A stretch of DNA of 64,000 nt, from contig NZ_VVIW01000005.1 of assembly GCF_011682045.1 (NCBI RefSeq), positions 124,001 to 188,000 of the forward strand, read 5' to 3'. The notes under the pieces are model-generated. The model was not told the DNA's origin. It worked only from the letters and a program-made list of their open reading frames with translations, and made no database searches. Origin of the DNA: Massilia aquatica. Its GTDB lineage: Bacteria; Pseudomonadota; Gammaproteobacteria; Burkholderiales; Burkholderiaceae_D. The first letter of the stretch is position 1; the number at the start of each line of letters is the position of its first letter. Both the position numbers and the translations under genes were made by a program. Below are positions 1-64,000 of the stretch, piece by piece.

Positions 1-2510
1 AGCATATTGATCGCCGCACCCAGGTTCTGCACGCGCACGCGGTCGGCCAGGCTGGTCGACTGTGGCAGCTTGAACGCGTTCAGGTCGAACAGGGTCTGGT
101 TATCGTGCGCTTCGACGTAGTTGATGGTCTCCGCCGGACTGGCCGCAAACCCCGCCTTCTGCCCAGCGTAATCGACATCCGCATTCTTGCGCAGCACGCC
201 CGCGCGGTCGATAAAGCTGTAGTCGCGCAGGGTGCCCGACAAGCCCACCTTGATCAAGTCGCCCAGGCGCAGCAAGTCGTCCCTGGTTTGGGTGCTGGCC
301 GCATTCGGGTCGGTAAAGGCGCCGTTGATGAAGCCCTGCTGGCTGATCAGCTCAAGCCCGCCATCGCAGCAGCCGCCGCCGCGCACGGCGTCGCGCAAGC
401 GGTCGTTGAACGAGCCGACGCCGATGCCGAACATATTCGCCTGGCGCGCCTGCACGAAGCGCGCGTCGTTGCCGATCGTGCCGAAGTTCCAGGCTTCGCC
501 GTACAGGTAAATCTCGCGCCCGGCGGCGCGGTCCACCTTGGTTTTCAGGTCGGTGATGACCGACAGCGGCGCCATGCCCATGATGTCGAAGCGGAAGCTG
601 TCGACCTTGTAGCCGGTGGCCCAGGTGACGACCGAGTCGGTCATCAGCTTGGCCATCATCGCGTTTTCGGCGGCGGTGTCGGCGCAGCAGCTGTCGTTGA
701 GGATCGCGCCGCTCGCGTTGAGCCGGTAGTAGTAGGTCGGCACGATCTTGTCGAGTACCGACAGCGGGCCTTGCTGCGAGTCGCTAGTGTGGTTGTAGAC
801 CACGTCCATCGTCACGCGCAAGCCTTGTTCGTGCAGCGACTTGACCATGGCGCGGAACTCGCGCACGCGCACCGCGCCGTCGTTGGCGTCGGTGGCAAAG
901 CCGCCATCGGGCGCGCTGTAGTGGACCGGATCGTAGCCCCAGTTGAAGCAGTCGCTGTCGCTGGCGGCGGCAACTGCCGCCTGCTGGCTCTCCGCGTTGG
1001 CGGCGGCATTGGCAATGACTGGCGTGGTGCAGCCGGTTTCATTCACGCTGGCGATGTCGAAACTGGGCAGCAGGTGGATGTGGCTCATGCCGGCGCGCTG
1101 CAATGCGCGCAAGTGGCGCATGCCGTTCGAATGCACATCGGTGAAAGCGAGGAATTTGCCGCGATGCGGCGCCGGTACGGTGAGGTCGCTGGCGCTGAAA
1201 TCGCGCACCTGCAGCTCATACAGCGAGATGTCGGTCGGATGATCGAGGCGTGGAATCGCGTGTTCATCCCAGCCGGCCGGTTTGAGCACCGCGCTGTCGA
1301 GATTGGCGACAAAGCTGCGCTGGCCGTTGGCGTTCAGGCTCAATGAATACGGATCGGTGACCACGTTGCTGACCACCGTGTTGTTGGCCCAGCGCGACAG
1401 CACGTTGACCGTGTAGGTGTAATAGGCGCGGTTGGTCCAGGCGGCGTTGGGGGCGGTGTAATGCCATACGCCGCTGCTGGCGTCGCGCGTCATCGGCACG
1501 CTGCTGGCATTGGTGGTCGTCGCGTCCGGGTACACATTGAGCGCGACCGACTTGGCCGTTGGCGCCCATACGCGAAAGGTAGGCACGCCGGCGCGGTTGA
1601 AGGTCGCGCCCAGCGCGCTGCTGGCGGCGGTCGGGGCGAACAGCGCGTCGAGCAGGCCGCTCGTTTGCAGAGACGTGACCTGTACCAGCTTGCCCGCCGC
1701 ATCGAACTGCGCGATTGCGAACTGGCCGCTGATTTTAGCGGGCAGGCCGGCCAGGTCGGCGCTGGACAGCGTCAACGCGGTGGCATTCGCCAGGTGCGGA
1801 TATTTCGCTTGCAGGGCTGGCGGCAGGGCACCAGCGACGCGCAGGTCGATGCTGCCATCGGCGCCGGTGACGCCATCGGGCGCGGAGCCCATGCCGCCAT
1901 TGGCCGCGTAAAACAGCTTGTAGCTGACAGCAAGCGGTGTGCCCGGCCAGGCCACGGTATCGCGTGAGAGCCAGTGCGCGGCGGCGTTGGCCAGATTGCC
2001 GAAGCTGATCGCCGGGGCGCTGGTGTAGACCTTGCAGTCGCCTTCGAGCAGCCAGACTTCCTGGCCGCGGGTGGCGATGTCCGCCGCAAAATCGCCGGCC
2101 TGGTCGCTCGCGCAGTTCTTGTTGCCGCTGCCGTCGGTGAGCAGGAAGTCGATTTTGGTTTTGGTGGCGTCGACAGGAATGTCGACATAGCCGCCATAGC
2201 TGTCGCTGGCCGCCAGCATGAACCGGTCCTTGATCCATTCCACGCTCGGCTTCGCGGGGCCCGACCACGAATACACGCCCCACTGCGCTTCGTCGCGCTG
2301 GGCCCGGCGGTAGTGGATGCGGATGGTGCCGGGCGCCACGGCCGCAATCGAGACCGAAGCGCGCCGCACCGATTCCGACATCGTCGTCGGTGCCTGCGGG
2401 GCGCTGTCGGGAGCATTGGAACCGCCGCAGGCGGCCAGCAGGCTGGCGCACAGGCTCGTGATGAGCAAGCGTGCGTGGGTGAATGAAGTAATACTACTAA
2501 GAGAATGCAT
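1..2510 (-). CDS. pulA: Pullulanase-type alpha-1,6-glucosidase lipoprotein (3' end cut by window)
   Basis: This is a GH13 debranching enzyme that hydrolyses alpha-1,6 links in pullulan, starch or glycogen dextrins. The reading frame is open from the ATG at 2510 to the window edge, about 836 codons, so the C-terminus lies outside. The N-terminus has a lipoprotein signal peptide with lipobox LLAAC followed by GG, which predicts an envelope-anchored protein. N-terminal starch-binding and CBM48-like segments precede the catalytic barrel. GH13 motifs are VVYNHT (about residue 570), FRFDIMG with the nucleophile Asp (about 641) and YGEAWNFG with the acid/base Glu (about 671). A GGAG ribosome site lies 6 bases before the ATG. 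The start region carries a possible operator (see 2488-2615). Confidence 0.9.
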   Translation of the reverse strand, partial: MHSLSSITSFTHARLLITSLCASLLAACGGSNAPDSAPQAPTTMSESVRRASVSIAAVAPGTIRIHYRRAQRDEAQWGVYSWSGPAKPSVEWIKDRFMLAASDSYGGYVDIPVDATKTKIDFLLTDGSGNKNCASDQAGDFAADIATRGQEVWLLEGDCKVYTSAPAISFGNLANAAAHWLSRDTVAWPGTPLAVSYKLFYAANGGMGSAPDGVTGADGSIDLRVAGALPPALQAKYPHLANATALTLSSADLAGLPAKISGQFAIAQFDAAGKLVQVTSLQTSGLLDALFAPTAASSALGATFNRAGVPTFRVWAPTAKSVALNVYPDATTTNASSVPMTRDASSGVWHYTAPNAAWTNRAYYTYTVNVLSRWANNTVVSNVVTDPYSLSLNANGQRSFVANLDSAVLKPAGWDEHAIPRLDHPTDISLYELQVRDFSASDLTVPAPHRGKFLAFTDVHSNGMRHLRALQRAGMSHIHLLPSFDIASVNETGCTTPVIANAAANAESQQAAVAAASDSDCFNWGYDPVHYSAPDGGFATDANDGAVRVREFRAMVKSLHEQGLRVTMDVVYNHTSDSQQGPLSVLDKIVPTYYYRLNASGAILNDSCCADTAAENAMMAKLMTDSVVTWATGYKVDSFRFDIMGMAPLSVITDLKTKVDRAAGREIYLYGEAWNFGTIGNDARFVQARQANMFGIGVGSFNDRLRDAVRGGGCCDGGLELISQQGFINGAFTDPNAASTQTRDDLLRLGDLIKVGLSGTLRDYSFIDRAGVLRKNADVDYAGQKAGFAASPAETINYVEAHDNQTLFDLNAFKLPQSTSLADRVRVQNLGAAINM

Positions 2511-2615
2511 GTGCAACTCCTGAAGAGGGAGGGATGTGCAGCGGCGCCCTTGTCCTTGATGCGTCGTTTTTGTGACCCCGCTGGCGGTCGGCATAAAGCC
2601 TATGTAATATTACTA
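2488..2615 (-). promoter_or_regulatory. Two near-identical 12-bp elements around the pullulanase promoter
   Basis: On the minus strand TAGTAATATTAC lies at 2604-2615, upstream of the pullulanase start. TAGTAGTATTAC lies at 2488-2499, inside codons 4-8. The two copies differ at one base and are 116 bp apart. The upstream copy is embedded in an AT-rich palindrome. This arrangement fits two operator sites for a sugar-responsive repressor, but no regulator gene is adjacent and the reading is inference. Confidence 0.35.
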
Positions 2616-2788
2616 CACATTGTTTCGGAAGTTGTACGGAAATCAATTGGAAGCAGCCTGCCAGCGGAGCGGCGGAGGGGGCGGGAGAGAAAGGCGAACG
2701 CCGTCCTGCGCCGGTGAAGGCGCGGACGGGCGGAGCAAGCGGAGAAGGAAAAGCGGGTGCGGCGTAGTTGCACTACGCCCCCGTCAGA

Positions 2789-3721
2789 TCAAGGCAGGGC
2801 CCAGATCCAGCGCACGATGTGGAAGAAGATCGGGGCGGCGAAACCGAGCGAATCGAGGCGGTCCATGTAGCCGCCGTGGCCGGCGATGCCGGTGCCCCAG
2901 TCCTTGGCCCCGAGCGAGCGCTTCACGCCCGACATGACCAGGCCGCCCATGACGCCGCCGATGACGATCAGCGCGGCCATGCCGGCCGCCTGCAAGGGCG
3001 TAAATGGCGTCACAAAAGCCAGCAACGCGCCGATGCCCATGGTCGCCAGGCCACCGCCGAGCAAGCCTTCCCAAGTTTTGTTGGGGCTCAGTTTGGGCAC
3101 CATCTTGTGCTTGCCGAAGAGTTTGCCGAAGATGTACTGCAGCACATCGCTGATCTGCACGATGAACACGAAGAAGAACAGCAACTGGGCGTTGTGACCC
3201 TGGAAGCTCGGGATGTCGAGCATCAGCAGCGCCGGCGCGTGGCTCACGCCGTACACGCAGAACATCACCGCGAACAGGATGCGCGCGTTGCGCGACAAAA
3301 AATCATCGGTATCCTGGCTGATCGCGCTGGCGGCCGAGATGAGGAAGAAGATATACACCGGGATCATGATCGCGAACAGGCCGTACCACTGGGTCCACAG
3401 CAGCCAGTACTGGGCCGGCAGGGCGATGAAAAAGGCGATGAACAGCGGCCAGTAGTCGCTCTTGCGGGTTGGGGTAAGGGTGAGGAATTCGCGCAGCGCC
3501 ATCAGCGAGGCGAAGCCGAACACTACGATCGTCACATAGCGGCCCAGCACCAGCGCCGAAAACAGCACGCCCGCCATGATCCACCAGGCGTTGATGCGGG
3601 CATTGAGGTTGACGATGGTCGGATTGCCGGGATTCCGGAGCCGCAGCACGAAGCCGATGCTCGAGGCGAGGACCAGGATCGCCAGCAGGATCTGGCCGGT
3701 CAGCATGAATAGGGGAGTCAT
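2789..3721 (-). CDS. cdsA: Phosphatidate cytidylyltransferase (CDP-diglyceride synthase)
   Basis: The enzyme makes CDP-diacylglycerol from phosphatidic acid and CTP in the inner membrane. The 310-residue protein is strongly hydrophobic with about eight membrane segments, close to the usual CdsA length. The C-terminal signature KRSLGAKDWGTGIAGHGG followed by YMDRLDS matches the CDP-alcohol cytidylyltransferase pattern, including the two Asp residues of the metal site. SPNKTWEG is a further family motif. The gene lies 10 bp downstream of an acyltransferase gene on the same strand. The pair would convert lysophosphatidate to phosphatidate to CDP-diacylglycerol. Confidence 0.93.
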   Translation of the reverse strand: MTPLFMLTGQILLAILVLASSIGFVLRLRNPGNPTIVNLNARINAWWIMAGVLFSALVLGRYVTIVVFGFASLMALREFLTLTPTRKSDYWPLFIAFFIALPAQYWLLWTQWYGLFAIMIPVYIFFLISAASAISQDTDDFLSRNARILFAVMFCVYGVSHAPALLMLDIPSFQGHNAQLLFFFVFIVQISDVLQYIFGKLFGKHKMVPKLSPNKTWEGLLGGGLATMGIGALLAFVTPFTPLQAAGMAALIVIGGVMGGLVMSGVKRSLGAKDWGTGIAGHGGYMDRLDSLGFAAPIFFHIVRWIWALP

Positions 3722-3731
3722 CGGGGTCTTC

Positions 3732-4343
3732 TTAGAAAGTATCGGCCAGATCGCAAACGGCCTGGTGCATGCGGACGATGAAGGTTTCCTTGTCTTCGCC
3801 GCGGTCGTTGTAGAGCGGCGCGCCGAAGTGCGAGCGGCACAGCAGCGGGAGCGGAAACGGCGCGCCCTTGGGCAGCGCGCGGTGCAGGTTTTGCTGGTAC
3901 ACCGGGATCAGGGCCAGGGTAGGGCGGTCTTTGCTCAAGTGGTACAGGCCGGACTTGAACTCGCCCGGCAGGGTGGTATCCCTGCGTGTGCCCTCGGGGA
4001 AGACGATCAGTGAATCATGCTGGTCGAGTGCGTCTTTCAGCGGCAGCAGCGCGTCCGCGCCGCCTTTTTCTCGATCGACCAGCACCACATTGAGCAGTGT
4101 GTGCGCGATGTAGCGGCGCATGGCGGTCTTGTTCCAGTAATCGGCGCCGGCGACGGGCCGGGTGCGGTCGCGCATGGCCGGAGGAATGGCGGCCAGCAGA
4201 CCGGTGGTATCGAGGTGGCTGGTGTGATTGGCGAAAAACACGCAGGGATGGACGGGCGGCACATCGTAAAAGGCGGCGCCGCCGACGACCAGGCGCTGCA
4301 GGCCGAGCAAGATATCGCGCTGCATGCGGAAAAAGGGGTTCAC
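3732..4343 (-). CDS. 1-acyl-glycerol-3-phosphate acyltransferase family (PlsC-like)
   Basis: This membrane-associated acyltransferase probably acylates lysophosphatidic acid. The HTSHLDT segment is the HX4D catalytic motif and FPEGTRR is the acceptor-binding motif of the PlsC family. The length of about 203 residues is short but normal for small PlsC-like proteins. The start is uncertain. A GTG at 4343 gives VNPFFRMQRDILL, a TTG at 4376 would add 11 residues, and an ATG at 4325 would shorten it. None has a strong ribosome site. It is probably co-transcribed with cdsA 10 bp downstream. Confidence 0.85.
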   Translation of the reverse strand: MNPFFRMQRDILLGLQRLVVGGAAFYDVPPVHPCVFFANHTSHLDTTGLLAAIPPAMRDRTRPVAGADYWNKTAMRRYIAHTLLNVVLVDREKGGADALLPLKDALDQHDSLIVFPEGTRRDTTLPGEFKSGLYHLSKDRPTLALIPVYQQNLHRALPKGAPFPLPLLCRSHFGAPLYNDRGEDKETFIVRMHQAVCDLADTF

Positions 4344-4490
4344 TGTGTGGCTTTCTGTTCGGTACAAACCGGCCAAGTGTAAATGTTATTTAACTGTCTA
4401 TCAACATTATTATTTTTGCTTGTGCAACTTTTCCCACAACCGGGGTCTGACCTATGATTCGTAACTAATTGCAAGAAAGCATCAAAATCC

Positions 4491-4690
4491 ACAACCGGGG
4501 TCAGAGCTTTAATCTGCAATTAATTGCAATTTCATGTACAGAGAACGGCCGGAATGCGCGCTGATGATTCCGCTTTTCTGGTCGATGTTGGGCAGCTACA
4601 GAGGGATAGCGTCCCTTGAGGTAGTGCGCGGGACTATGCGGAAATATAGGGTAGGAAATAGTTTCGAATTAAAGCTCTGACCCCGGTTGT
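4491..4690. mobile_element. 200-bp element bounded by a perfect 23-bp inverted repeat
   Basis: The left end at 4491-4513 (acaaccggggtcagagcttt then aat) and the right end at 4668-4690 are exact reverse complements over 23 bp. The interior contains one 48-codon open frame (4534-4680) that ends within the right arm. A related but unpaired copy of the end sequence (acaaccggggtctgacc) lies just left at 4436-4452. The shape resembles a MITE or a decayed REP-associated transposon. It fills most of the 395-bp gap between the acyltransferase and cphA. The related palindrome ACCGGGGTCAGACCCCGGT occurs at 49187-49205. Confidence 0.6.
4534..4680 (+). CDS. Short hypothetical ORF inside the inverted-repeat element
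   Basis: ATG at 4534 to TGA at 4680 encodes 48 residues beginning MYRERPECAL and ending GNSFELKL. The last codons and the stop lie in the right inverted-repeat arm. No clear ribosome site precedes the ATG and I recognise no domain. It may be a remnant of a transposase-like or captured coding sequence rather than a working gene. Confidence 0.2.
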   Translation: MYRERPECALMIPLFWSMLGSYRGIASLEVVRGTMRKYRVGNSFELKL

Positions 4691-4720
4691 AGGAGGCCGG
4701 AGCTTTATCTGGGGGTTTGT

Positions 4721-4771
4721 CTGACCTCTGACGGGCAATGTTTCGAATCAGAGGTCAGGCCCCGGTGGGGC
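4721..4771 (-). terminator. Possible hairpins downstream of cphA
   Basis: Two inverted repeats lie just after the cphA stop. One is gccccggtggggc at 4759-4771. The other pairs ctgacctctga (4721-4731) with tcagaggtcag (4748-4758) across a 16-base loop. There is no T-run, so a classical intrinsic terminator is not proven. They may be part of the neighbouring repeat element. Confidence 0.35.
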
Positions 4772-7342
4772 TCAGCCTTCGGCGATGCGGCCGGCGATGT
4801 GGGCCAGGGCTTCATCGACCTGGTCGATCAGGATGAGGCACAGGTCGCCTTCGCCCAGGCGCGCCAGCGCGGTGTCGATGGCGATGAACTCGCCGTTGAT
4901 TTCGTCCACGTGGGTGGTGCGTTTGGCGCCGGTCAGGCCCTGGCGCAGCAAAGCGACGACTTCGCCGTCGGCGCGCCCACGCTGGCATTGGTCCTGGTAC
5001 AGCAGCACGTCATCGAACGCCGCGCCGAGAATCTCGGTCTGCTGGCGGATGTCTTCGTCGCGCCGGTCGCCGGCGCCGCTGATGACCACCGAGCGCCGCT
5101 TGGCGGGCATGCTTTCGACCGCGCCCACCAGGGCCAGGATGGCGTCGGGATTGTGGCCGTAGTCGGCAATCACGGTCGCGCCACGGTAGTTGAAGACGTT
5201 GAAGCGCCCCGGCGCGTTGTCGCTCTCGTTGGCGAACGAGGCGAGCCCGGTGCGGATGTCGTCCCAGCTGGTGCCGACCGCCCATGCCGCCGCCACCGAG
5301 GCCATCACGTTATCGACCTGGAAGCCAATGCTGCCGCCGCGCGTGATCGGCACCTCGGCCAGCGCGATGCGGTGTTCGATCTTGCCCTGTGCCGCGACCA
5401 GCGTGGCGCCGTCCACATACACCACGCGCTGGCCCTGGGCGCGGTGGGTCGACATGACCGGGTGCCCGCAATCGGCGGTGAAGAAGGTGACGCTGCCGCG
5501 GCAGTTGTTGGCCATGCCCACCACCGCCGGGTCGTTCGCGTTCAATACCGCCACGCCGCTGTCGGCGACGTTCTGCACGATCACGCGCTTGAGCACCGCC
5601 AGGTCTTCGACCGTGGTGATGTAGTTCAGGCCCAGGTGGTCGCCTGCGCCGATGTTGGTGACCACGGCCACCTGGCAGCGGTCGAAGGCCAGGCCTTCGC
5701 GCAGCAGGCCGCCGCGCGCGGTCTCAAAAACGGCGGCGTCGACATCCGGATGGAGCAGCACGTTGCGCGCGCTGCGCGGGCCGCTGCAGTCGCCGCTGTC
5801 GATGCGCCGGCCTTCTATATACACGCCGTCGGTGTTGGTCATGCCGGTGCGCAGGCCGCCCGCCGTGAGCAGGTGGGCGATCAGGCGTACCGTGGTGGTC
5901 TTGCCGTTGGTGCCGGTCACCGCGACCACCGGAATGCGGCCGTCGTCGCCGTCGGCGAACATCGATGAGATGATCGCTTCGCCGACCGGGCGGCCTTTGC
6001 CGAACGAGGGCGAGAGGTGCATGCGCAAGCCAGGTGCGGCATTGACTTCGACGATGCCGCCGTTCTGTTCTTCGATCGGTTTGAGCACGCTGTCGCACAC
6101 CAGGTCGACGCCGCAGATGTCCAGGCCCACCATGTGGGCGGCGGCGATGGCGCGCGCTGCCACTTCGGGATGGACGTCGTCGGTGACGTCGCTGGCCGCG
6201 CCGCCGGTCGAGAGGTTGGCGTTATTGCGCAGGATGACGCGCTGGCCCTTGGCGGCAACCGATTCGGCCACCAGGCCTTGCTTGGCCAGGCTGGCCAGGG
6301 CGATGTCGTCGAAGCGGATCTTGGTCAGCGAGGTCGCATGGCCATTGCCGCGGCGGGGGTCGAGGTTGACCTGTTCGACCAGTTCGCGCACGCTGTGCTT
6401 GCCGTCGCCGACCACGATCGGCGGGTCGCGCCGCGCGGCGGCAATGAGTTTGTTGCCGATGACGAGCAGGCGGAAGTCGTGGCCGGGCAGGTAGCGTTCG
6501 ACCAGGATATCGTCGCGGAACTCGGCGGCGGCGTGGTAGCCGGCCACCAGTTGGTCGCGCGTGGTGACGTTGACGGTCACGCCCTTGCCCTGGTTGCCGT
6601 CTTTCGGCTTGATGACGACCGGCAGGCCGATCTCCAAAGCGGCAGCCCAGGCGTCGTCCGGGTCGGCGGCCACGCGGCCGAGCGGCACCGGCACGCCGGC
6701 CGCGTGCAGCAGTTTCTTGGTCAGTTCTTTATCTTGCGCGATCGATTCGGCAATCGCGCCGGTGCTGTCGATTTCGGCGGCCTGGATCTTGCGCTGGCGG
6801 CTACCCCAGCCGAACATGACCAGGCTGCCGTCGGTCAGGCGCCGGAACGGGATGTTGCGCGCCACCGCGGCTTGCACGATGGCGCCGGTGCTGGGGCCGA
6901 GGCGCACGTCCTCGTCCAGGTCGCGCAGTTGCAGCAAGGCGGCGCCAAGGTCGAACGGGGTGTCGCCGGCGGCGGCGGCGCACAGTTGCGCGGCCAGGTC
7001 CATGGCCAGGCGGCCGACCGCTTCTTCGGAATACTCGACCACGACCTGGAAGATGCCTGCTTCGGGCGTGGCGGTGGTGCGGCTGAAGGTGATGGGGCAG
7101 CCGGCTTGCGCCTGCAGGCCGAGCGCCGCCAGTTCCAGCACCTGGGCCATGGCGATGCGGTCGTGGTGGCCGAGTGTTTGCAGCTCGCTCATTTCGGGGA
7201 AGCGCGCGCGCAGGCGTTCTTCGAAGCCGGGCAGGGCGCCAACATCCTGTTCGGCACTGGTGCAGGCGACGATCGCTTCGATCGAGGTGTGGTGGCTCCA
7301 GAGGTTGGGACCACGCAGGGCCCGTACGCGAGATACTTCCAT
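4772..7342 (-). CDS. cphA: Cyanophycin synthetase
   Basis: CphA polymerises aspartate and arginine into the nitrogen reserve cyanophycin using ATP. The 856-residue protein has the family order of N-terminal domain, ATP-grasp domain (about 200-460) and Mur-ligase-like domain. The ATP-grasp part shows IKPKDGNQGKGV and VEVNAAPGLRMH. The Mur domain has an intact P-loop, GTNGKTTT, at residues 477-484. Its C-terminal part carries GRFNVFNYRGATVIADYGHN, which is typical of full-length enzymes. It lies 108 bp downstream of a paralogue on the same strand, so the two are probably one operon. No cyanophycinase is visible in the window. Confidence 0.95.
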   Translation of the reverse strand: MEVSRVRALRGPNLWSHHTSIEAIVACTSAEQDVGALPGFEERLRARFPEMSELQTLGHHDRIAMAQVLELAALGLQAQAGCPITFSRTTATPEAGIFQVVVEYSEEAVGRLAMDLAAQLCAAAAGDTPFDLGAALLQLRDLDEDVRLGPSTGAIVQAAVARNIPFRRLTDGSLVMFGWGSRQRKIQAAEIDSTGAIAESIAQDKELTKKLLHAAGVPVPLGRVAADPDDAWAAALEIGLPVVIKPKDGNQGKGVTVNVTTRDQLVAGYHAAAEFRDDILVERYLPGHDFRLLVIGNKLIAAARRDPPIVVGDGKHSVRELVEQVNLDPRRGNGHATSLTKIRFDDIALASLAKQGLVAESVAAKGQRVILRNNANLSTGGAASDVTDDVHPEVAARAIAAAHMVGLDICGVDLVCDSVLKPIEEQNGGIVEVNAAPGLRMHLSPSFGKGRPVGEAIISSMFADGDDGRIPVVAVTGTNGKTTTVRLIAHLLTAGGLRTGMTNTDGVYIEGRRIDSGDCSGPRSARNVLLHPDVDAAVFETARGGLLREGLAFDRCQVAVVTNIGAGDHLGLNYITTVEDLAVLKRVIVQNVADSGVAVLNANDPAVVGMANNCRGSVTFFTADCGHPVMSTHRAQGQRVVYVDGATLVAAQGKIEHRIALAEVPITRGGSIGFQVDNVMASVAAAWAVGTSWDDIRTGLASFANESDNAPGRFNVFNYRGATVIADYGHNPDAILALVGAVESMPAKRRSVVISGAGDRRDEDIRQQTEILGAAFDDVLLYQDQCQRGRADGEVVALLRQGLTGAKRTTHVDEINGEFIAIDTALARLGEGDLCLILIDQVDEALAHIAGRIAEG

Positions 7343-7450
7343 AAACCGTTCATCCTAAGTGTTGCGCTGGTGCGCCGCTGCGCCTTCGGGGCGTCGACAC
7401 TGCCGGCATCCCGGCCAGGTGGCCGGGCGCTGCGTTGTTAAAGTTGCCTG

Positions 7451-9637
7451 TTAAAGTTTGGCTTTGGTGGCTTTGCCCGCTGCCGTGTCGAAGGTGCGCA
7501 GGCCGGCGCCGATCAGGGCCACCGGAACATCGAGCGCCCACGCCGCCGCCACCGCCGCCAGCACCGTTTCGGGATACTTCGCCGTGCCCGGTTTGAGCGT
7601 GGACATCGACAGCAGCACCGTTTCAAGCGCGCCGTCGCCGAGTACTACCTCCAGGCCGCGCATGAACACCGCGCGCTGGCCGGCGGCGCGGTGCGCCACG
7701 ATGACCGGCAGTTCCGGGTCGACCGCGTAGAAGATCACGCTGCCGTCGCACAGGCCAGCCAGTTCCGCCACGCGCGCATCGGCGCCGTTGAGGACCGCCG
7801 CGCCGTGCGGCAAAATCACGTCGACCTGGCTGCGGATCACGTTGGCCATGCCGTCGGCATCAATAATGTGGAAGTCGGCCAGCGCTTCCTGGCCATCCAT
7901 GTCGGTCACCACGCCAACCGTGCATTTGTCGTAGGCCAGGCCTTCGGACAGGATCATCTGCGCATTGCTCTCGAAAACAGCCGCTTCGACGGTGCGGTTG
8001 ATCAGCAGGCGCTGGCCGGCCTCGAAGGTCATGGCGTTCTCGCCCGAAACCTGGCGCTGGTCGAGGAACAGGCCCTGGCCGCTGACCACGCCGGTGTGCT
8101 TGCCGGTCAGGCTGACCAGGCAGCCGATCAGGCGCGCAATCAGGCTGGTGCCCCTGGTGCCGGTCACGCCGATGATGGGAATGCGTCCGCTGTCGCCTTC
8201 GGCGAACAGGTGCTCGATGATGGCCGTGCCGACCGGACGCGCCGCGCCCTGGCCGGGTTTCAGGTGGGCCAAGAGGCCCGGGCTGGCGTTGACTTCGATG
8301 ATGGCGCCGCGCTGCTCGTCGAGCGGGCGGGTGATGTCTTCGGCCACCAGGTCGATGCCGGCGATGTCCAGGCCGACGATGCGCGCGGCCAGTGCGGCGG
8401 CGTGCGCGATCGATGGGTGCACCAGGTCGGTGACGTCGATGGCGACGTTGCCGTTCGGCTGGATCAGCACCTTCTGGCCGGCCAGCGGCACCGAGTGCGC
8501 GCTCATGCCCTGGCGTTCGAGTTCGAGGATGATTTCGCCCGAGACGTCGGGCTTGACCGGGTTCAGTGGCGCGTCTTCGCCTTCGCCGCGGCGCGGGTCG
8601 GTGTTGATCTGGCTGTTGACCAGGGCGACGATGTCGCCCACGCCGTCGCCGGTGACCCAGAGCGACTCGCCCCTGGCCGCGGCGACCATGCGCGTGCCGA
8701 CCACCAGCAGGCGGTGTTCGTCGCCGGGAATGAAGCGCTCGACGATCACGCTGGCGCTGTCGCCTTTGCGCGCGGCCAGGTGGTAGGCTTTTTCGACGTC
8801 GGCCTGGGTCATCAGGTTGAGCGAGACGCCGCGTCCGTGGTTGCCGTCGTAGGGCTTGACGACCACCGGCACGCCGATGTCCTGCGCTTCTTCCCATGCT
8901 GCTTCCGCGCTGCGTACCAGGCTGCCCTCGGGCACCGGCACGCCGCACGATTGCAGCAGGGTCTTGGTCAGGTCCTTGTCGCTGGCGATGCTCTCGGCAA
9001 TGGCGCTGGTGCGGTCGGTTTCGGCGGTCCAGATGCGGCGCTGGGCGGCGCCGTGGCCAAGCTGCACCAGGTTGCCGTCGGTGAGGCGAATGAAGGGGAT
9101 CTTGCGTTCGGTGGCCGCTTCGACGATGTGCGCGGTGCTGGGACCTAAGCAGTGGCGGTCGACGATGTCTTTCAGTGTGGCGACGGCGGCATCCAGGTCG
9201 AACGGCGTGTCGTCGATGGCCGCCATGAGCAGCGCGCGGCCGGCGTCGAGCGCGGCCAGGCCGACTTGTTCCTGGCGCGTGCGGAAGGCCATCTTGTAGA
9301 CGCCGGCGACGCCGGTCGAGCGGGTCTTGCCGAAACCGGTGCGCATGCCTGCCAGGTTTTGCAGTTCAAGAACGACATGTTCGAGGATGTGGCCGGACCA
9401 GGTGCCTTCGCGCAGGCGCTCCAGGAAGCCGCCGCGCTCGCCCACGCCGCAGCGGTGTTCGACCAGACCCGGCAGCCAGGCGGTCAGGCGCTCGTACAGG
9501 CCGGGCAGCAGGTTCGACGGAAACTCTTCCAGTTCGCCAATATCCAGCCACGCCTCGATCACCGGGCGATAGGTCCAGATGTTGGGTCCGCGCAGGTGGC
9601 TGACCCGCAGCACACTGATTTCTTTCTTCTTTGTCAT
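7451..9637 (-). CDS. Second cyanophycin synthetase, CphA'-type, with degenerate Mur-ligase domain
   Basis: This 728-residue paralogue shares the N-terminal and ATP-grasp regions with the downstream CphA (VVKPYDGNHGRGV; IEVNASPGLLAH). The Mur-ligase P-loop is degraded. Where CphA has GTNGKTTT this protein has GTRGTSLI at residues 493-500, so the catalytic Lys is lost. The chain also ends before the Mur C-terminal lobe, lacking the GRFN and DYGHN segment. It could do only the ATP-grasp ligation, act as a regulatory partner, or use another substrate such as a dipeptide. Tandem cphA' plus cphA pairs are known in betaproteobacteria. The gene is divergent from an ABC transporter. Confidence 0.88.
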   Translation of the reverse strand: MTKKKEISVLRVSHLRGPNIWTYRPVIEAWLDIGELEEFPSNLLPGLYERLTAWLPGLVEHRCGVGERGGFLERLREGTWSGHILEHVVLELQNLAGMRTGFGKTRSTGVAGVYKMAFRTRQEQVGLAALDAGRALLMAAIDDTPFDLDAAVATLKDIVDRHCLGPSTAHIVEAATERKIPFIRLTDGNLVQLGHGAAQRRIWTAETDRTSAIAESIASDKDLTKTLLQSCGVPVPEGSLVRSAEAAWEEAQDIGVPVVVKPYDGNHGRGVSLNLMTQADVEKAYHLAARKGDSASVIVERFIPGDEHRLLVVGTRMVAAARGESLWVTGDGVGDIVALVNSQINTDPRRGEGEDAPLNPVKPDVSGEIILELERQGMSAHSVPLAGQKVLIQPNGNVAIDVTDLVHPSIAHAAALAARIVGLDIAGIDLVAEDITRPLDEQRGAIIEVNASPGLLAHLKPGQGAARPVGTAIIEHLFAEGDSGRIPIIGVTGTRGTSLIARLIGCLVSLTGKHTGVVSGQGLFLDQRQVSGENAMTFEAGQRLLINRTVEAAVFESNAQMILSEGLAYDKCTVGVVTDMDGQEALADFHIIDADGMANVIRSQVDVILPHGAAVLNGADARVAELAGLCDGSVIFYAVDPELPVIVAHRAAGQRAVFMRGLEVVLGDGALETVLLSMSTLKPGTAKYPETVLAAVAAAWALDVPVALIGAGLRTFDTAAGKATKAKL

Positions 9638-9899
9638 GTCGTTATTTCTTGATAACAGGCTTGGCGTTGTTCACGCCCTAAGACCTCGTGAGGCTTTTCG
9701 AAGCGCATCATGTTGTATACTTGCTAGAGACGAAGCTTACCGTGCTGAACCGATTTCTGCCAGTCTGGATTCCCGAACGCGTCGCGCGGGCCTGCTCCGC
9801 AGCATGCCGGTCCGGCGTCCCAGGGAGCCCTGCTGCTGGCGCCCACGTTGAACAATTTCCGCCCGTAAATTCGTGGCCCAGAGCCGGAACCGCACTACG

Positions 9900-12176
9900 A
9901 TGACAATCAATCCATCTGTTTCTCCTATGACGACGGGCACCGGCCCGCTTTCCCTGCCCGAACACTGGCAGGCTGACGTCGCTAAAAATCTTGCACCAGG
10001 GGAAAACGTTTTAAGTGGCGTCGAGGTTGACCTCGATGCCAAATTGCATTTCAAAAAAGGCCTGGTGGTGGTCACCAGTCGCCGTTTGCTGGCGCGCGCG
10101 CCGGGTGAAAGCGCGTGGCGCGAGTGGGCTTACCGTCCCGGACTGTCGCTCACGCACCACGATCACGCCGGTGTCGGCCATCTGCAATTGTTGGACGAAC
10201 AAGGTTTATTGACCTCCTGGCGCTTCACCCTGGGGCAGAACCTGCACGCGATCCGCGTGCTCGACCATTTCAGCGAGCAGCGCGACAGTTTCCTGAGCGG
10301 CTTGCCGGTGCAGTCGGCCGAGCAGGATGTGTGCCCGAGCTGCAAGGCGCCTTTGGCCCCGGGCCAGGATGAATGTCCGATCTGCACCAAGGTGCTGTAC
10401 ACGCCGCCGTCCACCTGGACCCTGTTCCGCCTGTGGCGCTTTGCCAAGCCGTACAGCGGGCAGCTCGGGCTCGGCTTCTTCCTGATGCTGGCCAGTACCG
10501 CGGCGCATATGATACCGCCGTATCTGACCATGCCGCTGATGGATAACGTGTTGATACCGTTCCAGAACGGGCAGCCGGTCGACCAGCAACTGGTGTGGAT
10601 GTACATGGCCGGCCTGTTCGGCTCGGCCGTGCTGGCCTGGCTGCTGGGCTGGGGCAAGACCTACGTGCTGGCGCTGGTGTCGGAACGCATGGGCGCCGAC
10701 CTGCGCTCGGCCACCTACGAACATTTGATGAAGCTGTCGCTGGAGTATTTCGGCGGCAAGCGCACCGGCGATCTGATGTCGCGCATCGGCAGCGGCAGTG
10801 ACCGCATCTGCGTGTTTTTATCCTTGCACCTGCTCGATTTCGCGTCGGACGTGCTGATGATTATCATGACCGGGGTGATCCTGTGTTCGATCAATCCGAT
10901 GCTGGCCGTGATTACCCTGGTGCCGCTGCCGTTTATCGCGTGGATGATTCACATCGTGCGCGACCGCCTGCGCACCGGCTTCGAGAAAATCGACCGGGTC
11001 TGGGGCGAAGTGACGAATGTGCTGGCCGATACCATTCCCGGCGTGCGCGTGGTGAAAGCCTTCGCCCAGGAACAGCGCGAAGCGACCCGTTTCCGCGATG
11101 CGAACAAACATAACCTGGCTGTCAACGATAAATTGAACCGGGTCTGGTCGCTGTTTTCGCCGACCGTGTCGTTCCTGACCGAGCTCGGTTTGCTGGTGGT
11201 GTGGGTATTCGGCATCTGGCTGGTATCGAACAAGAACATCACGGTCGGTGTGCTGACCTTGTTCATTACCTACAGCAGCCGGTTTTATGGCCGCCTCGAT
11301 TCGATGAGCCGCATTGTGTCGGTGACGCAGAAGTCGGCATCGGCCGCCAAGCGCATTTTCGATATTCTCGATCATGTATCGAGCGTTCCGGAGCCGGCCA
11401 ATCCGGTCAAGCTCGACAAGATCGAAGGGCGCATCGATTTGCGCGAAGTCGGTTTCCGTTACGGCAACCGGGCGGTCAATCGCGGTATTACGCTCAATAT
11501 CAAGGCGGGTGAATTCGTCGGCCTGGTGGGGCATAGCGGATCGGGCAAGAGCACCCTGGTCAATCTGATCTGCCGTTTTTATGATGTGTCGGAAGGCGCG
11601 ATTTTGCTCGATGGCGTCGATATCCGCTCGTTCGCCGTGTCGGATTACCGCAAGAATATCGGGCTGGTGCTGCAGGAGCCGTTTTTGTTCTTCGGCACCA
11701 TCGCCGAAAATATCGCCTACGGCAAGCCGCATGCGACGCGCGAAGAAATCATTTCCTCGGCGCGCGCGGCGCATGCGCACGAATTCATTTTGCGCCTGCC
11801 GCAGGGATACGATTCGATGGTGGGCGAGCGCGGGCAGGGCTTGTCGGGCGGCGAACGCCAGCGCATTTCGATTGCGCGCGCCTTGCTGATCGACCCGCGC
11901 ATCCTGATCATGGATGAAGCGACTTCGTCGGTCGATTCGGAAACCGAAAAAGAAATCCAGAAAGCGCTCGATAACCTGGTGCAGGGCCGCACCACGATCG
12001 CCATTGCGCACCGTTTGTCGACCTTGCACCGGGCCGACCGCCTGGTGGTGCTGGACCGCGGGGTGGTCATGGAAGAGGGTAGCCACGACGAATTGATGGC
12101 GCGTGAAGGCGCGTATTTCCGGCTGTACGAAGCGCAGGCGCGCAACGTCGATACGGATATGGACGACAGGGAGTAA
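9900..12176 (+). CDS. Cyanophycin metabolism-associated ABC transporter (fused permease and ATPase)
   Basis: This is an ABC exporter-type half transporter of about 758 residues. A soluble N-terminal region of about 160 residues comes first. It includes a zinc-ribbon-like [18 protein letters not shown] segment. Six membrane helices and a C-terminal nucleotide-binding domain follow. That domain has Walker [10 protein letters not shown] (about 544-552), signature LSGGERQR and Walker [10 protein letters not shown]. The substrate is unknown. Divergence from the cyanophycin synthetases and the adjoining DUF1854 gene match a conserved neighbourhood for which the family is named. An upstream in-frame GTG at 9873 is an alternative start; neither start has a clear ribosome site. 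Confidence 0.88.
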
Positions 12177-12658
12177 TGATGGCAGCAGCAGCGAGCTCGG
12201 TATTTACATTAAGCCGCGACAGTTTCGGCAAATTGACGTTGACGGCACAAGACGGCGAAGTCCATGTGGGCGTGTCGCCGGTGCGGGCATTCCCGATCCA
12301 GGCGCCGGACCAGGGTATTTCGATGGTGCTTTCGAATGGCAAGGAAGTCGGCTGGATCGACAGTCTGGCGGCACTGCCAGCGGCAATCCGCGAATTGGTG
12401 CAAGATGATCTCGATGGGCGCGAATTCATGCCGGTGATTCACCATATTGTCAGTGTCAGCAGTTTTGCCACGCCGTGCACATGGGAAGTGAAGACCGACC
12501 GGGGCGATACCGCGTTTACGCTCAAGGGCGAAGAAGATATCCGCCGGATTGGCGATGCGTCGCTGCTGGTGGCCGATAATCACGGCATCCAGTTTCTGAT
12601 CCGGGATATGTTCACCATCGACAAGCACAGCCGGAAGATTCTCGACCGGTTTTTATGA
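12176..12658 (+). CDS. Cyanophycin metabolism-associated DUF1854 family protein
   Basis: The 160-residue soluble protein fits DUF1854. It is rich in beta-strand-like segments and contains SNGKEVGWIDSLAALP, FMPVIHHIVSVSSFATPCTW, a stretch around DRGDTAFTLKGEEDIRR, and DNHGIQFLIRDM near the C-terminus. Its ATG overlaps the stop codon of the ABC transporter by one base (TAATG), indicating translational coupling. The biochemical role is unknown. Pairing with the transporter suggests it is a cytosolic partner or regulator of that protein. No signal peptide is seen. Confidence 0.85.
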   Translation: MMAAAASSVFTLSRDSFGKLTLTAQDGEVHVGVSPVRAFPIQAPDQGISMVLSNGKEVGWIDSLAALPAAIRELVQDDLDGREFMPVIHHIVSVSSFATPCTWEVKTDRGDTAFTLKGEEDIRRIGDASLLVADNHGIQFLIRDMFTIDKHSRKILDRFL

Positions 12659-12679
12659 TGGCGTTTTGACGGAGATTGC

Positions 12680-12982
12680 ATGCACTATTTGTTATGTTAC
12701 GACCTGGCCCCGGATTATCTTGAAACACGCGGAAAATACCGCAACGAACACCTGAAACTGGCGTGGGAAGCGCAGGAACGCGGCGAACTGATCATGGGCG
12801 GCGCGTTTTCCGATCCGGCCGATATGTCGGTGCTGTTCTTCCAGAGCGAGTCGCCGGCGGTCATTGAGGCGTTCGTCAAAGCCGATCCGTACATGATCCA
12901 CGGCGTGGTGACCGGGTATACAATCCGGCAGTGGAATACAGTGGTTGGCACGGATGCTTTTACACCGCTGCGGCCTGAGTAA
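12680..12982 (+). CDS. YciI family protein
   Basis: This 100-residue protein has a ferredoxin-like YciI fold. It starts MHYLLCYDLAPDYLETRG and has the conserved His in NEHLKLAWEAQERGEL, with GGAFSDPADMSVLFF and the KADPYMIHGVVTGYTIRQW ending. YciI proteins are small dimeric enzymes or ligand-binding proteins without an agreed reaction. The gene follows the DUF1854 gene by 21 bp, so it may be in the same transcript. There is no other sign of a cyanophycin role. Confidence 0.85.
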   Translation: MHYLLCYDLAPDYLETRGKYRNEHLKLAWEAQERGELIMGGAFSDPADMSVLFFQSESPAVIEAFVKADPYMIHGVVTGYTIRQWNTVVGTDAFTPLRPE

Positions 12983-12990
12983 CCTCCGTC

Positions 12991-13010
12991 GTTCCCGCGA
13001 AGGCGGGAAC
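12991..13010. repeat. REP-like palindrome
   Basis: gttcccgcgaaggcgggaac is an 8-bp stem with a 4-base loop in the gap between the YciI and patatin genes. Related palindromes occur at 34060-34079 and 36561-36586, all intergenic, so this is a dispersed repeat family that could also act as a weak terminator. Confidence 0.6.
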
Positions 13011-13041
13011 CCATAGCACGCTTGAATCCACCTGCAAACCC

Positions 13042-15234
13042 ATGCGCGCCTTCCACGCCTCCGTCTTCCTCCTCCTCGCCGTCTTCCACGCCACCGCCCT
13101 CGCCGCCGATCCTCCCCGCCGCCCTAAAATCGGCCTGGTGTTGTCCGGCGGCGGCGCGCGCGGGGTGGCCCACATTGGCGTGCTCAAAGTCCTCGAAGCC
13201 ATGCGCATCCCGGTCGACTACGTGGTCGGCACCAGCATGGGCTCGATCGTGGCCGGCGCCTACGCCATGGGCAACCGCCCGGACGAGCTGGAAAAGCGCA
13301 TCGCTGCCGTGGAATGGAACAATGTCCTCACCGACAGCCCACCGCGCCTGGAGCGCTCCACCTACGCCAAGGCGACCGAGCGCAAGAACATCGTCAGCGG
13401 CGAGATCGGCTTTTCCGACGCCGAAATGCGCCTGCCGCGCGGCCTGAACTACGGCCAGCAGATCGAATTCTTCTTCAACACCCTGGCCGCCAGAACCGGC
13501 GACGTCACCCACTTCGACGAGCTCGACATTCCCTTCCGCGCGATTGCCACCGATATCGAAAACGGCAAGATGGTCGTGCTCGAACGCGGCGGCATCGCGC
13601 GCGCGATGCGGGCCAGCATGTCGGTGCCGGGCGTGTTCGCCCCGGTCGAGATCGACGACCGCGCGCTGCTCGACGGCGGGCTGGTGCGCAACCTGCCGGT
13701 CGACGTGGCGCGCTCGATGGGGGCCGACATCATCATCGCCGTCAACCTCGGCACGCCCTTGCTCAAGCGCGACAAGATCGTGTCGGCCTTCGGCGTGGGC
13801 CAGCAGATGCTCAACATCCTCACCGAGCAGAACGTCGAAGCGTCGCTGCGCGAACTGACAGCGAAAGACGTGCTGATCCTGCCGCAACTGGGCGACTTCA
13901 GCGCCGCTGATTTTGAAAATTCCGCCAGGACCATCAACATGGGCGAGGCCGCCGCGCGCGTGGTGGCCGACCGGCTGGCGCCGCTGGCCTTGTCCGAGGC
14001 CGACTTCAAGGCGCACCTGGCGGCGCGCGCGGCGCGCCATCCGGCGGTGGTCAAGGTCAATTCGGTGCGTATCGATACCAAACAGCTGAAAAATGTCAGC
14101 GAGAGTTTCATCAACCGCAAATTTTCCATCAAACCGGGCCAGGCATTCAGCACGGCGGAACTGCACGCGAATATGAACAGCCTGTATTCGACGGGCGACT
14201 TCGAAAACGTCACGCACCGTTTCGAGCATGGTCCGGACGGGCGTACCCTGGTGATCGAACCGGTCGAAAAGGAATGGGGGCCGAATTACCTGCAAGCCGG
14301 GGTCAGATTATCGACCGACCTGGCCGGCGAAAGCGACTTTACGATTCTATTGGCGCATCGCGGCAAATGGCTGACGCGCTCGGGTCTCGAATGGCGCAAT
14401 ACCGTCTCGCTCGGGCAGGTCAATTCGTTCACCTCGCAGCTGTATCAACCGCTTGGCGGAGAAAGCCGCTGGTACGTGGCACCGTCGCTGCGTTTTTCGC
14501 AGAATAAGGATAACCTGATCATCAACGACAAGGCGGTGGCCACCTACAGCGCCAAGCAAGCCTCCATCGGCATCGACCTGGTCAATCACGTGGATGACGA
14601 CAGCACTTTCAAGGTGGGCCTGGAACGCGGTACCGAACGGTCGGACCCGAGTATCGGCGTGTCGCAGCTGACCACCGAGAAAAGCCAGATCGGCGTGGTC
14701 AAGTTCGAATATGTGCAGGACCGGCTGGACGACTGGGTGTTTCCATCGACGGGCAACTACAGCTTTGTCAATGCGCGCATTGCCCCGACTTCAGTCGGCG
14801 CCACGGTCGAATACAAGCGGCTCGAAATGGGCCACGAGATGGCCTGGAACAGGGGCCCGCACCGGTTCAGCGTGGCCGGACGGGCCGGTCATTTGTGGGG
14901 CGATGATTTACCGCTGATGGAACTGTTTTCGCTGGGAGGTTTTTTGAACCTGTCCGGCTACCAGGCGCGCCAGTTCCTAGGTGGCGATTATCTGTTCGGG
15001 CGCGGTGTGTACACGCGCAAAATGACTTTGCTGGGAATGCGCAGTGTGTACCTGGGCGGTTCGGTCGAACTGGGCAAGATGACGCGGCGCTTGAATGGCG
15101 ATCAGATGGAGCGGGCGCAGTTTGCCGGTTCCATGTTTGGCGCAGTCAATACCGCGCTTGGGCCGTTCACCGTGGCGGTCGGCGTTGGCGAACGAGGCAA
15201 TCAGACCTTTTATCTGTTTTTCGGCAAGCCGTGA
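13042..15234 (+). CDS. Patatin-like phospholipase with POTRA and beta-barrel (PlpD-type Vd autotransporter)
   Basis: The 730-residue protein has a signal peptide (cleavage near residue 22, ALAA). A patatin lipase domain follows, with oxyanion motif GGGARG, nucleophile Ser65 in GTSMG and catalytic Asp211 in DGG. After a linker there is a POTRA-like region (about 335-400) and a C-terminal Omp85-like 16-strand barrel. This order defines type Vd secretion systems such as Pseudomonas PlpD, in which the barrel presents the lipase outside the cell. Length and domain order match PlpD. The gene appears to be a single transcription unit. Confidence 0.9.
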   Translation: MRAFHASVFLLLAVFHATALAADPPRRPKIGLVLSGGGARGVAHIGVLKVLEAMRIPVDYVVGTSMGSIVAGAYAMGNRPDELEKRIAAVEWNNVLTDSPPRLERSTYAKATERKNIVSGEIGFSDAEMRLPRGLNYGQQIEFFFNTLAARTGDVTHFDELDIPFRAIATDIENGKMVVLERGGIARAMRASMSVPGVFAPVEIDDRALLDGGLVRNLPVDVARSMGADIIIAVNLGTPLLKRDKIVSAFGVGQQMLNILTEQNVEASLRELTAKDVLILPQLGDFSAADFENSARTINMGEAAARVVADRLAPLALSEADFKAHLAARAARHPAVVKVNSVRIDTKQLKNVSESFINRKFSIKPGQAFSTAELHANMNSLYSTGDFENVTHRFEHGPDGRTLVIEPVEKEWGPNYLQAGVRLSTDLAGESDFTILLAHRGKWLTRSGLEWRNTVSLGQVNSFTSQLYQPLGGESRWYVAPSLRFSQNKDNLIINDKAVATYSAKQASIGIDLVNHVDDDSTFKVGLERGTERSDPSIGVSQLTTEKSQIGVVKFEYVQDRLDDWVFPSTGNYSFVNARIAPTSVGATVEYKRLEMGHEMAWNRGPHRFSVAGRAGHLWGDDLPLMELFSLGGFLNLSGYQARQFLGGDYLFGRGVYTRKMTLLGMRSVYLGGSVELGKMTRRLNGDQMERAQFAGSMFGAVNTALGPFTVAVGVGERGNQTFYLFFGKP

Positions 15235-15285
15235 ATACGATCCGTATCGAGATCGCGGCGCCGTGGGCGCGGGGCAGATATCAGG

Positions 15286-16632
15286 CTAGCGGGCGGGCAT
15301 CCGATCAAGTGCCCTCGCTGCGTCGAGAAGTCCACTCAGAATCTTGTCGGCGACCTCTTCCGAAAATCCGGCGGGAAGGTCGGCGTGGATCTTGGCTACG
15401 ACCGCAGGTGTGCGGGCAATGAAGTCTTGCAGCAACGGCTCGGCGCTGTCGCCGTAGCCAACCTTCTTCGCAGTGCTATTGAAGTGCCGCCGCATGATGT
15501 TGCGCGCCACGTAGTGCCGATTCTTCCCGAGCAGGGCCATCGCCATCTTGATGTCATGGTCTGCCCACTGGCCAGGCCCATTGCCGATAATGGGATAAGC
15601 CGACATCACGTCATAGATGGGCGTCAGCTTGAAACGGCCCTCGCCGGCGAGCAGCTGGATGCTGAAGTTTTTGGCGTGGCCATCGGGAGCGCGCAGCATC
15701 CAGAACAGCAGTTGCGAGGCCATGAGCGTGCGCATGTCTGTAACGGCTTGTTGCGATTGCTGCAAGAGAGTGAACATCTGCTGCAAGCCTGGACCACCTT
15801 CACTTTCATATTTCACCAGCGGCGAGCTGCCGGTGGCCTGGCAGAAGTCTTCCTGGACAAGGCGGAACAGCTGCTTGCCGTTGGCCGACAGCGCACGGTC
15901 GAAACGCTCGACGACGAGCACCCGCTGCGAGCCAAACGTCGCAATCTCGGCGTTCGCTGTGGGCAGTCCATACTCCTTGAACAGGCGCAGGCATAACCAC
16001 TCGTTATCGACCGACGTGGAGAAGTCCGCCTTGCGACCGCCGACCATTCCGATCGGCAGCTTGAAGATATGCGTCGTCGGTGTAGCGCCACGCGGCTTGA
16101 GCCATTGACCATCCCACCACAAGAAAGCGTCCTTCTCCTGCGCGCCGGCCAGGGAAATCCGGAAGTCGTCGTCGGGATCCTGTGGAACGCCGTACTGGGC
16201 CGGGCTAACCACTTCAATCAGGTGCCGTTCGATGTCTTCTTCGTTCACTGCGATGCCGTCAACCTCGGCAAGTCCTTCCGGTTCAATGCCTTCGGGCAGG
16301 AACTGCAATGCGCCCACGCAGTCGCGGCCAATGGCCTCGAGAAGGTCGAACGCTTCGATAGAGCCTGTCCTGAACCGGGCCGCAACACGTTTGCGGATAC
16401 TGTCACTGTCCGGAAGCAGGCCATCGAAATAGTGCGAGACGCTGGCTCCCTTGAGCGGCTCGTTATGCAGATTGAACGGCATCGACAGCGAGATTGGTCG
16501 TCCACGCTCGGAGCTGCGCCAGGCGGTGTCGTACTGAAGCTCGGAGTCTCCTTTACCATTGACCGTCCAGCGGCCAACGTAATCCCCATTGGCCCAGAGA
16601 TGCAGTGTTTGGCTGTGCGAGTGGCGGCCCAT
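15286..16632 (-). CDS. hipA: HipA family serine/threonine kinase toxin
   Basis: HipA toxins phosphorylate translation targets such as glutamyl-tRNA synthetase and induce persistence. The 448-residue protein has the N-terminal HipA couple domain, the SLAGAQEKDAFLWW loop, VERFDR, the kinase motif DGHAKNFSI with catalytic Asp and Asn, and metal-binding YDVMSAY. All key residues appear intact. The ATG at 16632 follows the hipB stop by 2 bases and has GGAG 8 bases upstream. A GTG at 16641 would instead overlap hipB. The order, antitoxin first and then toxin, is the usual one. Confidence 0.9.
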   Translation of the reverse strand: MGRHSHSQTLHLWANGDYVGRWTVNGKGDSELQYDTAWRSSERGRPISLSMPFNLHNEPLKGASVSHYFDGLLPDSDSIRKRVAARFRTGSIEAFDLLEAIGRDCVGALQFLPEGIEPEGLAEVDGIAVNEEDIERHLIEVVSPAQYGVPQDPDDDFRISLAGAQEKDAFLWWDGQWLKPRGATPTTHIFKLPIGMVGGRKADFSTSVDNEWLCLRLFKEYGLPTANAEIATFGSQRVLVVERFDRALSANGKQLFRLVQEDFCQATGSSPLVKYESEGGPGLQQMFTLLQQSQQAVTDMRTLMASQLLFWMLRAPDGHAKNFSIQLLAGEGRFKLTPIYDVMSAYPIIGNGPGQWADHDIKMAMALLGKNRHYVARNIMRRHFNSTAKKVGYGDSAEPLLQDFIARTPAVVAKIHADLPAGFSEEVADKILSGLLDAARALDRMPAR

Positions 16633-16634
16633 GC

Positions 16635-16898
16635 TTACCACTCCGCCGAGATGCTTACAACAGAGGTATCCCGCTCGCCCAGGCGAAGCTCCAGTTCAAG
16701 TGCCGAGCACCAGCTGAGGAGTTGCTTGACGCTGATATCGTCAGGATGTTTCTCAAGGTATGAGATGCGATTCTGGCTCAAGCCGACACGACTCGCTACC
16801 GCCGCCTGGGTGAGCATACGCCGTTTGCGGGTCGATACGAGCAGCAGACCGAGCTGGGGCGCGGTGAGGAGAAGATGGGGAGTGGGCGAGAAAGCCAT
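16635..16898 (-). CDS. hipB: HipB-like XRE-family antitoxin
   Basis: An 87-residue DNA-binding protein with a helix-turn-helix around TQAAVASRVGLSQNRISYLE. It should neutralise HipA and repress the operon. The upstream region carries four evenly spaced operator-like palindromes (16908-17002), the nearest only 9 bp before the ATG, which fits autoregulation. The sequence before the start has no strong ribosome site. The hipB stop and the hipA start are almost contiguous. Confidence 0.88.
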   Translation of the reverse strand: MAFSPTPHLLLTAPQLGLLLVSTRKRRMLTQAAVASRVGLSQNRISYLEKHPDDISVKQLLSWCSALELELRLGERDTSVVSISAEW

Positions 16899-16907
16899 GG
16901 GAGAAAA

Positions 16908-17002
16908 TATCCGTCATTCAGATAGATTCATTTTATCTGAATAACGGCTAAAGTCAATTTAGCCGAATGACAGCTAAATGCTATTTAGCCGGATGACGGA
17001 TA
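16908..17002 (-). promoter_or_regulatory. Four phased HipB operators upstream of hipBA
   Basis: Four 17-bp sites of the form TA(T/G)C-N9-G(A/C)TA lie at 16908-16924, 16934-16950, 16960-16976 and 16986-17002. Each starts exactly 26 bp after the one before. The half-sites TATC and GATA match the core of the E. coli HipB operator (TATCC-N8-GGATA). The spacing of about 2.5 helical turns puts successive dimers on alternating faces. The hipBA promoter must lie within or beside this array. Confidence 0.75.
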
Positions 17003-17042
17003 AATCTGGGGCAATGGCGACGCTGCCCGATCTCCGGGGCGC

Positions 17043-17603
17043 TTAACGGCGCAGACGCGCCTCGCCAACGATGTAGGGCAGCAGGCGCGCGATATTGCGG
17101 GCGTCGTCGATGCCACGATGGTGGTCGCCTTCGAACTTCATGCCGGCCAGGCGGATCGCTTCGCCCAGCCCCGGCTTCTTGGACAGCTTCTGGCGCTCCG
17201 CCATCAGGCGCTTGAGGTTCGCATGCGAGGCGCTGATCGGGTAGGGCAGCTTGTGGAATGCGCAGTCCTGATGCAGCTGTTTCAGGTCGTAGTCGCCCCA
17301 GGAGCAGAAAACGAAGTCCCTGTACTGATACAGCCAGGTCTTGAATTGCCCGATCGCTTCTTCAAACAGCGGCGCGCTGTCGACGTCTTTTTGCTCGATG
17401 GAGGTGAGCGTGGTGCAGAACGGCGTGAGCTGCGGGTGGCGCACCGGACGAATGAAGGTCTGGAATTCATCGACCGCGGCGAGGCTGGCACCGTCGACCA
17501 TCACAGCGCCGATTTCGATGATTTCCATATGGTCGCGTGGCACGGAGCCGTTGTCGCAGCAGGTAGCTTCAAAGTCGATAACGAGATAGCGGGATGCTTG
17601 CAT
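17043..17603 (-). CDS. DEDDh 3'-5' exonuclease (ERI-1/KapD-like)
   Basis: This 186-residue protein is a DnaQ-superfamily nuclease. The ExoI motif is VIDFEATC with Asp10 and Glu12. ExoII Asp lies in SWGDYDLKQL and ExoIII is HHRGIDDARNIARLL with the catalytic His and Asp. ATCC after the first acidic pair and the HANLKRLM segment are typical of the ERI-1/KapD subgroup, which trims RNA or DNA 3' ends. It has no extra domains and seems monocistronic. The substrate cannot be told from sequence. Confidence 0.88.
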   Translation of the reverse strand: MQASRYLVIDFEATCCDNGSVPRDHMEIIEIGAVMVDGASLAAVDEFQTFIRPVRHPQLTPFCTTLTSIEQKDVDSAPLFEEAIGQFKTWLYQYRDFVFCSWGDYDLKQLHQDCAFHKLPYPISASHANLKRLMAERQKLSKKPGLGEAIRLAGMKFEGDHHRGIDDARNIARLLPYIVGEARLRR

Positions 17604-17703
17604 TCAGCAGAGTTTCCTTATGTAGATAAAACGCTACTATAACCAAGATCGAGAGACGACCGGGAAAAGCTTCTTTCACGGCCGCTCCCGTCAGGCGCTG
17701 GTT

Positions 17704-19533
17704 CTACTTTGCCGATGCAATCCAGCGATCCACCCGCGCCTCCAGCAGCGGCAGCGGCAAGGTGCCATCGCCAATCACCACTTCATGAAACTTGGGCAGG
17801 CTGAATTTGTCGCCCATCCGCTTGCGCGCCCGTTCGCGCAATTCCAGGATCTTCAGCGCGCCGATCTTGTAGCTCAGCGCCTGCGCCGGCCACACCATGT
17901 AGCGCTCGATCTGGTTTTTGGCGCGCGCCTCGCTGTAGCCGAGCGTCTTGCTGGCATACGCAATCGCCTGTTCGCGGGTCCAGCCTTTGGCATGCATGCC
18001 GGTATCGACCACCAGCCTGACGGCGCGCAGCAATTCATCGTTCAGGTGACCGAAGTAGGCTTCCGGATCGTCGTACAAACCGAATTCATGCCCCAGCGTT
18101 TCCGCATACAGCGCCCAGCCTTCGGTAAACGCCCCGATATTCGGGTTTTCCGTATTGAATTTGCGGAAATCCGGTACGTCGAGCTCTTTCAGCAGGCCCG
18201 CATGGAAATGGTGGCCGGGCTGGCCTTCGTGCAGGTACAAGGTCACCATGCCGGTGCGGCTGTAATCCTTCGGGTCGTTCACCACCGCCCAGAACACGCC
18301 CGGATGCGAGCCGTCGGCCGCCGCCGGCGTGTAATGGTCGGACGCGGTTGCGCGGGTCAATTCGGGCTCCAGCTGCAATCCGAGCGGCGCTTTGGGCAGC
18401 AGCGAAAACAGCGCCGGCAGCTTGGTCTTGACCTTGCTGTCGATCTGGCGATACGCGTCCAGCACCTCGTCCTCTGTCTTGAAGGACTTGAACTTGGCCT
18501 GCGCTCCGACCCATTGCGGCAGTGCCTGCGGCGGGCCGCTGTATCCGAGCCTGGGGCCGAGCAGCGCCCATTGCTGGCCGATGCGCGCCACTTCCTTTAA
18601 TCCAAGCTGGTGAATCTCTTCGGGATTCATCGCTACCGTGGTGCGGTCCTTGATCTGCGCCTGGTACCACGCCGCGCCATTCGGCAGCGCGTTCCAGCCG
18701 TCGGTCGAACGGCTGGCGGGCAGGTATTCTTTTTCGAGATAAAGCGCCAACCGGTCGAGGGCGGGTGAAAGCCACGTGGCGACGGTTGTGCGGTAAGCGG
18801 CAGTCAGGCGCTCTTTATCCGCCTGCAAAAATGCCGCCGGCAGGTTCTTGATCGGCGTATAAAAGATATTCGCTTCCGGCGTGGCGCTGCGCAGTTGCTG
18901 GAACTGGGGCAGCATCGCCACCGTAATCGCTTTCGGCTGTACGATCCCGCGCCTGACGCCTTCGCGCATGTTGGCAATCGCCTGGTCGATCCAGGCCGGC
19001 AGCTGGTTCAGGCGATTGAGGTAATCCTGATACTGGGCGACCGTATTCAAAGGCTGCGAACCGGTGCCGCTGGCGTAATTGGCCAGGGTGCCGGGCACGT
19101 TATCGAAGTGGTTCAGCGGCAGCAGGTGCTCGGGGAATTTCTCCAGGCTCAGGCCGCTGTCGAGCTCGAAGGCCAGCAGGTCGTAATTGAGCTGTTCCGG
19201 CTCGCTCAGACGGGCGCGCGCGATGGCTTTGAGCTGGCTTTGCATGCGCCGGTACAGGGCAAACTGGCGCGTGCGGCGCGCCGGTGAAATGCTCATTCCC
19301 AGTTCGCCGTTATAGCGGCTGTCGCCGTTGGCGGTAATGAGCAGCGGATCGAAATGCGCGCGCGCCTGATAAAACGCGTCGGCCAGTTTGTGCAGCGCGC
19401 TGGCGGCCGCGGATGGCGCGCCGGCGGACGTGTTGGCAGACGGCGGCGCGGCGCTGGCGCCGCAAACAGGTGACATCAACACGGCCAGCAATGCCGTGGT
19501 GCCGAGCAGCGGACGGGAAAGGCGCAAACGCAT
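17704..19533 (-). CDS. DUF885 domain-containing secreted protein (putative metallopeptidase)
   Basis: About 609 residues with an N-terminal signal peptide ending near CGASAAPP, so exported or possibly lipid-linked. The DUF885 signature HEGQPGHHFHAG resembles a zinc site (HExxPGHH), and EGWALYAETLG follows downstream as usual in the family. The chosen ATG at 19533 has AAGGAA 6 bases upstream; an ATG at 19563 would place ten residues before a normal signal peptide. DUF885 proteins are predicted M3/M32-like peptidases without a settled substrate. Neighbours do not suggest a pathway. Confidence 0.85.
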   Translation of the reverse strand: MRLRLSRPLLGTTALLAVLMSPVCGASAAPPSANTSAGAPSAAASALHKLADAFYQARAHFDPLLITANGDSRYNGELGMSISPARRTRQFALYRRMQSQLKAIARARLSEPEQLNYDLLAFELDSGLSLEKFPEHLLPLNHFDNVPGTLANYASGTGSQPLNTVAQYQDYLNRLNQLPAWIDQAIANMREGVRRGIVQPKAITVAMLPQFQQLRSATPEANIFYTPIKNLPAAFLQADKERLTAAYRTTVATWLSPALDRLALYLEKEYLPASRSTDGWNALPNGAAWYQAQIKDRTTVAMNPEEIHQLGLKEVARIGQQWALLGPRLGYSGPPQALPQWVGAQAKFKSFKTEDEVLDAYRQIDSKVKTKLPALFSLLPKAPLGLQLEPELTRATASDHYTPAAADGSHPGVFWAVVNDPKDYSRTGMVTLYLHEGQPGHHFHAGLLKELDVPDFRKFNTENPNIGAFTEGWALYAETLGHEFGLYDDPEAYFGHLNDELLRAVRLVVDTGMHAKGWTREQAIAYASKTLGYSEARAKNQIERYMVWPAQALSYKIGALKILELRERARKRMGDKFSLPKFHEVVIGDGTLPLPLLEARVDRWIASAK

Positions 19534-19671
19534 GAAGGTTCCTTGTGCTTTGAAGATCGCCACAGGATAGCGTAAATGTCCAACGATGGGCAGCGTCGCC
19601 GCACTGTATGATATGCGGCGCTGGGCGCCCGGTGGCGCGCCGCGCGGTTCATCTTCTTATTGGGAAGCGCC

Positions 19672-20952
19672 ATGTCCGATTATTCGACTGTTTTGCCTCA
19701 TATTGTCGTGGTCACTACCGGCTCGGCCGGCGATCTGTTTCCGTTCCTGCGGCTCGGACTGGGGCTGCGCGAGCGGGGCCACGCAGTGACCGTCCTGGCG
19801 CCCCTCATGCACGAAGCGCTGGTACGCCAGGCCGGCCTGGCCTTCCACCCGCTGCCGGCCGATCCGGCGGTGCTGGAAGATCCCGACCTGTGGCACCCGC
19901 GCCGCGGCTTCGGCGTGGTCTGGCGCGCCATGCGGCCCGGCATGGAAGCAATGCAGGCCTTTGTCGCCGCCTTGCCGCGCGAGCAGCCGTGCGTGCTGCT
20001 GGTCCATCCCCTGGCTGTGGCGCATGCCGACCTGTGCCGCGCGGACCGGCCCGGCTTGCAGATCGTGGCCGGCTACCTGGCCCCTTCCAACCTGCGCACG
20101 GTGCACGACCTGCCGGTGCTGGGGCCTTTCCCGATACCGGGCTGGATGCCATTGAAGGTGCGGCGCTGGCTCTGGAACATGGTCGAGGCCACGGCCATCA
20201 ACCCGGTCGTCGTGCCGGAACTGAACGCGGCGCGCAAAGCGCAGGGCCGCGCGCCCATTGCCAGCTACATGGACGAAATGTATGGCGCGCCCGATCTGTC
20301 GGTGACCCTGTTTCCGGAATGGTTCGGCGCGCGCCAGCCGGACTGGCCGGCGCCGCTGCTGTGCGCGGATTTTCCCTTGTACGATCCGCATCCGCACGCG
20401 TCGATCGCGCCGGCGCTGCTGCAATTCATGCGCGCCGGCAGTGCGCCGATCATCGTCACCCACGGTACCGCCAACCTGCACGCCGCCAGGTTTTTTGCCA
20501 GCGCGCTGGCGGCGGCCGAGCGGCTTGGGCGGCGCATCGTGTTCCTCACGGCGCACCGGGCGCAGGTGCCGGCAAGCCTGCCGCCAACGGCCTTCTGGCA
20601 GGATTACTGCCCGCTGGCGGCCTTGCTGCCGGACGCGGCGGCGCTGGTGCACCACGGCGGCATCGGCACCACGGCGGTCGCCTTGCGCGCCGGTACGCCG
20701 CAACTGGTCGTGCCGATGGCCTACGACCAGTTCGACAACGGCGCCCGCGTCGCCGCCCTGCATGCCGGATTGACCCTGAAGGCGGAGCGCGCAACGACCC
20801 GCACCCTGGCCGACGCCTTGCAGCGCCTGCTGCAATCGCCCGAGATTCATGTCGGTTGCGCGGCCGTCAAAGAGCGTATGGCGGGCGGGGGAGCGCTGGA
20901 CGGCGTGATGGATGTCATATCGAAAACGGTATCGAAAACCGGAAAAATATGA
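19672..20952 (+). CDS. GT1-family glycosyltransferase (UDP-glycosyltransferase, MGT type)
   Basis: This 426-residue protein has a GT-B fold. The N-terminal part has VVTTGSAGDLFPFLRLGLGL and ERGHAV. The C-terminal sugar-nucleotide site is HHGGIGTTAVALRAGTPQLV followed by PMAYDQFDNGARV. These are marks of glycosyltransferases acting on lipids, polyketides or small molecules. No membrane segment is seen. The acceptor is unknown. The last codons overlap a regulatory palindrome serving the downstream TonB receptor gene. The ATG at 19672 is preferred over a TTG at 19660. Confidence 0.85.
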   Translation: MSDYSTVLPHIVVVTTGSAGDLFPFLRLGLGLRERGHAVTVLAPLMHEALVRQAGLAFHPLPADPAVLEDPDLWHPRRGFGVVWRAMRPGMEAMQAFVAALPREQPCVLLVHPLAVAHADLCRADRPGLQIVAGYLAPSNLRTVHDLPVLGPFPIPGWMPLKVRRWLWNMVEATAINPVVVPELNAARKAQGRAPIASYMDEMYGAPDLSVTLFPEWFGARQPDWPAPLLCADFPLYDPHPHASIAPALLQFMRAGSAPIIVTHGTANLHAARFFASALAAAERLGRRIVFLTAHRAQVPASLPPTAFWQDYCPLAALLPDAAALVHHGGIGTTAVALRAGTPQLVVPMAYDQFDNGARVAALHAGLTLKAERATTRTLADALQRLLQSPEIHVGCAAVKERMAGGGALDGVMDVISKTVSKTGKI

Positions 20953-20982
20953 TTGGATTGATTCTTTGGCTTTCCTTACTAT
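20916..20982 (+). promoter_or_regulatory. Arabinose-regulon operator and promoter for the TonB receptor operon
   Basis: The operator CATATCGAAAACGGTATC (20916-20933) has the form SATAYC-N6-GRTATS. It is followed after 18 bases, which include an A-rich tract, by ATTGGA. The -35 is TTGGAT (20953-20958) and the -10 is TACTAT (20977-20982), 18 bases apart. The same layout occurs at 29477-29543 and 37779-37845. The operator lies within the last codons of the glycosyltransferase gene. Confidence 0.75.
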
Positions 20983-21041
20983 CCGGTTCAAGGGCTAAAA
21001 ATACCCATGAATCATATAACTAGAGAATGCCAAGGAGACGT

Positions 21042-23654
21042 ATGACATCGCACGCACAAGGCCCCGTCGCGGCCATTTTTCGCACCCCCTTGCCCCTGAA
21101 GCTGATCGTGGCGGCCCTGGCCGGCGCGGGCATGCTGAGCGGCGCCTCGGTATGGGCGCAGGATGCGATCGCCGCCGACACCACCAGCGTGGTCACCGTT
21201 TCCGGCGTGCGCAAGGCTGCCCAGAGTGCCCAGGCCATCAAGCGCAATGCCGATGAAGTGATCGATTCCATCGTGGCCGAGGAGGCCGGCAAGTTCCCCG
21301 ACAAAAACGTCGCCGAAATGCTCGGCCGCATTACCGGCGTGCAGATCCGCCGCGAAAACGGCGAAGCGCGCGAGGTCGTCATCCGCGGCTTGCCGGGCCT
21401 GGTGACCCTGCTCAACGGCCGCGAAATGTTCACCGCCGGCAAAGAGGGCCGCAGCCTGTACCTGGCCGACATTCCGGCCGCCATGCTGCAACGGGTCGAT
21501 GTGTACAAGACCCAGGGCGCCGAGATGGTCGAAGGCGGCACCGCCGGCGTGATCGACGTGCGCACCGCGCGTCCGTTCGACGCCAAGGGCTTCGCCTCGA
21601 GCCTCACTGCACGCGTGGAAAACCGCGACAAATCGAAAACCAACGATCCCAACCTGTCGGGCATGATCTCGAACCGCTGGAAAACCGGTTACGGCGAGAT
21701 TGGCGCGCTGGCCGGCCTGTCCTACCAGGATGGCAATTACCACGACGAAATTACCTGGAATTCGCCGCCGAAGGACCGCGCGGCCGACCTCGGCGCCGGC
21801 ATTTCCGCGCCGGACGAGCTGGGTCATGTGCTGTACCAGGGCCAGCGCAAGCGCGTGGCCGGCAACTTTGCCTTGCAGTGGCGCCCGAATTCGGCATTGG
21901 AATTCTTTGCCGAAGGCATCTCCACCGAAATCCATCACGATGCCGAGCGCCAGTTCTATGTGGGCGGGCTCGGGCAGAACAAGCATTCCAGCTACACCCT
22001 GATTCCCGGCACCAAGCAGGTGCAGACCATCACCTCGCCCAACAGCAACCCGTTCGCGCTCGGCTCGACCCAGGCGCCGCACGATTATTCTTTGGGCAGC
22101 CAGGGCGCCATCGGTGCGCGCTGGAATGTGTCGCCGACCTGGCGCGTGACGACCGAGCTGGCGCGCACCTTGAGCAAGGTACGCCAGGAGTTTCCCATTG
22201 TCGACCTGGTGGCGGCCCCGCCGACCATCACCGGTAACACCTATGTGAACGGGGGCGCGCAGTTTTCCTACCCAGGTTACGACATGACCAACCCGGCCAA
22301 TTACCGGGTCGCCACCTTCTTCGACAATCACAGCCATGCCGAAAGCCGCGCCACCGACTGGCGCGCCGACGCCGCCTGGACCCCGGAAGAAGACGGCTTC
22401 ATCAAGGATGTGTCGACCGGCGTGCGGGTCGCCAGGCGCAAGGCAGCGTATGTGCACGAGCTGGACGGCTTCCGTCCGGCGCCGGGCAACATTCCGCTGG
22501 GCTCAGTGCCTGGCCTGGCCTGCAACTCGATGCCGATGGCGGGCGACTACGGCATGGCCTCGTGGGTGACGCCGTGCGCTGGCTTCATGCACGACCATAT
22601 CGGCGAGCTGCGCAAGCTGTTCGGCGATGGCAGCAAGTCGGCGGAAGACAGGCTGTCCCAGTTCAACAACCAGGAAACGACCTACGCCATCTACACCAAG
22701 GCCAAGTACGGCTTTACGGCCGGTAGCATTCCGGTCGAAGGGACCGTGGGGGTGCGCGTGGTGCAGACCAAGGGCGTGCTGAGCGGCTATTCGCAGGCGA
22801 ATGGCGTGGTCTTGCCGGTTTCCAGTTCGCCATCGTCGACCGACGTGCTGCCGAACGCCACCCTCAAGGCCATGGTCCTGCCGGAAGTGCAGGCACGCCT
22901 GACTGCCGGCAAGTCCATGCAGCGCGCTAACTTTGACCAGTTCAATCCGGGCGTGTCCTACAACGTGCCGAGCACCACGGTGCAAGCGGTGGGCACGGGC
23001 GGCAATCCGGACCTCAAACCTATCGAAGGAAAGAACTTCGATGCTGCGGCGGAATGGTATTTCGCACCGACCGGTTCGCTCACCGCCACCGTGTTCCGCC
23101 ACGACTTCAAGAACTACATTCTCACCAGTTCGACCAAGGAAACCTACAACGGCATCGTGTACGACGTGAATCGTCCGCGCAATATGTCCAAGGGCACCTT
23201 GCAGGGCGCGGAACTGTCGTACCAGCAGTTCTACGACAAGCTGCCGGGCTGGCTGGGCGGCTTCGGCCTGCAAGCGAACGCCACCTACATGAAGGGCGAC
23301 CTGACCGACACCGGCGGCGTGCTCAAACCGTTCGTCGGCATGTCCAGGCTGTCGTACAACATCGTCGGCCTGTACGAGCGCGATGGCTGGTCCGGCCGCG
23401 TGGCCTACAACTGGCGCGACAAGTACGTGGACACCTTCAACTACCGGGGCCTGGGTTTCGACCTGATCGTCGATCCGATCAAGACCATGGATGCCTCGCT
23501 CTCCTACAAGATCAGCGAAGCGGTGAGCGTGACGGTGGACGTGGAGAACTTGCTTGACCGGAAGTACCACGATTACCATGGCGTCGCCAGCAACCCGCGC
23601 GACATCCGCCGCTACGACCGCGTCGTCGGCCTGTCGCTGCGCTACAAGATGTAA
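21042..23654 (+). CDS. TonB-dependent receptor, probable arabino-oligosaccharide transporter
   Basis: An outer-membrane receptor of about 870 residues. It has a signal peptide ending near VWAQ, a plug domain (NVAEMLGRITGVQIRRENGE; VVIRGLPGLVTLLNGREMF; GAEMVEGGTAGVIDVRTARP) and a beta-barrel ending in a terminal aromatic-type strand (LSLRYKM). The profile fits the TonB-Xanth-Caul class that imports plant glycans. The ATG at 21042 has AAGGAG 4 bases upstream, so it is preferred over the ATG at 21027. It is the first gene of the arabinose block and carries the regulon promoter. The substrate is inferred from context. Confidence 0.88.
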   Translation: MTSHAQGPVAAIFRTPLPLKLIVAALAGAGMLSGASVWAQDAIAADTTSVVTVSGVRKAAQSAQAIKRNADEVIDSIVAEEAGKFPDKNVAEMLGRITGVQIRRENGEAREVVIRGLPGLVTLLNGREMFTAGKEGRSLYLADIPAAMLQRVDVYKTQGAEMVEGGTAGVIDVRTARPFDAKGFASSLTARVENRDKSKTNDPNLSGMISNRWKTGYGEIGALAGLSYQDGNYHDEITWNSPPKDRAADLGAGISAPDELGHVLYQGQRKRVAGNFALQWRPNSALEFFAEGISTEIHHDAERQFYVGGLGQNKHSSYTLIPGTKQVQTITSPNSNPFALGSTQAPHDYSLGSQGAIGARWNVSPTWRVTTELARTLSKVRQEFPIVDLVAAPPTITGNTYVNGGAQFSYPGYDMTNPANYRVATFFDNHSHAESRATDWRADAAWTPEEDGFIKDVSTGVRVARRKAAYVHELDGFRPAPGNIPLGSVPGLACNSMPMAGDYGMASWVTPCAGFMHDHIGELRKLFGDGSKSAEDRLSQFNNQETTYAIYTKAKYGFTAGSIPVEGTVGVRVVQTKGVLSGYSQANGVVLPVSSSPSSTDVLPNATLKAMVLPEVQARLTAGKSMQRANFDQFNPGVSYNVPSTTVQAVGTGGNPDLKPIEGKNFDAAAEWYFAPTGSLTATVFRHDFKNYILTSSTKETYNGIVYDVNRPRNMSKGTLQGAELSYQQFYDKLPGWLGGFGLQANATYMKGDLTDTGGVLKPFVGMSRLSYNIVGLYERDGWSGRVAYNWRDKYVDTFNYRGLGFDLIVDPIKTMDASLSYKISEAVSVTVDVENLLDRKYHDYHGVASNPRDIRRYDRVVGLSLRYKM

Positions 23655-23740
23655 TCCGTCGCTGTAGACGATCATTCCGGAAGCGTTGCGTAGAAACTGA
23701 ACGCAGCGCTTTCTGTCCTTGTATGGCTGAGAAAGTTTGC

Positions 23741-25108
23741 ATGAAACCGCTCGATAAGAATTCCCAGAAATTATCCACCCTCGAAAAAGTCGGCTTCGGT
23801 ACCGGCGACATGGCGCTCAACGTCGTGATTTCGTCGATGATGCTCCTCATTACCTTCTTTTACACCGACATCTACGGCCTGCGCACCGAGCACCTGGCGC
23901 TGCTGTTCGTGGTGGTCAAGGTCATCGGCGCGGTGGCCGACCTGGCCATGGGGCAGGTGACCGACCGCTTTACCTCGCGCTTCGGACGCTACCGGCCATG
24001 GCTGCTGTGGCTGTGCATTCCCTACGGCGCCAGCGTGTTTTTCGTGTTCACCACGCCAGGCTGGGGCTATGACGCCAAGCTGGTGTGGGCGTATTCGACC
24101 TACATCCTGATGACCCTGATGACGGCCGGGGTCGGCATTCCGTATATTTCGCTGATCAGCGGGCTGACCAGCGATCCGCAAGAGCGCCTCTCGGCCAACG
24201 GCTACCGCCTGTTCTTCGCCAAGGTCGGCGCCTTCATGGTGACCATCATCGTGCCCAAACTGGCGGAAAAATGGGGCGCGGGAAACCTGGCTGTCGGCTA
24301 CCAGTCGGCCATGGCGCTGATGGCGGTGATGGGCGTCGGCCTGTTCCTGTTCTGCGTGTTCACCACCAGGGAGCGGGTGATCCACGTGGTCGAACGGCAG
24401 CCTTTGATGGAACAGTTCAAACTGCTGATGCGCAACGACCAGTGGCTGATCCTGTGCGGCGTGTGCCTGACCGGCACCGTCGGCTATGTGGTGCGCGGCT
24501 CGGTCGCCATCTACTACGCCATGTATTACCTCGGCGGCGATACAGATACCGTGGCGGCCTTCCTGTCGACCGGCGTGGCGGCGGCGATCCTGTCGATGGT
24601 GGCCTCGACCTGGATTACCAAGTCCTACTGCAAGGTCAAGCTGTTCCGCTATACGCAGATCGGCGTGGCGCTGATCAGCGTGCTGATGTACGTGCTAGTG
24701 AAGCCGGGCGACATGGTGCTCGCCTTTGTCCTGTATTTCCTGCTCTCGTTCGTGGTCGACCTGCATGCGCCGGTGTTCTGGTCGGCGATTGCCGAAACCA
24801 TCGACTATGGCCACGTCAAGACCGGCAAGCGCGTCTCCGGTTTTGCCTTCGGCGGTATTTCGGTATGCCAGAAAGCCGGCATGGCGGTCGCGGGCGGCAT
24901 GGTCGGCCTGCTGCTGACTTACTTCCAGTATGTGCCGAACCAAGCGCAGAGCCCGCTGGCGCTGAGCGGCATCGCGCTGATGCTGACCGTGATCCCCGGC
25001 TTTTCCCACTTCCTGATGGGCGTGCTGATGTTCAAGTACCGCATCACCGACAACTACTACGACGAGGTCAAGACCGACCTGCGCAGCGCCGGCTTCGCCA
25101 CCACTTAA
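23741..25108 (+). CDS. GPH-family sugar:cation symporter
   Basis: A 12-helix inner-membrane carrier of about 455 residues related to the melibiose and xyloside symporters (MelB, XynB/YnaJ type). Family features include the start STLEKVGFGTGDMALNVV, the loop DRFTSRFGRYRPWLLW, where GRYRPW is the GPH signature, and a second cytosolic motif, TGKRVSGFAFGG. It would carry arabinosides or arabino-oligosaccharides from periplasm to cytosol, supplying the unsecreted GH43 enzyme encoded 19 bp downstream. The ATG at 23741 has GAGAAAG upstream and is preferred to the ATG at 23723. Confidence 0.88.
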   Translation: MKPLDKNSQKLSTLEKVGFGTGDMALNVVISSMMLLITFFYTDIYGLRTEHLALLFVVVKVIGAVADLAMGQVTDRFTSRFGRYRPWLLWLCIPYGASVFFVFTTPGWGYDAKLVWAYSTYILMTLMTAGVGIPYISLISGLTSDPQERLSANGYRLFFAKVGAFMVTIIVPKLAEKWGAGNLAVGYQSAMALMAVMGVGLFLFCVFTTRERVIHVVERQPLMEQFKLLMRNDQWLILCGVCLTGTVGYVVRGSVAIYYAMYYLGGDTDTVAAFLSTGVAAAILSMVASTWITKSYCKVKLFRYTQIGVALISVLMYVLVKPGDMVLAFVLYFLLSFVVDLHAPVFWSAIAETIDYGHVKTGKRVSGFAFGGISVCQKAGMAVAGGMVGLLLTYFQYVPNQAQSPLALSGIALMLTVIPGFSHFLMGVLMFKYRITDNYYDEVKTDLRSAGFATT

Positions 25109-25127
25109 TTTAACAAGCTCAATCACC

Positions 25128-26072
25128 ATGCAGATCCTGACACCCCTGATCGAGCAACGCGCCGATCCTTTCATTTACAAGCACAGCGACGGCTATTACT
25201 ATTTCACCGCCTCGGTGCCGGAATACGACCGCATCGAAGTGCGCCGCGCGCGCACCATTGCGGAACTTCCGGGCGCGCCTGCGGTCGATGCATGGCGCAA
25301 GCCGGATTCCGGACCCTACAGCGAACTGCTGTGGGCGCCGGAGATCCACTTCAACCAGGGCGCGTGGTACGTCTACTTTGCCGCCGCCCCGAGCCGCGAG
25401 ATCAAACACAAACTGTTTCAGCACCGCATGTACGCTGTCCGCAACACCAATCCCAATCCGCTCGACGGCAAGTGGGAATTCATGGGCCAGATCGACACCG
25501 GCATCGACACCTTTTGCCTGGACGCCAGCACGTTCACGCACGACGGCGTGCTGTACTACCTGTGGGCGCAAAAGGACGAAGCGATCGAAGGCAACTCCAA
25601 CTTGTACATCGCGCCGATGGCCACGCCGTGGCAGCTGGGAGGGCCGCCGGTCATGCTCAGCAAGCCCGAATTCGACTGGGAAATCCGCGGTTTCCGGGTC
25701 AACGAAGGCCCCTCCGTCATCAAGCGCAACGGCAGGATCTTCATCAGCTACTCGGCCAGCGCCACCGACGAGAACTACGCGATGGGATTGTTGTGGGCCG
25801 ACGAGAACGCCGACCTGCTCGATCCGGCATGCTGGACCAAGCTGGCCGAACCGGTGCTGCAAACCTGCTACGAGCACGGCATCTACGGCCCCGGCCACAA
25901 CAGTTTTACCTATGGCGAGGATGGCGACACCGTGATGCTGGTGTACCATGCCCGTACCTACACCGAGATCGTCGGCGACCCCTTGTGGAACCCCGACCGC
26001 CACACCTTCGTCAAGCCATTGCGATGGGACGAGCAGGGCATGCCCGTGTTCGGACGTCCATCGATTGCCTGA
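25128..26072 (+). CDS. Cytosolic GH43 family glycoside hydrolase (alpha-L-arabinofuranosidase-like)
   Basis: This 314-residue five-bladed beta-propeller enzyme has no signal peptide, so it should act in the cytosol on imported oligosaccharides. The GH43 catalytic triad is visible as RADPF (general base Asp13), FCLDAST (pKa-modulating Asp) and VNEGPSV (acid Glu). GPGHNSFTYGEDG lies in the late blade. Its place between a symporter and a mutarotase suggests release of L-arabinose from short arabinans or arabinosides. Beta-xylosidase activity cannot be excluded. Confidence 0.87.
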   Translation: MQILTPLIEQRADPFIYKHSDGYYYFTASVPEYDRIEVRRARTIAELPGAPAVDAWRKPDSGPYSELLWAPEIHFNQGAWYVYFAAAPSREIKHKLFQHRMYAVRNTNPNPLDGKWEFMGQIDTGIDTFCLDASTFTHDGVLYYLWAQKDEAIEGNSNLYIAPMATPWQLGGPPVMLSKPEFDWEIRGFRVNEGPSVIKRNGRIFISYSASATDENYAMGLLWADENADLLDPACWTKLAEPVLQTCYEHGIYGPGHNSFTYGEDGDTVMLVYHARTYTEIVGDPLWNPDRHTFVKPLRWDEQGMPVFGRPSIA

Positions 26073-26093
26073 AGGAACCTAACGAGGAGCATC

Positions 26094-27155
26094 GTGCAAG
26101 CCAGTATCACGCAATCCGCATTCGGCCACCTGCCCGACGGCAGGGCGGCCACCTTGTTCACCCTGACCAATCCGAACGGGCTGGTGGTAAAGATCACCGA
26201 TTTCGGCGGCATCATCACCGAGATCCACGCGCCCGACCGCAACGGCGTGCTGGCCGACATCACGCTCGGCTTCGACAACGTCGCGCCGTATGTGAAGGAC
26301 TCGCCGTACTTCGGCGCCCTGATCGGACGCTACGGCAACCGCCTGCGCGACGGCCGCTTCACGCTCGACGGCCAGGTGGTGCAACTGCCGGCCAACGACG
26401 GCGCCCATCACCTGCACGGCGGCGAGCTGGGCTACCACCGCGTGCTGTGGCGCGCGATTCCTTTCCAGGAAGGCGACTCGGTCGGCCTGACCCTGATCTA
26501 TCGCAGCCCGGACGGCGAGCAGGGCTATCCCGGCACGCTGGACGTGACCGTGGTGGTCGAACTGAGCGCCGGCAATGAACTGGTGGTGACCTTCGACGCC
26601 GTGACCGACAAGGCCACGCCGGTCAACCTGACCCAGCACGCGTACTTCAACCTGGCCGGCAAGGGCGACATTCTCGGCCATCTGTTGCGCATCGACGCCG
26701 ACGCGTATACGCCGATTGACAGTACCCTGATTCCAACCGGGGAGCTGGCGCCGGTGGCCGGCACCGCGTTCGATTTCCGTACGCCGCACGCGATTGGCGA
26801 ACGCATCGGCGACAATGAAGAGCAACTGCGCCACGGCAGCGGCTACGATCATAATTTCGTGCTCAACAAACCGGCGCGCAAGGCGATGACCCTGGCCGCG
26901 CGCGTGCATGAGCCGGTGTCGGGCCGGGTGCTCGAACTGTTCACGGAGGAGCCGGGCGTGCAGTTCTACAGCGGCAATTTCCTTGACGGGAGCTTGACGG
27001 GCAAAGGGCAAGCCTACGGCTATCGCAGCGGCTTTTGCCTGGAGCCCCAGCATTTCCCCGATTCTCCGAACCAGAGCGCTTTTCCGAATACCATCTTGCG
27101 TCCCGGCGAAGAATATGCCACCGTATCCCGGTATAAATTTTCGGTGGAGAAGTGA
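26094..27155 (+). CDS. galM: Aldose 1-epimerase (mutarotase)
   Basis: Interconverts alpha and beta anomers of free sugars, here probably L-arabinose. The 353-residue protein has all GalM landmarks: IGRYGNRLRDGRF, HHLHGG, the catalytic His in LTQHAYFNLAGKG, YDHNFVLN, and the catalytic Glu in CLEPQHFPDSPN. Translation starts at GTG 26094 with GAGGAG 5 bases upstream. The stop overlaps the start of the lactonase gene (TGATG), so the two are coupled. A mutarotase fits the need to feed the pyranose dehydrogenase with the right anomer. Confidence 0.93.
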   Translation: MQASITQSAFGHLPDGRAATLFTLTNPNGLVVKITDFGGIITEIHAPDRNGVLADITLGFDNVAPYVKDSPYFGALIGRYGNRLRDGRFTLDGQVVQLPANDGAHHLHGGELGYHRVLWRAIPFQEGDSVGLTLIYRSPDGEQGYPGTLDVTVVVELSAGNELVVTFDAVTDKATPVNLTQHAYFNLAGKGDILGHLLRIDADAYTPIDSTLIPTGELAPVAGTAFDFRTPHAIGERIGDNEEQLRHGSGYDHNFVLNKPARKAMTLAARVHEPVSGRVLELFTEEPGVQFYSGNFLDGSLTGKGQAYGYRSGFCLEPQHFPDSPNQSAFPNTILRPGEEYATVSRYKFSVEK

Positions 27156-28015
27156 TGCTCGAATTAATGGTCGACGCGAAAAATGCGCTGGGCGAATGCG
27201 TACTGTGGTGCGAGCGCAGCGGGCGGGTGTTCTGGACCGATATTTTAGGGGCCACCTTGTGGGCGCATCATCCGACCAGCGGGGTCACGCGCAGCTGGGC
27301 CATGCCGGAGCGGCTGGCCTCGTTCGCCCTGACCGATCACGACGAGCGCTTGCTGGTCGGGCTGGCGACGCAACTGGCTTTTTTCGATCTGGACAGCGGG
27401 GCGCTGACGCCGATCTGCGAAGTCGAGGCGGGCCTCACCACGCGCTTGAATGACGGCCGCTGCGACCGCCAGGGACGTTTTGTGTTCGGCACCTTCAATG
27501 AAGTCGAGCCGCGCCTGCCGATCGGCGGCTTTTACCGGCTCAACCGCGACTTGCGCCTGGAGCGCCTGCCACTGCCGCATGTGGCGATTGCCAACAGCAT
27601 CTGTTTCAGCCCCGATGGCACGACCATGTACTACTGCGATTCGCCGCAGCAGGTAATCCGCTGCTGCGACTACGACGTGGTCAGCGGCGCGCTGTCGAAC
27701 CAGCGCGTGTTTGCGCAGGTGCAAGGCGAGGGCGAGCCGGACGGGTCGTGCGTCGATGCGCGCGGGTATCTGTGGAACGCCCAGTGGGGCGGGGGCAAGC
27801 TGGTGCGCTATGCGCCGGATGGCAGCATCGACCGCAGCGTCGCCTTGCCGGCCAGCCAGCCGAGCTGCGTGGCGTTCGGCGGCGCGCTGCTCGATCAGCT
27901 GTATGCGACCAGTGCGCGGGTGGGGCTGGCCAGTCCGGGGGAGGCCGATGGCGGGCTGTTCACGGGGACGGTGCCTGGCGTGCGGGGGTTGCCGGAGAGC
28001 CGGTTTGTTTGCTGA
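27155..28015 (+). CDS. SMP-30/gluconolactonase family protein, probable L-arabinonolactonase
   Basis: This 286-residue six-bladed propeller should hydrolyse L-arabinono-gamma-lactone to L-arabonate, step two of the oxidative arabinose route. The metal site residues sit in NALGECVLW (Glu), RLNDGRCDRQGRFVFGT (Asn, Asp), IANSICFSPDG (Asn) and EGEPDGSCVDARGYLW (Asp). The ATG at 27155 overlaps the galM stop by one base. The role comes from the family plus co-occurrence with arabonate dehydratase and an SDR dehydrogenase. It is the last gene before an opposite-strand toxin-antitoxin pair. Confidence 0.88.
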   Translation: MLELMVDAKNALGECVLWCERSGRVFWTDILGATLWAHHPTSGVTRSWAMPERLASFALTDHDERLLVGLATQLAFFDLDSGALTPICEVEAGLTTRLNDGRCDRQGRFVFGTFNEVEPRLPIGGFYRLNRDLRLERLPLPHVAIANSICFSPDGTTMYYCDSPQQVIRCCDYDVVSGALSNQRVFAQVQGEGEPDGSCVDARGYLWNAQWGGGKLVRYAPDGSIDRSVALPASQPSCVAFGGALLDQLYATSARVGLASPGEADGGLFTGTVPGVRGLPESRFVC

Positions 28016-28082
28016 TCGTTGGCTCCGGGTACGCCTGACCGGGGCAAGGCTGAATGATTCTGCGTTGCTGGTCGTGTAATTG

Positions 28083-28691
28083 TTATGCGCTCTTTATCCC
28101 CAGCTGTATGGCTACTCTTCTGACTTCCGGGTGTAATAGCAGCGGCAAAGCTCCATCAAGGTGGATTTTTGGTTTGGCCCGGTCGAACAATACGAACGCC
28201 CGACCGGTGTTGAGGTGGCGTGACATATAGATAAATCCATCCACATGAGCGGGATGATCGTGGATGGCTTTGGACCATCGTTGGGTCTTTTTGTATGAGG
28301 CAGTCCCTGAAAGTCCGGCGTGCAGGCCAAGTCTTTTCAAGGCCGCACCGGTAAAGTCGGCAAGAATCAGTGGCCAGCCCGAAAAGCTGAGTACAAAGAG
28401 CGAGTCCAGGCGGTCCGACGCAATGTAGTACGCGCCGTTTGTTGGCCTTTCCTCGTGCAGTAACGTTTCGGCAACGGCGACAAGCAGCCCGTCGCCAAAG
28501 TAACACGTGCCGAATCGTGTCGGTGAGCCAGAATCGGGATCGTCGAAACGATTCGCACCCGAGCGACCGAAGTAGGGTTCACCTGTGTTGTGTCCCGACA
28601 CCCGCACAAGCATCGACGGATGCATTCGTTTCAGATGTAGTTTTTGTGAGAAAAACGACGCGGAAGGCGCACGCAAGGGAGCGGCCGTCAT
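28083..28691 (-). CDS. RES domain toxin (NAD+ phosphorylase-type)
   Basis: RES toxins break down NAD+. The 202-residue protein carries the family's three hallmark positions: Arg in ANRFDDPDSGSPTRFG, Glu in VAETLLHEERP, and Ser/Tyr in the C-terminal SRHLNTGRAFVLFDR region. YFGDGLLVAVAETLLHE is the conserved core. It starts 2 bases after the stop of the putative antitoxin gene, so the pair is one operon. It lies tail to tail with the arabinonolactonase gene. Its placement inside a sugar cluster suggests later insertion. Confidence 0.85.
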   Translation of the reverse strand: MTAAPLRAPSASFFSQKLHLKRMHPSMLVRVSGHNTGEPYFGRSGANRFDDPDSGSPTRFGTCYFGDGLLVAVAETLLHEERPTNGAYYIASDRLDSLFVLSFSGWPLILADFTGAALKRLGLHAGLSGTASYKKTQRWSKAIHDHPAHVDGFIYMSRHLNTGRAFVLFDRAKPKIHLDGALPLLLHPEVRRVAIQLGIKSA

Positions 28692-28693
28692 CG

Positions 28694-29371
28694 CTATTCT
28701 TCCACTAAACCCTGCGCCAGCGTCAGTATGCGGTTCATCCTGGTTTGTGTGACATCCAGCGGCCGCTTATTTCCTAACGAGATTTTCTGGGTCGTGAAGA
28801 AAGCGAACTTGATGCTGCCAGGCAGGTCACCAAGTGCCATTGATATTTTTTCCAGATCGCGGCGTGCGTACTTTGGATCGGCGAAGAATGCGGGAAACAG
28901 CCGTTCGCCTTGCGGGCCCTTCACGCTGAATATGCGTTTGGTTCTTACGGCCGCACCAAGCGCCTGGGCACTGATCCCCAGGCGCTCGCGCAAGGTGGAC
29001 GACGATATCAGTCGCCCGGCCTTGACGTCCGCCATGCGCCTCACCCGCTCCTGGCGCCGCAGTTCCTCCATCAGCAAACGCCCTTCGCTGGCGTCGTTCG
29101 CTGCTGTTGGCCGACCGGCCTGGAGGGATGCGATCAAGTCCGACAGCTCCTTCTTCATCTCCCTGAAAATGGCGAGACGTTTTTCTTGCGGTACGGCGCG
29201 CGCAATTTTTTGATAGGCCGGCGTAAACCATGTGCGTCTCTGCTGGTCGTTTGAGAGTGCCTGATCGGGAAATGTAGCAACTGCGTCAGCAAGCATTTGT
29301 GCCCCGGCTGCGAGCGGCTTGCGGGCGTCGGTCTTTGCCTTTGGAGGAACGCGGGTGGAAGTATTGCTCAT
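28694..29371 (-). CDS. Xre/MbcA/ParS-like antitoxin of the RES pair
   Basis: A 225-residue protein located immediately before the RES toxin gene. A helical N-terminal region (about 1-110) is followed by a DNA-binding-like segment (SSSTLRERLGISAQALGAAV). The C-terminal toxin-binding-like domain ends SLGNKRPLDVTQTRMNRI, which resembles the MbcA/ParS toxin-binding ending. It is longer than many antitoxins of this class (about 150 residues). The ATG at 29371 has GGAG 6 bases upstream; an ATG at 29431 is possible but lacks support. Confidence 0.75.
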   Translation of the reverse strand: MSNTSTRVPPKAKTDARKPLAAGAQMLADAVATFPDQALSNDQQRRTWFTPAYQKIARAVPQEKRLAIFREMKKELSDLIASLQAGRPTAANDASEGRLLMEELRRQERVRRMADVKAGRLISSSTLRERLGISAQALGAAVRTKRIFSVKGPQGERLFPAFFADPKYARRDLEKISMALGDLPGSIKFAFFTTQKISLGNKRPLDVTQTRMNRILTLAQGLVEE

Positions 29372-29476
29372 GTCAGCTCCGTAGCTGGAGTCATTGTCTT
29401 CCAGTCTATCGCGCAAAGTAAAACAAAACAAACTCTGTCGATGCGGTAATGGTTGAGTGTTTTCGTGTACTCATTC

Positions 29477-29543
29477 GATACCAGTTTCGATATCACTATC
29501 GCCAAAAAAGTGATTGGAAAGGCATCCCAAGAATCTTTAGTAT
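29477..29543 (+). promoter_or_regulatory. Arabinose-regulon operator and promoter for the arabonate dehydratase operon
   Basis: Operator GATACCAGTTTCGATATC (29477-29494), then 18 bases containing an A6 tract, then ATTGGA. The -35 is TTGGAA (29514-29519) and the -10 is TAGTAT (29538-29543), spaced 18 bases. The spacing equals that of the promoters at 20916 and 37779. It sits between the divergent antitoxin start and the dehydratase gene. Confidence 0.78.
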
Positions 29544-29607
29544 TCCTCTATCGCTGCCGAACGACGACATGAGTTCGAGACGGCATCAGAATAACCAGGA
29601 GGAATAC

Positions 29608-31347
29608 ATGTCTGAGACAAAAAAGCCGAAACTGCGCTCCGCGGAATGGTTCGGCACCCAGGATAAAAACGGTTTCATGTACCGCAGCTGGATGAAAAAC
29701 CAGGGCATTCCCGACCACGAGTTTCAAGGCAAGCCGATCATCGGCATCTGCAACACCTGGTCCGAACTGACTCCTTGCAATGCCCATTTCCGCCAGCTGG
29801 CCGAACACGTCAAGAAGGGCATCCTCGAAGCCGGCGGTTTCCCGGTCGAGTTCCCGGTGTTTTCCAACGGCGAATCGAACCTGCGCCCGACCGCCATGCT
29901 CACCCGTAACCTGGCCAGCATGGACGTGGAAGAGTCGATCCGCGGCAATCCGATGGATGCCGTGGTGCTGCTGGTCGGCTGCGACAAGACCACCCCGGCC
30001 CTGCTGATGGGCGCGGCCAGCGTCGACCTGCCGACCATCGTCGTCAGCGGCGGCCCCATGCTTAACGGTAAGCTGAACGGCAAGAACATCGGTTCCGGCA
30101 CCGCCGTCTGGCAACTGCACGAACAGATGAAGGCCGGCACCATCACCCTGCATCAGTTCATGTCGGCCGAGTCCGGCATGTCGCGCTCGGCCGGCACCTG
30201 CAACACCATGGGTACGGCCTCGACCATGGCCTGCATGGCCGAAGCGCTCGGCACCTCGCTGCCGCACAACGCAGCCATTCCCGCCGTCGATTCGCGCCGC
30301 TACGTGCTGGCGCATATGTCGGGCATCCGCATTGTTGAAATGGTTCAGGAAGACTTGCGCCTGTCCAAGATCCTGACGCGCGAAGCGTTCGAAAACGCGA
30401 TCAAGGTCAACGCCGCCATCGGTGGCTCGACCAACGCCGTGATCCACCTGAAAGCCATTGCCGGGCGCATCGGCGTGCCGCTCGAACTGGAAGACTGGAC
30501 CGCGATCGGCAAGGGCACCCCGACCATCGTCGACCTGCTGCCGTCGGGCCGCTACCTGATGGAAGAGTTTTATTACGCCGGCGGCCTGCCGGGCGCGATC
30601 CGCCGCCTGGGCGAGGGCGACCTGCTGCCGCACAAGGAGGCGCTCACCGTCAACGGCAAGAGCCTGTGGCAAAACTGCGAAGAAGCGCCGATCTACGATG
30701 ACGAGGTGATCCGTCCGCTGGCCAAACCGCTGATCGAGGATGGCGGCATCTGCATCCTGCGCGGCAACCTGGCGCCGCGCGGCGCCGTGCTCAAGCCGTC
30801 GGCCGCCTCGCCGCACCTGATGAAGCATCGCGGCAAGGCGGTCGTGTTCGAGGATTTCGAGCACTACAAAAGCCGCATCCTCGACCCGGACCTTGATGTC
30901 GATGCCGACTCGATCCTGGTCATGAAAAACTGCGGGCCGAAGGGGTATCCGGGCATGGCGGAAGTTGGCAACATGGGCTTGCCGCCCAAGTTGCTGGCCC
31001 AGGGCGTGACCGATATGGTGCGCATCTCGGACGCGCGCATGAGCGGCACCGCCTACGGCACCGTGGTGCTGCACGTGGCGCCGGAAGCGATGGCGGGCGG
31101 ACCGCTGGGCATCGTGCAGGATGGCGACTTCATTGCGCTCGACTGCCACAACGGCAGCCTGAACCTGGACATTTCGGACGAAGAAATGGCCAGCCGCCTG
31201 GCCGCCCGGGCCGGATCGCAAGCGCCGGTGGCCAAGAGCGGCTACCAGAAGCTGTATATCGACCACGTGCTGCAGGCCGATGAAGGCTGCGACTTCGACT
31301 TCCTGCTCGGCAGCCGCGGCTCGGCCGTGCCACGCCATTCCCATTAA
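29608..31347 (+). CDS. L-arabonate dehydratase (IlvD/Edd family)
   Basis: Converts L-arabonate to L-2-keto-3-deoxyarabonate. The 579-residue protein belongs to the Fe-S dehydratase superfamily, with cluster cysteines in ICNTWSELTPCN, VGCDKTTPALL and SRSAGTCNTMGTAST. The C-terminal region has ISDARMSGTAYGTVVLHVAP. The subgroup start RSAEWFGTQDKNGFMYRSW is typical of pentonate dehydratases rather than IlvD. The ATG at 29608 has AGGAGG 5 bases upstream, so a 53-codon upstream extension from 29449 is rejected. It heads the second transcription unit of the arabinose regulon. Confidence 0.92.
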   Translation: MSETKKPKLRSAEWFGTQDKNGFMYRSWMKNQGIPDHEFQGKPIIGICNTWSELTPCNAHFRQLAEHVKKGILEAGGFPVEFPVFSNGESNLRPTAMLTRNLASMDVEESIRGNPMDAVVLLVGCDKTTPALLMGAASVDLPTIVVSGGPMLNGKLNGKNIGSGTAVWQLHEQMKAGTITLHQFMSAESGMSRSAGTCNTMGTASTMACMAEALGTSLPHNAAIPAVDSRRYVLAHMSGIRIVEMVQEDLRLSKILTREAFENAIKVNAAIGGSTNAVIHLKAIAGRIGVPLELEDWTAIGKGTPTIVDLLPSGRYLMEEFYYAGGLPGAIRRLGEGDLLPHKEALTVNGKSLWQNCEEAPIYDDEVIRPLAKPLIEDGGICILRGNLAPRGAVLKPSAASPHLMKHRGKAVVFEDFEHYKSRILDPDLDVDADSILVMKNCGPKGYPGMAEVGNMGLPPKLLAQGVTDMVRISDARMSGTAYGTVVLHVAPEAMAGGPLGIVQDGDFIALDCHNGSLNLDISDEEMASRLAARAGSQAPVAKSGYQKLYIDHVLQADEGCDFDFLLGSRGSAVPRHSH

Positions 31348-31354
31348 CATCCAC

Positions 31355-31380
31355 GGCTGGTGTCAGACCTGACACCAGCC
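31355..31380. repeat. Perfect 12-bp stem palindrome downstream of the dehydratase gene
   Basis: ggctggtgtcag and ctgacaccagcc pair perfectly around a 2-base loop. The core gtgtcagacctgacac also occurs in the palindrome at 52129-52154, so this is a dispersed repeat. In the transcript it could stabilise the upstream mRNA or attenuate reading into the next gene. Confidence 0.6.
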
Positions 31381-31400
31381 GTTGTAAACGGAGAAATATC

Positions 31401-32393
31401 ATGCTACTCGTCCAATTTACCAATGAAGGCGGCGCGCGCCGCGTTGCCGTGCTCGAGCAAGACCAGCTGCGCGTGATCGACGGCTACGCCAGCACCTACG
31501 CCCTGGCCCGGCAAGCCATCGCCGGCAAGACCAGGCTGGCCGAACTGGCCGCCGCCGCCATCGGCGCCGAAATCCATTCCTACGAAGCCGTGGCCACCGC
31601 AGGCCGCCTGCTGGCGCCGCTCGACCATGATGACGACGCCCACTGCTACGTCACCGGCACCGGCCTGACCCACCTCGGCAGCGCCGATACGCGCGACGCC
31701 ATGCACAAGAAAATCGGCGGCGATGTCGAGACCCTGAGCGACAGCATGAAAATGTTCCGCATGGGCGTGGAAGGCGGCAAGCCCGCCGAGGGCGCGCGCG
31801 GCGTCCAGCCGGAGTGGTTCTACAAGGGCGACGGCTCGGTGGTGCGCGCCAGCGGCCAGCCCTTGCAGATGCCCGAGTTCGCCCTCGATGGTGGCGAAGA
31901 GCCCGAAATCGCCGGCCTGTACCTGATCGGCGACGACGGCCAGCCGCACCGCTTAGGCTATGCCATCGGCAACGAATTTTCGGACCACGTGACCGAGCGC
32001 CAGAATTACCTGTACCTGGCGCACTCCAAGCTGCGCAATTGCGGCCTCGGCCCGGCGCTGCTGGTCGGCGAACTGCCCGCGCACGTGGCCGGCACCTCGC
32101 GCATCATCGCCGCCGATGGCACGGTGCGCTGGGAAAAGGCATTTGTCAGCGGCGAGCAGAATATGTCGCACTCGATCGCCAACCTGGAATACCACCACTT
32201 CAAATACGGCCTGTTCAACCGCGCCGGCGACGTCCACATCCATTTCTTCGGCACCGCGACCTTGAGCGTGGCCGACAACATCACGGTCCTGGCCGGCGAA
32301 ACGTTCGAGATCGTATCTCCCGTGTTCGGCCCGGCCCTGCGCAACCGCCTCGACCGTGAGCAATCCACCTTTACGAAAGTACACGCCTTATGA
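31401..32393 (+). CDS. AraD1/GguC-family FAH-fold protein, probable 2-keto-3-deoxy-L-arabonate dehydratase
   Basis: The 330-residue protein has the fumarylacetoacetate hydrolase fold. The FAH-like metal residues are suggested by GLYLIGDDGQPHRLGYAIGN followed by EFSDHV, and by the SGEQNMSHSIANLEYHH segment. It lies between arabonate dehydratase and ketoglutarate semialdehyde dehydrogenase and overlaps the latter by 4 bases. The missing step between them is removal of water from 2-keto-3-deoxy-L-arabonate, so that role is inferred. In Azospirillum the same step uses an unrelated DHDPS-fold enzyme. Aldolase or hydrolase activity is an alternative. Confidence 0.8.
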   Translation: MLLVQFTNEGGARRVAVLEQDQLRVIDGYASTYALARQAIAGKTRLAELAAAAIGAEIHSYEAVATAGRLLAPLDHDDDAHCYVTGTGLTHLGSADTRDAMHKKIGGDVETLSDSMKMFRMGVEGGKPAEGARGVQPEWFYKGDGSVVRASGQPLQMPEFALDGGEEPEIAGLYLIGDDGQPHRLGYAIGNEFSDHVTERQNYLYLAHSKLRNCGLGPALLVGELPAHVAGTSRIIAADGTVRWEKAFVSGEQNMSHSIANLEYHHFKYGLFNRAGDVHIHFFGTATLSVADNITVLAGETFEIVSPVFGPALRNRLDREQSTFTKVHAL

Positions 32394-33961
32394 CCATTAC
32401 CGGTGAAGCACTGATCGGCGGACACGCAGTCCGCGGCAACGGCGGCTCCTTCCAGGCGTTCGACCCGTCCACCCGCGCGCCGATCGAACCGTCCTTCCAC
32501 ATGGTCGACGCCGCCCAGATCGACGAAGCCTGCCGCCTGGCGGAAGCGGCTTTCGATCCGTTCCGCGCAAGCAGCAACGAAGCGCGCGCTATTTTCCTGG
32601 AAACCATCGCGGCCCAGATCCTGGAACTCGGCGACGAACTGATCGTGCGTGCGATGACCGAATCCGGCCTGCCGCGCGCCCGTCTCGAAGGCGAGCGCGG
32701 CCGCACGATGGGCCAGCTGAAACTGTTCGCCGAACTGCTGCGCGAAGGCTCGTGGGCCGATGTGCGCATCGACAGCGCCTTGCCGGAGCGCCAGCCGCTG
32801 CCGCGTCCCGACCTGCGCCTGCGCATGATCGGCCTGGGTCCGGTTGCCGTGTTCGCGGCAAGTAATTTCCCGCTGGCGTTTTCGGTGGCCGGGGGCGATA
32901 CCGCCGCCGCGCTGGCGGCCGGCTGCCCGGTCGTGTTAAAGGCTCACTCCGCCCATCCGGGCACGTCCGAGCTGGTGGCGCGCGCCGTGGTCACGGCGAT
33001 TGCACTGTGCAAGTTGCCGGCAGGCGTGTTCGCGCTCTTGACCGGTACCGGCAACGGCATCGGCCAGGCCCTGGTGGCGCATGCGTCGATCAAGGCGGTC
33101 GGTTTTACCGGTTCGCGTTCGGGCGGACAAGCGTTGATGGCCGTGGCCGCCGCGCGTCCGCAACCGATTCCTGTGTATGCGGAAATGAGCAGCATCAACC
33201 CGTTTTACCTGATGCCGGCGGCGCTGGCCGCGCGCGGCGAGCAGATCGCCAGCGCCTTTGCCGGCTCGATGACCATGGGTGTCGGCCAGTTCTGCACCAA
33301 TCCCGGCCTCGTGCTGGGCTTGAAAGGTCCGGATTTCGACCGCTTTGCCGACAAGGCGGCGCAGGCTTTGTCGAGCATCGAAGCGGGGACCATGCTGACG
33401 GCGGGCATCGCCTCGGCCTACCAGAGCGGCGTGCACAAGCTGGCGCAGCAGGAGGCGGTCGATTCCTTGAAGGAAGCGACGCACGCGGAAGGCAAGGGCG
33501 GTCCGGCACTGTTCCGCACCAGCGGCAAGGCGTTCCTGAGCGAGCAGGCGCTGCATGGCGAGATTTTCGGGCCGGCGTCGCTGCTGGTCGCTTGCGACAG
33601 CGTTGAGGAAATGCGCGCCATTACCGAAGCGTTGGAAGGCCAGCTGACGGCGACCGTGCAGATGGACGAGGCCGATACCGAACTGGTGCGTGCCTTGTTG
33701 CCTGTGCTGGAGCGCAAGGTGGGCCGGATTCTGGCCAATGGCATGCCGACCGGCGTGGAAGTATCGAGCGCGATGGTGCATGGCGGTCCGTTTCCGGCCA
33801 CGTCGGACGGGCGCAGCAGTTCGGTCGGGACGGCGGCGATCCAGCGCTTCCTGCGGCCGGTGTGCTACCAGAACTTCGGCCAGGGTTTGTTGCCGGAAGT
33901 GCTGCGCGATGATCATGCGGGCGTTTGGCGCCGCCGGGATGGGGCGTTGACGAAGGCCTGA
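32390..33961 (+). CDS. Alpha-ketoglutarate semialdehyde dehydrogenase
   Basis: Oxidises 2-oxoglutarate semialdehyde to 2-oxoglutarate, the last step of oxidative arabinose breakdown. The 523-residue aldehyde dehydrogenase has the cofactor loop AASNFPLAFSVAGGDTAAAL and GFTGSRSGGQAL. The general base Glu is in VYAEMSSINPFYLMP and the nucleophile Cys is in GQFCTNPGL. These fit the KGSADH/NADP aldehyde dehydrogenase branch. The start overlaps the AraD1 stop (ATGA), indicating coupled translation. Confidence 0.92.
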   Translation: MTITGEALIGGHAVRGNGGSFQAFDPSTRAPIEPSFHMVDAAQIDEACRLAEAAFDPFRASSNEARAIFLETIAAQILELGDELIVRAMTESGLPRARLEGERGRTMGQLKLFAELLREGSWADVRIDSALPERQPLPRPDLRLRMIGLGPVAVFAASNFPLAFSVAGGDTAAALAAGCPVVLKAHSAHPGTSELVARAVVTAIALCKLPAGVFALLTGTGNGIGQALVAHASIKAVGFTGSRSGGQALMAVAAARPQPIPVYAEMSSINPFYLMPAALAARGEQIASAFAGSMTMGVGQFCTNPGLVLGLKGPDFDRFADKAAQALSSIEAGTMLTAGIASAYQSGVHKLAQQEAVDSLKEATHAEGKGGPALFRTSGKAFLSEQALHGEIFGPASLLVACDSVEEMRAITEALEGQLTATVQMDEADTELVRALLPVLERKVGRILANGMPTGVEVSSAMVHGGPFPATSDGRSSSVGTAAIQRFLRPVCYQNFGQGLLPEVLRDDHAGVWRRRDGALTKA

Positions 33962-34059
33962 GCACGCATTCGCGGTAGTGCCGTCGTTGATCGCTCCCCT
34001 TTCCGCCGCTGTCCCCGACAGATTCAGTACCTTCGAACGTAGCGCCGCCTTTAGCCGTC

Positions 34060-34079
34060 GTCCCCGCGCAGGCGGGGAC
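34060..34079. repeat. REP-like palindrome
   Basis: gtccccgcgcaggcggggac lies in the 175-bp gap between the semialdehyde dehydrogenase and SDR genes. It belongs to the same family as 12991-13010 and 36561-36586. No regulon operator was found in this gap, so the SDR gene is probably read from upstream or from an unrecognised promoter. Confidence 0.55.
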
Positions 34080-34136
34080 GGCGGTGGATAGGGTAGCAGC
34101 ATCGGTGCTAACAAAAGTAAAAGAGCTAGAGACACC

Positions 34137-34904
34137 ATGAAAAAATCAGCCACCTACCCGAGCCTGTCAGGCAAACGGGTCTTCATCACCGGCGGCGGCA
34201 CGGGCATCGGCGCGTCGCTGGTTGCCTCGTTCGCCGCCCAGGGCGCCATAGTCGCCTTTGTCGACATCGTGCGCGACGCCAGCGAAGCGCTGTGCCTGCG
34301 CATGGCCGAATCCGGCGCCCCCGCACCGCTCTTCCGCCACTGCGACATCACCGACATCCCCGCCCTGCAAGCGACCATGGCCGAACTGGCCGCGCAGCTG
34401 GGCGACTTCGACATCCTGGTCAACAACGCCGCCAACGACCAGCGCCACCAGACCGAAGACGTCAGCGTCGAATTCTACGACCAGCGCATCGCCATCAACC
34501 AGCGCCCCATGTTCTTCACCTGCCAATCCGTCCTGGCCGGCATGAAAAAGAAGGGCGCGGGCTCCATCATCAACGTCGGCTCCATGTCCTGGCACGCCAA
34601 GAACGGCGGCTACCCGGTCTACACCGCCACCAAGGCGGCCACGGTCGGCCTGACGCGCGGCCTGGCGCGCGACTTCGGCGCCCACGGCATCCGCGTCAAC
34701 ACCGTCACGCCCGGCTGGGTCATGACCGCCCGCCAGCTCGACCTGTGGGTCGACGAAGCCGGCAAGGCCGACATCAAGCGCAACCAGTGCCTGCCCGGTC
34801 CGCTGATGCCGGGCGACATCTCGGCCATGATCCTGTTCCTCGCCTCCGACGACAGCGCCATGTGCACCGGCCAGGATTTCGTGGTCGATGCCGGCTGGAT
34901 CTGA
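34137..34904 (+). CDS. SDR family oxidoreductase, probable L-arabinose 1-dehydrogenase
   Basis: This 255-residue classical short-chain dehydrogenase has the cofactor motif TGGGTGIG, NNAAN, the catalytic Ser in INVGSMSWH and YTATK for Tyr and Lys. The Asp after the second strand (FVDIV) suggests NAD+ preference. It would oxidise L-arabinose (or D-xylose) to the lactone, step one of the pathway whose other four enzymes are encoded nearby. Some oxidative pathways use a Gfo/Idh dehydrogenase instead. None is present here, so the SDR is the best candidate. Confidence 0.82.
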   Translation: MKKSATYPSLSGKRVFITGGGTGIGASLVASFAAQGAIVAFVDIVRDASEALCLRMAESGAPAPLFRHCDITDIPALQATMAELAAQLGDFDILVNNAANDQRHQTEDVSVEFYDQRIAINQRPMFFTCQSVLAGMKKKGAGSIINVGSMSWHAKNGGYPVYTATKAATVGLTRGLARDFGAHGIRVNTVTPGWVMTARQLDLWVDEAGKADIKRNQCLPGPLMPGDISAMILFLASDDSAMCTGQDFVVDAGWI

Positions 34905-34952
34905 CATCACTTTCAAGTAGTACCCAAAATAAAAGCGATTCAGGAGACAAGC

Positions 34953-36503
34953 ATGAACATCATCCAACGCAGCATCGCCGCCATCAGCCTGGTCACCGTC
35001 AGCGCGTGGCCGGCGTTTGCCGCAGTCCACGTGACCATCGATGCCGGCAAACCCGGCCCGGTCATCAATAAGAACGTCTACGGCCAGTTCGCCGAGCACC
35101 TCGGCACCGGCATCTACGAAGGCATGTACGTCGGCCCGGGTTCAAAAATCCCCAACACCAAGGGCTGGCGCAACGATGTCGTCGGCGCCTTGAAGCAACT
35201 GCACGTGCCGCTGGTGCGCTGGCCGGGCGGCTGCTTCGCCGATGAATATCACTGGAAAGACGGCATCGGCCCGCGCGCCAGGCGGCCGGTCAAGGTCAAC
35301 ACCAACTGGGGCGGGGTGGAAGAGAGCAACGCCGTCGGCACCCACGAATTCTTCGACCTGGTCGACCTGCTGGGGGCGGACGCTTATGTGAACGGCAACC
35401 TTGGTTCCGGCACCGTGCAGGAAATGGCGGACTGGGTCGAATACATGACCTCCGACAGCAAGTCGAGCCTGGCTAACCTGCGCCGCAAGAACGGGCGCGA
35501 GAAACCATTCAAGGTCGCGTATTTTGCCATCGGCAACGAAGCCTGGGGTTGCGGCGGCAATATGACGCCCGAGCACTACACCAATCTGTACAAGAATGTC
35601 GAAACCATGCTCAAGGCGCCGAAGGAAAGCCGGCCCCTGATGATCGCCAGCGGTGGCAACGACTACGACACCAAATGGACCGACGTGATCAGCAAGAACG
35701 CCAAGGCGCAGACCTCGGCCATCAGTTTCCACTACTACACCATCCCGACCGGCAAGTGGGAGGGCAAAGGCGCCGCCACCGGCTTTGCCGAGCCGCACTG
35801 GATTTCGACCCTGGCGAACACCTTGAAAATCGATTCGATGATCAAGAACAATATCGCCGTGCTCGACAAGAACGATCCCGAGAAGAAAATTGGTTTGTAC
35901 GTCGATGAATGGGGCACCTGGTACGACGTGGAAACCGGCACCACGCCCGGCTTCCTGTTCCAGCAGAACACCTTGCGCGATGCGGTGGTGGCTGCGCTCA
36001 ACTTCAACATTTTCCACCAGCACGCCGACCGCGTTCACATGACCAATATTGCGCAGATGGTCAATGTGCTGCAGGCCATGATTCTGACGGAAAAGGACAA
36101 GATGCTCCTGACCCCGACCTATCACGCCTTCCACATGTACGTGCCGTTCCAGGATGCGACCTCGTTGCCGGTGACGGTGGCGGACGACACGGCCTATACC
36201 TTGGGCGAAACCACGATTGTCGGCATCAGCGCCTCAGCGGCGCGGGCCAGGGATGGCAAGCTGTACCTCTCTCTGGTCAACACCAATCCGGGCAAGCCGG
36301 CGGATGTGGTGGTCAATGTGTCGGGTAAACAATTGGCTGCGGCGACTGGCCGCGTGCTGACGGCAACGGCCATGGACGCGCACAACACCTTCCAGAACCC
36401 GCAGGCCATCAAACCGGCGCCGTTCAGCGCCAGGGCGAGTGGCGGTAAACTGACGGTGACCGTGCCGGCGAAAGCGGTTGTGGTGGTGGCGCTGGAAGGC
36501 TGA
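34953..36503 (+). CDS. Exported GH51 alpha-L-arabinofuranosidase
   Basis: Removes terminal L-arabinofuranosyl residues from arabinan or arabinoxylan fragments. The 516-residue protein has a signal peptide cleaved near AWPAFA, so it is probably periplasmic. GH51 catalytic residues are the acid/base Glu in IGNEAWGCGGNM and the nucleophile Glu in YVDEWGTWYD. VRWPGGCFADEYHWKDGIGP is a family signature. A C-terminal beta-sandwich follows. Most GH51 enzymes are cytosolic, so export is notable. It is 49 bp downstream of the SDR gene. Confidence 0.93.
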   Translation: MNIIQRSIAAISLVTVSAWPAFAAVHVTIDAGKPGPVINKNVYGQFAEHLGTGIYEGMYVGPGSKIPNTKGWRNDVVGALKQLHVPLVRWPGGCFADEYHWKDGIGPRARRPVKVNTNWGGVEESNAVGTHEFFDLVDLLGADAYVNGNLGSGTVQEMADWVEYMTSDSKSSLANLRRKNGREKPFKVAYFAIGNEAWGCGGNMTPEHYTNLYKNVETMLKAPKESRPLMIASGGNDYDTKWTDVISKNAKAQTSAISFHYYTIPTGKWEGKGAATGFAEPHWISTLANTLKIDSMIKNNIAVLDKNDPEKKIGLYVDEWGTWYDVETGTTPGFLFQQNTLRDAVVAALNFNIFHQHADRVHMTNIAQMVNVLQAMILTEKDKMLLTPTYHAFHMYVPFQDATSLPVTVADDTAYTLGETTIVGISASAARARDGKLYLSLVNTNPGKPADVVVNVSGKQLAAATGRVLTATAMDAHNTFQNPQAIKPAPFSARASGGKLTVTVPAKAVVVVALEG

Positions 36504-36560
36504 TTGCCCTCTAGCCTCTCCGAGCCACTAACGCAACCATTCTTCCTTACCCCTTGCTCC

Positions 36561-36586
36561 GTCAGTCCCGCCTGCGCGGGAATGAC
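36561..36586. repeat. REP-like palindrome
   Basis: An interrupted 26-bp palindrome, gtca-g-tcccgc-ctgc-gcggga-a-tgac, lies in the 109-bp gap between the GH51 and GH43 genes. It is a third member of the dispersed family at 12991 and 34060. Confidence 0.55.
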
Positions 36587-36612
36587 GATGTTGACTTTGT
36601 CGGGATCTCCAT

Positions 36613-37626
36613 ATGCGTCAGTCAGTTCAGTTTTTCCTCTGCGCAGCCAGCCTGCTAATCACCACCGCCACCTTCGCCAAACAAGTCAGCGTCCACGACC
36701 CGGTAATGGCCAAGGAAGGCAACACCTTCTACCTGTTCAGCACCGGCCCCGGCATCACCTTCTACAGTTCGCCCGACATGCGCAACTGGAAGGAAGAAGG
36801 CCGCGTCTTCCCCGGCGAACCCGCCTGGGCCAAAACAGCCGCCCCCAGCTTCAACGACCACATCTGGGCGCCTGACATCTATTTCCACGACGGCAAATAC
36901 TACCTCTACTATTCCGTCTCCGGCTTCGGTAAAAACACGTCCGGCATCGGCGTGACTACCAACGCCACTTTGAACCCGCGCGCCGCCAATTACAAATGGC
37001 AAGACCAGGGCATGGTCCTGCAATCGGTCCCCGGCCGCGACAACTGGAACGCCATCGACCCCAACATCGTGGACGATGCCAGCGGCACGGCGTGGATGTC
37101 GTTCGGCTCGTTCTGGAGCGGCATCAAGCTGGTCAAGCTGGATGCCTCGCGCACGCGCCTGGCCGAACCGCAAGCCTGGCACACCATCGCCCAGCGCACC
37201 CGGCCCGCCGGCGTGCCGGAAGAAGACGCCGGCCCGGCCGAAATCGAAGCCCCGCACATCCTCAAGAAGAATGGCTATTACTATCTGTTCGTCTCCTGGG
37301 GCCTGTGCTGCAAGAAAGAAGCGAGCACCTACCACGTCGTCATGGGCCGCTCGAAAAACGTCGCCGGTCCCTACCTCGACCGCACCGGCAAGGACATGGC
37401 CAAGGGCGGCGGCTCGCTGCTGGTCAAAGGCAACACGCAGTGGAAAGGCGTGGGCCACAACAGCGCCTACACCATCGACGGCAAGGACCTGCTGGTCATG
37501 CACGCCTACGAAACGGCCGACAACTACCTGCAAAAGCTCAAAATCCTCGACATGACGTGGCACAAGGACGGCTGGCCCACGATCGACCCGCAAGACCTGG
37601 ACCGCTATCAGAGCAAGCAACAATAA
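36613..37626 (+). CDS. Exported GH43 arabinan endo-1,5-alpha-L-arabinosidase
   Basis: An endo-acting enzyme that should cut the arabinan backbone outside the cytosol. The 337-residue protein has a signal peptide ending near TATFA. The GH43 triad is VHDPVM (base Asp), AIDPNIV (Asp) and EIEAPHI (acid Glu). WAPDIYFHDGKYYLYYS and SFGSFWSGIKL are typical of endo-arabinanases (GH43 subfamily 5-like), as is the late GVGHNSAY. With the exported GH51 enzyme it would make arabinose and short oligomers in the periplasm or outside. Confidence 0.9.
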   Translation: MRQSVQFFLCAASLLITTATFAKQVSVHDPVMAKEGNTFYLFSTGPGITFYSSPDMRNWKEEGRVFPGEPAWAKTAAPSFNDHIWAPDIYFHDGKYYLYYSVSGFGKNTSGIGVTTNATLNPRAANYKWQDQGMVLQSVPGRDNWNAIDPNIVDDASGTAWMSFGSFWSGIKLVKLDASRTRLAEPQAWHTIAQRTRPAGVPEEDAGPAEIEAPHILKKNGYYYLFVSWGLCCKKEASTYHVVMGRSKNVAGPYLDRTGKDMAKGGGSLLVKGNTQWKGVGHNSAYTIDGKDLLVMHAYETADNYLQKLKILDMTWHKDGWPTIDPQDLDRYQSKQQ

Positions 37627-37645
37627 AGCGAACAATAAGGCTGTC

Positions 37646-37687
37646 ATGAGACAACTCATTGCAGCCGCGCTGCTGGCTTGCCGCTAA
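37646..37687 (+). pseudogene. Possible signal-peptide remnant
   Basis: A 13-codon frame, MRQLIAAALLACR then TAA, looks like the start of a signal peptide cut off by a stop. It follows the endo-arabinanase gene by 19 bp. It may be what is left of another exported enzyme, or a chance frame. The rest of the gap up to 37896 holds only the operator and promoter described below. Confidence 0.2.
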
Positions 37688-37778
37688 GCCGATTTCGTTG
37701 GCTGGGGGGCTTGTACGGTGTCCACGTATTGCGAGCTCATTGATCCGCTCGCGACGGGGTACGGTAGCGTTCCGGCTT

Positions 37779-37845
37779 GATACCGATTTCGGTATCGCAT
37801 CGTTAAAAAAATTAATTGGATGGATATGTAACTTTCTCATAAGAT
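37779..37845 (+). promoter_or_regulatory. Arabinose-regulon operator and promoter for the sugar ABC operon
   Basis: The operator GATACCGATTTCGGTATC (37779-37796) is a perfect palindrome of two 8-bp arms. Eighteen bases including an A7 tract follow, then ATTGGA. The -35 is TTGGAT (37816-37821) and the -10 is TAAGAT (37840-37845), again 18 bases apart. This is the cleanest of the regulon sites and gives the reference spacing. Confidence 0.82.
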
Positions 37846-37896
37846 AGGGTAATAAAAGGAGTCCCGAATTCCGCCCCTAAAAACAGGAGACAACAC

Positions 37897-38856
37897 ATGA
37901 ACATCACCCGCAGGGCCGTTCTGGCTACCGCATTGCTTGGCGCTTTCACCGCTTTCCCCGCGCTTGCCGCCAAACCGCTGACCATCGGCTTTTCGCAGGT
38001 CGGCGCCGAAAGCGAATGGCGCACTGCCAACACCATGTCGATCAAGGATGCCGCCAAGAAGGAAGGCATCAACCTCAAATTCGCCGATGCCCAGCAGCGC
38101 CAGGAAAACCAGGTCAAGGCGATCCGCTCCTTCATCGCCCAGCGCGTGGACGTGATCGCGTTCTCGCCGGTGGTGGAGTCGGGCTGGGAAACCGTGCTGC
38201 GCGAAACCAAAGCTGCCAAAATCCCGGTCATCCTCACCGATCGCGCTGTCAACGTCACCGATACCTCCCTGTACGCCGCCTTCATCGGGTCCGACTTCGT
38301 CGAAGAAGGCCGCCGCGCCGCGCGCTGGCTGGTCGAACGCGCCGCCAAGACACCCGATCGCACCTTCAACATCGTCGAACTGCAGGGAACCGTCGGCTCC
38401 GCGCCCGCCATCGACCGTAAGAACGGCTTTGCCGAAGTTATCGCCAGCAATCCCAAGCTGAAAATCACCCGTTCCCAGACCGGCGACTTTACCCGCGCCA
38501 AGGGCAAGGAAGTGATGGAAGCCTTCCTCAAGGCGCAGGGCAAGGATATTCATGTGCTCTACGCACACAATGACGACATGGCCATCGGCGCCATCCAGGC
38601 GATCGAAGAAGCGGGCCTGAAACCGGGCGTCGATATCCTGGTGATATCGATCGACGGCGTCAAAGGCGCATTCCAGGCCATGATCGCCGGCAAGATGAAC
38701 GTCACCGTCGAGTGCAGCCCGCTGCTCGGGCCGCAACTGATGTCGATCGCGCGCAATGTCGTGGCCGGTAAACCTGTGCCGAAGCGCATCACGACGGTCG
38801 AGGGCGTGTTCCCGGCTGAAGTGGCTGCCAAGGAACTGCCGAACCGCAAATACTAG
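37897..38856 (+). CDS. ytfQ: YtfQ-like periplasmic sugar-binding protein
   Basis: The 319-residue periplasmic binding protein has a signal peptide cleaved near PALA and a type 1 PBP fold. It resembles E. coli YtfQ, the galactofuranose-binding protein, throughout: LTIGFSQVGAESEWR, QQRQENQVKAIRSFIAQ, ELQGTVGSAPAIDRKNGFAE, SQTGDFTRAKGKEVMEAF and YAHNDDMAIGAIQAIEEAGL. The context of arabinofuranose-releasing enzymes suggests arabinofuranose as ligand, but that is inference. The operon promoter is regulated by the arabinose palindrome. It is followed by the ATPase gene after 8 bp. Confidence 0.9.
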   Translation: MNITRRAVLATALLGAFTAFPALAAKPLTIGFSQVGAESEWRTANTMSIKDAAKKEGINLKFADAQQRQENQVKAIRSFIAQRVDVIAFSPVVESGWETVLRETKAAKIPVILTDRAVNVTDTSLYAAFIGSDFVEEGRRAARWLVERAAKTPDRTFNIVELQGTVGSAPAIDRKNGFAEVIASNPKLKITRSQTGDFTRAKGKEVMEAFLKAQGKDIHVLYAHNDDMAIGAIQAIEEAGLKPGVDILVISIDGVKGAFQAMIAGKMNVTVECSPLLGPQLMSIARNVVAGKPVPKRITTVEGVFPAEVAAKELPNRKY

Positions 38857-38864
38857 GCCGTGCC

Positions 38865-40391
38865 ATGATCAAGGCACCGAACGCCGCTGCTCCGGTGCTG
38901 GAGCTGCACGGCATTAGCAAGCAATTTCCCGGCGTGAAGGCGCTCAGCGATGTGGGCCTCAAGCTGTACGCCGGGGAAGTCCACACCCTGATGGGCCAGA
39001 ACGGCGCCGGCAAGTCCACCTTGATCAAGGTGCTGACCGGCGTGTACGCGCCCGACAGCGGCACCATCGTCATGGAAGGGCGGGAAATCCGCCCTGGCTC
39101 GACCCAGGATGCGCAGCGCCTGGGCATCAGCACCGTATACCAGGAAGTGAATCTGTGCCCGAACCTGTCGGTGGCCGAGAATATTTTCATCGGCCGCTAT
39201 CCGCGCAAGTTCGGCATGGTGGACTGGGGCGGCATGCGCGCGCAGGCGGCCAGGCTGCTGGAACAGCTGGAAGTGCGCATCGACGTGCGCGCCCGGTTGT
39301 CCGGCTTTCCGCTGGCGATCCAGCAGATGGTGGCAATTTCGCGCGCGCTCAATATTTCGGCGCGCGTGCTGATTCTCGATGAGCCGACTTCCAGCCTGGA
39401 CGAGGCCGAAGTGCAGCTGCTGTTCCGCGTGCTGCGCAAACTGCGCGATCAGGGCATGGCGATCCTGTTCGTGACCCATTTCCTGGACCAGACCTACGCG
39501 ATCTCGGACCGCATCACCGTCATGCGCAATGGCGAGCGCGAGGGCGAGTATGCCTGCGCCGAGCTGTCGCGCCTGGCGCTGGTGAACAAGATGGTCGGCG
39601 CGCCCGATGCCAGCGAGCATCCGGCCGACCTGATGCATCCGGGCGCCGCCCGGGAAGCACCGGCCGTCCTGCTGCAAGCGCGTGGGCTGGGGCGCAAGGG
39701 CGCGCTGGCGCCGCTCGACCTGGACATCCGCGCCGGCGAAATGCTGGGCCTGTGCGGACTGCTCGGCTCGGGCCGCACCGAAGCGGCGCGCCTGCTGTTC
39801 GGGGCCGACAAGGCCGACAGCGGAACCCTGCGCATCGGCGAGCGCAGCCATCCCTTCGGTTCGCCGCGCGACGCCATCGAGGCCGGTATCGGCTTTTGCT
39901 CGGAAGACCGCAAGCACGAAGGCGCCATCCTCGAACTGTCGGTGCGCGAGAACATGATCCTGGCCTTGCAAGCGCGCGCCGGCATGTTGCGCGCGATTCC
40001 CTTGCGCCAGCAGCAGGCCATGGCGCTCGATTATGTGAAGTGGCTGGGCATCAAGACGGCCGATATCGAAACACCGATCGGTTCGCTGTCGGGCGGAAAC
40101 CAGCAGAAAGTGCTGCTGGCGCGCTGGCTGGTCACCAAGCCGGCGATGCTGATCCTCGACGAACCAACGCGCGGCATCGACGTGCGCGCCAAACAGGAAA
40201 TCATGGATTACGTTAGCGGACTTTGTCGCAAAGGGATGGCAATCCTGTTCATCTCCTCCGAACTCCCGGAAGTTCTGCGCTGTAGCGACCGGCTGGTCGT
40301 GATGCGCGACCGCAAGGCCTGCGGCGAATATCAGCGCGGCGAACTGGACGATACATCGGTGCTGCAAGTAATCGCTGGAGAAACAGCATGA
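38865..40391 (+). CDS. ytfR: Sugar ABC transporter ATP-binding protein (YtfR-like)
   Basis: A 508-residue duplicated ATPase of the RbsA/AraG/YtfR class. The first half has Walker A GQNGAGKSTLIKVLTGVY and Walker B VLILDEPTSSLDE. The second half has a degenerate nucleotide loop, GLLGSGRTEAARLLFG, with signature LSGGNQQKVLLARWL and ILDEPTRGIDV. It powers the two permeases encoded next. The gene overlaps the first permease gene by 4 bases. Confidence 0.92.
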   Translation: MIKAPNAAAPVLELHGISKQFPGVKALSDVGLKLYAGEVHTLMGQNGAGKSTLIKVLTGVYAPDSGTIVMEGREIRPGSTQDAQRLGISTVYQEVNLCPNLSVAENIFIGRYPRKFGMVDWGGMRAQAARLLEQLEVRIDVRARLSGFPLAIQQMVAISRALNISARVLILDEPTSSLDEAEVQLLFRVLRKLRDQGMAILFVTHFLDQTYAISDRITVMRNGEREGEYACAELSRLALVNKMVGAPDASEHPADLMHPGAAREAPAVLLQARGLGRKGALAPLDLDIRAGEMLGLCGLLGSGRTEAARLLFGADKADSGTLRIGERSHPFGSPRDAIEAGIGFCSEDRKHEGAILELSVRENMILALQARAGMLRAIPLRQQQAMALDYVKWLGIKTADIETPIGSLSGGNQQKVLLARWLVTKPAMLILDEPTRGIDVRAKQEIMDYVSGLCRKGMAILFISSELPEVLRCSDRLVVMRDRKACGEYQRGELDDTSVLQVIAGETA

Positions 40392-41431
40392 TGGCCGCGC
40401 AGGCCCGGCCCGCCGCGAAACAAGACGCCACGCCGTTGATGACCTCGCTGCTGCGCCACCCGCTGTTCCGCCCGCTGGCGGCGCTGGCGGTGCTGCTGCT
40501 GATCGACCTGGTCGCGATTCCCGGTTTCTTCCACATTTCCATCAAGGACGGCCACCTGTACGGCAGCCTGATCGACATCGTCAACCGCGCCGCCCCGCTC
40601 ATGCTGGCCGCGCTCGGCATGACCCTGGTCATCGCCACGCGCGGCATCGATATTTCGGTCGGCGCCGTGGTGGCGCTGTCGGGCACGGTGGCGGCGATGC
40701 TGACCGGCGGCGGCCCGCAAGCCGAAACACCGCTCATCTGGGCCATGGCGGCCGCCATCGGCGCGGCCCTGCTGTGCGGGCTGTGGAACGGGGTGCTGGT
40801 GTCAAGCCTGGGTTTGCAGCCGATCGTCGCCACCCTGATCCTGATGGTGGCGGGCAGGGGACTGGCGCAGCTGCTCACCGACGGCCAGATCGTCACGGTC
40901 TACTACGAACCGTTCTTTTTCCTCGGCGGCGGCTACTTTGCCGGCCTGCCGTTTTCGCTGACGGTGGTGGCGCTGGTGTTCGCCGTCATCGCGCTGATGA
41001 TGCGCAAGACCGCGCTCGGCCTGTTCATCCAGGCGGTCGGCATCAATCCGGTGGCGGCGCGCCTGGCGGGCCTGAAAACCGCCTCGCTGATCATGTTCGT
41101 GTACGTGTTCTGCGCCGCCTGCGCCGGCCTCGCCGGCCTGATGATCAGTTCCAACATCAAAAGCGCCGACGCCAACAACGCCGGCCTGCTGCTCGAACTC
41201 GACGCCATCCTGGCCGTGACCCTGGGCGGCACCTCGCTTGCCGGCGGCAAGTTCAGCCTGGTCGGCAGCGTGATCGGCGCGCTCATCATCCAGACCCTGA
41301 CCTACACCATCTACTCGCTCGGCGTGCCGCCGGAAGTGAACATGGTGGTCAAGTCGGTGGTCGTGTTCCTCGTCTGCCTGTCGCAGTCGGCGGAATTCAA
41401 ACAATTGTTTTCGCGTGCGAGGACTGCATGA
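40388..41431 (+). CDS. ytfT: Sugar ABC transporter permease (YtfT-like)
   Basis: A 347-residue inner-membrane permease of the branched-chain/ribose type with about ten hydrophobic segments. Family motifs include LGMTLVIATRGIDISVGAVV and LDAILAVTLGGTSLAGGKFS. It forms a heterodimeric channel with the next gene product, as in the E. coli YtfT/YjfF pair. Its stop overlaps the following start (ATGA). Confidence 0.9.
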   Translation: MMAAQARPAAKQDATPLMTSLLRHPLFRPLAALAVLLLIDLVAIPGFFHISIKDGHLYGSLIDIVNRAAPLMLAALGMTLVIATRGIDISVGAVVALSGTVAAMLTGGGPQAETPLIWAMAAAIGAALLCGLWNGVLVSSLGLQPIVATLILMVAGRGLAQLLTDGQIVTVYYEPFFFLGGGYFAGLPFSLTVVALVFAVIALMMRKTALGLFIQAVGINPVAARLAGLKTASLIMFVYVFCAACAGLAGLMISSNIKSADANNAGLLLELDAILAVTLGGTSLAGGKFSLVGSVIGALIIQTLTYTIYSLGVPPEVNMVVKSVVVFLVCLSQSAEFKQLFSRARTA

Positions 41432-42390
41432 AGTCGCCTTACTTTACCCCGCTGGTCACGCTCGTCCTGCTGCTGGCCATGCTCGGCATCGGCGGGGCCG
41501 TGTACCCGGGCCTGCTGTCGGTCCAGGTGATCCTCAATTTGCTGATCGATAACGCCTTCCTGCTGGTGCTGGCGATCGGCATGAGTTTTGTGATTCTGTC
41601 GGGGGGTATCGACCTGTCGGTCGGCTCGGTGCTGGCGCTGGCCACCATGATCTCGGCCTGGCTGCTGCACGTGGCGCACTGGCCGCCGCTGGCGGTCATC
41701 GCCCTCGTACTGCTGCTGGGCGCGCTGTTCGGTGGCGGCATGGGCGCCATGATTCATTACTTCAAGCTGCAACCGTTCATCGTCACCCTGGCCGGCATGT
41801 TCCTGGCGCGCGGCCTGTGCTACCTGATCAGCATTAACTCGATCACCATCGACGACCCGCTGTACCTGGCCATGTCGCAGACCCAGCTTGGCTTCCTGGG
41901 CGGCTTCGTGTCGCCGAGCGCGCTCATTGCGCTGCTGATGCTGGGGCTGGCGGTTTTCCTGGCCCACTTTACCGCCTTCGGGCGCGGCGTGTACGCCATC
42001 GGCGGCAACGAACAATCGGCCCTGATGATGGGCTTGCCGGTGGCGCGCACCAAGGTGCTGGTGTACGCCTTCAGCGGCTTTTGCGCGGCGCTGGCGGGGG
42101 TGCTGTTCTCGTTCTACATGCTGTCGGGCTACGGCCTGCATGCGCAGGGCACCGAGCTGGACGCCATTGCGGCGGTGGTGATCGGCGGCACCTTGCTCAG
42201 CGGCGGTTATGGCTACGTGGCCGGCGCGCTGTCCGGCGTGCTGGTGCTGGGCACGATCCAGACCCTGATCGCCTTCGACGGCACGCTCAGCTCATGGTGG
42301 ACCAGGATCGTCATCGGCGCCTTGCTGTTCATTTTTTGCGTGGTCCAGCGCCTGATGGCCATGGGCGCGGCACGGCGCGCGGCGGCCTGA
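41428..42390 (+). CDS. yjfF: Sugar ABC transporter permease (YjfF-like)
   Basis: The 320-residue partner permease starts at ATG 41428, overlapping the ytfT stop. Motifs are IGMSFVILSGGIDLSVGSVL, KLQPFIVTLAGMFLARGLCY and GTELDAIAAVVIGGTLLSGG. A much longer open frame starting at 40774 is an out-of-frame extension through ytfT and was discarded. The stop codon TGA lies in the first unit of a 15-bp tandem repeat, so the same frame meets five TGA codons in a row. Confidence 0.92.
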   Translation: MKSPYFTPLVTLVLLLAMLGIGGAVYPGLLSVQVILNLLIDNAFLLVLAIGMSFVILSGGIDLSVGSVLALATMISAWLLHVAHWPPLAVIALVLLLGALFGGGMGAMIHYFKLQPFIVTLAGMFLARGLCYLISINSITIDDPLYLAMSQTQLGFLGGFVSPSALIALLMLGLAVFLAHFTAFGRGVYAIGGNEQSALMMGLPVARTKVLVYAFSGFCAALAGVLFSFYMLSGYGLHAQGTELDAIAAVVIGGTLLSGGYGYVAGALSGVLVLGTIQTLIAFDGTLSSWWTRIVIGALLFIFCVVQRLMAMGAARRAAA

Positions 42391-42493
42391 CGCGGCCCGG
42401 CCTGACGCGGCCCGGCCTGACGCGGCCCGGCCTGACGCGGCCCGGCCTGACGCCCTGCGCGGGCCGCCCTGCGCGGGTCGCCCTGCGCGGGTC
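42386..42493. repeat. Two adjoining GC-rich tandem repeats spanning the yjfF stop
   Basis: Four 15-bp units cctgacgcggcccgg occupy 42386-42445, with a partial fifth. Three 14-bp units gccctgcgcggg(t/c)c occupy 42452-42493. The first array starts at the yjfF stop codon and repeats it in frame. The second can form a GC-rich stem. They fill most of the gap before the next GH43 gene and may vary in number by slippage. Confidence 0.85.
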
Positions 42494-42532
42494 GCCCGAT
42501 CTCATTCCAACTACCAGCAACAGGAGACAACC

Positions 42533-43486
42533 ATGATCAAATTCGGATTGAGCGCACTCGCGCTCGGCTTCGCCACGGGCATTGCTTCGGCCGCCAACCC
42601 CATCATCAGCAATATCTTCACGGCCGACCCGGCCGCGCTGGTCGACAAGGGCCGCGTGTACCTGTACGTCGGCCATGACGAAGCGAAACCGGACGGCAAG
42701 GATTACGTCATGAACGAATGGCGCGTCTATTCTTCGTGCGATATGAAAACCTGGAAAGACCACGGCTCGCCGGTGCAGTTTTCCACCTTCAAGTGGGCCG
42801 GGCGCGATGCCTGGGCGGCCGACATCACCGAGCGCGGCGGCAAATACTATTTCTATGCCACGGTCGACCACAAGACGATTCCCGGCAAGGCCATCGGCGT
42901 GGCCGTGTCCGACAGCCCGACCGGCCCCTTCGTGGACGCGCGCGGCAGTGCCCTGGTCAGCAACGACATGACCAAACACACCGATATCTTGTGGGACGAC
43001 ATCGACCCGGGCGTCTTCATCGATACCGACGGCCAGGCTTGGCTGTACTGGGGCAACACGGTGCTCAAGTACGCCAGGCTCAAAGCCAATATGACCGAGC
43101 TGGACGGCCCGATCATGACGCACGCAATCGAGTCGTTTACCGAAGCGCCCTACGTGCACAAGCGCGGCGCCACCTATTACCTGTCGTACTCGCGCTACTT
43201 CCCCGAAGAGATGGTGTATGCCACCAGCACCAGCCCGGCAGGCCCGTGGACCTTCAAGGGCGTGATCATGGACGAGAACGAGAAGGTCAAGACCATCCAC
43301 CAGGCCATCATCGACTTCAACGGCAAGTCCTACGTGTTCTATCACAACGCCAAATTGCCCGGTGGGGGCGAGTTCCGCCGTTCGGTGGCGGTCGAGGAGC
43401 TTCATTACAAGCCGGATGGCAGCATCAGCTTCGTGCCGCAGACGGACAGCGGGCCGGCGGCCAACCCGTCGCCGGGCTGCCAATGA
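42533..43486 (+). CDS. Exported GH43 glycoside hydrolase (arabinofuranosidase-like)
   Basis: This 317-residue enzyme has a signal peptide ending near GIASA, so it is exported. The GH43 triad is FTADPAALV (base Asp), DDIDPGVF (Asp) and SFTEAPYVHKR (acid Glu). GHDEAKPDGKDYVMNEW and DAWAADITERGGKYYFY fit exo-acting arabinofuranosidase/xylosidase-like members. It differs from the endo-arabinanase at 36613. A GGAG ribosome site lies 9 bp before the ATG, and the GC tandem repeats precede it. Confidence 0.88.
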   Translation: MIKFGLSALALGFATGIASAANPIISNIFTADPAALVDKGRVYLYVGHDEAKPDGKDYVMNEWRVYSSCDMKTWKDHGSPVQFSTFKWAGRDAWAADITERGGKYYFYATVDHKTIPGKAIGVAVSDSPTGPFVDARGSALVSNDMTKHTDILWDDIDPGVFIDTDGQAWLYWGNTVLKYARLKANMTELDGPIMTHAIESFTEAPYVHKRGATYYLSYSRYFPEEMVYATSTSPAGPWTFKGVIMDENEKVKTIHQAIIDFNGKSYVFYHNAKLPGGGEFRRSVAVEELHYKPDGSISFVPQTDSGPAANPSPGCQ

Positions 43487-43502
43487 TATCCAGATCGGTA
43501 TG
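43485..43502 (+). promoter_or_regulatory. Fourth arabinose-regulon operator, before the LysR gene
   Basis: GATATCCAGATCGGTATG fits SATAYC-N6-GRTATS and overlaps the GH43 stop codon, 38 bp before the LysR gene. It lacks the A-tract and -35 layout of the other three sites. A further half-site-like accgatatc lies at 43514-43522. Autoregulation of the regulator is the simplest reading. Confidence 0.55.
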
Positions 43503-43540
43503 TTGCAACGCGTACCGATATCAATCAGGGGTATGATTCC

Positions 43541-44485
43541 ATGATGGAGACACTCAACCCCAACTGGTTTTTAAAGGCGCGCCTGAAAACGCGCCAGCTG
43601 CTGCTGCTGATCGCGCTCGACGACCACCGCAACATCCACCGCGCCGCCGAGGCGCTGCACATGACCCAGCCGGCGGCGTCGAAACAGATCAAGGATCTGG
43701 AAGAGATGCTCGACGTCAAGCTGTTCGAGCGCCTGCCGCGTGGCATGGAGCCGACCATGTTCGGCGAAACCATGGTGCGCCACGCGCGCATGGCGCTGAC
43801 CAGCCTGGCGCTGGCGCACGACGACATCGTGGCGCTGAAAGCCGGGCTGGCGGGGCAGGTCGAGGTGGGCGTGATCATGACGCCCGCCATGGCGCTCCTG
43901 CCGCGCGCGATTGCGCGCATCAAGGAGCAGGCGCCGATGCTGCGGATCGGCGCGCATGTGGAGACGAGTAATATCCTGCTCGACAAACTTCAGCATGGCA
44001 TGCTCGACTTCATGATCGGGCGCATCCTCGAAAAAGACAATTCCGCCGGCCTGATCTATGAAGAACTCAACGAGGAACCGGCCTGCGCCGTGGTGCGCGT
44101 CGGCCACCCCTTGCTGGACGTCGACCAGCTTGAACTCAGGCACATCGCCGGCCAGCCGTGGATCTTGCCGCCGCACGGCAGCATCTTGCGGCACCGCTTC
44201 GACATGATGTTCCACCGCGCCGGGCTCGACATTCCCGTGAACGTGGTCGACACCACCGCGCTGCTCTTGATCACGGCGCTGCTGCAGCAGACCGATTCGC
44301 TGCACGTGATGCCGGTCGACGTGGCCAGGTATTACGCCTCGCTCAATGTGCTGAGCATCCTGCCGATCGAGTTGCCCTGCAAGATGGATGCCTTCGGTAT
44401 CATTCGCCAGAAAGACCATTTGCTGTCGCCGGGCGCCGAGCTGCTGTTGCAGGCGGTGCGCGTGACGGCGCAGGAAATGATTTGA
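43541..44485 (+). CDS. LysR-family regulator, probable controller of the arabinose regulon
   Basis: This 314-residue regulator has an N-terminal winged helix-turn-helix (RNIHRAAEALHMTQPAASKQ) and a C-terminal periplasmic-binding-like effector domain. It resembles the GguR/GbpR group that controls sugar uptake genes. It lies directly downstream of the arabinose block, is preceded by a copy of the shared palindrome, and is the only regulator gene in the cluster. ATG codons at 43541 and 43544 are both possible starts. Confidence 0.85.
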   Translation: MMETLNPNWFLKARLKTRQLLLLIALDDHRNIHRAAEALHMTQPAASKQIKDLEEMLDVKLFERLPRGMEPTMFGETMVRHARMALTSLALAHDDIVALKAGLAGQVEVGVIMTPAMALLPRAIARIKEQAPMLRIGAHVETSNILLDKLQHGMLDFMIGRILEKDNSAGLIYEELNEEPACAVVRVGHPLLDVDQLELRHIAGQPWILPPHGSILRHRFDMMFHRAGLDIPVNVVDTTALLLITALLQQTDSLHVMPVDVARYYASLNVLSILPIELPCKMDAFGIIRQKDHLLSPGAELLLQAVRVTAQEMI

Positions 44486-44504
44486 TCCCTCACCTTTTGC
44501 GAGC

Positions 44505-45014
44505 ATGTCGATGAGCAATGACACTACCCCCGCGCGTCCGCGCGAGATCACCCTGCGTTTCCTGGCCGAGCCGACCGACGTCAACTTCGGCGGCAAGGTG
44601 CACGGCGGCGCCGTGATGAAATGGATCGACCAGGCCGGCTACGCCTGCGCGGTCGGCTGGAGCGGCTATTACTGCGTCACCGTGTATATCGGCGGCATCC
44701 GCTTCTATAAACCCATCTTCATCGGCCAGATCGTCGAAGTGAAGGCGATGGTTGTCCATACAGGCAACTCGAGCATGCACATCGCCATCGATGTCTCGGC
44801 CACCGAGCCGAAGACCGGCGCGCGCAAGCGCACCACGCGCTGTCTGATCGTGTTCGTGGCGGTCGACAATGCCGGCGATACTGTCAAAGTACCGGCCTGG
44901 ACTCCCTCAAGCGAGGACGACAAGCGCTTCGAGCAGTACGCCATCCACATGGCCGCGTTGCGTAAAGAGCAGGAAGAAGAGCTGCTCGCCACCGAGACAG
45001 CGCCTTCTGTGTGA
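44505..45014 (+). CDS. Acyl-CoA thioesterase (hotdog fold, YciA-like)
   Basis: Hydrolyses acyl-CoA thioesters in the cytosol. The 169-residue protein has a single hotdog domain with the active-site region DVNFGGKVHGGAVMKWIDQA and the later GGIRFYKPIFIGQIVEVKAM, typical of the cytosolic acyl-CoA hydrolase family. A charged helical C-terminus (HMAALRKEQEEELL) follows. An ATG at 44511 is an alternative start. It has no evident link to arabinose use and is transcribed just after the LysR gene. Confidence 0.9.
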   Translation: MSMSNDTTPARPREITLRFLAEPTDVNFGGKVHGGAVMKWIDQAGYACAVGWSGYYCVTVYIGGIRFYKPIFIGQIVEVKAMVVHTGNSSMHIAIDVSATEPKTGARKRTTRCLIVFVAVDNAGDTVKVPAWTPSSEDDKRFEQYAIHMAALRKEQEEELLATETAPSV

Positions 45015-45069
45015 CAATATCGCCACACTTTGTGGTTTTTCGGTGAAAATTTTTCAATTTCCAAACAGT

Positions 45070-45089
45070 TATGTTCGCTAACGAACCGA
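45070..45089 (+). promoter_or_regulatory. Shared 20-bp envelope-gene motif, copy 1 (before OmpA1)
   Basis: TATGTTCGCTAACGAACCGA contains the palindrome GTTCG-N4-CGAAC. It is 144 bp before the OmpA1 start. Similar copies precede the two ice-binding-like genes (46460, 49309) and, more weakly, the glycine-zipper gene (62778). The extended right flank (TTGTGG) is shared with the 49309 copy. The binding factor is unknown. Confidence 0.6.
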
Positions 45090-45213
45090 ACGAGTGTTGT
45101 GGTTAAGGAATAGTGGATACCGAGCTAAGCACAAAGCATTAGCGAAAACGACAGCAGCGATAAACCAACGGGCAGGCCCAGTCTGCCCCAACACATAAAC
45201 GAGAGAATACAAC

Positions 45214-46350
45214 ATGACCCTGACTAAGAAAATCGGTACTCTGAGCGCAATCGGCTTCGCCATGCTGGCAGCACAAGCATCGGCACAAGACCAGTTCGTG
45301 AACCCAGAGTGGGCAAACACCGCGACCTACATCGGCGCCGGTATCGGCCAGACGCGCAGCTACACCAAAGCGGCTCCGGTCATCAAGAACCTGAACGGTC
45401 AAGGCGGTTTTGTCAATTCGTGGAATTCCGACGAAAAAGACATGGGTTACAAATTGTTCGTCGGTAAGCAACTGAGCCGCTACTTCGCAGTAGAAGCTGG
45501 TTTCTTCGACCTGGGCAACTTCAACGTCCAAACCCGCAACAACCTGGGCGGCGTTGTGAACGCTGAACAGAAGTACAAAGGCGTGAACCTGGACCTGATC
45601 GCACAAGTTCCAATGAGCGAGCGTTTCTCGGTCTACGGCCGTGCTGGTATGCATTACACCAAAGCAACGACCCAGTTCTCGGGTAACCGCGCTGTTGGCC
45701 TGTTCGCTGGCGAATCGAGCGAGAAGAAGCTGAACCCGAAATTCGGCGTTGGCCTGGAATACAAATTCACCGAAGCGCTGGCTCTGCGCGCCGAAGCTGA
45801 AAACTATCGCATCGACGACGCACTGCGCAGCAACGGCAACACCAAGATGTACTCGCTGAACCTGGTCTACAAACTGGGTCGTCCGGCAGCATCGGCGCCA
45901 ATGCCAGCACCAGCGCCAGCACCGGAAGTCGCACCAGCACCAGCACCGGCGCCAGCACCGGCACCAATGCCGGCAGCGCCACAGCCAGTGTCGGAAAAAG
46001 TCTCGTTCGCCGCTGAAGCCCTGTTCGACTTCGACAAATCGGTTGTCAAGCCAGAAGGCAAAGCAGCCCTGGACGATCTGCTCAACAAGCTGCAAGGCAT
46101 GAACACCGAAGTCATGGTCACCGTCGGCCATACCGATTCGGTCGGTTCCGATGCGTACAACCAGAAACTGTCGCTGCGCCGCGCTGAAGCTGTCAAAGCT
46201 TACATCGTGTCGAAAGGTGTTGAAACCTCGCGCGTCTACACCGAAGGCAAGGGCGAGTCCCAGCCAGTTGCAGAAAACAACTCGGCAGAAGGCCGCGCTA
46301 AAAACCGTCGCGTGACGGTTGAAGTAGTCGGTACCCGTACTGCCAAGTAA
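45214..46350 (+). CDS. OmpA family outer-membrane protein (OmpA1)
   Basis: The 378-residue protein has a signal peptide cleaved near QASA and an N-terminal eight-strand barrel of about 200 residues (YKLFVGKQLSRYFAVEAGFF). An Ala/Pro linker (about 230-255) precedes a C-terminal OmpA peptidoglycan-binding domain. That domain has FDFDKSVVKPEGKAALDDLL, GHTDSVGSDAYNQKLSLRRA and the peptidoglycan-binding NRRVTVE. Codon choice is less GC-extreme than in neighbours (many GCA and GGT codons), which suggests high expression. Its C-terminal domain is almost identical to that of the protein at 48023. A terminator follows. Confidence 0.93.
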   Translation: MTLTKKIGTLSAIGFAMLAAQASAQDQFVNPEWANTATYIGAGIGQTRSYTKAAPVIKNLNGQGGFVNSWNSDEKDMGYKLFVGKQLSRYFAVEAGFFDLGNFNVQTRNNLGGVVNAEQKYKGVNLDLIAQVPMSERFSVYGRAGMHYTKATTQFSGNRAVGLFAGESSEKKLNPKFGVGLEYKFTEALALRAEAENYRIDDALRSNGNTKMYSLNLVYKLGRPAASAPMPAPAPAPEVAPAPAPAPAPAPMPAAPQPVSEKVSFAAEALFDFDKSVVKPEGKAALDDLLNKLQGMNTEVMVTVGHTDSVGSDAYNQKLSLRRAEAVKAYIVSKGVETSRVYTEGKGESQPVAENNSAEGRAKNRRVTVEVVGTRTAK

Positions 46351-46364
46351 TTCTTCGCCACACT

Positions 46365-46404
46365 AAAAAAGCCGCCGCGCCCCTTGGGGCCGGCGGCTTT
46401 TTTT
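46365..46404 (+). terminator. Intrinsic terminator after OmpA1
   Basis: A strong GC stem, gccgccg paired with cggcggc, is enclosed by A6 before and T7 after, around a ccccttgggg inner stem. It lies 15 bp after the OmpA1 stop and separates it from the next unit. Confidence 0.9.
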
Positions 46405-46459
46405 GCGTTGACTGCTGAGAGTGTTGTTGAAGTAATGAATATTTCTCGTTTAAAAATGC

Positions 46460-46479
46460 TATGTACGGTTCCGAACTGA
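46460..46479 (+). promoter_or_regulatory. Shared 20-bp envelope-gene motif, copy 2 (before ice-binding-like gene 1)
   Basis: TATGTACGGTTCCGAACTGA keeps the palindromic core GTACG-N4-CGAAC. It is 94 bp before the ATG at 46554. Confidence 0.5.
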
Positions 46480-46553
46480 GTAGAGCGTTACAAACGGCAA
46501 TAGTGAGTGACGTTGCTGTTCTCCGGCTACAAGCTCACCTGAAGGAACCCAGA

Positions 46554-47993
46554 ATGACCATTAGAAAACACGCGAAGGCACTCATGTGCATCGCCGGATT
46601 GCTCGCAGTTTCCTTCCTCGCCGCATGCGGCGGGGGCGGGGACCAGGGCCGCGACCCGATTCTCGGCCAGGGCGCCGCCAATCTGGTCAGCGTTGCCGTC
46701 ACGCCCGCCAACGCCACCGTGTTGACCGCCGAAACGCGCCAGTTCACCGCCACCGCCACCTACGCCGATGGCTCATCGCGCGATGTAACGGCCGACTCAG
46801 CCTGGTTGTCCGCCTCGCCCGGCATTGCCGGCGTGAGCCCGGCCAAAGGCCTGGCCACCGGTATCAGTTCCGGCAGCGCCGCCATCAGCGCCACCTTTTC
46901 CGGCAAAACCGGGGCTGCCACCCTGGTCGTGACGACCCCGTTGCCGCCGCCGCCACCTGTGGTCACCCTGTTGTCGATCACGGTGACGCCGTCGACTGCG
47001 ACCATCGCGCCCGGTGCAACCCAGCAATTTGTCGCCATCGGCAACTATTCGGATAAATCGACCGCCATCATCACCAATGCGGTGAGCTGGACGTCGGGCG
47101 CGACTGCCACCGGCACCATCCTGCCGTCCGGCATGGCGACTGGCGTTGCCGCCGGCAACACCACCATCAGCGCCAGCAGCGGCGGCCAGATCGGCAGCGC
47201 CGTGCTCAACGTTACCGTACCGCCCGTGATTCCGGTCACGCCGCCAGTCACCCCGCCGGTCACGCCACCAGTCACCCCGCCGGTTACGCCACCGGTTGTG
47301 CCGCCCGTGGTGCCACCGGTGATGCCGCCTGTCGGCCCGATCGAACCTCCCGGCGTGCCGCAGGTCCCCACCGTCCCACCGGTCGTGCCGCCAGCGGCCG
47401 GCATCAGCCTCGGTCGCGCCGACAGCTTCGCCGTGCTTGCGGGTACCTCGATTACCAATAATTCCGGTGGCACGACCCTGGTGACCGGCGACGTCGGCGC
47501 GCCGTCGCAAACCACCGCGCCGGTCCAGGCCGCCGGTTACGCCAACTACAGCTCGGGCCAGATCCTGGCCGGTGCGCTGGCTGACTTGCAAGTGGCTGTC
47601 ACCAGCGCCAATGCGCAGACCTGTACCGTCAATTCGGCCTCCGGCATCGACCTCGGCGGCCTGGTGCTCAAACCGGGCGTGTACTGCTACGCCGGCGCCA
47701 TCAGCATCACCGGCACCTTTACCATGGACGGCCCGGGTGTCTACATCTTCCGCACCGCGTCCACGCTCAACAGCACGGCCAACGCCGTGGTCGCGCTGAC
47801 CGGCGGCGCCTCGGCTTCCAGCGTGTACTGGATCCCGGCCGGACCGACCACCCTGGGTGCGAACGGCGTCTTCAAGGGATCGATCCTGAGCCAGTCGGCC
47901 GCCATTACCGTGGGCGACAACACGACCCTGCAAAGCGGCCGTGCGCTGAGCGGCGCCGCCGTCACCCTGCGCAATAACCAGATCAGCAAATAA
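46554..47993 (+). CDS. Ig-like lipoprotein with DUF3494 ice-binding-like domain (copy 1)
   Basis: This 479-residue protein has a lipoprotein signal peptide with lipobox LAAC. Two bacterial Ig-like (BIg2) domains follow (about 40-125 and 140-225, each starting with VTP-rich strands). A Pro-rich (PVTPP)n and (VPPV)n linker comes next, then a C-terminal DUF3494 ice-binding beta-solenoid starting at about 310 (SLGRADSFAVLAGTSITNNS; TTLVTGDVGAP; LGGLVLKPGVYCYAGAISIT). It should be anchored in the outer membrane and display the adhesin or ice-binding domain. ATG 46554 has AAGGAA 8 bases upstream. It is in one unit with an OmpA gene 29 bp downstream. Confidence 0.88.
   Translation: MTIRKHAKALMCIAGLLAVSFLAACGGGGDQGRDPILGQGAANLVSVAVTPANATVLTAETRQFTATATYADGSSRDVTADSAWLSASPGIAGVSPAKGLATGISSGSAAISATFSGKTGAATLVVTTPLPPPPPVVTLLSITVTPSTATIAPGATQQFVAIGNYSDKSTAIITNAVSWTSGATATGTILPSGMATGVAAGNTTISASSGGQIGSAVLNVTVPPVIPVTPPVTPPVTPPVTPPVTPPVVPPVVPPVMPPVGPIEPPGVPQVPTVPPVVPPAAGISLGRADSFAVLAGTSITNNSGGTTLVTGDVGAPSQTTAPVQAAGYANYSSGQILAGALADLQVAVTSANAQTCTVNSASGIDLGGLVLKPGVYCYAGAISITGTFTMDGPGVYIFRTASTLNSTANAVVALTGGASASSVYWIPAGPTTLGANGVFKGSILSQSAAITVGDNTTLQSGRALSGAAVTLRNNQISK
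47229..47335 (+). repeat. Pro-rich linker-coding repeat (PVTPP/VVPPV)
   Basis: Imperfect 12-15 base repeats of the ccgccggtcacg type encode the Pro/Val/Thr linker between Ig-like and DUF3494 domains of copy 1. They are coding low-complexity sequence, not a CRISPR or regulatory array. Confidence 0.7.
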
Positions 47994-48022
47994 GCCGACC
48001 TCCATTTTTCCGAAAGAACATC

Positions 48023-49165
48023 ATGACATTAGCAAAACACATCGGCGCCCTGAGCGTCATCGGCTGCGCCCTGCTTGCCAGCCAGGCTGCCCGGGCCGAC
48101 GAGCCTTTCGTCAATCCCGAGTGGGCCAACAGCGCCTGGTACATCGGCGCCGGCATCGGCCAGTCGCGTGCCAACATCGACAATGAGCGCCTCACGCGCA
48201 GCCTGACCGCCAACGGCGCCAGCCTGTCGTCCTTCAAGGTCGACGAGCGCGAACTGGCTTACAAACTGTATGTCGGCAAGCAGCTGAACCGCTACTTCGC
48301 GGTCGAGGCCGGCTTTTTCGACCTGGGCAAGTTCAGCTTCGACGCCACCACCTCGCAAAATGGCCGGCTGGTCGGCGAAGCGGGTTTCCGCGGCGTCAAC
48401 ATGGACCTGGTGGGGCAGTTGCCCCTGTCCGAGCGTTTCTCGCTGCTGGGCCGGGTCGGCATGAACTACGCCAAGGCCAGCACCCACTTCAGCGGCAACC
48501 GCCTGTTCGCGGTGACCAATCCCAACCCAAGCGAGCGCAAGCTCAATGCCAAGGCAGGGCTGGGGCTGGAATTCAAATTCAGCGAAGCGCTGGCGCTGCG
48601 CGCTGAAGTCGAGCGCTACCGCGTCAACGACGCTGTCGGCAATCGCGGCGATGTCGACCTGGCGTCGATGAGCCTGGTGTACAAGCTCGGCCGCCCGGCG
48701 GCGAGCCGCCCGGTCCCCGTCGCGCCGGTCGAGCCTGCCGCGCCAAGCGTGACGCCGGCGCCGGCCATCGTACAGCCGGCCCCGGCCGCGCCGGTTGCCG
48801 TCTCGGAAAAAGTCTCGTTCGCCGCCGAAGCGCTATTCGACTTCGACAAATCGGTGGTCAAGCCGGAAGGCAAGGCTGCCCTGGACGATCTGCTGAACAA
48901 GCTGCAAGGCATGAACACCGAAGTCATGGTCACCGTCGGCCACACCGACTCGGTCGGTTCGGACGCTTACAACCAGAAACTGTCGCTGCGCCGCGCCGAA
49001 GCGGTCAAGGCTTATATCGTCTCGAAAGGTGTTGACACTTCGCGCGTCTACACCGAAGGCAAGGGCGAATCGCAACCGGTGGCCGACAATAAAACCGCCG
49101 AAGGGCGCGCCAAAAACCGCCGCGTGACGGTGGAAGTGGTCGGCACCCGCAGCGTCAACAAGTAA
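48023..49165 (+). CDS. OmpA family outer-membrane protein (OmpA2)
   Basis: The 380-residue paralogue has a signal peptide ending near AARA, a barrel domain (YKLYVGKQLNRYFAVEAGFF), a Pro/Ala/Val linker and an OmpA peptidoglycan-binding domain. The last domain matches OmpA1 almost residue for residue (KVSFAAEALFDFDKSVV through to NRRVTVEVVGTR). The barrel is closer to OmpA3 than to OmpA1. It lies 29 bp after the first ice-binding-like gene in a presumed two-gene operon. Palindromes at 49187-49262 lie downstream. Confidence 0.92.
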   Translation: MTLAKHIGALSVIGCALLASQAARADEPFVNPEWANSAWYIGAGIGQSRANIDNERLTRSLTANGASLSSFKVDERELAYKLYVGKQLNRYFAVEAGFFDLGKFSFDATTSQNGRLVGEAGFRGVNMDLVGQLPLSERFSLLGRVGMNYAKASTHFSGNRLFAVTNPNPSERKLNAKAGLGLEFKFSEALALRAEVERYRVNDAVGNRGDVDLASMSLVYKLGRPAASRPVPVAPVEPAAPSVTPAPAIVQPAPAAPVAVSEKVSFAAEALFDFDKSVVKPEGKAALDDLLNKLQGMNTEVMVTVGHTDSVGSDAYNQKLSLRRAEAVKAYIVSKGVDTSRVYTEGKGESQPVADNKTAEGRAKNRRVTVEVVGTRSVNK

Positions 49166-49186
49166 CTCACCCGCAACAATTGCTTA

Positions 49187-49262
49187 ACCGGGGTCAGACC
49201 CCGGTGTCGCCCGCCGGCATCCTTTCTTTTCCCAAACTTGGGTGGGAACGGAGGCCGGCGGG
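49187..49262. terminator. Palindromic region after OmpA2
   Basis: The near-perfect palindrome ACCGGGGTCAGACCCCGGT (49187-49205) is related to the ends of the 4491-4690 element. A second structure pairs cccgccggc (49210-49218) with gccggcggg (49254-49262) and encloses an inner cccaa/ttggg stem. There is no clear T-run, so termination is plausible rather than shown. Confidence 0.45.
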
Positions 49263-49308
49263 ACATTTCCGTTGTATTTAAGTACAATGTTGCCGATCTT
49301 TAAGTCGT

Positions 49309-49328
49309 TATGTTCGCTATCGCACAGA
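49309..49328 (+). promoter_or_regulatory. Shared 20-bp envelope-gene motif, copy 3 (before ice-binding-like gene 2)
   Basis: TATGTTCGCTATCGCACAGA, 97 bp before the ATG at 49406. It shares the TATGTTCGCTA start and the downstream TTGTGG with the copy before OmpA1. Confidence 0.58.
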
Positions 49329-49405
49329 ATTGCGCGTTGTGGAAGATAATCATATTGAATACATCTCGTAACGACGAGAAATTTTCATTCCCCAAGGAAG
49401 ATTTA

Positions 49406-50824
49406 ATGAACATCCAAAAATATACAAGAACTTTGCTCTGCACAACCGGCCTGCTGGCTGCGGCAGTGCTCACCGCCTGCGGCGGCAGCAGCGACAACGG
49501 CCGTGATCCGATCCTGGGCCTGCCGGCTGCGGAACTGGTCAGCGTCAGCGTCACCCCGGCCAACGCCACCGTCCTGGTTGGCGCAAGCCAGCAGTTCATG
49601 GCCACCGCCAGCTATGCCGACGGCACCTCGCGCAACGTGACCGACCTGTCGACCTGGGCCTCGGCCTCGCCGGCGATCGCGCGCGTGACCCCTGCGGGCG
49701 GCCTGGCAACCGGCCTGACCCCTGGCAGCGCGGCCATTACCGCCGCTTTCGGTGCTAAAACCGGCGCTGCCACCCTGAAGGTCAATGCCCAGACGCCAGT
49801 GACCCCACCCGTGGTGGTGAGCCTGACCGGCCTGTCGGTGACTCCTGCCAGCGCCAGCGTGCGCGTCGGCGCCAGCCAGCAGTACACCGCCATCGCCACC
49901 TATTCCGACAGCTCGACCGCGGTCATCACCAACAACGTGAACTGGATCTCGGGCAGCACGGCAATTGCCACCATCGCCCAATCGGGCAGCGCCACCGGCG
50001 TCGCCGCCGGCAATGCCGTGATCACGGCCAGCTCCGGCGACAAGAGCGCCACCGCGGCGCTGACTGTCACGCCTGCGCTGGTCATCGACCCGCCGCCGGT
50101 TGTCGTGGTACCGCCGGTTGTCGTTCCACCAGTCGTCGTTCCACCAGTCGTGGTACCGCCAGTCGTGGTGCCGCCAGTGACCGTACCGCCGGTCACCACG
50201 CCACCGATCGTTGATTTCCCGAGCGATGGCAGCATCGGCCTGGGCAGCATCCGCGACTTTGCCGTACTGGCACGTACCACCATCACCAACAACGCCGGCG
50301 GCACGACGCTCGTGACCGGTAACGTTGGCGGCCCGGTGCAGAATGTCGAACCGCCGCAGGCGCCTGGCTTCCTCAACATCAAATCGGGCTTCGACCTGAG
50401 CCGTCCTTTCGAGGACCTGCAAACCGCCGTTATCAATGGTAATAACCGTACTTGCACCGTCCTCTCGGATGTGGGCATCGAACTCGGCGGCCTGGTGCTG
50501 AAACCTGGCGTGTACTGCTACTCGGGTGCTGTGACCCTGACAGGCAAGCTGACCCTGAGTGGTGGCGGCCCGTACATCTTCCGCGTTAAGTCGACCCTGA
50601 CCACGTCAGCCAACTCGGTCATCGAACTGACCAATGGCGCCAACCATAACCTGGTGTTCTGGATTCCGTTTGGCGAGACCAATCTGGGCGCCAAGAGCGC
50701 GTTCCAGGGCACCATCCTGAGTGCCGGCGAAGACATCAAGGTTGGCGACGGTGCGTCGGTCTTGAATGGTCGTTTGTTGAGCGGCAAGGCTGTCGTCCTG
50801 CTCAACAACAAAATCACCAAATAA
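49406..50824 (+). CDS. Ig-like lipoprotein with DUF3494 ice-binding-like domain (copy 2)
   Basis: A 472-residue paralogue of the protein at 46554 with the same order: lipobox LTAC, two BIg2-like domains, a Val/Pro linker (VVVPPVVVPP), then DUF3494 (LGSIRDFAVLARTTITNNAG; LVTGNVGGP; LGGLVLKPGVYCYSGAVTLT). The ATG at 49406 has AAGGAAG 6 bases upstream. It is followed after 21 bp by a third OmpA gene. Domain identity and gene order show tandem duplication of the lipoprotein plus OmpA pair. Confidence 0.88.
   Translation: MNIQKYTRTLLCTTGLLAAAVLTACGGSSDNGRDPILGLPAAELVSVSVTPANATVLVGASQQFMATASYADGTSRNVTDLSTWASASPAIARVTPAGGLATGLTPGSAAITAAFGAKTGAATLKVNAQTPVTPPVVVSLTGLSVTPASASVRVGASQQYTAIATYSDSSTAVITNNVNWISGSTAIATIAQSGSATGVAAGNAVITASSGDKSATAALTVTPALVIDPPPVVVVPPVVVPPVVVPPVVVPPVVVPPVTVPPVTTPPIVDFPSDGSIGLGSIRDFAVLARTTITNNAGGTTLVTGNVGGPVQNVEPPQAPGFLNIKSGFDLSRPFEDLQTAVINGNNRTCTVLSDVGIELGGLVLKPGVYCYSGAVTLTGKLTLSGGGPYIFRVKSTLTTSANSVIELTNGANHNLVFWIPFGETNLGAKSAFQGTILSAGEDIKVGDGASVLNGRLLSGKAVVLLNNKITK
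50095..50211 (+). repeat. Pro/Val linker-coding repeat
   Basis: Repeats of the type ccgccagtcgtggta and ccaccagtcgtcgtt encode the Val/Pro linker of ice-binding-like copy 2. Unit sequence and number differ from copy 1, so the linker has evolved separately. Confidence 0.7.
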
Positions 50825-50845
50825 AAAAACTTTCGAGAGAAAACA

Positions 50846-51985
50846 ATGACATTCACTAAAAAAGCGGGCCTCGTGGGCGCCATCGGCTGCGCCCTGGTAG
50901 CCGGGCAGGCGACAGCGGCGGACGACGTCTTCATCAATCCGGAATGGGCCAACAGCGCCTGGTACGTGGGCGGCAATGTCGGCCAGTCGCGCGCCAGCAT
51001 CGACGACGTGCGCCTGATCCGCAGTCTGACCGCGAATGGCGCGGCCATGACCAACTTCACGGCCGATGAGAAAGATGTCGGCTACAAGTTGTACGTCGGT
51101 AAGCAGCTGAACCAGTACTTCGCGGTTGAAGCCGGCCTGTTCGACCTGGGCAAGTTCGGCTTCAAATCGACCACCAGCCAGAACGGCACGCTCAACGGCG
51201 AAGCCGGTTTCCGTGGCGCCAACCTGGATCTGGTGGCGCAAGTGCCGCTGTCGCAGCGTTTTTCGGTATTCGGCCGTGCCGGCATGAACTATGCCAAGGC
51301 GACCACGCGCTTTAACGGCAACCGCCTGTTCGCGGTGACCAATCCAAGCCCAAGCGAGCGCAAGCTCAACGCCAAGGCCGGTTTCGGCCTGGAATACAAG
51401 TTCAGCGAAGCGCTGGCCTTGCGTGGCGAAGTCGAGCGTTACCGCGTCAACGACGCCGTGGGCAACCGCGGCGATGTCGACCTGTTCTCGGTCGGCCTGG
51501 TCTACAAGATCGGCCGCCCGGCCGCCAGGCCGGTCGCCGCACCGGTCGAGCCGCCGCCGCCAGCGGTCGTGCCGACTGTTGCGCCAGCGGCTGCCCAGCC
51601 GCCGGCCGAGCCAGCCAAGCCGGTGCCAACCTCGGAAAAAACCACCTTCTCGGCCGAAGCCCTGTTTGCGTTCGACAGCTCGGTGCTGCGTCCAGCGGGC
51701 AAGGCCTCGATCGACGAGCTGCTCTCCAAGCTGCAAGGCATGGATACCGACGTCATGATCACGGTCGGCCACACCGACTCAATCGGCAGCAACGCGTACA
51801 ACGAGAAACTGTCGCTGCGCCGCGCCGCGTCGGTCAAGACCTACCTGGTGTCGAAAGGCATTGATGCTTCGCGCATCTACACCGAAGGCAAGGGCGAAAC
51901 CCAGCCGGTTGCCGACAACAAAACGGCTGAAGGCCGCGCCAAGAACCGCCGCGTGACGGTGGAAGTGGTTGGCATGCGCCGCTAA
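50846..51985 (+). CDS. OmpA family outer-membrane protein (OmpA3)
   Basis: The 379-residue paralogue has a signal peptide ending near ATAA, a barrel (YKLYVGKQLNQYFAVEAGLF), a Pro-rich linker and an OmpA domain. Its OmpA domain has diverged (FAFDSSVLRPAGKASIDELL; GHTDSIGSNAYNEKLSLRRA), whereas those of copies 1 and 2 are nearly the same. The NRRVTVEVVG ending is kept. It is 21 bp downstream of the second ice-binding-like gene and is followed by a strong terminator. Confidence 0.92.
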   Translation: MTFTKKAGLVGAIGCALVAGQATAADDVFINPEWANSAWYVGGNVGQSRASIDDVRLIRSLTANGAAMTNFTADEKDVGYKLYVGKQLNQYFAVEAGLFDLGKFGFKSTTSQNGTLNGEAGFRGANLDLVAQVPLSQRFSVFGRAGMNYAKATTRFNGNRLFAVTNPSPSERKLNAKAGFGLEYKFSEALALRGEVERYRVNDAVGNRGDVDLFSVGLVYKIGRPAARPVAAPVEPPPPAVVPTVAPAAAQPPAEPAKPVPTSEKTTFSAEALFAFDSSVLRPAGKASIDELLSKLQGMDTDVMITVGHTDSIGSNAYNEKLSLRRAASVKTYLVSKGIDASRIYTEGKGETQPVADNKTAEGRAKNRRVTVEVVGMRR

Positions 51986-52005
51986 GCCGATCCGGCTTGC
52001 AGTGC

Positions 52006-52043
52006 AAAAAAACCGCCCGGCCCCGCGCCCGGCGGTTTTTTTT
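52006..52043 (+). terminator. Intrinsic terminator after OmpA3
   Basis: A7 then a GC stem (accgcc paired with ggcggt) around a cccggccccgcgcc loop, followed by T8. It begins 20 bp after the stop of OmpA3 and closes the array. Confidence 0.9.
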
Positions 52044-52068
52044 ATTTCCCCGGCGGTGTCCCCGTGGC

Positions 52069-52154
52069 GGTGTCAGGTATGACACTCGGACACGAGCCCA
52101 ACATTAGGCTGTGCGCAACTGCCGAGCACGTGTCCGATTGTCAGACCTGACACC
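52069..52154. repeat. 86-bp imperfect inverted repeat element
   Basis: Arms of 26 bp at 52069-52094 and 52129-52154 are reverse complements with two mismatches, around a 34-base centre. The right arm contains gtcagacctgacacc, also the core of the palindrome at 31355-31380. The element lies between the OmpA3 terminator and the UvrA2 gene. It has no coding capacity. Confidence 0.65.
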
Positions 52155-52235
52155 AGGTGTTTTGGTGTGGGAACGTACGGTGGCGATAAGCGGACTGGGG
52201 TCTAATGGCAGCTGATCATTGATTGGCAGCTCCCC

Positions 52236-54788
52236 ATGCGCAAGAAAAACGACGACGCTCCCGCCATCGCACCGCTGGCCAGGCCCGGCTTCGTCCAGGT
52301 GCGCGGCGCGCGCGAACATAATCTGAAGAACGTCGATGTCGATATCCCGCGCGATGCGCTGGTGGTGTTTACCGGCGTCTCCGGCTCCGGCAAGTCCTCG
52401 CTCGCTTTCGGCACGCTGTACGCCGAGGCCCAGCGGCGCTATCTGGAATCGGTGTCGCCCTATGCGCGCCGCCTGTTCCACCAGATGCCGGTGCCCGAGG
52501 TCGACGATATCGACGGCCTGCCGCCAGCCGTCGCCCTGCAACAGCAGCGCGGCTCGCCCACCACACGCTCGTCGGTCGGCAGCGTCAGCACCTTGTCCAA
52601 TTCGCTGCGCATGCTGTATTCGCGCGCCGGCGACTACCCGGCGCGCCAGCCGCTCCTGTACGCCGAATCGTTTTCGCCCAATACCCCGGAAGGCGCGTGT
52701 CCCGAGTGCCATGGCCTGGGCCGCGTGTATCAGGTCACCGAACAGTCGATGGTGCCCGACGATAGCCTGACCATCCGCGAACGCGCCGTCGCCGCCTGGC
52801 CCACCGCCTGGCACGGCCAGAACCTGCGCGATATCCTGGTCACCCTCGGCTACGATGTGGATACGCCCTGGCGCGACCTGCCGAAAAAGGTGCGCAACTG
52901 GATCCTGTTCACCGACGAGACGCCGACCGTGCCCGTGTACGCGGGTTTTACGCCCGACGAAGTGCGCGCCGCGCTCAAGCGCAAAGAGACGCCGAGCTAC
53001 CAGGGCACCTTTACCGGCGCGCGCCGCTACGTGCTGCAAACCTTCGCCAGCACCGAAAGCGCGTCGATGAAAAAACGCGTGGCGCGCTACATGGTCGGCG
53101 CCGAATGCCCGCTGTGCCACGGCAAACGCCTGCGCCAGGAGTCGCTGTCGGTCACCTTCGGCGGCATGGACATCGCCGACATCTCGCGCCTGCCGCTCGA
53201 ACGCCTGTCAACGCTGCTGCGCCCTTTCGCCGACGGCAGCGCCAAGCGCAATGCCAGGGCGGCGGCCGCGCATCCCGAAAAAGTCATCGTCACGCGCCGC
53301 ATCGCCGAAGACCTGATTGCGCGTCTCGACGTGCTGCTGGCGCTGGGCCTGGGCTACCTGTCGCTCGAGCGCGGCACGCCGACCCTGTCGCCGGGCGAGT
53401 TGCAGCGCCTGCGCCTGGCCACCCAGGTGCGCTCCAACCTGTTCGGCGTGGTGTATGTGCTCGATGAACCATCGGCCGGCCTGCATCCGGCCGATACCGA
53501 AGCCTTGCTGACGGCGCTGGCGCAGCTCAAGGCGGCCGGCAATTCGCTGTTCGTGGTCGAACACGCGCTCGATGTGATCCGCCACGCCGACTGGATTGTC
53601 GATGTCGGCCCCGAAGCGGGGGAGCAGGGTGGCCAGCTCCTGTACAGCGGCCCGCCCGAAGGGCTGCGCGAGGTGGCGGCATCGCATACACGCCGCTACC
53701 TGTTCGCGGCCGATCCGCCGCCGGCGCGCACGCCGCGTGAACCGGCGGCCTGGCTGCGCCTTGAAGGCGTGACCCGCAATAACCTGCACCAGCTCGATAT
53801 CGACCTGCCGCTCGGCGTCATGGCCAGCGTGACTGGCGTCTCGGGTTCCGGCAAATCGAGCCTGGTCAGCCAGGTGCTGGTGGAGCTGGTCGGCGCCGCG
53901 CTAGGCCAGCCGCAGGTGGCGCAGGCCGAGGAGGGCGACGAGCCGGAACACGAAGAAGTCATTCCGACCGAAGGGCGCATCGCGTCCGGCATTGAGTATA
54001 TCAAGCGCCTGGTGCGGGTCGACCAGAAGCCGATCGGGCGCACGCCGCGCTCGAACCTGGCCACCTACACCGGCCTGTTCGACCATGTGCGCAAACTCTT
54101 CGCCGCCACCAGGACGGCGCGCGCGCGCCATTACGACGCGGGCCGTTTTTCGTTCAACGTGGCCAAGGGCCGCTGCGAGCATTGCGAGGGCGAGGGCCAG
54201 GTGATGGTCGAACTGCTGTTCCTGCCCAGCGTGTACGCGCCATGCCCGACCTGCAACGGTGCGCGCTACAACGCGAAGACCTTGGAAGTGACCTGGAACG
54301 ACAAGAACATCGCCGAGGTGCTGGGAATGACGGTCGATGCGGCCGCCGCGTTCTTTGCCGAAGAAGCGCCGGTGGCGCGCTCGCTGGAGGTGCTGCGCGA
54401 TGTTGGCCTGGGCTACCTGCGCCTGGGCCAGCCGGCCACCGAGCTCTCTGGCGGCGAGGCGCAGCGCATCAAGCTGGCCACGGAGCTCCAGCGCGCCGCG
54501 CGCGGCAATATGCTGTACATCCTCGACGAGCCGACCACCGGCCTGCATCCGTCCGATGTGGACAAGCTGCTGGTGCAGCTCGAACGGCTGGTCGACGCCG
54601 GCAACAGCGTGATCGCGGTCGAACACAATATGCGGGTGGTGGCGGCGAGTGACTGGGTGATCGATATCGGCCCGGGCGCCGGCGACGCCGGGGGCAAGGT
54701 GGTGTATTCCGGTCCACCGGCCCTGATGGCGCGGGAAAAACGCAGCCGTACAGCGCCGTATCTCAGCAAATTCCTGGCGGGAGAATGA
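52236..54788 (+). CDS. UvrA2-like excinuclease ABC subunit A paralogue
   Basis: An 850-residue double ABC ATPase of the UvrA family. Two P-loops ([31 protein letters not shown]) and two signatures ([24 protein letters not shown]) are present. Zinc-binding pairs are [18 protein letters not shown] and CEHCEGEG with CPTCNGARY. It is shorter than canonical UvrA (about 940). The part after the first P-loop is reduced, as in class II UvrA2 proteins that lack the UvrB-binding domain. Such proteins are linked to damage tolerance. No uvrB or uvrC is nearby. No ribosome site is evident at the ATG. Confidence 0.87.
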
Positions 54789-54953
54789 ACTGTGTCGCGG
54801 GAGATGGCATGACGGCAAGGCGCGAGCGGGTAGCCGTCACGCGACGTGACGCCCTACGCGGTGAACGCGTAGCTTCGGGCGCCGTCGCCAGGATGACGAG
54901 ACGGGTAGGCGGCAAGCGGCGCGTTACCGCGCAAAACGCAGAACATCCGGCGA

Positions 54954-55076
54954 TTAATGGAAGAACAGCGCGGCGGCGTAGTCGTTCAGTACATCGGTGG
55001 AGCACAACAGATACGTTGCGGCGCTAGCCAGGCCTACGTGCAGGGCAGCCCAAGTCAGTGGAAATAAGCGCATCAT
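54954..55076 (-). CDS. Small hydrophobic protein, 40 residues
   Basis: ATG at 55076 (or 55073) to TAA at 54954 encodes MMRLFPLTWAALHVGLASAA followed by TYLLCSTDVLNDYAAALFFH. A GGAGG ribosome site sits 5 bases before the first ATG, an ideal spacing. One hydrophobic segment (about residues 5-25) suggests a single-pass membrane protein or signal anchor. I recognise no family. The nearby + strand frame at 54785-55027 is Arg-rich and looks spurious. Confidence 0.55.
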   Translation of the reverse strand: MMRLFPLTWAALHVGLASAATYLLCSTDVLNDYAAALFFH

Positions 55077-55274
55077 GATGTCCTCCGGTCGTGCGTTAAG
55101 TAAATTGCTTCTGGTATGTGATTATCTTAATCAAGGTTCTCAGCAGAAACTATCGGCAAAACGTCCGACGAAATGTAGGACGTTGGCTCGCGATCTCGGC
55201 TGTTGTATTCCTCCTACGAAAAATGTAGGCGGCGTCCTATGGCGCACCGTTTGTGTGCGTCTTAAAGTTGTGTC
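55077..55274. promoter_or_regulatory. Divergent intergenic region upstream of recQ
   Basis: The gap separates the small minus-strand ORF from recQ and must hold both promoters. It contains two related stretches, acgaaatgtagg (55168-55179) and acgaaaaatgtagg (55216-55229). The first lies in a cgtcc/ggacg inverted repeat and the second in a cctac/gtagg one. They may be a repeated regulatory site, but I cannot name a factor. Confidence 0.3.
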
Positions 55275-56981
55275 ATGACTACTCACAACCGACAACTGCT
55301 CAACAACGGCGCCCGCGCCGCCCGCCGCCATACCATCAAGAAGCTGCTGCGCTCGATTTTCGGGGTGGAGAGTCTGCGCGATGGCCAGCAACAGGTGATC
55401 GACAGCGTCCTCGACGGCAAGGACACGCTGGCGATCATGCCGACCGGTAGCGGCAAATCGCTGTGCTACCAGATCCCGGCGCGCATCCTGGAAGGCACCA
55501 CGATCGTGGTCTCGCCCCTGATCTCGCTGATGAAAGACCAGCTCGAAAAGCTCGACGCCCTTGGCGTGCGCGCCGTGCAGGTCAACAGCAGCCTGAGCCG
55601 CGAGGAGGAGGACGCCGCGATGGAAGGCATCGGCAGCGGCTTTTACGAGATCGTGTTCTGCACGCCGGAGCGCTTGTCGACGCCATCGTTCCTGGACACG
55701 TTCAAGGAAATCAGGATCGCCCTGGTGGTGATCGACGAAGCGCACTGCATCTCGCAGTGGGGCCACGATTTCCGTCCCGCCTACCTCGAAATGGCGGCCG
55801 CCATCGACGCCCTGAAACGCCCGCCGGTGCTGGCACTGACCGCCACCGCGACCGAAGATGTCATGTCCGACATCGGCCGCCAGCTTGGGCGCGCGCGCAT
55901 GAACGTCGTCAATACCGGCATCTACCGGCCAAATTTGCATTACCGTGTGGCGCAGGTCACCAACAACAACGAGCGCTATGCGCGCGCGCTGGAATACGTG
56001 CAGGCCTCGACCGGCGTGGGCATCGTGTATGCGGCCACCGTCAAGGCGGCCGAAGAGATGCTCGAGATCCTGGTTGGCGCCGGCGAAAGCGCCACCATCT
56101 ATCATGGCAAGCTGCCGGCAGCTGTTCGCAAGCGCAACCAGGATGACTTCATGTCGGGCGAGAAGCGCGTCATGGTCGCCACCAACGCCTTCGGCATGGG
56201 CATCGACAAGCCGGACACCCGCTTCGTGCTGCATCTTCAACTGCCGGCCAACCTCGAAGCCTACTACCAGGAGTCCGGCCGCGCCGGGCGCGATGGGAAG
56301 GACGCCGAATGCACCTTGCTGTACTTCCAGGACGACAAACGCCTGCAGCAGTTCTTCCTCGTGAAGCACTACCCGACCGCCAACGACCTGAAAGCGATTT
56401 ATGACGCGATCTGCGCCATGGCCGGGGAAGAGAAGGTCGTGTTCGACCGCCTCGACGACCAGTTGCCGGATCTCGCCTCGGGCAAGCTGAAAATCTGCCT
56501 CAAGCTGCTCAAGGACGGCAAGCTGCTGCGCCAGAACCGCAAGCTCGAATACATCGTCACTTCCAAAGAGGCCAGCGCCGGCCTGTTCGACGAGCTCTCC
56601 GAAATCTACGCGCGCAAGCAGGAACGCGACCGCGAATGCCTGGAGCAGATGGTATCGTACGCAGTGAGCGGCTTTTGCCGCTGGAAGGTGCTGCTCGATT
56701 ATTTCAAGGATGAAGTCGAGGGCTTCGACAAGTGCTGCCGCTGCGATAACTGTCTCAATCCTCCTGCGGTGGCCGAAATCGAGATCCGCGACGACGAATT
56801 CGAACGCGACCCTGACCCTGACTCGGCGCCGGCGGCCCCCCACTTCGAGCCGGGCGCCCAGGTGCGCGTGCCCAGGTTCGATGTCGGCACCGTGGTGTCC
56901 ATGGCGGGCGACCAGGTCACCATCGTCTTCCCCGAGCACGGTGAAAAAACCTTCCTGATCGATTACGTCGACGCTGTCTGA
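55275..56981 (+). CDS. recQ: RecQ-family ATP-dependent DNA helicase
   Basis: A 3'-5' superfamily 2 helicase of 568 residues. Walker A is TGSGKS (57-62), followed by the DEAH box (about 153-156), SQWGHDFRPAY, ATNAFGMGIDKPD and the QESGRAGRDG motif VI. The RecQ zinc-binding site is CRWKVLLDYF with CCRCDNC. No HRDC domain follows. The C-terminal tail of about 50 residues (PGAQVRVPRFDVGTVVSMAG, ending VDAV) is a small beta-rich module. It lies 16 bp before the ligase-associated exonuclease gene, so it probably leads that operon. Confidence 0.92.
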   Translation: MTTHNRQLLNNGARAARRHTIKKLLRSIFGVESLRDGQQQVIDSVLDGKDTLAIMPTGSGKSLCYQIPARILEGTTIVVSPLISLMKDQLEKLDALGVRAVQVNSSLSREEEDAAMEGIGSGFYEIVFCTPERLSTPSFLDTFKEIRIALVVIDEAHCISQWGHDFRPAYLEMAAAIDALKRPPVLALTATATEDVMSDIGRQLGRARMNVVNTGIYRPNLHYRVAQVTNNNERYARALEYVQASTGVGIVYAATVKAAEEMLEILVGAGESATIYHGKLPAAVRKRNQDDFMSGEKRVMVATNAFGMGIDKPDTRFVLHLQLPANLEAYYQESGRAGRDGKDAECTLLYFQDDKRLQQFFLVKHYPTANDLKAIYDAICAMAGEEKVVFDRLDDQLPDLASGKLKICLKLLKDGKLLRQNRKLEYIVTSKEASAGLFDELSEIYARKQERDRECLEQMVSYAVSGFCRWKVLLDYFKDEVEGFDKCCRCDNCLNPPAVAEIEIRDDEFERDPDPDSAPAAPHFEPGAQVRVPRFDVGTVVSMAGDQVTIVFPEHGEKTFLIDYVDAV

Positions 56982-56997
56982 CAAGGAGAACACACAC

Positions 56998-58047
56998 ATG
57001 TCGGACATGGTAGTGGTACGCAAGGAGGGACTGTTCTGCGTCCCCGGGCAGTTCTACATCGACCCGTGGCGTCCAGTGGACCGCGCCGTGATCACTCACG
57101 CGCACGGCGACCACGCGCGCGTCGGCCACGGCCACTATCTGTCGGCGGCGAGCGGCGTGAACGTGCTGCGTTCGCGCCTGGGCGAGATCCACATCGACGG
57201 CCTCGAATACGGCGAGCGCATCGTGCATAACGGCGTGACCGTTTCGCTGCACCCGGCCGGCCACGTGCTTGGATCAGCCCAGGTACGCATGGAGCATCGC
57301 GGCGAAGTGTGGGTGGCGTCCGGCGACTACAAGGTCGAACCTGACCGCACCTGCGTGCCGTTCGAGCCGGTGCGCTGCGACACCTTCATCACCGAATCCA
57401 CCTTCGGGCTGCCGATCTACCGCTGGCAACCGGAGCAGGAAATCTTCGACGACATCAACGCCTGGTGGCGCAAGAACGCCGACGAAGGCCGCGCCAGCGT
57501 GGTCTTCGCCTACTCCTTCGGTAAGGCGCAGCGCATCCTGTCGGGCCTCGATCCGTCGATCGGCACCATCATCTGCCACGGCGCGGCCGAACCGATCAAC
57601 CGCGTCTACCGCGAAGGCGGCGTGGCGCTGCCGCCCACCGTGCTGGTGACCGATGTCGAGAAGGCGGCCATCAGGCGTTCGATCGTGATCGCGCCGCCGT
57701 CGGCCGGCAACACCACGTGGATGAAACGCTTTGGCGACTACAGCGATGCCTTCGCCAGCGGCTGGATGCAGCTGCGCGGCGCGCGCCGCCGGCGCGGCGT
57801 GGACCGCGGCTTTGTACTGTCCGACCATGCCGACTGGCCGGGGTTGATGAGCGCCATCCGCGCCACCGAGGCGCCGCGCGTGATCGTCACGCACGGCTCG
57901 ATTCCGATCATGGTGCGCTGGCTGCGCCAGGTCGGCCTGGACGCTTCCGGCTTCGACACCGAGTACGGCGACGAGGATGAAGCGGTGGAAGCTGCGGCAG
58001 CGCCTGCGCCGGCGCCCGGGGTGACGCCCGAGGTGACGGATGCGTGA
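56998..58047 (+). CDS. Ligase-associated DNA damage response exonuclease (MBL fold)
   Basis: A 349-residue metallo-beta-lactamase/beta-CASP-like nuclease. The zinc motif HAHGDH is at residues 34-39, followed by HPAGHVLGSAQV and SGDYKVEPD. Late motifs are LSDHADWPGL and VTHGS. Proteins of this family are encoded with an ATP-dependent ligase, a DEXH helicase and PdeM, and are thought to process DNA ends for repair. It overlaps the ligase gene by 8 bases. An AAGGAG site lies upstream. The C-terminus is an Ala/Pro-rich tail. Confidence 0.92.
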   Translation: MSDMVVVRKEGLFCVPGQFYIDPWRPVDRAVITHAHGDHARVGHGHYLSAASGVNVLRSRLGEIHIDGLEYGERIVHNGVTVSLHPAGHVLGSAQVRMEHRGEVWVASGDYKVEPDRTCVPFEPVRCDTFITESTFGLPIYRWQPEQEIFDDINAWWRKNADEGRASVVFAYSFGKAQRILSGLDPSIGTIICHGAAEPINRVYREGGVALPPTVLVTDVEKAAIRRSIVIAPPSAGNTTWMKRFGDYSDAFASGWMQLRGARRRRGVDRGFVLSDHADWPGLMSAIRATEAPRVIVTHGSIPIMVRWLRQVGLDASGFDTEYGDEDEAVEAAAAPAPAPGVTPEVTDA

Positions 58048-59671
58048 GTTTGCCCGCCTGTACACTGAGCTCGACGAAACCACCGCCACCAACCGCAAGC
58101 TCGAAGCGCTGCAAGCCTATTTCGGCAGCGCCGCGCCCGACAACGCCGCCTGGGCGGTCTACTTCCTGGCCGGCGGCAAGCCGCGCCAGGCGGTGCCGAC
58201 CAAGCTGTTGCGCCAGTACGCCATCGAATACGCGCAGCTCGACGAATGGCTGTTCGACGAGTCGTACAACGCGGTCGGCGACCTGGCCGAGACCATCGCC
58301 CACATCCTGCCGCCGCCCGAACAGCAAAGCGACATCGGCCTGGCCGAGTGGATGCAGGAGCGCATCGGCCCCTTGCGCGGCGCCGATCCGGCCGCCATCC
58401 GCAGCGCCTTGTTCGGGTTCTGGAACGAACTCGATTGGCGCGAGCGCTTCTTGCTGACCAAATTGATCGGCGGCGGCTTTCGGGTCGGCGTGTCGAAACT
58501 GCTGGTCACGCGCGCGCTGGCGTCGCTGTCGGCGGTCGACAGCAAACTCATTGCCCAGCGCCTGATGGGCTGGACCGATGGCAGCGTGCGGCCCACCGCC
58601 GCCGGCTTCCTGCAATTGATCGCGGCCCAGTCGGACGAAGAACACAAGCTGCGCGGCGGCCATCCGTATCCGTTCTTCCTGGCGCACCAGTTGCAGGGCG
58701 AACCGGAAGGGCTGGGCGAGGTCGGCGACTGGCAGGTCGAATGGAAGTACGACGGCATCCGCGCGCAGCTGGTGCGGCGCGGCGCGCAAAACTATCTGTG
58801 GTCGCGCGGCGAAGACCTGATCACCGAACGCTTTCCGGAACTGGCGGCCCTGCATCTGCCCGAAGGCACCGTGGTCGATGGCGAAGTGCTGATCTGGACC
58901 GGGGAAGACACGCCGGCCGCGTTTGCGGACCTGCAAAAGCGCATCGGCCGCAAGACCTTATCAAGCAAGCTGCTGTCCGAACTGCCGGCGGTGCTGGTGG
59001 CGTACGACCTGCTCGAACAGGACGGCGTCGACCTGCGCGCGGTGCCGCAGCACGAGCGGCGCGCCCTGCTGGAAGCGCTGGTGCGCGAGACCGACAAACC
59101 GCAACTCAGATTGTCGCCCTTGATCCATGCCGCCACCTGGCACGAACTGGCCACGGTGCGCACCGAATCGCGCGCGCGCGGGGTCGAGGGCATGATGGTC
59201 AAGGCGCGCGACGCCCAGTACGGCGTGGGCCGCACCAAGAACGTGGGCACGTGGTGGAAGTGGAAGGTCGACCCGTACACCATCGACGCGGTGCTGATCT
59301 ACGCGCAGGCGGGCCACGGCCGGCGCGCCTCGCTCTATACCGACTACACCTTCGCGGTGTGGGACGGCGAGGGCGAAGAACGCAAGCTGGTGCCGTTCGC
59401 CAAGGCGTATTCGGGCCTGACCGACGCCGAGATCACGGTGGTCGACAACGCGATCCGCAAGACCACCATCGAAAAATTCGGGCCGGTGCGTTCCGTCAAG
59501 CCGACCATGGTGTTCGAGATCGGCTTCGAGGGCATTGCGCTGTCGACCCGCCACAAGGCCGGCATCGCGGTGCGCTTTCCGCGCATCCTGCGCAAGCGCG
59601 ACGACAAGACCATCGACGACGCCGACACGCTCGATACCCTGAAAGGCCTTTTGGCCGCCGCCGGCACATGA
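58040..59671 (+). CDS. ATP-dependent DNA ligase (ligase-associated repair operon)
   Basis: A 543-residue ATP-dependent ligase. It has an N-terminal DNA-binding domain, a nucleotidyltransferase domain with Lys236 in [12 protein letters not shown] as adenylated residue, DGEVLIW as motif [15 protein letters not shown] as motif IV and WWKWK as motif V, and a C-terminal OB fold. It seals nicks using ATP, unlike the NAD-dependent LigA used for replication. It overlaps both neighbours (8 and 4 bases), showing tight coupling. Confidence 0.94.
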
Positions 59672-62142
59672 GCAAGAGCCAGATGGCGCGCGCCATCGAC
59701 GACTGGTTCGCCGAACGCAAATGGAAGGTATTCCCGTTCCAGCGCGCGGTGTGGCGCGCCGCGCTGGCCGGCGAATCGGGCCTGCTGCACGCGAACACCG
59801 GCGCCGGCAAGACCTACGCGGTGTGGCTGGCGGCGCTGCTGCGCGGCGCGCTGGCCGGCAGGCGCAAGGCGTCCGGCCTGCGCGTGCTGTGGATTACGCC
59901 GATGCGCGCACTGGCCGCCGATACCCAGCGCGCGCTGGAAGAGTCGAGCGCGGTGCTGGCACCCGGCTGGACGGTCGGCGCGCGTACCGGCGACACTGGA
60001 TCAAGCGAGCGGGCGCGCCAGTCGCGCGCCATGCCGTCGGCGCTGATCACCACGCCCGAGAGCCTGTCGCTGCTGCTTAGCCACGCCGCGGCGCAGACCC
60101 AGTTCGCGAGCCTGGACATGATCATCATCGACGAGTGGCATGAACTCATGGGCAGCAAGCGCGGGGTGCAGGTGCAGCTGGCGCTGGCGCGTTTGCGCCA
60201 CTGGAACCCGCAGCTGGTGGTGTGGGGCCTGTCGGCCACGATGGGCAACCTGGCGCAGGCGCAGGATGTCTTGCTGGGCGAGGGCAAGGGCACCCTGGTC
60301 GAGGGCGACCTGAAAAAGGAAATCCGGGTCGATACCCTGATTCCGGCCAACGTATCGCGCTTTCCGTGGGGCGGGCATCTGGGCATCGCCATGCTGCAGC
60401 CGGTGATCGACGAAATCGAGGACTACAACGCGACCCTGGTGTTTACCAACACCCGCTCGCAGTCGGAGCTGTGGTACCAGAACATCCTGGAGGCGCGTCC
60501 CGACTGGGCCGGCGTGATCGCGCTGCATCACGGCTCGCTGGCGCGCGAAGTACGCGAGTGGGTCGAAAACGGCTTGAAAAAAGGCGAATTGAAAGCGGTC
60601 ATCTGCACCGCCAGCCTGGACTTGGGCGTGGACTTTTTGCCGGTCGAACGGGTGCTGCAGATCGGCAGCGCCAAGGGCATTGCGCGCCTGCTGCAACGGG
60701 CCGGGCGCAGCGGCCACGCACCCGGGCGCGTTTCGCGCGTGACCCTGGTGCCGACCAACAGCATGGAGCTGCTGGAGGCGGCCGGCGCCAAGCAGGCGGT
60801 CGCCTCGCGCCGCATCGAAGGACGGCTGGTGCCCAACAAACCGTTCGACGTGCTGGTGCAGCACCTGGTGACGGTGGCGCTGGGTGGCGGTTTTCGCTCC
60901 GAGCAGTTGTACGAAGAAGTGCGCAGCGCCTGGTCGTACCGCGCGCTCACGCTTGAAGAATGGCAATGGGCGCTCGATTTTGTGGCGCGCGGCGGGCAAA
61001 GCCTGATCGCCTATCCGGAATACCAGCGCGTGATCGCCGACGAGGAGGGCGTGTACCGCGTGCCGAGCGTGGCGCTGGGGCGGCGCCACCGCATGGGCAT
61101 CGGCACCATCGTTTCCGATTCGACCATGCAGGTAAAATACATGAGCGGAGGGCGCATTGGCAGCGTGGAGGAGTCGTTCATCTCGCGCCTGAAAGCGGGC
61201 GATCATTTCCTGTTCGGCGGGCGCATTCTCGAATTCATCCGCGTGCACGAGATGACCGCTTTTGTGAAGCGCGCCACCGGCGCGCGCGGGGCGGTCACGC
61301 GCTGGCAGGGCGCCAAGATGCCGATGTCGTCGGAACTGGCGCACGCCGCGCTGGAAGAACTGCGCCACGCCGCGCGCGGGCAGTATCGTGGCCCTGAAAT
61401 GGAAGCGATCCGCCCCCTGCTGGAGATCCAGCAGCGCTGGTCCGCGCTGCCGACCATCGATACGCTGGTGGTCGAAGCGATGACCAGCCGCGAGGGCCAT
61501 CACCTGTTCGTGTATCCGTTCGCGGGCCGCTCGGTGCACACGGGACTGGCCTCGCTGTTCGCCTACCGCATCGCGCGCGTGCAGCCGATGACGTTTTCGA
61601 TCGCGGTCAACGATTATGGTTTCGAGCTGCTGGCGGCCGAGCCGGTGGATTGGGCGCGCGCCTTCCTGGCGGCATCCGACAAGGCGACCGGCGCCGATGT
61701 GCCGCTGTTGTCAACCGAACTGCTGTTGGAGGACGTGCTGGCCAGCCTGAACGCGACCCAATTGTCGCAGCAGCGCTTCCGTGAAGTGGCGCGCATCGCC
61801 GGACTGGTGTTCCAGGGTTATCCGGGCCAGCCGAAAAGCACGCGCCAGATCCAGGCCTCGTCGTCGCTGTTTTTCGAGGTGTTCCGCAAACACGACGCCG
61901 GCAACCTGCTGCTCACGCAGGCGCAGCGCGAGGTGATGGAGCAGGAGCTGGAGTTGACGCGCTTGCGCGACACCCTGGTCGAACTGCATGCGCGCAGCGT
62001 GGCGTATCATGACATCAAGCGCGCCACGCCGTTCGGCTTTGCGCTGATGGTCGAGCGTTTCCGCGAAAAACTCAGTACCGAAAAATTGTCCGACCGCGTG
62101 GCGCGCATGCTGCGCGAACTGGAGAAAGCAGCTGTTCCATGA
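59668..62142 (+). CDS. Ligase-associated DEXH box helicase (Lhr-like)
   Basis: This 824-residue superfamily 2 helicase starts at ATG 59668, overlapping the ligase stop. Walker A is ANTGAGKT (about 42-49), the DEXH box is DEWH (about 155), and SATMGN and [12 protein letters not shown] are motifs III and VI. The C-terminal half is the winged-helix and Lhr-core region. It should unwind DNA near damage with its operon partners. A longer in-frame reading from 58246 crosses the ligase gene and is rejected. Confidence 0.93.
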
Positions 62143-62789
62143 CGTTTAAAGAAATGCGGCTGGCCGATGAAACGGTCCTGCTGCTGCCTGAAAAGGCCTT
62201 GTATTGGCCGGCGCGCCGGATGCTGGTCATCGCCGACATCCACTTCGGCAAAGCCGCAGCGTTCCGCGCCCAGGGCGTGCCGGTGCCGCGCGGGACCACC
62301 AGCGAAAACCTGGACGCGCTCGACGCCCTCATGGCCGCGCACCCGACCCGCGAGATCGTCTTCCTGGGCGACTTTTTGCACGCGCGCGCCGCCCATGCCT
62401 CGGCTACGCTGGCCGCCATGCAGGCCTGGCGCGCGCGCCATCCTGACCTTGTATTGACCCTGGTGCGCGGCAACCACGACAAGCACGCGGGCGACCCGGC
62501 CGCCTCGCTTTCGATCGGCATGGTCGACGAGCCGCACATGGTGGGCCCGTTCGCGTTCTGCCACCATCCCGACATTGCGGCGGCGGGCTACGTGCTGGCG
62601 GGGCACGTGCATCCGGTGTACCGGCTCTCGACCCGCCTCGATTCGCTGCGCCTGCCGTGCTTCCTGATCGGCCCCACGCGCATGGTGCTGCCCTCGTTCG
62701 GGGCGTTTACCGGCGGTTTCGCGATTACCCCAAGCACGGGGGAGCATGTCTGCGTGAGCTCGGGAGAGGCTGTGCACTGCGTACGCTAG
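62139..62789 (+). CDS. pdeM: Ligase-associated endonuclease PdeM (calcineurin-like phosphoesterase)
   Basis: The 216-residue metallophosphoesterase has the family metal motifs in order: IADIHFGK (Asp33, His35), [15 protein letters not shown] and GHVHPVY. It is the fourth member of the ligase-associated set. The family is reported as a DNA endonuclease or phosphodiesterase. The start overlaps the helicase stop (ATGA). Its stop lies in a copy of the envelope-gene motif that serves the next gene. Confidence 0.92.
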
Positions 62790-62797
62790 CGCACCGA
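62778..62797 (+). promoter_or_regulatory. Weaker copy of the envelope-gene motif before the glycine-zipper gene
   Basis: TGCGTACGCTAGCGCACCGA keeps the core GTACG-N4-CGCAC and the trailing CGA of the motif at 45070, 46460 and 49309, but not the TAT start. It overlaps the pdeM stop and is 99 bp before the proposed start at 62877, close to the 94 and 97 bp of two other copies. Confidence 0.4.
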
Positions 62798-62876
62798 CGC
62801 CCCCAGGCGGTCAGCGTAACTTGACGTGACTGCTGGAAATATCCGGCGCCCCTGTCCAACCTCCGAGGAGATCATC

Positions 62877-63971
62877 ATCAAAACTACAACAATATTTTCG
62901 GCCGCGCTCATGGCTGCGGTGCCGCTCTTTTCCCTGGCCGTGGCCGCACCTGCGCACGCGCAGCAATACAACAACGCCGCCGCCTACAACCCGGTGATCC
63001 GCGGTTTCGACGTGGAAGAAGTGCGCAACCTGAAACCGGGCGTGGAGCTGAACTTCAACCTGTACGGCACCCCGGGCGGCCGCGCTACCTTGAGCATCGC
63101 CGGCGCCAACCGCAACCTGAACCTGACCGAAACCGAACCGGGCCAGTATGAAGGCACCTACACCCTCGGCAGCCGCGACAACATTACCGGCCGCAGCGCC
63201 GTGACGGCCAATCTGCGCGTCGGCAACCAGGTCACCAGCGGCGTGCTCAGCGAATCGCTGCTGCGCGATGTCGGCCGCCATCCACGCGACAACATGGGCC
63301 GCGGCGAACGCGCCGCCGATGTGCCGCGCATCGCGCGCTTCGACGTCCAGGCCAATGACGACCTCACGCCCGGCAACGAGCTGGTGTTTTCGGTGTACGG
63401 CACCCCGGGCGCCAAGGTCGACATGGCCATTGCCGGCACCCGCGGCGTGTTCTTCTTGCCAGAAGTTAATCCTGGCGAATACACGGGCGGCTACACGATC
63501 CGCCGCGCCGACCGCATCGCGCCGAACAGCGCTGTGACGGCCAATATGCGCGTGGGCAACCGCGTCTCGACCGCAACCCTGAACAAGCCGCTGCGTCTGG
63601 CCTCGACCACGCCGGTACCGCGCGACGTGCGTTATTGCACCAATTGCGCCACCGTTGACGCGATCAACGTGGTCGAAGTCAATGGCGACGGCAACTATCT
63701 GGGCACCATCGGTGGCGGCGTGGTTGGCGCCGTGCTGGGCAGCCAGGTCGGCAAGGGCAGCGGCCGCACCGCCGCGCAGATCGCCGGCGCCCTGGGCGGG
63801 GCGTATGTGGGCCGCAATATCGAGCGCAATGCCAAGAAAACCCAGCATTACGAAGTGGTGATCCGCTTTGCCAACGGCGGCACCCAGACCGTGACGTATG
63901 AAAACGATCCGGGCCTGCGCGTGGGCGAAAAGGTCAGGATCAGCGATGGCGTGCTGTCGCGCGACCAGTAA
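62877..63971 (+). CDS. Secreted glycine-zipper 2TM domain protein with two OmpA-like-linker repeats
   Basis: About 364 residues. A clean signal peptide (KTTTIFSAALMAAVPLFSLA through to PAHAQ) is followed by two repeats of about 100 residues (VIRGFDVEEVRNLKPGVELN; IARFDVQANDDLTPGNELVF), each with YGTPG. The C-terminus has a glycine zipper (GTIGGGVVGAVLGSQVGKGS) and a small beta domain. The protein is probably periplasmic or outer-membrane associated. The start is unusual: GAGGAG lies 6 bases before an ATC codon at 62877 that gives an ideal signal peptide. A GTG at 62826 would add 17 residues with acidic EE. An internal ATG at 62910 has no ribosome site. Confidence 0.8.
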   Translation: MKTTTIFSAALMAAVPLFSLAVAAPAHAQQYNNAAAYNPVIRGFDVEEVRNLKPGVELNFNLYGTPGGRATLSIAGANRNLNLTETEPGQYEGTYTLGSRDNITGRSAVTANLRVGNQVTSGVLSESLLRDVGRHPRDNMGRGERAADVPRIARFDVQANDDLTPGNELVFSVYGTPGAKVDMAIAGTRGVFFLPEVNPGEYTGGYTIRRADRIAPNSAVTANMRVGNRVSTATLNKPLRLASTTPVPRDVRYCTNCATVDAINVVEVNGDGNYLGTIGGGVVGAVLGSQVGKGSGRTAAQIAGALGGAYVGRNIERNAKKTQHYEVVIRFANGGTQTVTYENDPGLRVGEKVRISDGVLSRDQ

Positions 63972-64000
63972 GCTGGTTTAAGCAAGTTGGTTCAAGCACG

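Follow-up and report, generated by a model that had tools for sequence, protein, structure and literature searches.

Stalked DUF3494 lipoproteins paired with OmpA proteins in Massilia aquatica and other Burkholderiales suggest a two-part surface anchor

Why should genes for OmpA proteins alternate with genes for stalked lipoproteins (LPs) that carry the DUF3494 domain of ice-binding proteins? The question is raised by five genes in the window, the 64,000-nucleotide stretch of Massilia aquatica DNA analysed here, which all lie on the + strand in the order OmpA1 (45214..46350), LP1 (46554..47993), OmpA2 (48023..49165), LP2 (49406..50824) and OmpA3 (50846..51985). Open reading frames and Pfam domains confirmed the alternating order that an earlier note had described, and the spacing of 21-29 bp given there between each lipoprotein gene and the next OmpA gene was measured, stop to start, as 29 bp for LP1 to OmpA2 and 21 bp for LP2 to OmpA3. 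OmpA1, a barrel with an OmpA C-terminal domain, is a free OmpA with no lipoprotein ahead of it and without the partner loop signatures described below. Longer open reading frames begin at 46461 and 49310; as the lipoprotein signal starts only downstream of these positions, the extra length was discounted. A terminator-like stem with a T run follows OmpA1 (46386..46400, + strand; wider by eye), and the array therefore looks like three units rather than one, the terminator scan being weak alone (17 such sites against 9.3 in shuffles). A promoter scan gave one weak site, with 1.3 expected.

Two lipoproteins with unequal heads

The composition that had been proposed for the lipoproteins, with two Ig-like domains, a Pro-rich stretch and a DUF3494 domain, was borne out: each has PF11999, two stretches of Big_2 (PF02368) and a lipobox (LAAC-GGG in LP1, LTAC-GGS in LP2), from which both are predicted to be lipidated. 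PF11999 matched with Pfam E-values of 3e-29 (LP1) and 6e-28 (LP2) and with 102.5 and 98.3 bits, above the curated cut-off of 28.7, and these are the only two places in this genome where it was found. At E<=0.01 Pfam assigned the LPs to Ice_binding and Ig-like families only, and the 400-bit cut-off of NCBIfam IBP_CFB (NF045625) was not reached (64.3 and 69.2). On the + strand LP1 runs from the predicted lipidated Cys and post-lipid motif CGGGGDQGRDPILG (46626..46667) through two Big_2 domains (46683..46934 and 46968..47213, from Pfam and the model) and a Pro-rich stalk of low model confidence (47226..47399, from sequence and model) to the DUF3494 head (47409..47990, from Pfam and the model). 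LP2 has the same architecture, Pro-rich stretch included, with its Cys and motif CGGSSDNGRDPILG at 49478..49519 and its head at 50240..50821.

The LP1 head was modelled as a beta-solenoid with a long helix alongside (helix 337-355) and superposes on AnpIBP (7bwx) with Z 32.0 and an rmsd of 1.1 A over 192 residues. When the flat B-face of AnpIBP (PMC7277481, available text) was mapped by sequence, with the register of strand 5 fixed by eye, 1 of 24 outward positions on the putative ice-binding face was charged in LP1 and 3 of 24 on the equivalent face of LP2. All seven LP2-type heads have 3-4 charges there and all 34 other short heads 0-2, and Thr/Ser counts on the mapped face overlap (6-10 and 6-12). 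By this mapping, the LP1 head keeps an uncharged putative ice-binding face and LP2-type heads are charged there. Solved relatives bind ice with this face, and the heads of LP1 and LP2 should be regarded as different. The interpretation in the earlier note is partly supported, firmly as to recurrence, also as to a duplicated unit, and indirectly as to surface display. A DUF3494 domain need not imply ice, given the altered LP2-type face.

Recurrence of the pair and its two sequence signatures

The survey for recurring DUF3494-OmpA adjacency suggested in that note came out strongly favourable, and the observation proved to be real and understated: all 49 named related loci were paired, and the LP-OmpA pair was also found in nine further families. 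All 43 open reading frames with Big_2 and DUF3494 in wide regions plus the window precede an OmpA gene. Of the 17 genomes of the genus, six have the complete five-gene array (G000, G002, G005, G007, G009 and G016), and since the pair is far wider still, the array is not due to chance; that it is peculiar to one genome is ruled out by the widespread pairing. The OmpA-paired relatives in other families were found with PF11999 itself; a class-wide search with a short-head profile had matches in 11 of 369 genomes, and apart from the window's own none of these was paired with OmpA. Judged by record titles, many hosts are not from ice. OmpA2 and OmpA3 form sister clades that contain the same species, and the distances between LP1 and LP2 heads split likewise, as expected of the duplicated two-part unit first suggested. 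Among short-class pairs, head distance correlates with partner barrel distance (r 0.44, 0 of 2000 permutations as high) and barely less with partner C-terminal domain distance (r 0.39); these correlations do not tell co-evolution from shared descent and are not decisive.

Directly after the predicted lipidated Cys, paired LPs carry the motif C-G(n)-x-[R/K/Q]-D-P-I-L-G. Among 160 distinct DUF3494 open reading frames, 89 had both motif and OmpA, 61 had neither, 8 had a motif-like sequence only and 2 an OmpA only. The 10 discordant cases are mostly explained. One genome (L396) has three DUF3494 lipoproteins in a row, of which only the last bears the motif and precedes OmpA. One lineage (L108) has the motif without OmpA, and one pair (L397) has the degenerate motif CGNGGSHTILGG. 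When 145 family genomes were scanned with an N-terminal profile, which had been built from 14 of these N-termini, 38 of the 39 matches with E<=1e-9 were these lipoproteins. That RDPILG might be a lipoprotein tag in general use on many kinds of head was also considered: no such use was seen among 30 loci examined of 43 genus matches, the matches outside the LPs resembling cytosolic enzymes, and the 145 family genomes gave no strong support for the tag on other heads, with L343 as an exception and a weaker CGGGGGDPTLG in proteins of 747-748 aa (L344-L346), where no OmpA matched. DUF3494 is not always beside OmpA, as secreted forms, short lipoproteins and several long motif-less lipoproteins demonstrate. 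Nor does stalk length serve as a predictor, which is ruled out by long lipoproteins with neither motif nor OmpA (for example L213, L259, L269 and L396_0) and by the paired L112 and L230, whose stalk is nearly absent; judged on these sequences, the motif is the better predictor of OmpA. Stalks of related LPs have 2-8 Big_2 repeats, 6 of 8 proteins scanned have Big_5 instead, and in L104 and L095 a canonical head is mounted on a Big_2 chassis; motif and OmpA stay constant while stalk family and head class vary.

The OmpA side carries a signature of its own. OmpA1, OmpA2 and OmpA3 all match PF00691 plus PF01389/PF13505 in Pfam, none reaches the NCBIfam OmpA equivalog cut-off (best 196.2, cut-off 200), and peptidoglycan binding is suggested by family membership only. 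In OmpA barrels it is normally the loops that vary most. In the partners, loop identity is 0.57-0.59, against 0.23 in free OmpAs, and strand identity 0.63-0.69 against 0.56. We called a column partner-specific when it was conserved in at least 85% of 79 partners and changed in at least 3 of 7 free-OmpA clades. This held for 20 of 59 conserved columns in the barrel and for 0 of 40 in the C-terminal domain (Fisher p 7e-6, with rows related by descent), and 18 of the 20 are part of an extracellular loop or no more than 4 residues away from one. In OmpA2 such residues occur in predicted loop 1 (48170..48250), and the loop 4 signature NDAVGNRGD is found in OmpA2 at 48626..48652 and in OmpA3 at 51449..51475, all on the + strand. 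This signature had 53 family matches in 240 genomes, every one 0.6-0.8 kb downstream of a DUF3494 match; in an order-level search all 11 matches also lay downstream of a DUF3494 match. Free OmpAs, nested among partners at several tree positions, differ at just those loops and have lost the conserved partner signatures. Post-lipid motif and loop signature go together, by sequence, across Burkholderiales.

How the pair may be held together

The recurrent pairing with matching signatures on both partners suggests that the heads are held at the cell surface by the two proteins together. We consider it somewhat probable that a dedicated OmpA co-anchors each stalked DUF3494 lipoprotein, every LP-OmpA unit making one surface structure. 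The lipoprotein would lie on the external face of the outer membrane and dock, through the N-terminal stretch next to its lipid, on extracellular loops L1, L2 and L4 of its own OmpA; the OmpA C-terminal domain would tie the complex to peptidoglycan, and the Ig repeats and Pro-rich linker would lift the head clear of surface polymers. The LP1 head may then serve as a tethered adhesin for ice or inhibit recrystallisation at the cell surface, and the LP2 head, with its changed face, may have another target. Against this reading stand the AlphaFold2 result given below, the L108 lineage with motif but no OmpA, the degenerate motif of L397, the many hosts that are not from ice, the face of OmpA that RcsF binds and the Arctic Ocean survey cited below. 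Surface display of the heads is supported only indirectly, by OmpA loop conservation and stalks of 2-8 Big_2 repeats. The Cys-to-PILG spacer has 5-10 residues, and since the shortest, of 5, cannot span the membrane, motif and lipid should share one side. More tentatively, OmpA could be an outer-leaflet receptor whose loops clasp the C-Gn-x-RDPILG tag next to the lipid; together with the barrel, lipid and tag would make up a two-point, peptidoglycan-tied anchor on which varied Ig stalks and DUF3494 heads can be mounted.

Other arrangements have to be weighed against co-anchoring. The lipid could lie in the inner leaflet, with the motif or first Ig domain on the OmpA C-terminal domain and the head acting in the periplasm, which would fit ordinary Lol sorting, where the lipid is left on the periplasmic face. 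A periplasm about 20-25 nm deep would, however, hardly have room for the longest stalks, of up to 8 Big_2 repeats, and partner-specific conservation falls at extracellular loops and nowhere in the C-terminal domain, so that we regard this arrangement as unlikely, even with the precedent of E. coli RcsF and its binding to the periplasmic domain of OmpA (PMC7553776). It is doubtful, if slightly less so, that the chief role of OmpA is in export or assembly, the LP being delivered with it during barrel assembly and the loops guiding that step only. In its favour, interlocked complexes of RcsF with BamE-dependent barrel proteins have been reported (PMC4942254), and the TpgA requirement of AtaA, taken up below, also speaks for it. 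Against it, the spacer is too short to place a long trans-lumen segment between lipid and motif, and the sequence evidence does not separate export from anchoring.

Simple genetic linkage, with a shared operon, products that do not touch and OmpA loops conserved for another ligand, seems very improbable to us. In its favour, AlphaFold2, run on an LP2-OmpA3 read-through chain, gave the OmpA3 part eight barrel strands and no sign of contact (motif region mean pLDDT 34-40, pTM 0.34), a weak negative with 16 of 47 rows paired and taken without coordinates or PAE. Against mere linkage, the nested free OmpAs differ at exactly these loops, the loop 4 signature is found only downstream of DUF3494 matches, and motif and OmpA persist while stalk family and head class change.

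If the docking of tag on loops is true, it would be a Burkholderiales module for lipoprotein surface docking that is readable from two sequence signatures, with a bearing on how Gram-negative lipoproteins are held and displayed at the cell surface. The paired signatures offer a direct, cheap test of the lipoprotein-barrel docking site, and would separate DUF3494 proteins that are paired with OmpA and held at the surface from those that have no such partner.

Comparison with known systems

To our knowledge, RcsF of E. coli is not encoded beside OmpA and has neither an Ig stalk nor a DUF3494 head. Like the LPs of the proposed pair, this stress sensor is a surface-exposed lipoprotein, reported in complex with OmpA (PMC7553776, PMC4942254, available text), but it binds the OmpA C-terminal domain and not the barrel, the face opposite to the one proposed here (PMC7553776). 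A tandem Big_2 stalk is shared with the Leptospira Lig proteins, and in Foldseek the Ig part of LP1 matched LigA (8gyr) best. For the Lig proteins we know of no DUF3494 head or OmpA partner. MpIBP of Marinomonas primoryensis is of RTX type and is not known to have a lipid anchor. As in the LPs, a long Ig-like stalk holds its ice-binding domain on the cell, and at 1.5 MDa it is contrasted with DUF3494 proteins (PMC5014055). The LPs are not of the AtaA-TpgA type either, no trimeric autotransporter family being among their Pfam matches. AtaA, a trimeric autotransporter adhesin, is an autotransporter and not a lipoprotein, and TpgA, as far as we know, lacks the OmpA barrel that the partners here carry. 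The likeness is in gene order, an adhesin gene followed by one for an OmpA_C-like peptidoglycan-binding protein in one operon, TpgA being required for AtaA surface display (PMC5861075).

Among DUF3494 proteins, nIBP of Nostoc sp. HG1 is thought to be surface-held, by a C-terminal PEP-Cterm signal instead of a lipid, and the available text mentions no OmpA partner (PMC7783341). An Arctic Ocean survey of DUF3494 proteins reports minimal evidence for tethering (PMC9957290, available text). The combination in each LP of a lipobox-predicted anchor, Ig repeats and a DUF3494 head is that of tethered adhesins like SfIBP_1 of Shewanella frigidimarina (PDB 6bg8), a candidate tethered ice adhesin named 'Ig domain protein, group 2 domain protein', whose head matches that of LP1 with Z 27.7 and 30% identity. 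Its Ig-like repeats are described as a tether linking membrane and head, and, unlike for the LPs, the available text names no OmpA partner (PMC9957290). A pairing of DUF3494 or ice-binding proteins with OmpA was not found in the literature searched, a mention in 10.1111/febs.14424 or 10.1111/febs.14764 being possible. Tethered DUF3494 adhesins are already known, and the pairing with OmpA would be the new part.

The lipoprotein-OmpA pair across genomes

The five plus-strand genes, in the order OmpA1-LP1-OmpA2-LP2-OmpA3, lie in a genome of 7.47 Mb, flanked by a thioesterase gene on one side and a uvrA-like gene on the other, and each lipoprotein gene is followed by its partner OmpA after 29 bp (LP1-OmpA2) or 21 bp (LP2-OmpA3). 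A terminator scan placed a terminator-like stem 3' of OmpA1, and a second, seen by eye and absent from the scan's list, lies 3' of OmpA3 (about 52006-52044); these stems point to three likely transcription units, OmpA1, LP1-OmpA2 and LP2-OmpA3. A short tandem repeat, read as (LTRPG)n in one frame, closes an ABC permease-like ORF at about 42400-42490.

In a profile search, PF11999 (DUF3494) was found in 15/17 genomes of the genus, 69/245 of the family, 27/300 of the order and 14/369 of the class. We drew wide regions from 60 of these places, and then from 20 more, a subset of the places listed; in the first 60 regions plus the window, all 43 ORFs combining Big_2 and DUF3494 had a same-strand OmpA directly 3'. 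A scan of named genomes found OmpA at 49/49 loci, 6-117 bp away except for two apparent overlaps (L121, L138), which arise because the OmpA ORFs are over-extended. One of the 49 loci, L161 of Massilia sp. H-1, has broken genes: stops and frame changes disrupt the entire locus (L161, L069), possibly through sequencing errors, since this genome copy is only 48% complete. The complete array is present in 6 of the 17 genus genomes, and G003 carries OmpA1-LP2-OmpA3 alone; two genus genomes lack PF11999, of which G001 encodes a single full-length OmpA, a free one (no lipoprotein gene upstream), and G004 none at E<=1e-30. The pair also occurs in nine families besides its own: elsewhere in the order and class, canonical-head lipoproteins are followed by OmpA (L219-L222, L224, L227, L230, L231, L233, L265, L266); the four of these loci that were scanned (L219, L224, L227, L231) have a Big_5 stalk, as do L109 and L108. 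Secreted members of DUF3494, short lipoproteins and, in several cases, long lipoproteins lacking the motif described below have no OmpA beside them.

A motif next to the lipidated cysteine

Paired lipoproteins carry, directly after the lipidated Cys, the motif C-G-rich-[RKQ]-[DASE]-P-[IV]-[LF]-G. In a set of 160 DUF3494 ORFs whose heads are distinct, calling OmpA on the same strand at >200 bits to a window OmpA and a gap of -450 to 400, a first tally gave 88 with motif and OmpA, 61 with neither, 9 motif-like without OmpA and 2 with OmpA and no motif match. This becomes 89/61/8/2 because L214_1, cut at its locus edge, adjoins an OmpA in region L396; the 61 include L216 and L228, each with <450 bp of downstream sequence. 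The two without a motif match are a broken gene (L069) and one whose 5' end is cut by the locus edge (L224). On the motif-like side, six (L093, L110, L172, L251, L252, L256) match the regular expression only and are dissimilar to the motif, L113 is a doubtful case, and L108 (G171) is a genuine exception, a Big_5-DUF3494 lipoprotein that keeps the motif with OmpA absent nearby. In its relative from G152 (L047, L398) the motif has decayed (CGGGGDSNGHAPVPGG) and there are zero OmpA matches within 8 kb, as if constraint on the motif had relaxed in this lineage once OmpA was lost. In L396 (1066-6509), only the last of a tandem trio of DUF3494 lipoprotein genes, the one that bears the motif (CGGNDPILG), directly precedes OmpA, and L397, outside the 160, is a pair with the degenerate motif CGNGGSHTILGG.

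We built a profile from 14 N-termini and searched 145 family genomes with it: of 39 matches at E<=1e-9, 38 were these lipoproteins, some being rows of the profile itself. The 39th is L343 (1314-2216), a 300-aa ORF with motif CGGGGGQSPILG and Ig-like sequence, without DUF3494, on a 5.8 kb contig with zero OmpA matches. Three genomes of one genus (L344, L345, L346) encode a lipoprotein-like protein of 747-748 aa with the similar start CGGGGGDPTLG, again with zero OmpA matches. A strict RDPILG DNA pattern gave 43 hits in the genus; in the 30 of these loci that were read, everything other than the lipoproteins above was a cytosolic-looking enzyme, and no further kind of tagged lipoprotein was found.

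Partner OmpA loops and divergent heads

In a midpoint-rooted tree of 98 OmpAs (79 partners, 19 free), the free proteins are nested among partners at several places (5 changes), so that free OmpAs such as OmpA1 probably descended from paired ones. The C-terminal domains of OmpA1 (45214-46350) and OmpA2 (48023-49165) are 93% identical but their barrels only 52%, which suggests gene conversion. Defining partner-specific columns as those conserved in >=85% of partners and changed in >=3 of 7 free clades, we found 20. Every one falls in the barrel, which has 59 conserved columns, and none in the C-terminal domain, which has 40 (Fisher p 7e-6, with related rows); taking strand boundaries from the model, 18/20 lie inside or <=4 residues from extracellular loops. 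With loop limits drawn by eye, identity in loops/strands/C-terminus was 0.57/0.69/0.74 for 17 Massilia-group partners, 0.59/0.63/0.54 for 14 partners from several families and 0.23/0.56/0.81 for seven free clade representatives. Loop 4 of partners mostly reads R[VI]NDAVGN[RK]GD[VI]D. Its DNA pattern gave 53 matches in 48/240 family genomes, every one 619-823 bp 3' of a same-strand PF11999 match, and zero in those of the 240 without PF11999; the exact pattern misses variant partners (e.g. G006, G014, G104), PF11999 being in 69/245 genomes. A slightly looser pattern gave 11 matches in 10/270 order genomes, the window's two included, all 3' of a PF11999 place when compared by eye.

Judged by the LP1 head, which is 97%, 94% and 88% identical to those of Massilia mucilaginosa, M. 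rubra and M. frigida, the genome stands close to these three Antarctic isolates. In the LP1 AlphaFold2 model (mean pLDDT 80), residues 45-128 and 140-221 form two Ig-like domains, and a Pro-rich stretch of low confidence comes before the solenoid head (287-479). This head matches two ice-binding proteins of known structure, AnpIBP (7bwx; Z 32.0 and rmsd 1.1 A) and SfIBP_1 (6bg8, Z 27.7). We transferred the positions of the B-face, with which solved relatives bind ice, from AnpIBP (PMC7277481) by alignment, with the register of strand 5 set by eye. Of 24 outward positions, 0-2 are charged in LP1 and the 33 other short heads not of LP2 type (34/34), versus 3-4 in all seven LP2-type heads (LP2 50240-50821, L055, L056, L057, L058, L060, L067), with Glu/Asp at strand 5, Lys in strand 6 and, in 6/7, Glu at strand 4; Thr/Ser counts overlap between the two groups. 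Judged by these differing charge counts, LP1 is a fair candidate for ice binding, and the LP2 head may have been turned to another purpose. Sequence divergence between the two heads is 44% and between the OmpA2 and OmpA3 barrels 29%, and distance comparison found the same LP1/LP2 and OmpA2/OmpA3 split in the other array species. Canonical 200-bit DUF3494 heads sit on the Big_2 lipoprotein chassis beside OmpA in L104 (6152-8317) and L095 (5896-7611), apparent head swaps.

Proposed docking and known systems

Across changes of stalk family and head class, the lipid-adjacent motif and the OmpA stay constant. Since only 5-10 residues separate Cys from PILG (70 distinct N-termini), motif and lipid must lie on one side of the membrane. 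From this constancy, the short spacer and the outward position of the conserved OmpA surface, we infer that the lipoprotein would sit in the outer leaflet, with the loops of its partner OmpA as its docking site. No motif-OmpA contact emerged from the AlphaFold2 prediction of LP2-OmpA3 joined as one chain, where the motif is disordered.

DUF3494 heads on Ig stalks are already known as tethered ice adhesins (PMC9957290); our literature search, with its incomplete coverage of the most relevant papers, found no report of an OmpA partner. The Ig part of LP1 structurally matches the tandem Ig-like domains of Leptospira LigA. As for docking, the precedents cut both ways. TpgA, with an OmpA_C-like domain, is required for display of AtaA (PMC5861075), RcsF is reported interlocked with barrels (PMC4942254), and RcsF binds via the C-terminal domain of OmpA (PMC7553776), whereas the contact proposed here would be with the extracellular loops of OmpA.
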